Positions 1 through 64,000 of a DNA stretch of 64,000 nucleotides are shown here, in pieces. Below the pieces are notes generated by a model, which saw only the letters and a program-made list of their open reading frames with translations, had not been told where the DNA came from and did no database searches. A program made the translations under genes and the position numbers. The DNA comes from Ascidia mentula (taxonomy: Eukaryota > Chordata > Ascidiacea > Phlebobranchia > Ascidiidae): assembly GCA_947561715.1 (NCBI GenBank), contig OX387203.1:7626001-7690000 (forward strand), read 5' to 3'. The first letter of the stretch is position 1. Every line of letters starts with the position of its first letter.

Positions 1-958
1 TATTTGGTGTGATTGTTATAAATACTTTTTGTATGTCTACACGTTGGATATTGTACTCTTGTTAAACTCAATATTTGGCCTTAAAGTAAAAGAAAATGCC
101 TTAAAGTCTTCAAATAATTACTTAAATACCATGTGGAGATGTTTTTCTGTGGTCATTCCATTGTAGAAGCACAAATTACTGTGACAGTAATACTGTCAAC
201 ATTATTTGTTTCCTGTACATTGTACTTTATTCGTAAACATGTCGCTGTCAGAATGAAGTTCACTTTGAGAATTATTAATTTTCAAAACATAAACTTATTC
301 TTGAACCATGCAGGTATAGGAATTGGATACAGGCGTAGATATATTGGTATGGAATTGTTAGTTTGTAGTGAATGTGCGACTGTGCGGGCATGAAATCAAT
401 GTTGTTGAGCTTCATATAGATCGACTATCAATTAAAAACAGTCAGACACATTGACATTTTCATGTGACATATAATATATGCACGTTTTCACCCAGTGAAC
501 TTGATGTTACATGATGTGATGCAGTGCCTTGCAATATTACACTTTTTTTATGGCCAATAATTGCAATGTATTATTTATGTATATATAATCTTCTGTTCGT
601 TGTCAACTTGTCCGAACTCCTTGAGATGTTTCGGAGGCATCTGTTGTAATATCCAGAAATATATAAGTGCATAACCTAAATAAAGTTATTTTGGGGTTCT
701 GTGTTTGAAAAATTTTGGTACATACCATTTATGTAGTTGGTTGGTCAAAAAGTTGCCCACAATTACTTCTATGTTATTTTTTGTTCCTTAATTCCATACA
801 TTTTGCTATCATAAACCCTTGATAATGTGGTTTTAACTTCATTATTTTAAATGTGTATTGACATTCATGTTGCTTTGTTGAAATTAAACATCTAATATTT
901 CCATTTTTTGTTCTTGGGTTAATATGTACAGATTTATGTAAATTGTTTTGTTGTCCAG
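1..958. other. Upstream intron or flank of CLASP
   Basis: This AT-rich stretch has no exon I can support. The first supported CLASP exon begins at 959 after a TTGTCCAG acceptor and enters in phase 1, so the gene must have exons before it. The stretch is most likely intron. An AATAAA near 680 has no gene attached to it. Short open frames here have no family resemblance. Confidence 0.5.
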
Positions 959-3900
959 GTCGGGCAGGCAGAACTGCAAAACCACGCATGTCATCCACCA
1001 CTTACACAAATGACTCTGCACAGGCCAGAGGCAGACAAACTGACAGACCAGCTGTATCACAACGTTAGTGCTTTTATAGTTTACATTGATATGTGTATAG
1101 TGTATGATGGTTAAGTATGGCAATTGTTTCCAATTGCAAACCCACCTGTTTTTTTTTTTGAAAAGGACAGGTAAAATTTTGCAAAGACTAGTTTTACTTG
1201 GTTTCCGATTCAATAGTATTATGTTCTATGGTCACTAGTTATATACTAGACTGTGTTTAAAGTCATTTTCCCTTTCCACAACTATTTCCAATTTCATGAT
1301 TTGGTTTCGAGCTGAAAAGATATCACAGTACAAAGTTCCACATTGGCATATAAGAAAAATATCTGTAAAATACATGTTCATCTAACCTTCCAGTTTCAGT
1401 TTTTACTTTCTTTGATCCTAACTTACTTTGTGTTCTTTAATCCTATTCCTCTAGGCAAAAAATCCCTTTCTGCTAATCCTTCTCCTGTCCGTACTCTTCC
1501 CCCACAACCTAATTACTCCTCCCTGCCACGAAGAGCCAAGAAGCTTCTTCCTCCTAAATCTCATCTCCATGTCCCTGATTCCCCCAATCAAGTGATGAAG
1601 AAGCAATTGCCTCTGAAACATTCTCCCATTGATCCTAACTGGCTTGACTCCAGGCTGAAATCATTACTTGCCACTGAGGCAACACCTAGTGTTTGCTCCT
1701 TGGACTATAGCGATGTGGATGAGGAACTAATGTCTTTCAACACTCCTCCTCTTCGTAACAACATTCCTCTTCTTGATGACTCATCACTTTATCACAGTGA
1801 TTTGTGTATAGAAGATGACTTGTTTTTGAGAGACGAACAACAGTTTTACGATGCTTCCACTTCTAAAAACCTGAGCAGCAATTTTTCTTTCCATTCTTTA
1901 CCAAGAGCCAAACGACGTTTAAATTATAATCGATGTTTCAGTCCTGCTCTGGATCAGAGGCCACAACGTGAGCTTTTTATTCAATATATCTTTTCTTCTA
2001 TTTTCTCTTTTTCACTCTGTGGGTTGGGGATTTAAACATTTTTTTTTAATAAACTCAACTTTTGCATCTTTGACAAGCATTGCACTCCAGGCATATCATC
2101 TGTACCATTGCACAAAAACTATGCCTTGTGACCCTGACAATACATGTGACGTGCATATGTTTGCCTGTCATTTTTTGCTAAACATACTTTTTCATTTTTG
2201 CGCTCCCAGGATCATTGTCAGCCACCAGATTTGGTAAGTGACATTGGTATGTGCTTCACTGTGTGTTTGCACTCTCTGTCTGCATGTTATTTCAAGTATT
2301 GGCGTCCTTTGCATGCCATTAAAATTCTCTCAAAACATGTTACCACTGTGGTTGGCTGTAGTTTTGTGTTGTAAGGTTTGTGAATTGTGATGTTGTGAAC
2401 GCCAACTGCCATGTCGACATTAAGATATAGTTTGTCATAACTAATTACCCCTAACACTTGGTAGTCTTTGTTATCTGGAAATGATTAACCTGTTAACAAG
2501 TTTTGTGAGTGGTGTGCTTATGTGTATGTAACCCCCTTTCTCTGTTCTATTATGTGCCAATATAACTACTATATATAAAAGCAAAGTTAATATTGAAACT
2601 TATCTAAATGTTGTTTGGATCTTCTGCCAAACTGTGTGCATGAATTTGATGTTGTAATTTTGTAACTTTCCTTACACAAAAATAACGCGCAAAATTACTA
2701 CCAAAGGCAATAGGCTGCACTATTAGACCTAAATTTTAAGGCATAATTATGACGTATGCAATGTGGCAAAGAATATATCAAACAAATAACAAACATGTGC
2801 ATCTCATGCCTTTGGATGGAACAGCCCAATTATGCCATGACTTACAGTTCAAACTAAAAATGTACCCTGTTATTCTAACATAATGTCATAGTTTTGAAAC
2901 TGTTAGCAGATTTAAGTTTTGTAATAATGCAAAAATGTTTTCTGTAATGCAAGCTGTGAGCCAACTAACTACATTTCTCTACGTACAAGTTTACAACTTT
3001 AACAAGTTGATCTTTTATATTAACTAATAAAAACCCACCTATAGATTGTGCCTCTGTATTAGAACTATATTTTTGTATATAGCCGGAAGTCGGTCCAATT
3101 CACCCGGTGCACAGAGAAAGCTTTATGGAATGGTGCAGACGCCCACCAGAAATAGCCGTCTTTCCTCCCATGGTTCAACCAGGGATGCAAGTCCAGGAAG
3201 AGGTAATTAATGCTTTCTATGTGTTCTAATTTTTGCTTACTTTTGTTTTTGTAGATTAAAGTGTAGAAATAGTTGCAAGCTATTAATTTGTATAGAACAA
3301 GTATGGCAGAATATTGGTTGTAAGATAAATATTTTATTAATTAAGAGAAAAACTCTAATATAGAAAAAGAATTCTTACATCACAGTGTTTAAAACATGCA
3401 TTTTGTTGCCTAAATGATGGTTGAAATAGTTGATAATATAGTTCCTTGGAAGCATGAACTTAGTAGAATGATGTAAACATATGTGCATGGGTGAATATGT
3501 AAGTATTAATGCATATATACAATTTGTATGCATTTTCACTCACTTACATGCAAATAATTTGGTGATATTTAACACAAGGTATAGTTGACAAAATAAAAAT
3601 TTAGCAGCAATCAATCAGCATACTTTATTGTAAGAATATTTAGTTTATTAATCGGTCTATTGTAGCCTACTTTAGACAAGCAGTTACTTTATGCCCTTAT
3701 TATTATATTTATTTACCTAAAACAGGTTAAAATTGGCAAGTTCGAATAAAGCAAAAATTGACTTTGCAACTTCGGAAAATGCAGTGCCTAAAAAAAGAGT
3801 ACAGCCTGATTTTAATGCACATTAAGATATACACTACATACAAAAGCTCTATATCATCAAAACTCTCCTATGGGTCCATCTCCTCATAAGGTTGTGTATA

Positions 3901-6900
3901 TCCAATTCCCAGAGATTGACTCAGTATTTTATGGGACTCCTGCACGGTCCACGCGGACCCCACCCTCCTCTCCGACCCCAACGCGGCGCTCTCGGATACC
4001 AGTGTCCAACTCACGCACAGGTTCGCGCGCTGGGTCCCGTGTTGGATCCAGGGCTGGGTCCCCCACTGGTAGCCGCGGGGGCTCTCGAAGTACAAGCCCT
4101 AGTCGTTACAGAGGTAAGGTTTGGGGCGCTGGGTTATTAACGCTTGGCTTTCTGTCACATGGACAAATACATCACATCTGTTGTCAGTCTTTGCATGGGT
4201 GCATGTGGTGCGGTTTCTGTTGGTATTGTGTCACTTTCTGGGACCCAGTAATTGGGTTGCTGTTGTAATTACGTTTATGTTTTGTTAATTTGGGTTCATG
4301 ACATTATTTTCATAAATGAGGCATAGACCCCAATCTATACTGGAGAAAGGAAAAGAATTTTCAAAATTGTCTCATAAATTAATAAGCTTATGTTACAAAA
4401 TTTCGTCAGATCTTTTCGAAACCTTGCGCACTCCAAACATGTCTAATCGTATAAATACAACGAAAAAGGGTCAACAAATGCTTTTAAACAAAGATGACAC
4501 CCACGATTGTGATGTCATAAATGATGACGTAGCCGAACCGTGGCGGCGACGCATGTCCTTGCCTTCCACACCTTCGACCGCGGCCGCGCGGCCTGCATTC
4601 CGTCGTCATCATTCTTCTTCAACCTATCCGCACTGTGACACTCCTACGCGGCGCAACCGTCGGCACTCGACCAGTTCCGGCGGTGCCGCGGAGCCATCTT
4701 CGGGACCAAACGACAACTTTCTTAACGAAATTTGCCTCCGCTTGTATTGCCACGCGCAGGGCAGCTCGGTCGGTCAATACAGGGATAGTCTGAGAAGAGG
4801 TATTCTGTCGCGGTAGATGGCTTTGCGTGTGGGCAGCGTAGTTGGAGTAGCGGCTTTATGTTGACGGGACGTGCTTCATAGTCACGTAGGATACTAACGG
4901 GCACCTGTTTAACCTTTGGGGACCATCCGTACCTGTAGTAGGCAGTTGTGACATTCAAAATCTCCTTGGGAAAAATGAATACATTTCATAACTGTAGACT
5001 TAGCTGGATCAAAACCTGACCGAACTCCAAACTAACAGTACGTATTTTGATGAAAATCTGCCGAAAACAGATGTTAAAAATAAAATAATTCACATTTCTT
5101 GTTTTGTCGAAATATATGGTTTTGATGTTCGCCCTTACTAACCCTAAGTTCATTTCATGTTCGTGCGGGTTACTTCCTAACAACTATACAACCATTACAA
5201 CATATTACGTTTAATTTACATTGCCCTTCTTGTAAAATAAATAACACACAAAAACTAAATCCACATTCAACTAAATATTGTGCTGCTGTATCAGAGACAA
5301 CAAGTCATAATTCACTTACACAACCGAAAAAACTGTTGTTGTTTTTTGAAAAAAAATGCAATAAGTACCAACGGCAGAGAAAGGGAAACTGAAAAACTGA
5401 CAAATTTGTTTTGAAATGACGAATGCTTTGTACTGGTGGAACCCAAAGTATTACATAATTCCCTATCCCCTAACCACCTAACAAGTAATACCTGTCGGCT
5501 GGCGAAAGATTTGTCACCAAACTTTCGCACTTGGGTCTTGCTGCATGCTCACAAAACGCTAAGAAGTAACCGCTGACCACGCACTTTCTCCACGTTCGAT
5601 TTGTCTCCCCAGCACCGCCGTCGCGAATCCCGCGCAGCGAGCCAATGTCCCGCACTCGAAGCCGAGTGACGTCATCACAAGTGAGCAGCCGCGATTCGAG
5701 TCCAGGTTTGTGGCTGGAGTTTACCCAGTGATGTGGGTAGGCTTAACCGCTTGCATTCAACGGTGTCTTCTCATGCTTGACGGTCTGCTGTTCGCTTTTC
5801 GCACGAACAACTAATGTCATACTGGCGATAAAGCCAGATCTCTTCTTGCCTTCAAATCTTGGCTTGCCTGTGTGTGTTCATAGTTGTGTTTTGTTAATTG
5901 GGTGGGTTCCAGGCGGAGATTCTTTGGTAAGAATTCCATTGTGCAATGTCTTTCCTAATGCCGAAATGTGACAATTGCATGTAAGTTGCTAAAAAAGATT
6001 TTGTCTGTAAAGATTTGTCTGAGAAAATGATATTTGTCTCTTCTGTGAGCAGCAATGATTAAACACAAGCGTGCAATTGCAAAAAAATATCATACAATTT
6101 CTCGTGTGATGACATATCCAGTGGTGTTTTGTAATTCATTGTCTATTACCTACATGAGATCGGGAATTACAAATAATTGTAATCTGACTGGATCTCAACT
6201 CATACTAGCAATAACTATACATGACCTTTCCTCCAACTAACAGCATGGGTCGTTGGCTGTCAACCTTACCCATTCCAATATCTGCAGTCATTCCCATTAC
6301 AGCTACGTTGCCATTTCATGCATGTTCATCTTGTTGTTTATGCAATTATTTCATTATTACTAAACTCTTAATTTGCTGACATTCGCATGCGATTCCAAGA
6401 CATTGCAATGATAATGCCTTGAATGTTTTTACTAGATAATACAATTTTCAAGCGCTAAAGTTTATCTATTGAGCATCTTGTTAATAGTAAATGTACATCA
6501 CTACCTTGTTTGACTGAAAATAAACTACAATAAGCAGAATGACTTGAAGATATTTTCTTGTAAAGATCCTTAATTTACACATTTGTTCGTGCAGGTCGCA
6601 ACGCCTCAAACGTATCAAACCACGGGATCCCGCCCATGAGAGTTTTACCCAAAGGCAGAGAAGGTGAACAGGCAATTACCGACGCCCTGGTGAGTAACTA
6701 CAAGGAGTGTTCCAAATCAATTGTTTGTTCCGAATTAAAACAGATAACCTAGGAAAAAATGCGTAGTTCTTTTTTGCTTGCTGGCTGCGCATATACTGTG
6801 TCATATTTTTTTTTTATATCCATGGCTTGTTTGAAAACTTCGCTATAGCCAACTGGTTGAGAAGCATTATTCAGCTCAACCTCCATTAATATCGTCAAGA

Positions 6901-9900
6901 GCTTCTACCCGTCCTTGAACAAGTTACTTTCCAATGTCTGGTTGTCGTTAACTCACGAAATTTTGTAGTTAAGGAAAAGGGACAAAAAAGCGGGGGGCGA
7001 CGGGTACGGATTGTCTGACAACGATGACGACATGTCTGATACGTCGAGTGTGTGTTCTGATCGTTCCTCATCCTATTCAAGGTACATGACCTCCACTACC
7101 ATATAATGAATCTGTTTTTTTCACTGATCGCAACAAAGCCAAGTCAACGGAATTTGCAATCATCGGCTAGTTGCATAAACTATGGTGGTTCTTAATAATT
7201 TTTTCCTGGCGCACCCCTTCGATGACGTCAGAATAGTCGCGGACCATTTAGATTTTTCGAATTCTGCTCCTTTTGTGATCCAAGTCCAGGGGGCGCATCA
7301 CAATGCGTCCCTGTTTTCCATATAATTTTGTACGTTTTATGCTTGTAAAATGCGCCTTATTTGTCCGCTCTTGGATCCACCACTGGTTTTATTGATACAT
7401 ATTGAGCACGTACTTGTTTTTTATACGACTGTTTGTAATTAGGAACGGATTAAAGCGAAATCAGCCACACACCGAAGACATCGTTGAGATTCTTCAGTTG
7501 TGTCAGAGTGGATTATGGACCGAGCGGAAAGAAGGCTTAACAAGCTTGCACGCGCTTGTGATCAAGAGAAAGGAGTTCAGGTAACTTAACTGTTTCTGTT
7601 ACACCTTGTGGCACATTTCTTACCACCTAGACAGTTACAGTACGAACACGATACCTAAAAAGTTTTTTAAATGACAATAATATAGGTGTTGTTTTTTGTG
7701 TGTTGCGAATAATTATGTGGCTAATGAATTAAAACTGGATCAATTTAAAACCAAAGGCCCCTGGCAGGCTGTCAATCGCTCACCGTATCGATATAATTAT
7801 ACATTAAATTTTTTTTTTAGTCGAATGCATCTGAAAAAGATCTTAGAAATCTTCAATCGTATGTTCGCTGATCCGAACGGCAAGGTATGCTGGTTCTTTC
7901 ATCCTATCTCTATGTCCTGAATATAATGTAACAAAAATTATGAAACTAATGCACTTATACCACAATGTGTTTTGTACTGATAATTTGTATGTATTGCAAT
8001 ACTGTTTTGTAAGAACTTGACATTGTAAAACAAAAACTTCACCAAAACTCTATTTTTTTTCTTTTTTTCGACCAACAGGGGACAAAAAGGGTAACTAGCA
8101 ACCTGCATTCTACGTGTGTTGTCTGTCGATTGCACATTAGAATGTCAATAGCAATCATATTCATTTTCTTTTGTTCTACCAACCATTCCCATATAATCAT
8201 GTGCGAAATCCAGCAATAAGATAATGGCAATGGTTTCCGATCTTGTATTTAAAGGCTAATAATTGTCAGTGCGATTAAAAATCTGTTGAAATTGCTTTAA
8301 CCAAACAGAGAATTTTGTTGATCTGATTAAAAAGCAATGGTACAATTCCCGCAATGCTGGTATAAAGCTTTACCAAGTTTGTTTCAAATCCAAAATCAGC
8401 TTTTGTTACAATCTACAATGTATGTTTCTTGATCACAGTATTGTTAAGTTCACAATAGAACAGGAGTCGGCAACCCCTGGTATGCTTGCCACCAATTGTA
8501 CGCAAAGTGATTATAGCACTCCAAATTACGTGTTTATATTCCAATACTGTTTGAAATTATCGCAAATGTTGGTACGTGGTGAAGTCACTTACGTTATGAC
8601 AGAACTTTTAAACTGCGTTCTGTAGGTTGCCGATACCTGCAAGTTCCAAAACTTTCATTATTAACGTTCAGTGTCCTGTAACATGCATGTATCGTGTTTT
8701 ACAAGTTTCTTTACATAGTTAAAGCGCCCTCAATCGCCTTCACCTAACGCCAACATCATATAAGCGACAACATACTATTTGCTCAACGTTTTAGCACATA
8801 TTTAACGTCATATATTTTCAAGCAATGTTAGTAACATAATATGTAAATGTTGATTAGTTGATGCATGCACTCAAGGCATATTGGTTTTGAATTGTATATT
8901 TGTGACCAAAAGCGCATTTGTTGCAATAATCGATAAAAGTGGCTGTAATTTTGTTTGCATTAAGGACATATATAAACCGCGTTTTTTGGTAATTAAAATC
9001 CGCAAATCAAACCTTAAAATGCCTAACTAACCTATTGGCAGACGTTTAAATAGATTATGATACACCTGTTGTAAAATTAACCGTGTTTTTGTTTGGTTTG
9101 GGGATTGCTTCCCATTCGTAAAGCAAGCAAAGCTTCAATACTAAACAGCGAAATATTCTGTGCCCTTTACCTGTCCAACCAACAGGAAAAAAAAGACTAA
9201 TAAATCATTACTTGTCCCTCTAATCAGGAAACAAACTTCTGTCCAAAGGTTTTCAGTATGTTTCTGGAGGTGCTGCCCGACTTTATCACCAACTACAAGG
9301 ACAGTATACACGACTGGTTGTACGTACTTCTCACGCAGCTCCTCAAAAAGATGGGTGCAGACTTACTGGGCTCAGTGCAGTCGAAAGTAATCAAAGGGCT
9401 ACAAATTACCAGGTGGAAAAATCGATTAAAAATGTTACCTAAAATTTGTTGTTCGCACATTATTTGATGAGAAAAAACGCGAAACATTTAAGCAATACAA
9501 TTTTTTTGCATCGTTTTTTGCTCCTAAAGTGTTTCTCTGCTGTCCAACCCTTTTGTCCTGGTCAAAAAATGTCCACCAGAAGACTCCCTTGTTCCAACTG
9601 ATTTTTTTTCATTCGTAGCAAATTAAAAGTATTCGATATTAAGTGTGCAAATTTGTAGAAATCGATTTTTCAGAATAACTCACTACTTAATCGTGCTCCC
9701 ATCCTTTGTAAACGAAACTTAAAGTTACAAATTATTCCGGCGGATTGTGACATTATTCTTTTTCAACAGAGAGAGCTTCCCAACCAGTTTACAATTCAAC
9801 ATCTTGTCACGTTATATCGTCGATCAAACCCAGAAACCGAGCCTAAAGGTAACAAATTCACAACTTTCCGCTTACATCAGGTTTTACACATCGCCGAACG

Positions 9901-12900
9901 TCACGAATCAAATCATTTTGTTTTTAAAAAAATAATACCATACTAAAAATACTATAGTAGTGATGAATTAAGTTATGAACAAAAGCAATAAAATGACGCA
10001 GTCCTCAATAAAACCACACAGGTTATCGAGTCAAGCGCCCATTCACGAACCGATGAAAAGTTGACCATAGACACTTGCACAAAAACAATGGCCAAAAATA
10101 GGTTCAGTCGTACTCCTTTTTTATTTCTTACCTAAACGATCTAAATCTTAAGAAAATCACCACGTTCCCCAGATCAAGGTAGCATTGTTGCACTACATGC
10201 TCGAACTCACTTCTATGATGGAAATGAAGGAGATTACAAACACTAGTGACACCAGACTCGCCGTTTCCAGAATTATCACGTGGACGACGGAACCAAAGAG
10301 CCACGACGTCCGCAAGGTACGTCATAAGATTAAAGCGCGGTAGCTGAAGAGCCAGTACTAAGGGCTGCCACCATGTCACAAGTGTATGAACATGCACCGC
10401 ACCAAACGAAAAAAACATGTTTAGCATTTGCGTACTCACATTTTAAAAAAAATACATGCAACAGTATATGAGCAAAAAAAGCCATATTAATATTGGCAAG
10501 CTACAGACAGGGTGTGTACACGGTGTGCCTGCTAGTGTAAAAGCAAGCACAGTGCCACTGCAACAGCTGCACTGATGAGACCTCACAGGTCGAAGCAGTG
10601 CGTGTACACACCCTGTCTGCAGCTTGCCAACATGCAACAGTTTTTGAACAATTTAAACAGCATTGTGCGGTGCTTTTATACTGTGCATATGTTTGCCTTG
10701 GCGTAAGTTTTTGCATTTTGGGGCATTTATATGCAATGTGTGCCTGCTAGTGTAAACGCTAGCGCAGTTCCACAGTCAACAACTACACTGACGAGACCTC
10801 ACAGGTCGAAACAGTGTGTACACCCTTTTCCGCAGCACTAAATAATCATATGTAATCACTTTAACTTCAGGTCGCCGAAGCTCTCGTGATCGCTCTGTTC
10901 GATTTAAATGCTTCTGTCTTCACAATGATGATACGAGTCTTGCCAAAAACCTTCCAAGATGGAGCAATGAAGGTCCTTCACCAACACATGAAACTCAACG
11001 GCGACACTAACGTACGTTTTCACGGTTTTCCCAGCATACTTTAAACTTGTTACAGAAACTTCGCCACTGTTTTGGGAACTCAGTTCGCGGAGCTTAAAGG
11101 ACCGATTTAAAATAAACTGAATCCATGTTTGTGCGAGTTGATAGGACATTGTACCTCCTGCAGTGCATTGCTGGATACATATTTCAAATGTGTATTTCTA
11201 AGTCACTACACTTATGGGATAGAAATGATCCTAGGCGTAGAAAAAAGTTATAGTATTTAATTGACTTGTGGCGAGTGTACATGGAGTAGTTTTTTCTTAT
11301 GTACAACGTGGTCCATCAAATTTACACTCATTGCAGAGTTAATGTCTTTGTATCTATATACAATGCCAGGTAGTGTCTAAATAGACAAAACTTATTACCT
11401 TGGACAAAGTCTTTCTGTAACAATACCACTGTACCACGTACATCTATTACACAATCGTAACTTGCCGACTTTTGGCTACTTTAACAGACCACGCAGACGG
11501 ACAGCGGGGGAGGTCACGTGATTGGAAGGGCGGCAGTTTCACCGACTCGAAAAGTCGTTTCTCCTCGTGGAAGTGTGGGAACAATCGACCTCATGTCCCC
11601 CAGGTAAGCAAACTTCCTACTTACTGCATGGTTTACATGCTATGGTGCATTGTGAAATGCAGAACTTTAACGCAAAATGTTGTAGAAAGCTTATACAAGA
11701 CCGTGGACGTGTATTCTCCATTCCTAATCACACCTCAATTACTGATATGTTGGTCTAAACCACTCGATATTAAAACTTATTTTCGCGCCCACACAGTAAC
11801 ACTCAGGACCTGTAGCCCCCAAGCAAGGTGGCCCATAGTGCCCGTGTGTCTACCGTTGAATAACTCTGGTTTTATTTGAAACTCGCATTAGTTTTGTTGG
11901 ATGTTTCAATAAAACCTGGCGCGTTTGAACAATTATCACACAAACGAGCAGAATTATTTAATTATTAAATCACATCACTGCCAGCTCTAAATGCCTATGG
12001 CAAGCTGAAGCCAAACAATGTTTTAACTTTCTGTGACCTGCAGACGACCTGCAGACAGATGGCCACTGTTTCGATCTATATGGTTTCATCAGTGCAGAAA
12101 GGTGCGACTCTTGTCTGCAGGCGATAAGGCAAAGACTCCACTTAATGCATTAACCGCATTTTACACAATGGCCATTATTTACGGCGAAAAACAATTTGAA
12201 ACACTGCACTACGTCATTGCGTGAATATTCACAAGGCCCCAAACAACTCTTGTGTTTTCAGAGCCAGCATTGGTTCAGAGAATATGAATCGTGATGAAAT
12301 AACCGAGAACTTCAGGGACATAACGGCCAGTATACAGAAACTGCGACTTGACAGTAGCGCGGACCTCGTTGATACTCTGGCTATGAAGGTACGTTGACAG
12401 TATGCTGTAGATACAGCATTTGGTCCTAGATGCGCCGTCTTATCGCATTTCTGTGCGCAGCATAACCAGATTCCTTCTCCAACAAAACCCGGAATCGGAG
12501 GTTCCCCCGTGTTCCCGCCGCCACTGAAGCAGTTGCAAAACGCACCCCAGGTAAAAAATCAATCAGTAACGCAGCAGTTGATTGCTTCGCGAGAATGAGC
12601 CTGTTTTTATGCATAATCATCATAACATTGGCAATTTTGGCTACGCAAATTCTTCAGAACTTGTAAAAACTGTTGGATTTGTGGAACGTATTAGAGGGCA
12701 AGCACTATACCTACTGAATAGCTGTTCCTAATCTACATACACCAGGCGCACAATTAAATAGGTTATACGGAGTAACGCTGTATAGAAAGCATGATGTTGT
12801 CATAAATTCAACTTGCCAAACCTCATTGTCAAGGCCAATAGCATGCACACATCTCATTAGATGATACATGAACTTGACACTTTGTGTGAAGGTAACGCCG

Positions 12901-15497
12901 AACAGGAACAACAAATATAATCCGACCCAATATTCTGATGTTGGTCACTTCCCTATGTTTAACAAGGAAGCCCTGTTTGACGACGACGATGGTTTTGCTG
13001 ATGGTTGGTGAAATTTCCTTCATTTAGCCCAGTTTGTTTATTGGTGTCATTGAGATATCGTTTATTGTTGAAATTTACAGCACTTATATGTGGATATTTT
13101 TTTTCTCTTCCCTTTATATGTGGATAATTTTTTTCGACTTGAGAGGTAAAAGCGAAAAAATGACTTCAAAAAACTCCTTTTCATAGAAATCTCACTCTCA
13201 GAGCCAGATAGCAACATCGGCGAAGTGGCAAAGGCGCTATCTACCGGCGACAAACAGCGCGCTTTGGACGACCTTTCGAGGGCGCTAAGGAGCAGCGACG
13301 CCATGGACGGCATCGTCGCTTCCCAACAAGTGATTCAATGGGATTTGCACTTTAACACCATTCTTTCCGGGGTGTTAGAGATACTCAGAACGGGAAACGT
13401 AAGTATCAGAATAGTGTATTGTCAGAAAAAGGGGGGTTGCAATAACGGAAGTTATGAATATGTTGGCAGTGAAGCAATGCGGTTTTGTATGCGTGTAGAT
13501 AATGTTGATGTCATTGAGTATGATGTAAGTGCTCTATGGAGATGTAGTATTACCGAAAGCATGATTAGTTTTATTATAATAGGTGTTTGTTGTTGTATAC
13601 TGTGGTTTTCAATCAGCTGCAGTCAAAATTGCAACAAAACGTCTCATGGAAATACTTTTCCCCCAAAAAGCACAATATCGAACAGTGGGATCTTTTAGTA
13701 TTGCAAAACTACGCGTATAGTAATTTGAACAAGAAACCCAAAGCTAACATGCTAGACATAGAGCAGACGTATCGAACAACGCAGTGTACATCATCAGTGC
13801 TAACTATAATTATACTTATTTGTAAATTACTTCACTTAAGGTTTTTGCCCCCAAAAACTACACGTATATTCGTTTGTAAGTTGGTTCCTCCACTAATCGT
13901 TATCCTCTGTTATTTTTCTGTAGTCGGAGTTGCGAATTACGTCACTCACCGTTTTAAGAGAAATGCTTCGTCATCTTTCCAACCGTTTCAAGAGCTTCGC
14001 CGAAATCACCATTATCCATGTACTTGAAGCCCACAAGGACGATACTTCGAAGGTATAAACCATCCTATATTTTTTCGTACTGTTAATGGTGATAGACAGT
14101 GTGCCATTTTTGCTGTGCACTATCTATCAGGTGTCAAACATGCGTAACTTTTTTTATGGATGATGCTTTTAAAACCTGTTGGCAAAAAAACTTGACTGAA
14201 CAACGTGGAATTTAAAACAACATACAACTTGTCCAAGCTTCGAAAATATTTGCTACTTTTCTGGGCGAAAATCAGTCCGCGTGTCACTTCTAGGCCTTAC
14301 CATGTCAATAGCTTTACCATTGTTAAACCAATAATTATCGTATCATAATGGATCTTAACAACGTCATAATGGTATTGACCAGGTTGTAAAAGCGGCAGAA
14401 GAGACGGCAGGAGCACTGTGTTCTACCCTTCCACCAATCCTATGCGTAAACGTACTCAGCCCTCTGACAACGTCGCTGGGCGGCGCAGGCGCTCATGCGT
14501 GTCTTCGTATGCTCACGGGCGCCATCAACCGGTGTTCGGCGGATGAACTTAACTCCCAACTGGTGGCGGGCATTGTCCCCGGCGTGTTAAAGGTATGTGC
14601 AAAGCAGCATTGGGTAAGCACTAGACCCATATACTGAGCAGAAAACCTGATCGGGATTCGTGCCTAGGATATCCTGGGTTCAAATCACAGTGTGGAAAAA
14701 AATGTATTGTTGTCAGGCTGTTCAAGCTTTAGTTGTTGCAACAATATCCACAAAACTGTGTTCAGACACCTAGTCGTTATAATTTCAGTCCGTATGCGTC
14801 TATGCTTACGTTTTAAGAAATCCTCGCTCTTTTCAACACAAAAACTGCATTGAATGTCTACTGTGGAACACAGAGCTAGTTTTTTTGTAAATGTAGTGCT
14901 GTTTCAGACCAAGGTTCTTGATATTCGACTTATAATTCAAATTTATCAAGTGAATAAACTTTATGTTCTGATTGCAGTGTTACGACAATACGGAAAGCGG
15001 GATCCGCAAAGCTGCTGTATTTTGCCTCGTCGCGCTTCACCGCGTAATCGGCGATGAGGAACTGAAAACGCATCTTTCTTCTCTTTCCGGTCCAAAGGTG
15101 AGACAGAAAAAATATTCACTCGCTCTTTTCAGTTGGTTACAAAATTAGGCTACAATTATTTCCTATACAAACGCACATCTGTATAAAGTTGGGACTAAAT
15201 GTGATGCATAATGCACCTCTAGCAATTTGCAATGGTGTTTTGTTAATCATCAAGTTAAGGTAAACTCTATGACCTATAATATATATAATTGCTTGCAGAA
15301 GAGTAACAATGCAGATAATCTGATATATTATTGCAGCTACAATAGTTGTATAACATGGTGGTGAAAATGTAAGGACATGGCGTCATTGTATTGAAAATCA
15401 TGCCTAAATTTCCATGTTTTCATTCCTGCAGAAGCGACTGCTGCAGCTGTACATCGAAAGATCGCAGGCCAACGCGCCGCGAAACACAGATGTGTGA
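959..15497 (+). CDS. CLASP: CLASP (cytoplasmic linker-associated protein), C-terminal ~1,060 residues; 5' end outside window
   Basis: CLASPs bind microtubule plus ends and promote rescue and pausing at the cell cortex, kinetochores and spindle. Exons: 959-1063, 1455-1967, 2210-2233, 3083-3202, 3913-4113, (optional 4533-4799), 5613-5705, 6595-6689, 6969-7081, 7443-7580, 7821-7884, 9249-9412, 9770-9848, 10173-10316, 10871-11011, 11488-11603, 12262-12388, 12461-12550, 12892-13003, 13187-13398, 13924-14052, 14383-14592, 14978-15097, 15432-15497. All joins keep frame and use GT-AG. The first exons encode a Ser/Arg/Pro-rich linker with SxIP motifs (RRSRIPVS in 3913-4113, PSRIPRSE in 5613-5705), which in the family bind EB1. 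Exons 7443-11011 encode the middle TOG domain (LLTQLLKKMGADLLGSVQ, ITWTTEPKS, LPKTFQDGA). Exons 13187-15497 encode the C-terminal TOG/CLIP-binding domain (VLEAHKD, RKAAVFCLVALH, LLQLYIERSQ). Identity is by remembered similarity to vertebrate CLASP1/2. A single copy here cannot be assigned to CLASP1 or CLASP2. Confidence 0.93.
4533..4799 (+). CDS. CLASP: Possible alternative CLASP linker exon
   Basis: An open frame in the CLASP linker fits between phase-1 neighbours. It starts after GACGTAG at 4532 and ends before a GTATTC donor at 4800; a second donor, GTGCCG at 4683, would give a 150-nt version. Both lengths are multiples of three. The encoded residues are rich in Arg, Ser, Thr and Pro (RRRMSLPSTPS, TPTRRNRRHSTSS) like the adjacent linker, and GC is well above the flanking intron. 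The acceptor has a poor pyrimidine tract and both donors are weak, so this could be a cassette exon or not be spliced at all. Confidence 0.4.
10495..10628 (+). mobile_element. Short inverted-repeat element carrying a hammerhead ribozyme
   Basis: The ends form a 27-bp inverted repeat with one mismatch (10495-10521 against 10602-10628). The right end contains a complete hammerhead; the left end has only the stem I and stem III part of the opposite-strand ribozyme. The element lies in the CLASP intron between exons 10173-10316 and 10871-11011. No open reading frame is carried. The motif beginning TGCCTGCTAG at 10526 recurs at 10741, so the ribozyme module is present as a head-to-tail pair. Confidence 0.75.
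10565..10624 (+). ncRNA. Type I hammerhead ribozyme (near-consensus)
   Basis: Stem I is AGCUGCA (10565-10571) paired with UGCAGCU (10618-10624). The core CUGAUGA is at 10572-10578. Stem II is GACC/GGUC with a 5-nt loop, followed by GAA (10592-10594). Stem III is GCAG/CUGU, extended by an inner GUG/CAC. C17 is 10617, so cleavage is predicted between 10617 and 10618. The only departure from consensus is G in place of A at position 15.1, giving a G-U wobble beside the cleavage site, which may slow cleavage. It is in the sense direction within CLASP. Confidence 0.8.
10781..10838 (+). ncRNA. Second hammerhead copy in tandem, partly decayed
   Basis: The core reads CUGACGA (10788-10794; position 7 is variable in hammerheads), then stem II GACC/GGUC, then GAA and ACAG. 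The 3' half of stem III and stem I are degraded (CCCUUUUC then CGCAG). By alignment with the first copy the cleavage position is 10830/10831, about 213 nt after that of the first copy. It is in the same orientation and the same CLASP intron. Confidence 0.6.
12049..12097 (-). ncRNA. Decayed hammerhead copy
   Basis: On the minus strand the order is CUGCA, core CUGAUGA, a mutated stem II (AACC against GAUC), GAA, ACAG, the UGGCCAU loop, CUGU, C, UGCAG. The catalytic core and stem III are intact, but stem II has two mismatches in four. It lies antisense in a CLASP intron. Confidence 0.55.
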
Positions 15498-16345
15498 GAA
15501 CCGGCGAAACAAAATTAGAACTCTCCACAAACCCGAAGTAACGACGACTCCACAACCGCATTTCGCACTTTATTATCCACAAAACGGCGCAAACACGAAA
15601 ATTTCGGCGCCGAAGCATTTTTTTCTACACTATTTTTATCGCACGCTTCGCTGGTGATGACGTCATCTTCGATCGGTGTTTACGTCACAATGAACTTCGC
15701 GTGCGTTTCCTTCTTACACGTAGCCAGTTGCTCTTCCACGATCAAGAAAACGCCGCTGCTTGCAGCGGGAATTCACCTTTCAGCGCTCACATGATACAAA
15801 CTCACGATGATCACGTCGTGAAACCCCCACGCTTTTGGGGCGTTTAGTTGCAAAGGTACCACCACCTGGAACCCACAACGCATGCGCTCTTGCCATACGC
15901 CGCCGTGGTCGTCGTTGTGGCGTCATTAAAGTGACGTCATCGTTGCCAGGTGACGGACGATGACGTCACAAAAAGTTCTTCCGTACCCGAATGAACGATA
16001 CTCGCATGGTGCCCCTTCTATGAATTGCATTTTTTGAGTTTTTTTCTACAACCGATTTCACGAAAGTGTTTCCCGAGATATTTTTTCCAGGCCCAGTGTT
16101 TCCCGAAAAATTAGTAGAGGGCCTCTTGTGTTAGCAACAACCGCTGACGCTGGAACCAATGTTGCAAGTCGAGTAGGGTGATAGTGTACGACGTTCCTCC
16201 GCCAGAATGTGTGGAAGATTTACACCCCGACAAAGACAACGTCAACCAGCAAAACGATTTAAATTTTTTTTGTGACGTGTTTTTTGTTTTTTATTCGTTA
16301 TCCCGTCGTCTGCTTCAAAATAAAACAAAGCGGAAATATTTGGTG
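15498..16345 (+). other. CLASP: CLASP 3' UTR
   Basis: The stretch runs from the TGA at 15495-15497 to just past an AATAAA at 16319-16324. It contains three perfect TGACGTCA palindromes (15658, 15932, 15961). Open frames inside it, such as 16178-16432, have no homology that I recognise. Confidence 0.55.
16319..16324 (+). terminator. CLASP polyadenylation signal
   Basis: An AATAAA hexamer lies about 820 bp after the CLASP stop codon and is the first consensus signal on this strand downstream of the gene. Confidence 0.5.
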
Positions 16346-16662
16346 ACAATTTTTGTGATTCGTAGAGCATTCCGACCTTGCTTGCTGCTACAGGGGGTCT
16401 CACTGCGGTATTATATATCACCGCTGCTATAATTTCAAATTATCTGCTGTATATGCCATATCCATCCATATTTCCAATATAGTCGCCCATCAGCTGTCAA
16501 TATCGCGATATAGCCACTAGTATCGGTTACTTTTAGCACTTAGGGTCCACTATTACCAGGGTTAACGCTCCTTTACTTGCGTTGTATAGCGGAACACTAA
16601 AAACTAGTTGTCCCTCTGGAATGGAAAAGTCTTGTTTCTTAGCAAAATTCACTGCTTCTACG

Positions 16663-16826
16663 GGCTAGCCTACTGATCCCTGAACAGCAATTTCAATTGA
16701 GTGTCCATTCGTTTGATTGTTTGGTATACAATCAAAACAACTTAAAGTTATGTACAGTTATCATTGCATTGAGTTGCAAGCAAATATAACGTTTGAAGTT
16801 GCTGTTCAGGGATCAGTAGGCTAACC
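16663..16826. mobile_element. MITE-like element with 34-bp terminal inverted repeats
   Basis: The 34 bases from 16663 (GGCTAGCCTACTGATCCCTG onward) match the reverse complement of the bases ending at 16826 with two mismatches. The 164-bp unit has no coding capacity, as expected for a non-autonomous DNA element. The superfamily is not clear from the ends, and I see no convincing target duplication. Confidence 0.65.
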
Positions 16827-17695
16827 TGGAGAATGACGAGTTCGTGTTGGTTGGGTAACAATCAATTGGGCTTTTAACTAAGGGCAGCACCGACATTTGG
16901 GCTTGATCAATGCTGCGCTGCAAGTAAGCGCTTATGGACATATCACATAGCCTGGGCATTTAACAAGTCAGTAACTATTTTAACACAACCGACTTCGAAA
17001 AAAAATATTCAAAACAACGGAACTATCACGGTTGCGCAGAGTATCGAAAATACGGTTTGACCGTTAAGTTTTGATTGCTGACAAACGGCCCCCAGGGACT
17101 GTTGAACACTTCCAATAGTTTTTCCCACTCGAAGCCCAGTCTCAAGTAAAGTGTAGCGCAAACATACGAACCCTTACAACACACCGCCACGCAACCGCCG
17201 TTGCCTGGAAACGAACGGTTGTATTAACTCCAAAGCAAGGCGAATTCCGCCGTTGCTTAAGTGACAGCTTCAGCCACTCCACGGTTCTCGTAAATGCTGG
17301 AGGTTGTCACGCTTAAACCATTCCAAGAGCTTTTGTCCCAACATGTTGCTTAGTTTCGAAAGTCTGAAGTAATATCAAGTATAAGAAAAAGCGTGTAAAT
17401 TAACTCAATCCCGAGTCTTCAGTGAAGACTGAGGTGAAGGATGGGGACTGCGTTGGGCCTCTGGATTGACCAGTGATATGCAGAAGGTAACATATATGTT
17501 ATGTATATTGAAATAAGTGCGACTTCAATTAGGATAAGCATTAAAGATGTACTTTTGCTTGTAAAGCAATTGCTAATTAAAAAAATACATGTGTGAACAA
17601 TAGAGCCGATATATTTAGTTCAGTTTGTTATAGCTACCACTAAGTGGAAGTTTCATTTGACTTTTTAGCTGGCAAGATCATCATACAGTCACCAA

Positions 17696-17740
17696 AGCTG
17701 CACTGATGAGACCTTCTATAGGTCGAAAGCGTGCAACTCA
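17696..17740 (+). ncRNA. Truncated hammerhead copy
   Basis: AGCUGCA, CUGAUGA, GACC, a 7-nt loop, GGUC and GAA are present, but stem III and the 3' strand of stem I are replaced by unrelated sequence, so it should not cleave. The upstream flank (GGCAAGATCATCATACAGTC) matches the flanks of the copies at 32888 and 23255, which defines a subfamily. Confidence 0.5.
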
Positions 17741-18739
17741 CTTTACGTTATTTTCACCATTGACAGATCAAATTAACGTCCTTCTTTGGTGTAATTGTGG
17801 CGAGAAAGATCAAGCAACATCGCTGATCTTTCTTTTTTAACAGCTAGTTCGATTGTAACCTGTGATTCACGTGCTTTTATTGCAAAGCGTGAAACTCCGT
17901 AGCTCCCCTTGGAGTAATCACGAAGCCCCAACGGAATTTCGCTTGGCTCTACCGTCCAACGTGCATTGCTGAAATTAAGCTTGCGTTTAGTTTTCACAGG
18001 AAAGGCCGTGTAATGCAATTGACGTGTGACTTTCACCCATTGAGCCGAAAGACAGGTTGTACGTTTTATGTGAAGGAGCGCCCTCTCTGTAGTCGGAACC
18101 CTACCAACAGTGTGGTCATCCGCCAAAGCCGCTTAACCCAAACAAATGCCTTTAATATTCATTATTCAGTGAGGTTACGAACCAACCTACTGATATGAAC
18201 TCTGTCATGTTTGCGACTATCTGTTGGCCTTGTCAGATGTTATTGTTTATTGATGGCATTGACAGGATTGACGACCTTCAAAACATGCGCGCCGTTGTAA
18301 GTCGTGATAATTCGCAAATCGCCTCAAATTGGGGATAATGCACCGTCCATTTAATTAAACACATGTAACAATGAAAGTGAATCGATTATGCTTTGAGTCA
18401 ATCTACATCTTTTGCAAATCTTTTTCACAATAATTACCCTTTCATTTATACTGACGATGGTATGTGTCTGTGAGTTGTGTAGTTGACTTCAAGTCACTAA
18501 GTATCCAATATTTAAGCCCATATGGCTATTATTTGTAAATATTGTGCTCCCGTTGTATATTGATCATTGTGATATTATTTGTACTATGGACCGTGTGAAT
18601 TTGTATGGCATTTGAGTTCCATTACCAATTATCTGCAAGACTGGGCTCAAAAAACACAATTAGCAAAAAAAATCGAATCGTGTGCAAGTTTCGCATTTTG
18701 ATTTGCAACATGTGGAAAATTTGTTGTGTATTCAATGAG

Positions 18740-18799
18740 AGCTGCAGACAGGGTGTATACACGTACTGTTTCGACCTGTAAGGTCTCATCAGTGCAGCT
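18740..18799 (-). ncRNA. Type I hammerhead ribozyme (consensus, predicted active)
   Basis: On the minus strand, stem I is AGCUGCA (18799-18793) with UGCAGCU (18746-18740), a perfect 7-bp helix. The core CUGAUGA is at 18792-18786. Stem II is GACC/GGUC with loop UUACA. GAA is at 18772-18770. Stem III is ACAG/CUGU with an inner GUGU/ACAC. C17 is 18747, so cleavage falls between 18747 and 18746. Every conserved core base is present. It is on the GnRH gene's strand, about 670 bp beyond that gene's poly(A) signal. Confidence 0.85.
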
Positions 18800-19472
18800 G
18801 TCATTGATTATTATGGCTCTTTTGCGCATATAATATGTTGTGTATTGTTTGACAGATACTTTGTATTGATACGTACACGAGTGGTTATGGCGTGTGTAGA
18901 ACTAAACGCATTTTTTGGGCTTGCTTCCCCAGTAAAGTAGTTTATAGCGGAGATATTATTTCCACGCAGCCAGCTGAATTTACCTGCACCCAAGTAGTTG
19001 TAAAATATTAAGTTGCATTTGTTTTCCGTTGGAAATCGTTTGTATATAGTTGCCATTTGCATATACACTCAAGTAAAGAAGTGTTTGTACGTTGTTTTGG
19101 TTTTGTTTTTGCGTAATGCGATATATGTATGATTCGTTGGGGAGAATTTACAATAAAATCTCTTTAACTGCATCCATGAATTGTATGTTTTCTGTGTGAG
19201 ATTCAAAATTTTAGATTTATCTGACATTTAATATCCTATTTTTTCTTTTTAAAATAGACGAAAATTTGCCTCGTGCAGGAATATATTTGCAGGAAACTGT
19301 CATCATGACAAATTATTGCAATCTATACGTAGCCAGGGGGGCAGTCTTTAAACCTATTTTACGTTCCCACGTGTCGCGAATTAGTCCAATTAGAATCGGT
19401 GAAATCCTATTTACGAGAGTTGTAGCAACCCTAGAATAGAGTCCCTTGTTTTGTGCAAGAAAATCAACAAGT

Positions 19473-19478
19473 TTTATT
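19473..19478 (-). terminator. GnRH gene polyadenylation signal
   Basis: The plus-strand TTTATT reads AATAAA on the minus strand, about 275 bp after the GnRH stop codon. Confidence 0.5.
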
Positions 19479-19752
19479 GAGTGCAGCACAAAAACGATAA
19501 AAGCACAACAGCAAGTGACGAAACTCGTGAATTACGTGTACAAGTAGAGAGTCGTTCATTGGAAAGTGATTTTGGCTCCACAAGTTGACTACAGCAGACC
19601 GAATTATAAATTGCTGGCATGAATAGAAAGTTTCCTAAATAGCGACCAAAAAACGCGACCTCAGTTATGTTTTACAAGGCCACGGTACAAAGTGGTTTAA
19701 TCACAATGACAACAATGATGTCGGTGGTCAAGTCGATCGGTTCGTGCTCTTT

Positions 19753-20661
19753 TCAATGCTGGATCTCGGATTCACTCTCGGCTTTTTCTATTGGCTCTCT
19801 GCTTGTCGGCTTCGGTTGTTCTATACGGAAAACTGCTTCTCTCATTCCACCGTCGCGTTTAATGCGGTGCCCGCTCTCGTCAAAGTCGCTCAGATCGACG
19901 CTGCGTTTGCCGCCAGGAGATAACCCAGTACTCCAATGCTGCCTTTTCTGTATTGTGTGCTGCTCGCTGTTTTGTGGTTTTTCAACCTCTGCGTGATTTT
20001 CCATCTCGCTCTGTTGCATCCGCTTGCCGCCAGGCCTGTAATGAAAGCTCCAATGTTGTCTGGACAGTGGGGAGCCTTCCCATTCCACGTCACTCTTGTC
20101 ATTACCATTTGGTACGTCATGTTTAAGAAGACTTTGTAATTCCTGGATGAAGAGTGCCGGATCAATGTCCACCCCGTTGACATTGACTTTTGCGTCCTTC
20201 TTGCCTCCAGGGCGCCAAAAATTGCTCCAGTGTTGGCGACCGGAATCTCGAAACACCATCGGCATGTCGTCTTGGTCCCTTCGGAACACCATTGGAACAT
20301 CGGCCGCTATCGCGTTGTTGCGCTTTCCTCCGGGTCTATACCGATCACTCCAGTGCTGACGAGTAGCTACGCGATTTTTCTCGTTCCATGCGCGGCTGTC
20401 ATCATTTTCTTGTCTCATCCAAGCACCCCAGAAATCTTCTTCCTCTTCTTGGTCTTCAGTGGTTTGTTCGGGCCAAAGTTTTGCCATTTCCTCTTCGTAA
20501 CGCTCCATGGCGCTTTTCTCGACCGCAGTGTTTTGCAGTTTAATTAATTGACGTAGAATTTCACGCTCGTCGAAACCGGGTTCGTTGACGTGAGCTGGAA
20601 AACTGGTTGCCGCCGCTAAACAGTACGCGACAATAGTGCAAGCAACAAAACCAGAATGCAT
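19753..20661 (-). CDS. Tunicate-type GnRH precursor with four decapeptides
   Basis: The 302-residue prepropeptide is encoded in one uninterrupted exon. I chose the ATG at 20661 because it opens a signal peptide (MHSGFVACTIVAYCLAAA); the frame runs 33 nt further up but without an ATG. A possible 3' splice site (CTACAG) lies 7 nt before the ATG. Four decapeptides are each followed by Gly and a dibasic site: QHWSDRYRPG (residues 102-111), QHWSNFWRPG (143-152), QHWSFHYRPG (202-211) and QHWSTGLSPG (241-250). The family's processing predicts pyroglutamate at the start and a C-terminal amide. The first three are preceded by a single Arg, the fourth by Lys-Arg. GnRH peptides control reproduction through G-protein-coupled receptors; ascidian precursors typically hold several variants. 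Acidic spacers (TTEDQEEEEDF) separate the peptides. I do not recall these four sequences from described species. Confidence 0.95.
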   Translation of the reverse strand: MHSGFVACTIVAYCLAAATSFPAHVNEPGFDEREILRQLIKLQNTAVEKSAMERYEEEMAKLWPEQTTEDQEEEEDFWGAWMRQENDDSRAWNEKNRVATRQHWSDRYRPGGKRNNAIAADVPMVFRRDQDDMPMVFRDSGRQHWSNFWRPGGKKDAKVNVNGVDIDPALFIQELQSLLKHDVPNGNDKSDVEWEGSPLSRQHWSFHYRPGGKRMQQSEMENHAEVEKPQNSEQHTIQKRQHWSTGLSPGGKRSVDLSDFDESGHRIKRDGGMREAVFRIEQPKPTSREPIEKAESESEIQH

Positions 20662-20699
20662 GATTATTCTGTAGGTCAAGTTCAATTTCGCCACTTACA

Positions 20700-23600
20700 G
20701 TTGTAAAAATCTGCAAACGAAAACGTATTTGATTTAACAGAAAAATTTCGTCGAAGAACAAAACCGATCGAAAAATTTGTGAATAAAGAAACGATGACTT
20801 TTGTTGTGACAATATTGGCAGATTTTTTTAATAAAAACAGTATGAATAAACGCTTTATCGCGACATTTTCGTATTGACGTTCGTTCATGTATAACTATTT
20901 TAACCAATAAACACACAAACTTTGTTGAACTAACTATCTGTGAAAACCCATCGTGCTGAACATAAATGTAAAGAAATCTTTAATTGTTATTTTGTTTAAA
21001 CTTACGATGCAAAAAACAGGAACTGGTTACCCATATGACAAGCCTTAATCTCAAAAACTGCCCTTCAAATTACATTATGACACCCAAAATCGCTGGACGC
21101 TGCCAAGCATATTACAATACAAAAACGCTCAATAAAATAAGATATTATTTCCAAATCGATGTCTCGGTTGCTATGTAACAGCCTTCATCGGGATGTACTC
21201 GTTTGCAGATACGTCCTAATGAAGGCATCTTCAACAGATGTTATCTTCAAAAAGCAACATAGGTTTTGTTCCGCCAGTCCGATCGCGATCATCGACAACT
21301 GGTAATGCTCCTTTCCCCGCTATTGTCCTGCTTATATAAGCTCAGAGCTCAAGCCGTTGAGCGATGGCTGCTGCCTCCCATAATTCGATTGCTGTATCCA
21401 ATGTGCCTTCGTTTTTCGGGTGCACCGCGCTTCGTAATTGGAGTTTTTGACTGACGCAAGGTATTACGCACATCCGTAGGGAGCAGGTCTCATCTCAAAC
21501 CCAGAGAAACAATGAACACATGGTATTGATATCAGAGGATTTGCCAAAATTGCCAAGTGTTTTTTTTTGTTATTTTCCAGTTGTCTCTCGATCAAAATAT
21601 TCTGCTGTTTTTTTTTCGAATCAACAACGGTGCAAAGTTTGTTTTTTGGAAATATTAGCCCTAAACATGCCGTTAAAACGCTTTGTCACTTATACCGACC
21701 ATGACACATAAATGTCATAAAAAAGTTTTAGGTCTTAACGAAACTGTACAGATTTATACAAAAGATTTATACGAAACTTTAAACATTCATAAGATGGATT
21801 TATACACAAAATCTTTATACCTTCCCCTGGCAAACAAAGAATTAATTTGTTTATAACCTGTATCATGTTTCGTAATTTCTTTTTTGCATCAACGAATTTA
21901 CAGACAAAATTGGGTCCAAACCGATATATGAACTTTCGTCTAGAGCCAATGCATTTGGATCTACGCCTATTTTTCTACACAAGGGAATGCAACGACAAGC
22001 GAAAAGCTTGTGGTAAATTAACAGGGATCACTGTGGCGTGGTGCAATGATTTTGCTTGTTTGTTTTATGTCGAGCACACGATGTGTTGAAGCACATTTGA
22101 TGGAAAAAACGTCAAATTAGTGTGTTTTTTTACTGTTAAAGCGCCTTATGCTGTTCTGTTGGTCGTCTTGTAATTTGTTTAGAACTGATTTGCGAGTTTT
22201 GAATAGATTATGACCCCCACACCCTTTAGATGTCGACACCAATTTAAATTAATTGGCGTCCAGGGTCATGACGTACTTTGAAACTGTGACGTAATCACAT
22301 CACACCCATCGGGGTTATTAGGAACTCTGGTACAAGTGTTAAAACTAATAATTGCTTTGACTGTAATTCTTTATATTGCAAGCGAACGAAAGCAAACAAG
22401 TAGTGTATTTTACTTATACAAGGGTCTTTTTGTACCTACATGGAAACATAATGTTGAAGTACTTTCCTATATTATCCCACATGGTAAAGTCAAGGGAAAA
22501 TTCAAAGTCAGCGGTCAAACTTTGCGACCGCCAAAGATTTGCTACAAGATATTTACAAACAGTATGTCTTTTACCATCAAAATTCAAACCGGGATTGAAA
22601 CCGCAATATAACGCAATTTTAATAATTATCAACTTCTACGGGAGGTTTGGTCTTTCACGGTGGAACACAACATTTGATTATTGCTGTGAAAACCTCATGA
22701 ATTGCTGGGTCACAACTCTTGTACGGTCTCTCCGCATGGTATGCGAAACGTAGGTAGAATTCATCATATACAATCTACGGTATCATTTTGTGCCAGAAGG
22801 TCATTAAAGATTGTATATAATGATATTTAATCCTGCCTGGTAATGAATTGCCAGTCATGCCATTGCATGAACATTATTGCGTTGTCCAACATTGTTTAAT
22901 GTGACTTTATTTAACAGCAGGTGCTTGCCCCTGTCATCGGAATATTGTGCTGTAAGCGAGGACGGTAAGAACTACCTTTCCAAAAAAATGTTGACAGGAA
23001 ATATCGTTGCTCCTTCCCCCATGGGAAAAGGTATTGATCCGGATCCAAACCGTATGAGTTGGATTGTCGTCAGAGTAGTCACTAATTGCGTTTCTCTGCG
23101 ACCCTTATGTTTTAGCGCTTATGCGCGAGTGGTGATGGTCATTGAGGTGATTCATTGTTTTTTCTCCAAATTTCGCATCCCATCCTTGTCCGACTACCTT
23201 TCACTAACTTGTTATTTTAAAGAGCATTATCTCATATATCATATATCATTCTTGAGCTGTATGCAGATGATCACTGTTTCGACCTATGAGCCCTCTTTAG
23301 TGCAGCTTGGTATGACTATTTTGACGATCTTGCCGGCCAAACGTCCAGACTCACAATTTATAATATTGACTCAATGTTTATTTTATTTTATTTATGATAA
23401 TCATTGTGTGGCCATTTTATTGCTTGCATGCAAACAACCTCCCAGTGCGACTGGCTGCTGCGAATCTACGACAGACTGTGATTCTCCGTGAGGAAATCAC
23501 CTTTACATGGGCGCCTGACTCGATAACTTTATGGTTTTATCGGTGCCCATGCCATTTTATTTCTTTGTATATTGTTCTTACGCGTGGTTGCATTTTTTGC

Positions 23601-25972
23601 AAAATAAACATGATTTGATTTGATTTGAATAGTTGGGTAAAAAGTCGTTGCTGATACGCTTCGTTGTTTTTGTGAACAGCAGCAGTACTTTAGTCATTTG
23701 TTTATCGTGTGCTGCGGATGATTTGTCATTCATTGCCCTGTGCATTTAATTTGATCTTCAACTTATAGAATAGAGTTTTAAGCTTTATTTAAATATGATT
23801 TTATTTTTGGAAACAAACACAATAAAATTAAAACGTTTTCGGCAACGTATCGTCAGTCGTATGTTTTCAAATAAAGTTCTCCTTTATTGAGCGTCCGTTT
23901 TCAGCCAACCCATAATATACATATATATCCCGCATGGACACCCCTTTATACCGTAGAGTTTACGGTACAATAGCAAAGATTATTGGTTTGAAATCTGTGG
24001 AAATTGTAAGATGTAGTAAAGGCTGTAGTATTGTAGCTCACAGTAGCAGCAAGCAACCAATGTGTTTATCCACCTTTCATCGTGAAATATACCGACTTAC
24101 AAACCAAATCTTTTGTCTCCAAATTACTGCCCGACCACGAAAATATGGTTCGACAACAGTTGCAGACATTGATGATAATCGGGTTAATCATTTCAGTGGC
24201 GTTGGTATAATGTGATAATGAACGTGGCGCTGTATTAATAAATATTTCTAATTATGATTTGCAGATTTTCTTTCCCCTAAACATCAAACATGTAATTGGG
24301 TCACATGCATCCAAAAAGCGGGATTTCCAGATTTTGTATTGATCTTAGATGAGGTAATCTCACATCACCTCCACGTCTTGGCAACACAACCTTGTTCGCA
24401 ACATTTATTTTTTTTTATTCATCAATCTAATTGCTAATTACATTTCGCAATTCCGGTGTGCCAGCGCGCAAGCCGAATTTTTTTTGCACTCGGACATAAA
24501 CCGAATAAATAATGCAACGAAATGCCCGCTATCGTTTGAAACGCCGCCGATCCACTAAGGTATCCTAAATCGAGACGTTTCTGGCTGTGTCCAACCCTTC
24601 TGTCACGCGACCGGAATCGACGCTCCCCCTATCCACCGACAAATTCTCTTGAGATGTCATTTACGAACGTGTACAGATGCGCAGGAACACAATTATAGCC
24701 GATCCTACGCCATCGTCCGTTTCTCAGATAGCTGTGTGCGTGTTGGTCGTTAATAAATGTCGTGTTAAATCACTACTGGTTGTTTCTCGTGTCGGATTCT
24801 AAAATTTTATTTGATGCATTAATTACCTGCATCCGTTTTACTACGTGACTGACTAGACCCATCTTGTACACCTTTCATTAAATAAAAAAAATAACGCTAT
24901 TACCTAAATACCGTATAGCTTCGCAGTTGCAACAATAAAGTTTGTTTCAGTATCTATTATACTGTTATGCATTTTTCCACTTTCAATGATTACAAAAAGC
25001 ATTAATTTGGAACCGCCCCATATTTAGGCTAGTCTGTCTTGCAATGTGGATGTTGGCCTATTGGTTTTACAACATTTTTATGGTAAAGATTTATTTAAAA
25101 TACAATCACTAAACTATCTTTCCCTTGTTGAGGTAAACTGGGTGACGCTTAACCTACATTCAAAATCATGAATTCTTCTGGCATAACTTCCAAAGAATAT
25201 ATGTGGAGCATTTGTATTGTGTGGGAGTTCCATTAATCCGGATTTCGTTTGGTTATATTTCGACTGGGAGCACCGACTGGTTGCAACAAAACGAATGGCT
25301 CCTTGTCGCCCTTTGCCGGACTATTTATGGTGAGACCAACATTAAATAAACTGCAATGGACAGTTTGTACTAAACAAAAGAAATACAGTCGGCTAATTGT
25401 CAAGAAACTTTTGTAAATATTCCAATACCGTGTATAAACAAACGTTCTTGTAGGCCTACACATCCCGTTTAAAGTAGTTCATCCAGACTTTACCATGCAA
25501 ATCAAAACAGAAACTACTTTTACTTAAATGTTTTTGTTGTCAAACGTTGCTGATTTTTTTAGTTATACAATAAGCTTCAATGGTAAACCAACAAGCTCAA
25601 AAAATGTTTTGAGGTATGCGCCGCAAGTGGTAATTTTTCGGTAACTTTTGGAAAGTAAAAATTGCCAGTGACGTTTTATCAAAGAGAAGAGAAGGCTGGT
25701 GACCGACGTTCATTGTTTGAAAGCAAGTTCTCATGTTTTGCAGTGCCTTTCTTTTGTTTCGTGAACTTTCATTGCGAAGCAGCATGTTTGCTTTATATAG
25801 TTTAGCAAACTACAGAAAGCGCAATTGGAAACACGTTGAATTTGCTTTATTATGTTTTTGGCCAAATAAAAACAATTCAGAACAAGTGTACAGTGCATTT
25901 CAAAATGTAGAATCAGAGGCTCTTGGTCCTTTTATGGAAAAAGAGAGTAATGATGTTAAGTTATGCTTGCAG
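20700..25972. other. Spacer upstream of the GnRH gene and of CUL1
   Basis: This 5.3-kb AT-rich divergent spacer should hold the promoters of the GnRH gene (minus) and CUL1 (plus). I see a decayed hammerhead at 23255 but no supportable gene. A 204-codon open frame at 22877-23491 runs straight through that repeat and is not credible. Confidence 0.45.
23255..23307 (-). ncRNA. Decayed hammerhead copy
   Basis: On the minus strand AGCUGCA is followed by CUAAAGA instead of CUGAUGA, a mispaired stem II, then GAAACAGUGAUCAUCUG and a stem I remnant. The G5 to A and U7 to A changes remove an essential core base. The flank GCAAGATCGTC places it in the same subfamily as 17696 and 32888. Confidence 0.5.
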
Positions 25973-26166
25973 ATTTGGAATAGATTTGTCAAACCGATGT
26001 GTAAATGATTTGACCACAAAACGGCAAGATTGGAAAGCGACGAAGAAAAAGCTCCTCTGCCTCTGCTGCTGCCGTTCCATCAAAAACACACAAGTCGAGC
26101 CTACCTACTGGTGGACAACAGACACCATCGTCAGTTGATACGCCATCTGCTGTTTCATCAGCAAAA
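25973..26166 (+). other. CUL1: CUL1 5' UTR exon
   Basis: A GCTTGCAG acceptor just before 25974 opens an exon that runs to the CUL1 ATG. There is an open frame ahead of the ATG (…KRRRKSSSASAAAV…) in the same reading frame but without its own ATG. The acceptor may join an upstream 5' exon or, as tunicates do, a trans-spliced leader; I cannot tell which. Confidence 0.45.
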
Positions 26167-35003
<8,837 letters not shown>

Positions 35004-36829
35004 TGCGTTCCAAGCGCGCGTGACTGACAACTTCGAACTTTACCGATTACCCGTTTAGAAAATATTCCTTTATAAGGTTGTGTTACGCGTTTTACCAACC
35101 TTTGGGTTTGCGGAGCATTTGTTAAGTCCGTTGTCGTGTTGATTTACCGACAGTGTACAAACTAAACGCGCTATGCCACTTGTTTTTCGGGAATGGGGGA
35201 GCTTTTGTTGTTTTGTCTTTTTTCTGCGTGACTCTTTGTGACGTCATAAGTGGGGTGCACGCGTGTCCTCCCCCCAACCGGATCCAATTAAAACGTTGCC
35301 CATCAATGTTTGCAATTCCACAACATTATTCAAAAAGTTACCGGACAAGTACCTGCTTGTATTGGAAAAGATACACTACTGAAGCCAGCTAATGAAAGCG
35401 CGCTGTACTACAGGCGTGTGAAGACCAACATCCTCCGCGCGGCCACTCTTTGACACTGGCATATAAAGCGTCTCTTTCCATTGACAGAATTTACGAAGAT
35501 TTTGATTTATAATTGTACGCTTCAGGTATAACACCCTTAAAAAAGTTCTCGTAACATCTTAAAATGACACAGGTTGTTCAGTACATACACCATATCCAGA
35601 AGTCCAAGCACCTTTGTGCGGTTTTAGTTGAACAACTCTTGCATCTTATCGATCATAAAAAACTTACGTAAACGCTCCCATGACACTGTGGACCCCCCTC
35701 CCACTGCGTCACGTGGCTGTATTTGCTTCTTGTTTCCGCTACATAACCTTTTACGTTACGTTGTGTTCCACGCTGTCCTCGCGAACCGCCACACTCGCCT
35801 TTACCTCGATTCGAACCTGCGCCTTTGCAGGTTTGCTCAGATCCCATTTCCGACTTTTCGTGCGCTTGCGCCCGTTTCATCGCGATTATGACGTCGTGGT
35901 GCGCACACAGTGGATTCGCTTTTCTTCTCGCGTTCGTCTGGTGCAATTTACTGCTCAACTCGAGTATAATATGTAATAGTCACGACCGCTTGCGCATGAA
36001 CAACCCCTTCGCCCGACCCACATAAGCAAGCAACTGCCTGTTGTCTTGCATAGTTGGTCAAGGTGAGCGCGAAAGGCCGTATCGTTTTGTTCCATAATAG
36101 GTTGCCGACTCCAATGTTATGGTGAACACCTGTACTCGCACCGCTATACGCTTTTTTTGCTTTGCGTTGTTGAGTTTATGTTGTTCGGCGACGCATATCC
36201 ATTTTTTGTGCTTGTAGTAATAAAAAATACCCGTTTCATCCTGCATCCGTATCGTACACAAATCGACTAGAGAGTTTCAATGCTCATTGAACGTAGAAAT
36301 GCAATGGTAAAAGCAAAAACGGCGTCAAGTCGGAAGAAACAGAAATGGGGTGGTGAGTATAACGTATGCAATCCCGCAAAGATTTTTCAGAATATTAAGT
36401 TTCGCACGATTGCACAAGTTGCCATCAAACCATCTATGTAGTCTGCTGGGTTTCCTTGAATGTTATGATTTAAAACAGCACCCAACGTGCTTCACTTCGC
36501 CGCCTGCTGGTGTAAGTACATCGTTTTGCCAAAATAAAGCAATTTCTAAACTTCGCCATAAGATCTTTTGTTGTGTTTGAAACAAGCTTTACAAGTTCAC
36601 GTGGTATGATTAGAATGTAGCTTCAAAGCGTGTAAACAACTTAACTGCAAGAACTGCCACTTTGCCAAGCTGCAGACACAGACGTTTTTCGTGATTGGGC
36701 AATATCGCCTTCAGCAATTCCGACACGCACAAACGCTTATCACAAGTCGGAAATTGTTTAAGCAAGCTGAAGCCTTCTAGCATAAATTTCTAAAGCGCGA
36801 AGTGTTGTTGATAGTTAATGCTGTTGCAG
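35004..36829. other. Spacer between CUL1 and the KEEL protein gene
   Basis: It holds the CUL1 3' UTR (a possible ATTAAA at 35287-35292), a TGACGTCA site at 35239, and a GC-richer patch at 35680-35980 open in several frames on both strands, which is more likely promoter-type composition than coding. I see no supportable gene. Confidence 0.4.
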
Positions 36830-36830
36830 T

Positions 36831-38187
36831 ATGCTGGTTTACTTCAGTAAACAAACTGTTTGTTTTCTGCTTCTTCTGATAAGTCTATGTGATGCTGAGG
36901 CTGAAATTCAGGTAAATTTTGACTAGTACTTAATAAGCTACTGGAATTATGATAACAATTACAAGTGATACAGTAACAAAATGTCTTTCCATCATATGAG
37001 GTAACCAATTAACGCTGTTTTGTTATAATTTTATTGCAGTCTCTGAGCGAGGCTATAGATGTAGGTGAGTTACCTGTTTTATAAAACTCACAACAAAAGG
37101 TCGTTGTAACTTCACTTTTCGCAGGCACCAGTAAGGAGTTTGATCAAATGTTTGATGGAGAAGGCGGATCGCTAAAGAAAATGCTTGATCTTTTTCACAA
37201 ACGCACACTAATAGAGGAGAGTTACATTGATGACGTGTTCATGAGTGCGGCCAAAGTGCAATCCATTGACGGTAATATCAGTCATTTCATGTACTTTGTC
37301 ACAAAAGCAAAACTGCTGCCGGATATATGTCTGTTGTTTGACTCTCACGTGTCATGACGTAATTAATTGCGCGTCATATGATTTCTATTTTTTTTGCAGC
37401 GCAAATTGAAACATGATTAAACAGATTTGTTTTAATCGTGTAAGTGATTCAAAAAATAAGTACTTTGAAAGGCAGCGATAGCAACTCGCGTAGTTGTTTT
37501 TGTGAACAACTGTGTTTTTGCAGATCTCGGTGCTATTAATGTGGACACGTCGGGTGCAGTTGACTTTATCAACAAAGTTATAAAACACTTCCAGTGAGTA
37601 AACAAGTATATAGCCTATACTAACTAAACAAGCTTCGCTATATAAGTTAGTATAAAAAAAACAGTTAGGAAAACTATTAACGGTTTTACCCATAATTCTG
37701 AGAATAAAGAGACTGGCAATGATACATGACGTCACCATCTCCGCAAGCCTTATCTACGATCTGTGACGTCAGTCAGGTCAGCTCCATATAATCCTGGAGT
37801 TTAAGCAACCGCGTCATTTTTAACTGATGATGTATTAAGTTCTTGCCGAAACGTTTTAAATGAATAAATAAAACATGTTAATGTTCTCATAAACTGTTAA
37901 ATATGTAAAGACATTAAAGGAGAGCTGCAGAATATTTCTGAAATAATAATATAAACCTCGATGAAACGTGGAAACGTTGAACTGAAACTAAGTATACAAA
38001 GTAACAACGTACAACCAGAAGCTCAACGTCAAGAAACATGCAATTGGCGTCAAAATGGAGTAATTTTTTCTGCAGAAAACACCCCAATGCAGGGCGTAAA
38101 GAGGAACCCATCATCCTGGCCGAAGATCACAAAACCAAAGAACCAAACGACGATGACAACCTCTCGGCGCCGAAAGAGGAATTATAA
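36831..38187 (+). CDS. Small ER-lumen-type protein: signal peptide and C-terminal KEEL
   Basis: I do not recognise this gene. Five exons (36831-36911, 37040-37064, 37125-37271, 37524-37593, 38076-38187) join in frame to encode 144 residues. Residues 1-23 form a clear signal peptide (KQTVCFLLLLISLCDAEA). The mature part has no cysteine, is rich in charged residues and contains amphipathic segments (SLKKMLDLFHKR, GAVDFINKVIKHF). The protein ends SAPKEEL; KEEL is a known variant of the KDEL ER-retention signal. The ATG lies one base after a TGTTGCAG acceptor, so the 5' UTR is supplied by an upstream exon or a trans-spliced leader. If the last intron is retained, translation stops at TGA 37595-37597 and an AATAAA follows at 37863, giving a shorter form without KEEL. 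Function unknown; an ER chaperone cofactor is only a guess. Confidence 0.7.
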
Positions 38188-38605
38188 CGTTGTATTTATT
38201 GCTGTGTATTTCCCACTTGCGTAGCCCCACTTCCACAAAAAAACGCGGTCGTCGGCGTACCAGAAAGACCTAAAAAATACAGTGTGTTGATTTTGCAAGT
38301 TTAACGCAGACTGGCAAATCGCTTTAGTATGAGTGTAGTTGTGTGTTGGGCCAGAAAATATAAGATCGTTTAAATTGAACAATGCTGGAGGCCAGGATTA
38401 GATCCAGCGATCTACATTTCGAATTTATCTGTATCTTATACATAAAAGCGTTAATTTTAATCAAAGTTTAGTACAATAATAATTTTTATAGTCTTTGTTG
38501 AAACAAAATATTTTTGTGAGCTGACTATCCCGTACGTTTTTTGGGGGGCTAATACTAAAACGTTTTGCGAAATGTTCGGATTTGGACCGAAATAATGTAA
38601 TTATC

Positions 38606-38640
38606 CTGATGAAGGTCTGTTGGATAACGACCGAAACGTC
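38606..38640 (+). ncRNA. Minimal hammerhead motif of the Penelope-element type
   Basis: CUGAUGA (38606-38612) is followed by GGUC, an 11-nt loop, GACC, then GAAACGUC. Stem III would be the self-complementary ACGU, too short to fold alone, as in hammerheads of Penelope-like retroelements that are thought to work as dimers. Stem I pairing is weak here. No reverse transcriptase remains nearby. Confidence 0.45.
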
Positions 38641-38875
38641 GAACAAACAAGTGTTTCTTTTTGCCAGAAGAACTTTTAATTACTAAGTAGTATGCCTGGC
38701 AGCATCAGCAACAAACCAAATAATGTACTTGCGTCGTGTTCAATCAAACGGCTACTTCACAGGAAATCATTTCATGTGTTGTATTTCTATTGAAGTAGTG
38801 AACCAAACGGGTGAATATCGGAAGCATCGTAACCATTATATTTTAGCAAAGTGGAGCCAATAATATGAATTGTGT

Positions 38876-39096
38876 CCAAACGGCCAAGCAAAGACTTCCA
38901 CTTTGTGGTGACTATACAATCACCGTCATCCGTTGGGCATCAAACTAGGTTCAACCTTACGGAGAAAACAAGGTGGAAACACTATGGCCAAGCAATGCTT
39001 AACCAATAGTTTGGTCTGCGAAGTCGTCTGATAGTCACACCAGCTGCACTGATGAGACCTTATAGGTCGAAACAGTGGCCATTTGTATGCAGCTTA
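38876..39096 (+). mobile_element. MITE-like element, right terminal repeat with hammerhead (left end lost)
   Basis: The body (38878-39010) is nearly identical to 53159-53293 in the ORC1 intron. To its right TTTGGTCTGCGAAGTCGTCT and a GTCACACC tail lead into a hammerhead. The other copy carries the inverted version of this tail and hammerhead on its left side. Together they define an element of about 300 bp whose ter­minal inverted repeats (about 85 bp) each contain a ribozyme. There is no open reading frame. Confidence 0.75.
39042..39094 (+). ncRNA. Type I hammerhead ribozyme (consensus, predicted active)
   Basis: Stem I is AGCUGCA (39042-39048) with UGCAGCU (39088-39094). The core is CUGAUGA (39049-39055). 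Stem II is GACC/GGUC with loop UUAUA. GAA is at 39069-39071. Stem III is ACAG/UUGU with loop UGGCCAU, and H17 is A39087. Cleavage is predicted between 39087 and 39088. Stem III has one G-U pair and H17 is A rather than C; both are tolerated in known hammerheads. Confidence 0.82.
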
Positions 39097-40484
39097 TACA
39101 ATTCATATTTTAGTTTAAATGGAAAACAAGCCACGGGAACCAAATTTGAGATGCAGTCTAGAAACCACTTTAAACCACATTTGACAAAAACTCTGCACAC
39201 ACCCATGTGCTATATGACTGTCATGAAATTGTACTTATTGGTTGTACTGCCCAACCAATAACCGTCCTACATCAAACAAACGTAGACAAGGTCTGCCGTT
39301 ATGAAATATCGGACAATGGCCCTCAGCAAAAGCTTCACACACATATAAATATTATACCTTGTCAGCAAAAAGGGCGTTTTTGGAACACACCCGTCATCTA
39401 CATTATGACCCTTTTGTGTCTTGTAATTGGACGTAGTAAAACTCACAGGTTGCCTTGACACTGATGCAAGAATGCAATAAACACCCGTTCTGTATGTTTT
39501 AGCTGGAGGCAGCAACACCTAACCTTACCTGCTGACCTTTCCCTGGTCTTTCAAGGTTTGAAGGATGCGGAAAATTGCAAGTTCATCAAAGATAAAAATG
39601 TTATTTTTTTAACGCTAATTTGGGCGTAATTAATGTGTCACTTGGGTGTTTTAGTGGTTTTAGCGAAAGCTGTCTGACTTTTTTTGCTCATAACGGCACA
39701 GTTAAATGCAAACTATATAATAAAGTCTCTGGTGAGATTTTACGCCGAAACGATTTCATTTAAAAACTGGTAGGAACGTAAAACCTTAAAAGTAAACTTT
39801 TATTTGTCAATCAAATAGGTGTTATTGGGTTTTTATATTCATACATGCAACTTAGTTCTTACGTAAGAATTTCCGTACAAGTAGTCATAATACGGCTTTG
39901 CGTGAACATATGCTTTAGGGCGCTATTGTGTCGCAAATAACGTCAGTTTCTTAGTGTTGTTGTAAATTAGACCTTCAGACAAGCGGTAACTCAGGCTATT
40001 AGCAAACTACATGGGCTATCTGCAAATCTGCCAAAGAGGCACCGTAAAACGATTTCAGTTCGAGGACGAAGCTAAATGACGCTGACATTTTAAAACTTAC
40101 AGCACGTCTCGCTTTATGACGTCACCACAGGGCCGGCGTGTGAATTTGATCCCCTGTGTAAGGATTAGACCCGATTTCAAGGTCTCGTGCATGTAACAGG
40201 ACGCAAATTCGAGGAAAGGGCCGTGTTTCTAACTGCCTGGCGCTGTGCCCGCGGGTGCTGGCCAACGGGTACCTGGCGCTTAATTGTTTATTTGAAAGGC
40301 GGCTTGACGTCCCGTCTAATTTACTGCGGAGACTAAATCAACACGTTTTTCATGTTGGACAGCCGCCGAATGTCGCTCGGTCGTAACCTTGGGTTAAAAG
40401 CTCGGCGATGGGGGTTTGGCGATGCAGTTTCGTTTTTCATCGGAAATAAGTGACATCAGTACGAATATAGTCTATAGACTCGCA

Positions 40485-43400
40485 ATGCAGTTGTACTTAG
40501 CATTAGTGATCGCGTTTGGGTATCTTGGGTGTACCACGGGTAAGTGTTAACTTAATATAGGTGGTTTGTTTGGCATACGTTAAGAAATGATACATATTAT
40601 AGCATGCATTTGGAAACGGGTAAATTAAAACCTGTAGGGAAGGCAAAGAGTTTTGCATGATGGCAGTTAACGTGACCGAATGCTGTAGATGCTGTGGTGC
40701 TTCATAAAAGCTGTATCAGAAAGGCAAAAAACGATTATATCATGTAGCAAAATATGTAAAGAGTTCTGTATTCTGTCTACAATGGACACAAAACTTTATT
40801 TCTTTACATAAGAATAAAATTTCCATTTTTTTAGTACGAATAACTTTTAAATGAACTCAAGTTTACCAGTCACGTATGAACTGCATTATATTTATCGGAT
40901 TCTTTCATTTCACCAAATTATTTACAGGCCTGCAATGCTGGACATGCCGAAACGCCAATAGTTTGGAAAGTTGCGACAGAAACGGACGCCTTGAAAACTG
41001 TCAGTATAATGAGGTATATTAGATGTCCGATTCTGAAATATTTTCAGGCACTTTTACACTATCAGAACGATAATTTTCTAAGTTCACAATTTTCAGTCGA
41101 GGACTGATTTAATTTGTTATTTGCCTCAATTATTTCCAAAAATTTTTTTGTTTAAATATTTTTGTTAAAATTATGTTTATGCCGTTGGAAAATCGAAATT
41201 GTTTGAATACCATTAACGTTATACTCGTTTTTACACAGCTTGCTTGTGAAACTACCTATCGTCGTAGTGAACATACCCGAGTGACAGTCACCAAACGTTG
41301 CAAGCAGCCTCACGCATGTATGGTCAACCAAATGCAGGTATGCGATGGTTAATTAGTAGTTAACCTGTCTACACGACGCATTCAAATACAAAAGTGTTAA
41401 AAAATGTTTAAAAAAAACAGTCGCAACATCAATTTATGCGCTACTGGTGTTTGTTTGTACTTTATGTTTTTAACATAGCTTGCAATTTGACAAAACCAAG
41501 CACTTTTTGTCACATGTAATCGTGCCCATAGAGCCCTTAATACCAAAGCGCTGATTTTTCTCTGCCTCTCCCAGAACGATAGACCTTCAGGCAGTTCCAC
41601 TCAGTGCAACACAGACCAACCCAACTCAGTTTGCAGATGTTGTTGTCAGCACGATTCATGTAACGTTGGCGGATTGAACTGTGCCAGTACAACGGGCGGT
41701 AAGATGCTGCCTTACAACTTTATTTAACTCGTATAGTGAATTCCTGTATCGGTATTGCGTTTGTTCGCAATGCTGTAGCGAATTGTGAAATAATTTACGG
41801 TCGAAATGTGATGTACATACCTTTTGTATGTAGTATATAGTGTGCTGTTAGTGTAACAATTAATTAAAATAACAATATGAAAGACAGTTGGACTATGTAA
41901 ACAAGAACATAAAGCGTGCCTGTGAGTGTATTTTTTCAATGTTGTACCTTTGTCTTCAAGGCACAATAAACTAGGCTACATGTGATGCAAACTGACTGAT
42001 CGGTGTCTTACGCCACATTATTAGATGAAGTTTGTTCGGCGGTGGAACCCGCGTTGCACAGAACCACTGAATGCACGAGAGGCAACTCGTCGGGTTCAAT
42101 CTGCTCGTTTAAATGCAACGCACCGGGATATTCACTCCACCCGCCAGCGAACGCCAGAAGCGAATGCCGCAAAAGCGGCGGTTGGAGCAAGCCAGCACCT
42201 TGCTGTGCACGTAAGTGATTTAAAAAATAACTTCCTTTCATTACGTCACAATAATCGTTTCTTTAGAAAAGAACACTTTTATTTGAAACAAAATATTCGT
42301 GTTTAAACTTGGATTGTTGAAAATTTAATGAAATTTTTAATGATTTTTTGCGGAGAATTTTACTTATATCTTATTTTGGGCGGAGATTGGGAACAAAAAT
42401 TAAATATGATTTACAAATTTTCTTCTTTTCACAGGCCAATGTCCACCCTACTTGTTATTCGACTCCGTGATCCTGTTTCACGCCAATGAAATCAAAAACA
42501 CAGGAGCAATGATGATGTTAGCCGAGTTCTTTCTCCAGTAAGTTGCGAAATGTTTGAAAACTCTCTGTTTACTCTGATCATTTTTTTCCATATCGTCATT
42601 TTTTCCTGGCAACGAGAATTGTTTTGTTCCTACTTTGTATGTGGGGGATATTTGTATGTGAAGTGTGTAAGAAGAATATTTAAAACGAAAATAAGCGTGT
42701 CTTAGTTCTAAAAGGAAGGAACGTGCTTGAATTGTACTGGGTTCACGTTTTGGTAAAACATATATAAATAAAGATTTAATTTGACAATAAGTAAGGTAAT
42801 TCGGTGTTTCACAAAAAACCCAAATCATTGAACCAAGTATCATTATATTTCCAAAGGGAAATTACTCTTGGCCAAGACAGCATTAGAATGGCAGGAGCTT
42901 ACTTCAGCGGAGAACCGATGTTTACGTCAAGGATACGCTTCAATGATTACATTAACGCTGAATCACTACGTCGTCTTGTAATTGAACGATTGCAGAACCC
43001 AATCAACACAGGTGAGCGATCTTTAATACGTATTCCTTTATATTTATGTGTGTGTGGCCGTTTAACTTAAACCACCGACAGTAGGATGCAATAATATGTT
43101 CAAAACCTACGCCCTATTCAAAATCTATCGGGTATTTTGATTCGAATACAGTTTATAGCGTAAATAAATTCGCTGTGATTGCACCAAAAATGTTCTGCCG
43201 CTAGACGACGCTAAAGGTGTGCTGCGGTGCAAATTTGTTATGGTCAAATAATGAAGATTCTTACTGCAACAACAGTAGAACAACTCATCCAATCTAGCTA
43301 GACTAAATTTGATTACGCATAGCCTTATACGTATTCAATCTAGGTATGACGCCCAATTTTAAGTTAAGTCTGACGTTAGTGAATATAGATGGCGGTGTTC

Positions 43401-44276
43401 TGGAAGAGGAATTATTATTCAAATATATTCAATCTATACTTAATGATTACAGAGGACAACATGGTTAATGTGACAGCTGCATTGGAATTCTCTATGCAAC
43501 ACTTGCTGACTACCGAGGCAGGAATGCGAGGACCAGAGGTACCGAAAAAAATATCGATTCTGACCAACCAGAATCCCCGCGACGACCCGGTGGAATACGC
43601 GAGAAAAATCAGAACTGACCCTGATATGCCAGTGCAGGTATGTAGATAAAAAAATCGACGATTAATAATTATGTTTTGTGATAAAACGTATGTTCACATT
43701 GAATTACACACCGTGGACAATTATGACTGAATATATGATGACACAGCAGCACTTGAACAGGAATGTTCAATAGAATGTTAAAAAGTAGTCCCTATACTAT
43801 GGTGTTTGTGACAATATAGTATTAGTAAGCTTTAAAATGGAACACTTTTATAAGGTAAAGTTAAGATGGTGCAGTGTGTCCCTTTTGCTATAGCGTTATG
43901 GGGTTGTCATGTTCAGAATATTTGCATAATTTTAGCGACAATATAAAATTAAAAATGTACTGCTCTTCTGGCTAAAAACACACGTGCTGTATTTATAAAT
44001 TAGGTCATTATAAGCATGATTCAGACCCACCTTTGTATGAACTCACATATCCCATGTACCTTTAATCAAAAATTCAATTCTTTGTAGATTTTGATGCTTG
44101 GTTTCCAGGGCGATGAGCAGGAACTTGACTATGACAAGATGGTTGAAATCACTGGAAATCCGGACAACGTCTTTATTTTTGAGAATGACCCCACCAAGTT
44201 AAATTCTGACTCGATAAAGGAAGTCTTTAGCCTTTTGTGCGAAAATCCGTGTCGACATGTATTAAATGCGCCATAA
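40485..44276 (+). CDS. Secreted Ly6-sushi-VWA domain protein
   Basis: Nine exons (40485-40539, 40928-41013, 41239-41337, 41575-41698, 42025-42210, 42435-42537, 42857-43011, 43453-43637, 44088-44276) encode 393 residues. A signal peptide (MQLYLALVIAFGYLGCTTG) is followed by a Ly6/uPAR-type three-finger domain (LQCWTCRNANS to CCCQHDSCNVGGLNC), one sushi/CCP domain (VCSAVEPAL to GGWSKPAPCC) and a von Willebrand factor A domain to the end. The VWA domain resembles that of complement factor B/C2 (KKISILTNQNPRDDP corresponds to the strand and loop after the fourth helix). The metal-binding MIDAS motif DxSxS is not preserved (FDSVILFHANE), and Asp is replaced by Asn in ILTN, so metal-dependent ligand binding is doubtful. 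No protease or membrane segment follows, so it is probably secreted. An immune or adhesion role is inference only. Confidence 0.85.
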
Positions 44277-44399
44277 ATTTTACTGGTGTAATTTTATTGT
44301 GTTTCTATTATTTGCCAATTTTTTTACATTTTTTATGTGCATTGTGGCGATTGTTTAGCCAAACTGTTGTTTTTTTAAAAGTCGTATTTATATTGTTTT

Positions 44400-44405
44400 A
44401 ATAAA
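44400..44405 (+). terminator. Polyadenylation signal of the Ly6-sushi-VWA gene
   Basis: An AATAAA lies 124 bp after the stop codon. Confidence 0.6.
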
Positions 44406-45704
44406 AAATATGCGTCCAAATCATCAACTGTACCGGATTTTCCGGAAATACGAAATAATATTTAAAAATTGAACTATTACCACCACGTTGCTTGGCAGGT
44501 TGTTTTGAAGTCACTGCATACGAAATGCAAGTCACATTTCATTTTCGAATAAATTCACAGTGTATCTCAAAGGTTAACTGGCAGTACTTACGTTTTTAGG
44601 CTCGCATGGACATGTTTGAAGTTTGCTGTTGAATAATTCAGGAGAGATTCAAGTTTTTTGGTTTGAAACGGTCCAATGGCACTGGTCAGTTTATCTGGCC
44701 AACGGTCTGTTGGTCATTGCACGGTTGAGTGGTTTGTGCACGTGCGGTTGTGAACGCGCTCGCCAATGCCCAGAGGAATTGTTACAATGGCGGGCAGTTC
44801 GTAATATTGTTGTCGCGAAAACATAACAAACCTACGCGTCCACTTCTGTTACACCTCTGTGGTCATTTGGGACACTGAATAGGTAAATATTGATTGACTC
44901 TTTGGGTCGATGTCTTGCGTTGGACGTCATGAAAACAGTTGCTTCACGACGTTTCGGACAATGGGTGTTTTGAGGTTTCAAAGTACCTTTAATTGAAAAG
45001 GCTTTTGTAAAAAAGCTCTTTCATTTAAACTGGGTCGCTTTAGCAGATGCGGTAGATGATTAGCCTACTGTCAGGTGACTTATATCGCATAAGTAAACTT
45101 GGGCGTTGCAAGTTTTGAGGTATATTTTTCGTACTTCGTTCCGGTTAGAATTCGACGGCTGGCTTTTCCCAAATAGTGATGAGAAACTTAAATTCAGTAA
45201 ATTTTTTCACCTATTTAAGAAATACCACTCAACGTTCGAAAACACAATCTTTAGTTTTTCGTGTAAATTCTGTCGTTCTGGTAAGAATTTTTTTTTCTTT
45301 CACTATTTCAGAGCATTAGTATGGTATCAAAGTGCAATGCAACAGCTTGCAATCACGGGAAGCGAAAAACAGAGGAAGCTGTGTTGGGTTGTAACAACTT
45401 GTTACTAGAACTTTGCGGCGAATCGTGCGAGATACGGGTTGAATAACGTGCGCGTTCGGAGCAAAGACGAAGTTATCAATGCACTGGACTTTTACACAAA
45501 AACTAGAGTGAATGGCGCAGGATTCGTTAATTTCAGCAGGAACGGATTTGGAGTGAACAAATTTTGACCTAAATAATTGATTTTTGTATCTTCACTGGCA
45601 AAAGGATTTCTTTAGTTTAGGTAAGGTTTTGTGGTTATTTCCAGGAGCAGGAATGGAGTCGGAGTCAAGTATTTTTCACTCCCAACACTTCTGTTACATG
45701 GTGG
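44406..45704. other. Spacer upstream of BPNT1
   Basis: AT-rich spacer. A 41-codon Cys-rich open frame (45321-45446) stands alone without splice or family support. I see no gene. Confidence 0.4.
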
Positions 45705-46160
45705 GCCTGTTAGTTGTTTAAATCCAATTCCATGTGTTGTACAGTAAAACGATAAAGCAACAAAAAGGCACAGTTTGCATTGGTCAAATGATTGTGTTTT
45801 TATAATACCTAAGCATAAAATATATTCCCTTTGCATTAGGTTTTTTTAAATCTAAAAAGTCTTTGTAGAATTTGATTATAACAATAAAACATGGCTAACG
45901 TTCCTGTTATTCATCGAGTTTTGGCAGCATCTGCCTGTTAGTTGTTTAAATCCAATTCCATGTGTTGTACAGTAAAACGATAAAGCAACAAAAAGGCACA
46001 GTTTGCATTGGTCAAATGATTATGTTTTTATAATACCTAAGCATAAAATATATTCCCTTTGCATCAGGTTTTTTTAAATCTAAAAAGTCTTTGTAGAATT
46101 TGATTATTACAATAAAACATGGCTAACGTTCCTGTTATTCATCGAGTTTTGGCAGCCTCT
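45705..46160. repeat. 228-bp tandem duplication across the BPNT1 start codon
   Basis: The 228 bases from 45705 are repeated from 45933 with only a few substitutions. Each unit contains the 5' flank, an AATAAAAC just before the ATG, and the first 14 codons of BPNT1. In the first unit the frame [16 protein letters not shown] ends at a TAG created at the junction (ATG at 45891). Only the second unit leads into the rest of the gene. Confidence 0.9.
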
Positions 46161-48530
46161 GTACAAATTGCTGACAAAGCTGCCGAAGTTGTGAGAGAAA
46201 TCATGTCCTCCGGTGACTTGGGAATTGTAGATAAGGTGCTACTATTTTGATATAGATGATAAACAGTCATTGTATGTGACATGCTTGTTCACTAAAAATT
46301 TTGTTTACTACCAATAGGATGCTTTTTGTAAGAATTTTTTTTCCCCAAGGCTATCTTGAATCAACTAGGGAAGAGCATAATATTTTTTTAAAATTAAATT
46401 AAATTTTTTGCTAAAGTAAAAACTTATTCATTTACAAACTTTATTGGCAACTGGTTGTATTTATTGCTTGTAGGGAGGTCAAAAAAATTTGCAAACGAAG
46501 GCGGACAGAACTGTTGAAAAGCTCATTCGTGCTTCGTTAATTGGAAAATTTCCCAAACTCAATGTCATTGGGGAAGAGGATGAAGGATTGGACCCAAGTG
46601 CTGACGCAAAACTAGAACTGGATCCTGAAGTCATGAAAATGGAATGTCCTCCCACATACAGCAATGTGTCTGAGGAAAATGTAATGCTTTGTTATTCAAA
46701 AGCATGTTTTTGGCAATTAGCGATTTAATATCAGTGCCTTTGTGTAGATTGTGGTTTGGGTTGATCCTTTGGACGGTACTGCTGAATTTACGGAAGGTAC
46801 ATGAAGTGTAATGTAATAAAACATAACTTTTTTTGTGTGTAAACTTCTCCTTGGTTAATAATCTACATACACTTACAATATCCTACATGCCACTTGCATT
46901 CTAGGTTCTCTCTTAAGTGACTTTACAAGCAAATGCATGTTTAAATTAGCTAGTCACCATGTTGAGATATGTTTATTTTATGTAGTTTGCACTTTGCTGT
47001 ATAGCACAAAATAAATATGGTTTGTGGGCCAATACAGTAAGTTCATTTTGGTTCAAAATATAGGTCAAAAGTAAACCAATAAACTGATTCATGTCTTGGC
47101 TTTGAGATGAATTTTAATTTACTCTGTCTTTGTGTAGGTCTCCTCGACCACGTTACCATCCTAATAGGTTTGGCCGTGGATGGAAAGGCAGTTGGGGGCG
47201 TCGTCAATCAACCTTTCTACAACTACCAGTCTGGGACCCAGGTGAGAGAACGATGTGATTCATCAGTTAAACATTAACCACTGTATGCTGCCGGCAACTT
47301 TACTCATGTTTGCATTTCATGTTGCCTAAAATCATATATGCAATATCATGGTGATTAAAATACTTTTCCCTGTGACAAATGTTCTCGTACTTTTCAGGCT
47401 AAACTGGGTCGGTCCATTTGGGGTCTCTTGGGCCTTGGCGCCTTCAATTGGAACCGTGCGGAGCCGCCGACCGGCAGAAGGATTCTCATAACTACAAGGT
47501 CACATTCCAATAAGCTGGTTAATATGTGCTTGGAGAGCATGGCTCCAACTGAAATCGAAAGACAGGGTGGAGCAGGCAATAAGGTGAAACAATTTTATTA
47601 ATCACTGGATTGATTTTGGGTTCGTTTGCTTTTGTATGTGTGGGCAAACAGTTGTATCCTAGTTAATCACCTACTGAAGCATTTCAGTAAATCAAACAAG
47701 GATTGGGAAGTGTGCAATGGCCGCCATGTGGATAGTAAATTCATTTTGAAACTATTGGCCTTATTTTTTTGTAGGTTCATACACTTATTTTGCACTTTAA
47801 ATTTTGCAATGGTAATAAATGTGTAATACGAACAAAACCTGGATCCAGTTAACCAAGATACTGGCAGGTTCTTGGACAATTTAGAAAGCATAATTTGTAT
47901 GAATAGTTCAAACAAAACTCACAACAGACAAAAATATATATATATCACTTATTTAACAATTATGTTTTCTAGGTTCTTCGAGTGATTGAAGGGGAAGCGG
48001 ATGCATATGTTTTTGCTTCACCAGGCTGTAAGAAATGGGACACATGTGCTCCAGAAGCCATTCTGTGTGCTATAGGGGGACAACTAACTGATGTACATGG
48101 TAATGCACCTTACAATGTTAGCTGTTTAGTTACAGGAACATATTATTCAGTTATACAGAATTATTTTCATGCGAAAACCTAATTTAGTTTTGGTTTCATT
48201 TAACTTTCATCAGCTATGGTGCACTGGGGTTGTAATGTTGTGGAGTATGTAAGCTTTCAATACAATGTATGCACAGATGTTTAAGTTTTGACACTTATCA
48301 CTATATTGTTCTGTGCGTGCAGTTCAATATAGAACCAAAAACTCTAACCCTGATACAACTTAGCAATAAAAGAATAAACAAACAAGAAATTGTGCATTTT
48401 AGGAAAGAAAATATTATACCACGCCGATGTGAAAAAGCCTAACTTGGGTGGAGTCATTGCCACTTACCGTGAACATGACACCATCATTAACTTGGTTCCT
48501 CAGGAAGTAAGGGACTCACTGCAGGGATGA
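46119..48530 (+). CDS. BPNT1: 3'(2'),5'-bisphosphate nucleotidase 1
   Basis: BPNT1 is a cytosolic, Mg-dependent, lithium-sensitive phosphatase that turns adenosine 3',5'-bisphosphate (PAP), the by-product of sulfation, into AMP. Seven exons (46119-46235, 46474-46680, 46748-46796, 47138-47241, 47398-47583, 47973-48099, 48403-48530) encode 305 residues, close to the human 308. Visible motifs are LQTKADR, the metal-binding GEED, the signature WVDPLDGT (46757-46780), GGAGNK and the second metal motif WDTCAPE. I chose the ATG at 46119 because its frame continues through the first donor; the identical ATG at 45891 stops after 16 codons. An AATAAA follows at 48888. Confidence 0.96.
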
Positions 48531-48887
48531 GCCTTCACTATGTTGCTAAGTGTTGTAAAATGAATAATTATGCCTTCCCTTCATATGTAACGTAATTTAT
48601 GCTTTGTGGAATGTTTTGCATGGTACAAGTTTACAGTAGCACTGCACTGGTGTTGTGCACGTTTGATGCACAAGCAATTCTTTGCAAACGTTTGTTTTCT
48701 GTGCAATTACTATGTAGAACAACATAACAAAGACCTCAGTATTTTGCATGCACTGTCAAATAACAGTTTTGTGGCCTTGTTTTACCTTAAAGGACCTGAA
48801 AGTTTCACAAATCGTGTTGAATCCATGCATTTTATGTAAATATAAATTTACAAATGTTTTCTTTCAAATGTTTACTTCTGTTGCCGG

Positions 48888-48893
48888 AATAAA
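48888..48893 (+). terminator. BPNT1 polyadenylation signal
   Basis: AATAAA about 360 bp after the BPNT1 stop codon. ORC1's signal on the other strand is at 49084-49089, so the two transcripts end within roughly 200 bp of each other. Confidence 0.55.
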
Positions 48894-49083
48894 TAATTAC
48901 AGTTCAATTTTTGCAAGTTTCCAAAAGTTAACCATTCAACCAATCCACTTAAGTTTAATATACCTCTGGCAGGCATAAAAACTTTGAGAGCTGCAGTAAA
49001 AGCTTCATACCACTGCTTCGACCTGTGTCAACAGTACGGCTTTGGTAACTATACGATGTTCTTGCTGGCTCGTTTGGAAAAAG

Positions 49084-49089
49084 TTTATT
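49084..49089 (-). terminator. ORC1 polyadenylation signal
   Basis: The plus-strand TTTATT gives AATAAA about 100 bp after the ORC1 stop codon (49186). Confidence 0.6.
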
Positions 49090-49185
49090 TTACTAGCTAT
49101 GATAAATAATAATCATAAAATGCTGTCAAGTCAATATAAACCACAGGTCAATATAAGCAAAATGTGTTACTGATGTTAACCACGT

Positions 49186-52100
49186 TCACGAATCCGCATT
49201 TAATGCAAACAACACATCATCCACACTGACATTCAAACGAACGCGAGCATACAGGTCATGTCTTCCCATCTCTAGCAACAGAACTCTCGACGAAGCGAGT
49301 TGATTGCAAACCTAAAAAATAACAAGGTTGGATACCCGAACACGATAAATGATATTATGTTTAATGTACCTTATGATATTGCATTAAAATGCTCGAAAAG
49401 AACTTAAAATTACACAAAAATTGCTTTTGGATAAAGTACTGTCAGTAATATCATCCATATAACACAGTAAGCATGACAAGCAGATATTACTAATTGATAA
49501 ATTCCACTATAAGAAACAAGACCTTTTAATAAAACCAAGCTTCAATACCTTAATAAGACAAGTGACAGTGGCTGGAGGCAGATTGTCGAGTTTAGCTAAA
49601 GTCACATGATGTTGTAGAATTTGTCCCACAGTCGCTTCTTCCAATCCAGACCTCCTGAACTCTGACACAGTTGACCGAAGAAAGAGCTTCTCTTGCTTTG
49701 AGCAGTTTCTAATGAGAAATATTATTGAAATAAAGTAATGTTAACCCCTTTGGTAGTAGCATAGTAAGTGAATATTTATAAGCAAAAATAATTGCATTTT
49801 GTTGTAGTGTGTTTATTTTGGAAGTCACATATTATTTATCACAAATTAAAAAATGTTTTTTTCAAAAAATATTTTATTATATTGGTTGTTAACATCTACT
49901 ACCTACACTTTTCCACAATTATTGGCATCATGTTTATTTATAAATAATGGTATGAATATTTTTTTTATTTTACATATTTTTTGATACAAGTTTTTGTTTT
50001 GTTACTTTATTTGCAACTATTCGTTTTTTTGTGATAACATAAAATAGACAATTAAAATCAGGTATTTTTGTATTGCACTGCCATTGAATTAGTTGGTAAG
50101 CACAGTTGCAAGCATATTACCTGATAAACATGACCATTGGTGAAGCAAACATTTCCTGCAGTGCTTCGTGTACATGTTCAATTCCCACTCGTTCAATATC
50201 CTTCTTTTGCCTATAAGCGAGGAAAATGATAAATTATGAAGACAAAACCTATTTTTGTGGCATTATAGCTTTAACCTAAAAGCATTAAGGTCGTTATGAA
50301 TCCAAATGCTACACAAGAGTTATAAACAAAAAAATACCTTCTTTCTCTGGCTGCAATTTCCACTGCCCTCCTGCAAATATCCAGGCATCTTCTTGCATCG
50401 CCAGACACTGCTGCAACTTTACGTGCAACTAGCTGGATCGCATCAGCATCAAACGCATCAAGACCACATAATCTTGAAGCAACAATTGCTTGCAACTACA
50501 AATATATTAATAAAGCAATTGTCATGGCAACAACAATAATATACAAGAAAAGCACACAAAAGAAATAAGCTTTAGGACAGTTTGAAGTCTATATTCGCAT
50601 GCATTGCAGCTATCTCACTTGTTTAAAATTGTAGGGCAGAAAGGAAAGTCTGGTGAGACCTAATCTGCTCGATACACGATTCATCATAATTCTCTCGGGA
50701 AGATCCATGGTGTTGGCGATGGCAACAACGACGAGCTTTGCATGACGATGTGAAGGCCAGTCAAAGATGTGGTACATGACATCCTTAAAACAAAAGTTAT
50801 ACCAGATGTTTTTAACCAGGGCATTTTGAATTGTTAAGATTGGTTGTATAAATACTAAATAATACAACTGGTTGCCGACACCAATAATTAAAAAGGCTAA
50901 GAATCGCTGGGTTCAAATACCGTTTTGTGGTTGCGTTGACTTTACAGACTTTCATGTAATTACAGGTTTTAAATATAAATATTAATGAGCATCAAATTCA
51001 GACCAACGTAGCCTTTTATATTTCATGCAATTAAAAAACATTTTCACTTTTACTAACACAAAAAATACCTGCTTTTTTGTCCACAAAAGATCAAGCTCAT
51101 CCACTAATAGTAAAGTAGTCTTCTTCCCTCTCTGATCAAAATGTTGGGTCAGTAAATGGGCAGCATGCTCAGGAGTTGCCTTTCTACCTTTCAATTGCTG
51201 CACAAACAACACATATGTTAGTCCTAAATCAAAATACTTACATGTTTCCAAAGGCACGGTCTTAACAAATGTATAAAACTTGTTTAATCAGTGACCACTT
51301 AAAACTTTATTAAAACTTTAATTATTTTGTTTTTCAATTTTTGAAATTATTATTATTTTTTATTTGACAAAATACATGTGATATTAGTTGCTGTTATATT
51401 ATGGATGATTTGATAAATAAATTTAACACTGTATGGCTCACTGTGTGACTTAATCGACATCAACAAACGAATAACTTCAGTAAGTGTGCATTACAAGGTG
51501 GTTTTAACTTTATCAGTTACGAATGCTACTCCACCTTGCTAAGTTTTTAGGCCTTAACAATTACCTTTAAAATTTGAACATAGGCTTGGTGTGGTTCCGT
51601 TAATCTCATTCCATTTATTTCAACATAATTGAAAATCTCTAGATCCTCATCTTCAACACAGCATCTTAAACTTGACAAAACTTCCATAACAGTGGCTGTT
51701 TTTCCTGTTCCAGGAACTCCGCTAATATACATGCACCTATATATACCCCAAAAAGCACATTTCAATTTTTGAGTTATTGTAATTGATAGGTGATAAATGA
51801 AAGTAAGTCATAAACATGTGGGTACTACATAAGACTGTTAGAATTGTGTCAATAAACACATTACTTTACTTTTTGGTCCTAAAACAGCATTTCAAGTTAA
51901 ACCAAGAAACATACCATAATACCCTTAAAAAAGGACACTGTATTTTTCCTTACTAATTAGCCTTTAGTAACTTTTGTGAAAAAAGGTAAATATTTTCATA
52001 TGTTATGTATTTTGTAATTTACCCTCCAGTGCCAGAAAGGATTTTTCCTTCCACAAATGAATAAATTGATTGGAATTCCTCCTCTCTGCATGGCAAAGAA

Positions 52101-55100
52101 TCAGGAATAGCAGAAACATGGAGCCTGTCTCGTGCTTGATCAAACACACTGTTCAGTGCCCTGATTGGCGTCTTCCTTGTAGGAATAAAAGGCTTCCGAT
52201 TCTGTAAGGGAATTCACAGAATTTTTTTTCCTTTTTATGAAGAGAAGAGCATTTATAAAAGAGATATATATTTGACATAGAAAGGTGCTCATTTTAATAT
52301 ATTTCTACGTAAACAGAGAATATTCATTCCACTACTACTCTGCAACATAGAGTGTTAGGTGCTAGCAGACAATTTGCTGATAAAAATTAAATGCTGAATT
52401 AAATGTATTCAGAATTAGGAACAGACTCGATACATGTTTGTGGTCAGACTAAGTTCACCAAAAACTATTGTTATTACTCTTGCATGACAAATAAGACAAA
52501 ATAAACTATGAACCTTTGGTGTTTTAATAACAATTGGTGTTACTGCATTCCCTTTTTTGGTAGATCTGTTTATTCTGGGGGTTAAAATTCTTACTCTTCT
52601 CGGGGTTCTTGTATTTTTACCTGAAATAAATTTTGTTTACATTCAAGCTAAATCCCGCAATGTATTGGAACAATTTTTTATATATTTTTTTTTTTTCAAA
52701 AATATTTATTGTTTTTTAAAGTTGTTGGCCTAAAAAAACTTCTTCAGCTATTGTCAGTGTATAGTTATTGTTTCAAGATAGCTGTAAAATTAATATATTG
52801 CAGGCCTTTGCAATGCCTAATTTGTGTTTTGACAAAAAAGCCACCTATGTTTTCTTTTTCTGACTCATCGCTTTCATTTTCGTCACTGCTTGAGTCACTC
52901 GATGAGCTTCCGCTGAAATCCTTGTCCTCATCACTTATATCTTCATTATCACTTGAATCCTCATCCACTTTGTTTTTATCAACAGGCAACAGTTTCCGCC
53001 TTGCTCTGTTCAAAATTGGCCTTTCTTGTTCCCCTGAAACAATATTAAGTTATGAATAGAAATAAAAATTGTGTATAAGCTACAGACAGATGGCCACTGT
53101 TTCGACCTAAAAGGTCTCATCAGTGCAGCTGGTGTGATTACAAGACGACTTTGCTGACCAAACGGCCAAGCAAAGACTTCCACTTTGTGGTGACTATACA
53201 ATCACCGTCATCCGTTGGGCACCAAACTAGGTGCAACCAAAACAGAGAAAACAAGGTGGAGACACTATGGCCAAGCAAAGCTCAACCAATAGTGCCGTCA
53301 GGCCCCGTGTCACAATAATCACAATTCATATTATTGGCTCCACATTGCTTAGAAATAAAAAAGTTTTACATTTAGTTTTGCTATTTCAACCTCAAGTATT
53401 TCCAAACTGTAAAATTTAGTGATACCACAAGAAATCTAAATAAAATAGAATAATATTCCATTTACGACAGGGTGCTTTTTACTCTTTATCCATTACTCAT
53501 GAAAATAACCACTGCCTGTAATCAAATGAAAAAGTTTCATTCTTTTTACACAACTAACCATTCTGTTTATTTCTACAATATAAGTTACTTTTGTCTACCT
53601 AGTTTCTTTACTGATAGCCTAGCAGATCGCCTCTTGTGCTTTGAATCAGCTTTTCCAACAAACAGATCGTCATAATCTGAATCCTCTCCTGCTGTATCGT
53701 CTGGGGTTTCTGTTGTGGCTTCCACTTGCTTTTGTTTGCTGTTTTGTTCTTTATGCAGCTCTGTTAAAGCAAAACTGTTAAAGAATTTATACTGATACAG
53801 AACTGTATAAAATAATCTGCCACAACTTGGCCACTTTTCAAAAGTTTTAAAATCTTTACATACGTACCTGTTATTTTTATGGACAAACGTGAAGATTTCC
53901 GGGGGTCAGATTTTAAATTGATGTCATTTTTTGAAACTTTTTCATCAGCTTTCTCATCCACTAACTTTCTTCTTGCTTTGCTTGGTTTGGTAGTTTCTTA
54001 AAAACAAAGAATGAGAAAATATAATAATACCTTTTTTTAAAGTGTTGGATTAGCACAATGGTCGCCTAACTGCATGTCACCTAGAACCACTGGTTTAGCC
54101 AAAACTGTATTTTTTAGTGAAAAACTGAATATTTGTACTATAATTGACAGTAAAGAAAAGTTCACTTAAATCAGCTTGGAGAATACAACATAGAGTGTGA
54201 TATATATAATTTAAAAAAAGCAGGCAAATTTTTACCTGTTCCAGCAAGTGAAAGTCGAACAGATCTTCGAGCATTGTTTGATTTTTCTGCAGTTTTACTT
54301 AGTCTTGTAATTTCGGAACCAACCGATGACTGATTTTTTGTTTTTGGCTTGGATACAGTCTTGGAAATTTGTTTTTGTTTTGGAATGACGTGCATTGCGT
54401 TTTTGTCAATGCGTAGCGGAGTCACTTTCTTGACATTCTCCTGTGCTTTGAGATTCTTGACTGCGGACTTCACAACAACACTCTAAAAATAGGAAAAAAA
54501 TTTGTTATGGAAACAAATTTTCTTTTTTGAGTTGGGCAGTACCTCCTTCTTTAAGCCAGTTCTTGATTTTCTTACAGAGGATGTGGTGCTGGCTGGAATG
54601 TAAGAAACACATATTTTAAGCTATTGTAAAAATACAGTGGGAATGCATATGCTAAGTATACTAGAGGTGGTGAGGTGTATTCTATTCCATTTTATATGTT
54701 ACAACTAATAAGAGGGTTATTTTTTAAAAATGACAATGAATTGGCTGCAATGCTCATGAACCTAATGTTTTTTTATGATGGTCACTTAAGTAAATTGCAC
54801 TGAATAAATTTCATCTACAAAGCACATGGAACAGGTACCAACCTTTACTGCTGCGAGTGGAAATGGAACTGTCACTGTCATTACCACTGTCCAGTATATC
54901 CAAAGCAGCAACACTCACGCTGACCATTCTCATGCGTGAAGCAGACAGAGGTGAAGTTAGTGTTGTCGTATTAACAATTTCTGGTGTTTTTCTTGACTTT
55001 GTGCTTTGCTCTATACAACAAAATACATTTGCAAAATACATACATTTGAAACGTTAAACAAGTTATATAATTTTGCTTAGACAATTTTAACATAAAGTAT

Positions 55101-57033
55101 TAAACCATTTTAAACTATATGTATGCATTATTCCCCTGATAGCTGATATATTATAATAAAGATTTACATTGCCATACTACATTACATTGAACTTTATATC
55201 CCAGATAGAAACCTGTTGAATTTTCAGATGACTTTAGAGGGGTTTTGGGTATGGAAGAATTTTCTTTTTCCTTCTGATTATCTGTACGTTTACTTTTGCC
55301 ATTTGTCACAGTTTGAGGTAGTTTTTTGTGTGGTTTATTCTCAGAATTGGAAACTGCATAATTTTTAAGAAAATATAAGTATGTATACAAATTTTTTAAA
55401 GTTATTCCTTTAACAACAGCAAAACAAACTGCATCTACAATGAAGATTAGTGACCAGCTAAAGCATCACAAACCACTCACCCATTGGTGTTGTTTCAATT
55501 GTTCTCACTTGCCTGCCATTAAAACTCTTCCTGTAGTAATAAGTGAGTTCCTGTTGCTCACGAACTAACAAAAACAATATTCCGTTAAAAAGAAACAATT
55601 GCGCAGAATTTAATTTCAATAATCTTACCACTAGATGGGGCTGGAGGGTGAGCAACCAAGGAAATTTTGCAATGTTGAACAATCGTCTCTGCATCAATCA
55701 CTTTGTCTGAGTCAGCAATGCATAAAAACACCTGTAAATGTCATAGTTTTCTGTATATATATGAAAAGTAATACTGATACACAAAAATGTGTTTTGCTAA
55801 TTTGGAAAAGGAAAGCCAACAATATGATTTATACATAAACAACATACTAGGCCAGCAGGAACAAAACTTTTACCTCATTTGGAAAACATCTTCTTGGCAA
55901 TTTAGACTTGGGCATTTCATTTTGCGTGAAAAACCAACTGACTCTTGCACATTTGCTGTCAACCAATGCACCTTCATGACAACATTTCAACGATAATAAA
56001 AGAACTGACAAATGGGCCGAAATACAGGAAAGTTTAAAGGTAATGACATAACAACACTATCTATAGCAGTTTTAAAGAGTTAAGCAGCTATGGAAATAAA
56101 GTTAACTCTGGGAAATATTTGTATTTGCAATGAAAGAAATCAGTTTTTTTATCACTTTTGAACTTGGCAAAAAGTAGTACTTTTTCATTCTATTCTTCTA
56201 AACAGGTAATTATTACTTTTATCATTACTCAATTACAAACCTGTGTCATAAAATGCTTCAATTCGTGCAATGTAGTCTTCTTTACCATCCTCACCGCTGG
56301 CTACAATTGCCCCATCACCGACAGTTACATATTCATGCTTTGATGTAATAGAATCAGCGAGAACAAGTCTGTTGTAAAACCTGGAGGCAACATAATTTTG
56401 CTGGTTACATATGCTGAAGTTTTATTGGGATTTTTAAATAGTGTTCGTACTTTATTTCTGGTTTTACTTGGCCGGAGATTTTTTGCAGTCTTTCCACTTC
56501 TTTCTTTTTTGTAATTACTGATTTCTTGTCCCAGCTAAAAATGACATCAGCATCCTATAACACAAGGGTAATGGGTTGCTATACTGACAACGCCAAAATT
56601 GCAATATTTAGAAATATTCCAGAACAAAATAGTGATGCCTATAGCAAATAGCTCTGGTTTTACATTATTTTACCGTCAACAACAACAATAAAACAATAGT
56701 TACTTCTATCTCAATATCTGTGTGCTTGGTGGTGTTGTTGTTAATTGCATTTCTGTCATTTCCTACTTTCGCTTGTTTTCTCGTTTTCATGACTTCTGCA
56801 GAAATCACAACAGTAGCTTGGGAACAAACCATAAATTCAAACGTAAACAAACCTGACAGACAAATCTGCTTGTTGCTGATGGCCAGTTCTTGTACCACCT
56901 TCCGCAAACCTCTGGCGTTAGGCAAAATGCGCAGCTTCGGTGGTGGTTCGTAATCTACGGCATCACGCCTCGCTGCATTCCTCTCACGCAGCGCCGAGAT
57001 AAGACAAAGGTTAGGGGGAGATTTTGTCCCCAT
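49186..57033 (-). CDS. ORC1: Origin recognition complex subunit 1
   Basis: ORC1 is the ATPase subunit that starts assembly of ORC and loading of MCM helicase at replication origins. Exons in transcript order: 57033-56853, 56795-56704, 56554-56451, 56380-56241, 55971-55874, 55731-55629, 55564-55481, 55353-55213, 55010-54843, 54592-54543, 54482-54236, 53996-53868, 53760-53599, 53033-52845, 52620-52514, 52201-52023, 51736-51565, 51197-51069, 50783-50619, 50495-50338, 50210-50121, 49708-49549, 49311-49186; 1,057 residues. A BAH domain is near the N-terminus ([20 protein letters not shown]), then a long charged disordered linker, then the AAA+ module: Walker A GVPGTGKT (51697-51720), Walker B LLLVDELD (51090-51113), [19 protein letters not shown], and the winged helix ending [15 protein letters not shown]. 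The first in-frame ATG is 57033; the ATG at 56790 (MKTRK, close to the human start region) is an alternative. Confidence 0.95.
53076..53293 (-). mobile_element. MITE-like element, left terminal repeat with hammerhead (right end lost)
   Basis: A minus-strand hammerhead (53078-53130) is followed by GGTGTGATTACAAGACGACT and a body (53159-53293) that matches 38878-39010. The left flank of the body is the inverse of the right flank in the other copy, proving that the ribozyme lies in an inverted terminal repeat. It sits in the ORC1 intron between exons 53760-53599 and 53033-52845. Confidence 0.75.
53078..53130 (-). ncRNA. Type I hammerhead ribozyme in an ORC1 intron (consensus)
   Basis: On the minus strand stem I is AGCUGCA (53130-53124) with UGUAGCU (53084-53078), seven pairs including one G-U. 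The core is CUGAUGA (53123-53117). Stem II is GACC/GGUC with loop UUUUA. GAA is at 53103-53101. Stem III is ACAG/CUGU with loop UGGCCAU, and C17 is 53085. Cleavage is predicted between 53085 and 53084. The ribozyme is in the sense direction of ORC1, so it would be present in the pre-mRNA. Confidence 0.85.
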
Positions 57034-59474
57034 TTTGGCCACAGGGCGACTTAATTGTAGATAAAGCAACGTGAGCAAGTTAATTGCAAAAAGAATTAAA
57101 GGGATACCTATTGATCACAAAAATTCCCGCGTTTACGGTACTTTCCCCAATGTGTTTCTTGAAAAATGTTGTTTTGTGATTTCTATTGAAGTATAAGCTA
57201 CATACATACATTTGTATTTCTGCGATGCATCTGCTCTCTGATGTAAAATTGAGCTTGCTTACTGCTAAAATTCGTTTTGTTGCATGAAAAAGAACGCTAA
57301 CGAAAAAATGAGCAAATCCACCTTTAAACTCCATCGGAACTTGATTACCAAAAGGTCCGCAATAGCAATCTCATGCCACGGGCAAATTGCACCGACTTTA
57401 GTTGGCTGCAGTCCGATAATTTACACATTTTGATACATGTGTGTCAAGCCAGAAAGACAATTTTATTGAAAGCCCAAACCGACGAAAACATGTTTTATGT
57501 TGGACATCAAGCGATTTTTAATCATAGGCCGAGACAGTCAGCAGTTCAGCTCACAATGTGCTGGGAACAACATTCAAATGTGAAAATTTATGTTGTATGT
57601 TATTAAACGAGAGGTGCACCCTGTATTGCCACGTTGTAAAGTCATTGATAAGCGTTTGTAAAATGGCTGCGGGATTTATTGAGTTGCTCAGATGACCAAT
57701 CGCGAGGGTACATTTAAACAATCAGTTGCTCGGTGCAAAAAGGTTGTGTTTTGGAAGTTGTTGGACTTTGAGCGAGGCCAATGCCGTAAACAGGTTTAAG
57801 TTGTGCTTGAAAACGTTGCGGTGAAGACAGGAAGGCACCACATATGTACCTAACCAACCTCCTCTTATCGTTGGCGGTTTAATAACAGCGTCGTTAATTC
57901 GCTTTAAATCATGACCTATGCGGTATGGATTATGAGATATTTTGGTATTTTTATTCCCTTTAAACTTAACAACGGCAGTCAATCATCCGCTATATTTTTA
58001 GGCACGTAATAACTGCAAGTGCATTTAATGTATTTGTTTGTTACTCAGTATACTTGGAATTCTGAAAGCTAACCTTCGGAATGGAATAGAAATCATACTT
58101 GTTTTTGTCGAACATTTTGTTTCTGGGAATTTCGTTTTCGTGGACTTTGGATTCCTTAAATGTCAACCCGGCTTTCTTAGGAAGTACTCGGAAATCTATT
58201 TTGCGGACCAATCACATTAAAATTTCCCATAATCGATAGCGTTTTTTCCTGACCTTTTCAGCAGAGTTTGCGCTACGTTTTTGCACTTGCGCTACTGAAA
58301 AATTCGTACATATGCGCCCGTACCCCTATAATGAAAGAGGAACTACTTGTCAATTTTTAGCACTCATATTGACTTAATTCTCGTCGCAGTTGCTCAAGTC
58401 ACGTTGACGCACCTGCAGGCGACTCTCGGGCCCCAGGCGGCTTAAACACACGATCCCGGAACCGGGCTGTCGAACACTTCGTCCCACACTTCCCCAGGTT
58501 TTGCAAACAGCCGAACTCAGGTGGTTCAAGCAGGTGGTGAAGGTGGTGAGACAGCTGGCACCAGACGCCAAACATTGCGGCCCAAATACAACTTCTCTGC
58601 GCTGGAGAAAGCAAACGCCAATAGGTGGAGGGTCGCTCACTTCGGGTACAATCTCGTAATTTTAAACGAGTGCCTAGTTTCGGTGAAATCATTGACCCGG
58701 TAACGATTAACGGTGACGGTTAAAAGTTGATCGGATTTACTAAATTTTGGCTGCGCCCGATTGTATGTATAGTTTGTTGAAATACAAACAGTTTCAAGTA
58801 ATTGGCAAGGACCTACGCAGTGGGGCGATCCTGCCAATCATGCCATTGCATGAAATATGCGTAGTTTCAAGTAAAATATAATTCTGTCTTCACAGTTGTA
58901 CGTAATTTTCTTCTCCTTAAGTCGTTCTTTAAGATAACAACTCCCAATGAATTGCTTTATTTCAGAGTAGGAAGGACGAACTCCAGCTTCTTCAGCTGAT
59001 GTGGCAGTGCTCTACTCTTAAAGTGAACCACACCTTTTTCAGGTTTAAAGAGCAAACATTTTTGTCATACTAAATTACGTTTTGTAAAAAAATCAATATC
59101 ACAAGCATTTAAATTTGCTCTTAATATTGTGGCTTTTAACTTTTGTTATATGGTTCTTTATGTTGATGGGCTCAGCAAAAGTATATATGGTCTTGTGATG
59201 TAGCATACGATGAAGCTGCTAATCGTGTAGCATCCTGTGCATACCCTGCTGGAAGCTTCCGATTCACACTACATGTTTACGGCGACTGCGATAACAAACC
59301 GCACACTTGCATGCTTGCAGATATTGCAACGGGACGTGTTTGCCTGGAACTTTCATTATGTCACCCACAACTCCTTTGTTGGCGCCGATCCGACCGACCA
59401 CGGCGTCAAATTGGCCTGCGGTCTTTATTGGGCCCCGCGTGTCGATTTCCTTGGGGTCAAGGTTCGGTTCTGCG
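57034..59474. other. Divergent spacer between ORC1 and the lipid transfer protein gene
   Basis: It should hold the ORC1 promoter (minus) and, at its right edge, the promoter of the lipoprotein gene. A GC-rich island at 58385-58640 is open in several frames on both strands, and an exon-like block lies at 58968-59042 between TTTATTTCAG and a GTTTAAAG donor; neither could be assigned to a gene. A 25-bp fragment at 58811-58835 matches the end of the MITE at 62560. Confidence 0.4.
58811..58835. repeat. Solo end of the 62560-type MITE
   Basis: The block GCAGTGGGGCGATCCTGCC and its left neighbour match the right terminal repeat of the element at 62560-62726 with three or four differences. Confidence 0.5.
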
Positions 59475-59488
59475 ATTGGTAATATAAA
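59475..59488 (+). promoter_or_regulatory. Core promoter of the lipid transfer protein gene
   Basis: An inverted CCAAT box (ATTGG, 59475-59479) is followed directly by TATAAAGG (59483-59490). With a start site about 30 bp on, the 5' UTR would be near 85 nt to the ATG at 59599. No other TATA-type match lies closer. Confidence 0.5.
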
Positions 59489-59598
59489 GGAAGGGCCGAC
59501 GAGGGCCTGAGCATTCTGTGCGAGAGTTGTTTCGGAAAAAGTTGGCAATTCTCATTTATTTTTCTACTCGACAAACTCTCCGAACGATATTTGCTATC

Positions 59599-62500
59599 AT
59601 GAGGCTCGCAACGGCCTTGTTGTTGTGGTTGCTTACTCTTGCTGTGGCGGCAAAAGGACAAGAAGCTATAGGATGTGAGTATTTGAAAATTTGTCTGACA
59701 TACATAAAAAACGAATATGATAATTGCGTTGTTGATTGTTCAATGTGAGGAGCAGTTTTTGTTGTTGTTGTTTTGTTATTTGTAACGATTTCGACAGAAA
59801 AACTAAACTAAATGCGTAACAATTTGTATTTTCAAACAGAAAATATTACCTGTAATTACATTTATATTTACAGCAACCGAAGATTTCTTCGACTTTCCGC
59901 CATGCAAACGTAAGTTGAGCTGAGAATATCGGCACGGAGCAGTCGAGTGCCGCAACAAGAAATATTTAGGTGTACCTCAATACATACAAACTTAAGCAAT
60001 TGTTTTCCACAGCTGTGCAAAACTTCTTTCTCGGAAACAAGTACACGTATCAATACGTTGGAATTGTTGAAACCCAACAACATGAAATAAAAAACGGCGC
60101 TTTGCTCAAGTAAGTCTCGAAAGTTTCAAGAAACTGAACAATTTGTCAACGAAATGACCGTTTATTGCAGTCATTAACTAAATGTAGCTAGTGATACGTC
60201 CTTTGCAGAACCGAGTGAGATGTATAAAGTGGAATTATAAATTACTTTAAAAAGAATCAATTTTTGCCATTTTGACATGTACTAACTTTGTGTAGTTGTC
60301 TTAAATGTTGATACGGACTAAAATATTGTCCTATTCGAATATTTGCCTTTTGCATATGGCTTGTTGCTTTTGGAAACTTTACGTCGAATAATTGTCATCT
60401 GCAGCTGTTCGGTTGAAATCAAGATCCCGTACAAATGTGCGGGCACCTTGTCCTTCAACAAGTGCGAGGTGTACGAAAGCACTCCGCTGCCTGACGGATC
60501 CCTGTCGTACACCACTAAGTCGGCGACACTCAACCGCGTCTCAAAGCTGATGCGACGCAACCCAGTGTACTTTCACTTTGGCGACGGAATGGTAATTGTT
60601 GTTTAGTTCTTTTAAGCCGTAAGTTTTCATTTTTTTTGTCTTTACAATTGTGCTTATGATGTATAACATTTTTTTCATGGACAATATTTTTCAAATGACA
60701 AAGCTAGAAAATACAGTTTTACCACGAAACATACACTGTCATTGCTGCAGTTGAAATCACTAAATTTCCGAAAATTTTATCTTTTTCGCAAAACCTGAAT
60801 TTCGCAAGGTGTAATTTGTCCAATTCAGGCCAAAACCTTTTTGTTTCTGATCTAAGCCAAACAGTTTACCATCATGACCTTTTCAGATCACAAAGGTATT
60901 TGCCGACCCGACTGAGCCTTCCGATGTGCTCAACATCAAGAAAGCTGCTCTTTCGGCTCTGCAAATCGACTTCCGCACCCTCAGACGCGCGGACCTGAAG
61001 GTCCCAGTCGAGGTTACAATTTTGTTCTACAATATTTCTCGTTGTAATTTCCCCTTCCATTAACTATCTTTGGTTTAACAGTCGTGTTTTATTCACAAAT
61101 TTGCGCCTGAGGCTCCCCTTCCATTTAATATCTATTTATGTATTACGATACGCTAACAAGTCTTGGGCTGCCATGTCAGTGAACCGTTTGACTTCGTAAG
61201 CTTTGTTGAAAATTCTTACTTCGCGTAACCATCAATGACATCAATCCGTGCATTGCTTGTTAGCTTTGAACAAACCTGATGTACCGTTGTAGTATGAGGA
61301 GGAAAGTATTTTCGGTGTCGGGAACGTCAAAGCTGAAATCCGCACGGTGGCGGTAGGGGCTCCGAGACGCGTGACGGTAGAAAGGAACACGGACAACTTC
61401 AAGTTCCCGTGGCGCATTGAAGACTATGGACAAGTTCACACACCTGGCGAGACACCCAATGTCAGAGCTTTCGCTAGCAACCTGGTAAGCGTTTTCAAAG
61501 TTTTGCATTTGGAATATTTCTAATGATAAATTTTAATTTTTATGTTGCACGTGACCTGACGTTTTTGCCCCATCGCATGAAACAAACAGAGATTATTTCT
61601 TTTTTGACAAAGCGTTTGGGTTAAAAATAGGGCTGATATACTTAATGGCATGATATCTAAAATGACATAAAAAAAAATACTTTTTGTTCGTCTGCCGCTC
61701 TTACTTTACCAACATAGGGATTTCGATAGGTTCATGTACAGGTAAAACCTATTACGCAACGTTCAACAGATCTCGGGCGCTCTGCAAAAAATGGAGAAGC
61801 CGCCGGTGCAGAAATGTGAGTATTTGTTGGAACGCGGTCGGGTTATCGAGGAAGTTGCTTGTGTGGAGGAGAAACCCGGAGTTGCGCTTGAAAACGACTA
61901 TCTAAAGGTAGGAATGTCGACAAACATGCGATGTTCCGTTGATGGTATTGCGAATTTAATAGCTGGTATGTGTGGTATATTGCTACAAGACGACTCATGT
62001 GGCAAAAATGCTGCATAGCAATCGAAACGTTGATACTTAGAATTTTTCGCCAGAAGAGCGGTCTTTCAGTAATAAATATGCCTGGCATCGTCAGTGAATT
62101 ATGTGTGGTATATTGCAATGTATATATAAAGAATTATTCCTTCAAAGCGTACTTGCTTTCTTTGAGAATTTTTTCTGTTGACAGTGGTTGGTTGCTCCGT
62201 TATTGGGTAACAGCGATAACATTCGCGCCAAGATCACAATGAACATCAAAAGGAAAGCGTTTGCTCCAATGGAAAGCAACGATCGTATCACACAAAGTAA
62301 ATTTACCTGCCATTTTGTGTTGTTTGTCGTACCTGACATTGGGGTGAATATTAAAAAGCATACCGCACGAATATACTGTCTTAAAACGAACAGAGCAGCC
62401 CCAAACTGCCATGAAAAATGCCTATGGAGTCATACCAGACAGGCATGAATTATGAAAGGTTAAATTGCAAAAATTTTGTCCTTTTGAAAAAAATTAGTTT

Positions 62501-63555
62501 TATTCGTAAGTGTGTCATATATTTTGACTCAGAAGTAATGCCATGCTTACGCATAGCAAGGCGGGATCGCCCCACTGCGCAGGCCCTTTGTATTTGGCGA
62601 TCACAGCTCTAATATTCTGATCATAAGGTTCACAGGCTTCGCAGCCAAGCTGGATCAGCCACTTTTCCCGACAAGTCGGAGCGAGATCTGAAAAATCAAG
62701 GGCCTGCGCAGTGGGGCGATCCCGCCCAAGAAAATCAAGAATATTTTGACTCCTACTTATCACATATAATCGTACTGTTATTTTCAGCCGAACGAGCCCA
62801 AATCAAAAATGCCTACACCAAACATTCGGTCATTTACGAGGAGCAATGGAAGGAGGTCATCGAAGGTCAGTTCGTTGCCTTTGACCCTGAATCGGTCATG
62901 CGCGACCTGATACTGACCCCGAATGACCCTTACGCGGCTGCAAAATTCGCCAAAATCGCCAGGTACCTTCCGACACTGAGCAGTGCCGAAATTCAAACCC
63001 TGTGGAGCAAGTTGTCGCGAACTTACAGTGGAGAGCAAATGGAAAGTTTGACGTAAGAACAAATATTTGACAAATATATGTTGATATAGCCAAGCGAATT
63101 ATGTTTTTTATCTGCTTTGAAGTTCCCTCATTTTTAAGCCAAGTAATTTTGAAAGCGATAATAGTGCGTGGGCAATTGTTCTAAATTTGTGGCATAACCC
63201 GAACAACATATCTCCATAATTCAGAGAAACATACACGCACATATTCGCTTATAAATGTACATAAATAATTAAAATTTCTGGTCATCGAATGACATAATGT
63301 TAATGATACCAAACGTAACAGCTAATCTTTGTATTTTACAGATCGCTTTGGGTGCAAATTTTATACCGTTGTAGCTCCCTGGCTCTTCGCTGCCACCTAC
63401 CGACTTGTCGCGAAGCACTAGCATGTCAGGCGGGACTGCAAAATTTCGTTTCATCCAATAGCATGGCTAGTTGGACGCCGCAAATTGAAAGCGGTGTTAT
63501 GAAGGCAGTGGCTGAGTTTGAAAACCCAAGTGCTGAAGTTGTAGCCCTTGCATAC
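59599..63555 (+). CDS. Apolipoprotein B / vitellogenin-like large lipid transfer protein, N-terminal part
   Basis: Ten exons are in the window (59599-59674, 59874-59909, 60013-60109, 60405-60591, 60887-61012, 61293-61484, 61770-61907, 62185-62296, 62788-63052, 63342-63555); the reading frame is still open at the last donor, so the gene continues past 64000. The 481 residues start with a signal peptide (MRLATALLLWLLTLAVAAKG). The vitellogenin-type N-terminal domain follows, beginning FFLGNKYTYQYVGIVE. The region CSVEIKIPYKCAGTLSFNKC to VLNIKKAALSALQ corresponds to apoB CKVELEVP…C to ILNIKRGIISAL. The start of the helical lipovitellin region is in 62788-63555. These proteins carry lipid in blood or yolk. 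ApoB-like, apolipophorin-like and vitellogenin-like members cannot be separated without the C-terminal part. Confidence 0.85.
62560..62726. mobile_element. MITE-like element with ~30-bp terminal inverted repeats
   Basis: GGCGGGATCGCCCCACTGCG and the following bases at the left end are repeated inverted at the right end, about 30 bp with a single-base length difference. The 167-bp unit has no open frame and lies in the intron before exon 62788-63052. A solo end of the same family is at 58811. Confidence 0.75.
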
Positions 63556-64000
63556 GTAAGTTGGATACATTTGCTAGATGTTAATGCAGAGAAATATAAC
63601 CAAAAAAAATATGAGTAAAAAATGTGAATAAAATAAATGTGAATTTGTCAGGCCACCAAAAGCTTACATATAGACAAAATAGGAAAAATGGAGGGAAAAA
63701 TAAAGTTTTATAACGTTAAACAACCGTAACCCAAACAGTATCGTTAAATTATTGGGAATTGCTCTTCTGACACTTGAGTTTATAAAATGTTTATTGAAAC
63801 CGACGTTTCGTCTACCATCCGGCGAGACTTCCTCAGGGTAATGTCACACAATAATGCATCAAGCGCATGAACACTAAAAACGCAAGAAAAACGTAAGAAA
63901 AACGTAAGAAAAAGGGGAAATGGATAACATTGGCACTGTTTGTATCGTCACGTGGCCAGGTGTGTAACGGGGCGTAACACTTACAACAATTTGTTGTAAA
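63556..64000 (+). other. Intron of the lipid transfer protein gene, cut by the window end
   Basis: It starts with the GTAAGT donor at 63556. It contains the Penelope-type hammerhead motif (63800-63836) and a short direct repeat of AACGTAAGAA units near 63890-63910. No acceptor or exon is visible before 64000. Confidence 0.6.
63800..63836 (-). ncRNA. Minimal hammerhead motif of the Penelope-element type
   Basis: On the minus strand CUGAGGA (63836-63830; position 7 is free in hammerheads) is followed by GUCU, a long loop, AGAC, then GAAACGUC. Bases ACC before and GGU after can form a short stem I. Stem III would be the self-complementary ACGU. It is antisense to the host gene. Confidence 0.45.

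Follow-up and report, generated by a model that had tools for sequence, protein, structure and literature searches.

The mirror-image, ribozyme-bearing repeat described here is very probably a 285-bp retrozyme whose insertion scar is that of the Penelope-like elements (PLEs) of the same genome, inserted by PLE enzymes that start at either side of the cut DNA and use one RNA circle as their template. Within a single chromosome-scale genome, 44 base-precise retrozyme insertions and 10 PLE insertions displayed the same unusual two-ended scar, and on sequence comparison this scar shared with intact PLEs is the strongest evidence obtained here for PLE machinery. The mover of animal retrozymes was left open between LINEs and PLEs by Cervera and de la Pena in 2020, with PLEs as a strong candidate (PMC7229834).

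Two copies in the window and their hammerhead ribozymes

Two copies lie in the window, i.e. the whole 64-kb stretch of DNA that was analysed. Copy 1 spans 38847-39104 and is flanked by a duplication, so that the bounds of the preliminary description (38876-39096) were too narrow; copy 2 spans 53069-53349, and a body of 139 bp is common to both copies with 92.8% identity. Their parts are as follows, unit positions being counted, here and below, from the ribozyme cleavage site.

38838..38846, copy 1, left target-site duplication, 9 bp, ATATTTTAG
38847..38875, minus strand, copy 1, long-site arm consisting of the outer tail only, without ribozyme, unit about 42 back to 11
38873..39010, minus strand, copy 1, retrozyme body, unit about 215 back to 78 (93.5% to the L046 unit)
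39009..39104, plus strand, copy 1, short-site arm: linker, hammerhead and end
39043..39093, plus strand, copy 1, type I hammerhead, predicted cleavage between 39087 and 39088 (structure scan)
39105..39113, copy 1, right target-site duplication
53057..53068, copy 2, left target-site duplication, 12 bp, TAGAAATAAAAA
53069..53308, minus strand, copy 2, short-site arm, an uninterrupted stretch of end, hammerhead, linker and body on one strand (93.4% over 244 bp)
53079..53129, minus strand, copy 2, type I hammerhead (structure scan)
53320..53349, plus strand, copy 2, long-site arm consisting of the outer tail only
53350..53361, copy 2, right target-site duplication

Each window copy has one ribozyme end, the opposite end being the outer tail piece alone. 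In copy 1 the short end and its ribozyme are on the right, opposite a bare long tail on the left. Its two ends correspond to about unit 20 and 40; this offset is smaller than usual and was counted against PLE enzymes as the movers. Copy 2 mirrors this layout, with ends at about unit 16 and 42. The order initially described, a body followed on the right by a sense hammerhead in copy 1 and the same body preceded on the left by an inverted ribozyme and linker in copy 2, was confirmed at both places. The duplication of copy 1 scores 9, below the cut-off of 10 used in the statistics, which places it outside the set of 44 insertions presented below; copy 2 is outside the 80 loci examined.

Both hammerheads point outward and have an intact core (CUGAUGA...GAAA) with stems I, II and III of 7, 5 and 4 bp. 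The short stem III is formed by ACAG with UUGU or CUGU, and stem I, formed by GCUGCA with UGCAGC or UGUAGC, closes outside, as in the type I order. A strict structural scan of the 64-kb window yielded three hammerheads (copies 1 and 2, and one of another family), and the same scan found none when the window was simulated 100 times with a first-order Markov model. An Rfam search of the window at gathering cut-offs found nothing, and the hammerhead call rests on the structural scan. Covariance scores at background had been named beforehand as an argument against these ribozymes: the Rfam type III model did score them below threshold (25.0 and 18.1 bits versus a gathering value of 48.5), but the structural scan stood far above chance. 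A genome search with the type I model RF00163 gave no matches in the 73 of 27,659 candidates scored, a result of little weight as no control was detected. A consensus hammerhead pattern missed both copies in the window, as it made no room for the one extra base in their loop.

Elsewhere in the window, the third hammerhead, which is intact, has a longer loop III and belongs to another family, was seen at 18765-18798 (minus strand, at 18792), and partial or diverged retrozyme ribozyme regions were seen at 10566-10600, 10783-10816, 12049-12109, 17629-17728, 23255-23347 and 32841-32923. A reading frame at 19753-20694 on the minus strand encodes four QHWS....PGG(K) peptides and is, judged by these peptides, presumably a tunicate-type GnRH-like precursor.

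Retrozyme insertions across the genome

The genome searched comprised 195.8 Mb in 79 contigs. A 36-base ribozyme core had 1093 + 1033 = 2126 matches with up to three mismatches, and the reversed core pattern had none in the same genome at the same mismatch limit. Core places 285 bp apart led to tandem arrays, among them L046, for which a BLAST map gave five complete plus-strand units of 285 or 286 bp between cleavage sites, as well as partial units. One inverted arm precedes these tandem units, array and arm measuring 1,823 bp, and the whole lies within one 12-bp duplication, ATAACACCTAAT. The inverted arm and the tandem units have in common the variant GAACTGTATAG, which the comparison copies lack. 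The unit has 47% G+C, and translation round the 285-bp circle meets a stop after at most 94 aa, too short for a reverse transcriptase (RT); having no frame for RT and GIY-YIG endonuclease, the element is not a PLE. By the anatomy of its sequence, namely a type I ribozyme, tandem copies and long duplications, it is a 285-bp animal (metazoan non-LTR) retrozyme.

Eighty loci were chosen by ribozyme or body similarity: the 30 best matches to the window copy, 30 exact-core places on contig C1 (the first listed, partly in one array) and 20 further C1 places, so that 50 of the 80 came by design from one chromosome-size contig. Once clusters of less than 50 bp, clusters within 60 bp of a locus edge and repeated flanks had been dropped, 76 insertions were left, a few fragments of related families included. 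The orientation of their outer pieces, left then right, was -+ in 38, ++ in 21, -- in 17 and +- in none, and wherever both outer pieces were mirrored the ribozyme ends faced outward. A flanking direct repeat with a score of at least 10 was present in 45 of the 76, versus five of 600 mismatched flank pairs; the 31 insertions without a clear duplication were counted against an insertion by PLE enzymes. Removal of one duplicate locus gave 44 distinct insertions with a clear duplication, 27 mirror-image and 17 single-orientation. Their target duplications were 10-21 bp long, mostly 12-14, and contained 78% A+T versus 62% for the window.

The preliminary description had postulated a parent element with an outward-facing ribozyme in each terminal repeat and had called for copies with both ends and target duplications. 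Such copies exist, a ribozyme region being found at both ends of 16 of the 28 mirror-image insertions with a clear duplication, and the arms do face outward; but arm lengths and junctions differ between copies, which leaves no single parent element with constant terminal repeats. The lack of a ribozyme at one end, which had been regarded as contrary to that layout, is the situation of both window copies, whereas other copies have both. Over the conserved ribozyme end (52 nt), arms within an insertion differed only slightly less from each other (1.3%) than those of separate insertions (2.2%). Two further arrangements were recorded: L042, without a clear duplication, has inner pieces in the order -,+,-, and L024 (C69:14949004) and L025 (C69:14914354), about 35 kb apart, contain one retrozyme insertion with an identical 16-bp duplication, probably through segmental duplication.

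The outer ends recurred at two sites. Each of the 27 mirror-image insertions combined a short end (unit 10-18, the short site) with a long end (unit 41-49, the long site), in disjoint ranges, L018 being an exception with its short end at unit -5. The difference between the two ends had a median of 30 nt and a range of 26-35 nt, with one value of 52 nt. Likewise, the 3' end of each of the 17 single-orientation insertions was at or near one of these sites, 11 at the short (8-15) and six at the long (36-44). Folding around the two sites revealed no significant common stem-loop (z from -0.3 to -1.9).

The inner junctions were scattered across the unit and are not mirror points; an example is L044, in which unit 157 is the last of the left arm and unit 82 the first of the right arm. 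Overlaps of at least 2 nt were seen at 10 of 27 junctions versus 16% for random joins, a count in which BLAST may overstate overlaps. Three insertions (L017, L062 and L080) go round the unit about once, starting and ending at the short site. None of 73 inner ends fell 3 nt or less from the cleavage site, the point at which a linear, cleaved template would run out; since a uniform spread would give only about two of 73 there, this rules out a pile-up and is no proof of circles. Taken together with the arms and arrays that cross the cleavage site and with the three full-lap copies, the absence of inner ends at this position leads us to favour a template that was circular, or at least uncut.

Penelope-like elements and the probable origin of the mirror-image scar

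Domains of the GIY-YIG type, to which the endonuclease of canonical PLEs belongs, had at least 121 matches in the genome (150 of 382 candidates scored). Neighbours within 7 kb of each other were oriented -+ in 17 cases, ++ in five, -- in one and +- in none, i.e. 17 outward versus no inward pairs. Two controls were available: integrase domain neighbours (150 of 548 candidates scored) were -+ in no case, +- in two, ++ in six and -- in one, and a small set of 27 LINE-type endonuclease hits contained no neighbour pairs. PLE ends were read for 11 insertions, nine of the 17 mirrored pairs and the mirrored insertions within L083 and L086. Duplications of 12-16 bp flanked all nine pairs with scores of 12-13, a score of 12 being reached by one of 72 mismatched flank pairs, and in these nine pairs one arm extended 23-40 nt (61 nt in one) beyond the other. 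The PLE of L086 has a 12-bp duplication, GCCTTTATATTA, and a tail of about 33 nt, and no duplication was found for that of L083; a duplication with a one-sided extra tail was therefore present in 10 of the 11 insertions read.

L105 contains an intact PLE frame of 892 aa (RVT_1, 40.5 bits; GIY-YIG, 28.1 bits). A loose hammerhead-core pattern occurred in all 18 PLE end stretches, corresponding to nine insertions. No retrozyme tail sequence common to PLEs was found in the 24 PLE loci compared; the comparison gave two matches and nothing else, one of 18 nt at E 0.25 and one in L082 to the ribozyme region. The L082 match (944-993; 82.7% over 52 nt) is a retrozyme-like ribozyme region near a PLE copy and is probably another retrozyme copy. 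Comparison of the L086 PLE fragment with solved structures gave no match. One PLE array (G000:C67:6134028-6146916) comprises five endonuclease hits, two minus and three plus, with a same-strand spacing of 2,870 bp; it looks recent, its outer arms being 100% identical over 170 bp and its duplication 12 bp long. PLE-like sequences were also seen in the window. At 38606-38704, about 140 bp left of copy 1, a hammerhead motif of PLE type runs into a stretch like a PLE tail, AGTATGCCTGGCAGCA, and resembles the end of the L086 PLE; a second such motif, at 63806-63836 on the minus strand, is one base off that of the same PLE.

Head-to-head PLE arms with a one-sided tail, of 31 bp, have been described as a hallmark of these elements (PMC3846280). 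In vitro, both DNA strands are cleaved and extended by a PLE protein, and its reverse transcription starts at two internal sites which delimit the genomic tail, a one-sided signature presented as unique to PLEs (PMC11167929). No report of this tail signature or of a head-to-head layout for retrozymes was found among the titles and abstract starts of open-licence PMC articles. PLE machinery is proposed as the retrozyme mover because the PLEs of this genome have the same signature, with a similar offset, duplication length and polarity. Tandem retrozyme transcripts would self-cleave and be ligated into 285-nt circles. A PLE protein would bind this RNA and nick the two strands of AT-rich DNA at positions offset by about 12 bp. 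Priming from one of the ends so made would take place at the short site, about unit 14 (TTATACACA), and from its counterpart at the long site, about unit 45. Both cDNAs would follow the circle in one direction, covering anything from a fraction of a lap to several laps, and would be joined where they meet, partly by microhomology. The expected outcome of such two-start priming is a head-to-head copy that resembles an element with terminal inverted repeats. Counted against this proposal, besides the points named above, were the sub-threshold Rfam scores, the lack of a tail sequence in common with the PLE loci and of a significant fold at the two sites, the inner order of L042, the short end of L018, the 61-nt PLE tail, the L083 PLE without duplication, the near-equal likeness of arms within and between insertions, the small LINE control, and the choice of loci by similarity and largely from one contig.

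If this is true, mirror-image ribozyme elements are the scar of PLE priming from both DNA ends on one circle, which gives MITE-like ribozyme elements a structural explanation and predicts that a PLE enzyme, given the retrozyme RNA, starts near units 14 and 45. The tail offset and the tails-outward polarity provide a simple genomic test for other animals. A wider proposition, that animal retrozymes in general are PLE parasites which independently evolved the two-start RT platform of PLEs beside the ribozyme, PLE enzymes priming both cut ends on small ribozyme-made circles, appears to us evenly balanced between true and false.

PLE machinery could also have produced the mirror by self-priming, through fold-back of the cDNA or use of an antisense template. 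This has been proposed for rotifer Penelope from palindromes at inverted junctions (PMC3846280). We consider it improbable here, given that the inner junctions are not mirror points, as in L044, and that the two outer ends, each directly next to the duplication, correspond to different sites of the RNA.

Somewhat less probable again is that a LINE mobilises the element by target-primed reverse transcription, now and then with the twin priming known from inverted L1 copies; a SINE moved in this way would be expected to have a LINE-like 3' tail and a LINE footprint. The truncated copies and the variable, AT-rich duplications of 10-21 bp are like LINE products, and the 15-bp duplications of Nematostella repeats were likened to those of LINEs by Cervera and de la Pena in 2016 (PMC4918200). 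However, both outer ends lie at two recurrent sites with a PLE-like offset, the small LINE-type control set had no neighbour pairs, and the tail signature is the one presented as PLE-unique (PMC11167929).

The preliminary description had favoured a DNA-type MITE. Such a transposon derivative (MITE or foldback element), moved by a transposase and carrying hammerheads by chance in its terminal inverted repeats, would account for the inverted arms at both ends and for the flanking duplications of many copies. This reading is very unlikely, and largely contradicted already by the sequences: arm lengths, junctions and duplication length vary without any fixed terminal inverted repeat, the difference of about 30 nt between ends recurs in 27 of 27 mirror-image insertions, 17 of the 44 clear insertions have a single orientation, and one duplication encloses a tandem array together with an inverted arm. 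The accompanying suspicion that the element moves through RNA is, on the same sequences, well supported. Finally, an ordinary satellite rearranged by recombination, with the hammerhead as a passenger, would explain the tandem 285-bp arrays, but it is the least credible possibility of all, contradicted by the clear target duplications of dispersed copies with recurrent ends.

Comparison with known mobile elements

MITEs are short and have fixed terminal inverted repeats and duplications of fixed length. The present element is likewise short, with inverted ends in many copies and with duplications, but it differs from them by its lack of a fixed terminal repeat or duplication length and by its tandem multi-lap arrays. 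Plant LTR retrozymes are similarly non-autonomous and have a hammerhead-processed circular RNA intermediate, as the present element would have; they differ by a type III ribozyme, LTRs, a primer binding site, 4-bp duplications and a Gypsy-type partner (PMC4918200, PMC7761336).

Metazoan non-LTR retrozymes were described with a type I hammerhead with a weak stem III, a unit of 170-400 nt with less than 50% G+C, tandem copies and duplications of more than 4 bp, alongside PLEs (Cervera and de la Pena 2020, PMC7229834). The class is further characterised by the lack of a coding region, LTR, primer binding site and polypurine tract, and by self-cleavage and circular RNA in vivo. The present element agrees with this description in its type I ribozyme with a 4-bp stem III, its 285-bp unit with 47% G+C, its tandem arrangement and its 10-21-bp duplications, in a genome that also hosts PLEs. 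Its inverted, tails-outward layout and its two-site tail are unlike the retrozymes so described, the word 'inverted' having no occurrence in the main text of that article. Compared with PLEs, the element is without RT or endonuclease, and its short site lies about 14 nt after the ribozyme cleavage site; like the GIY-YIG PLEs that have been reported, it has arms placed head to head, a tail of about 30-40 nt on one side, duplications in AT-rich targets, a hammerhead close to the end and tandem units (PMC3846280, PMC11167929).
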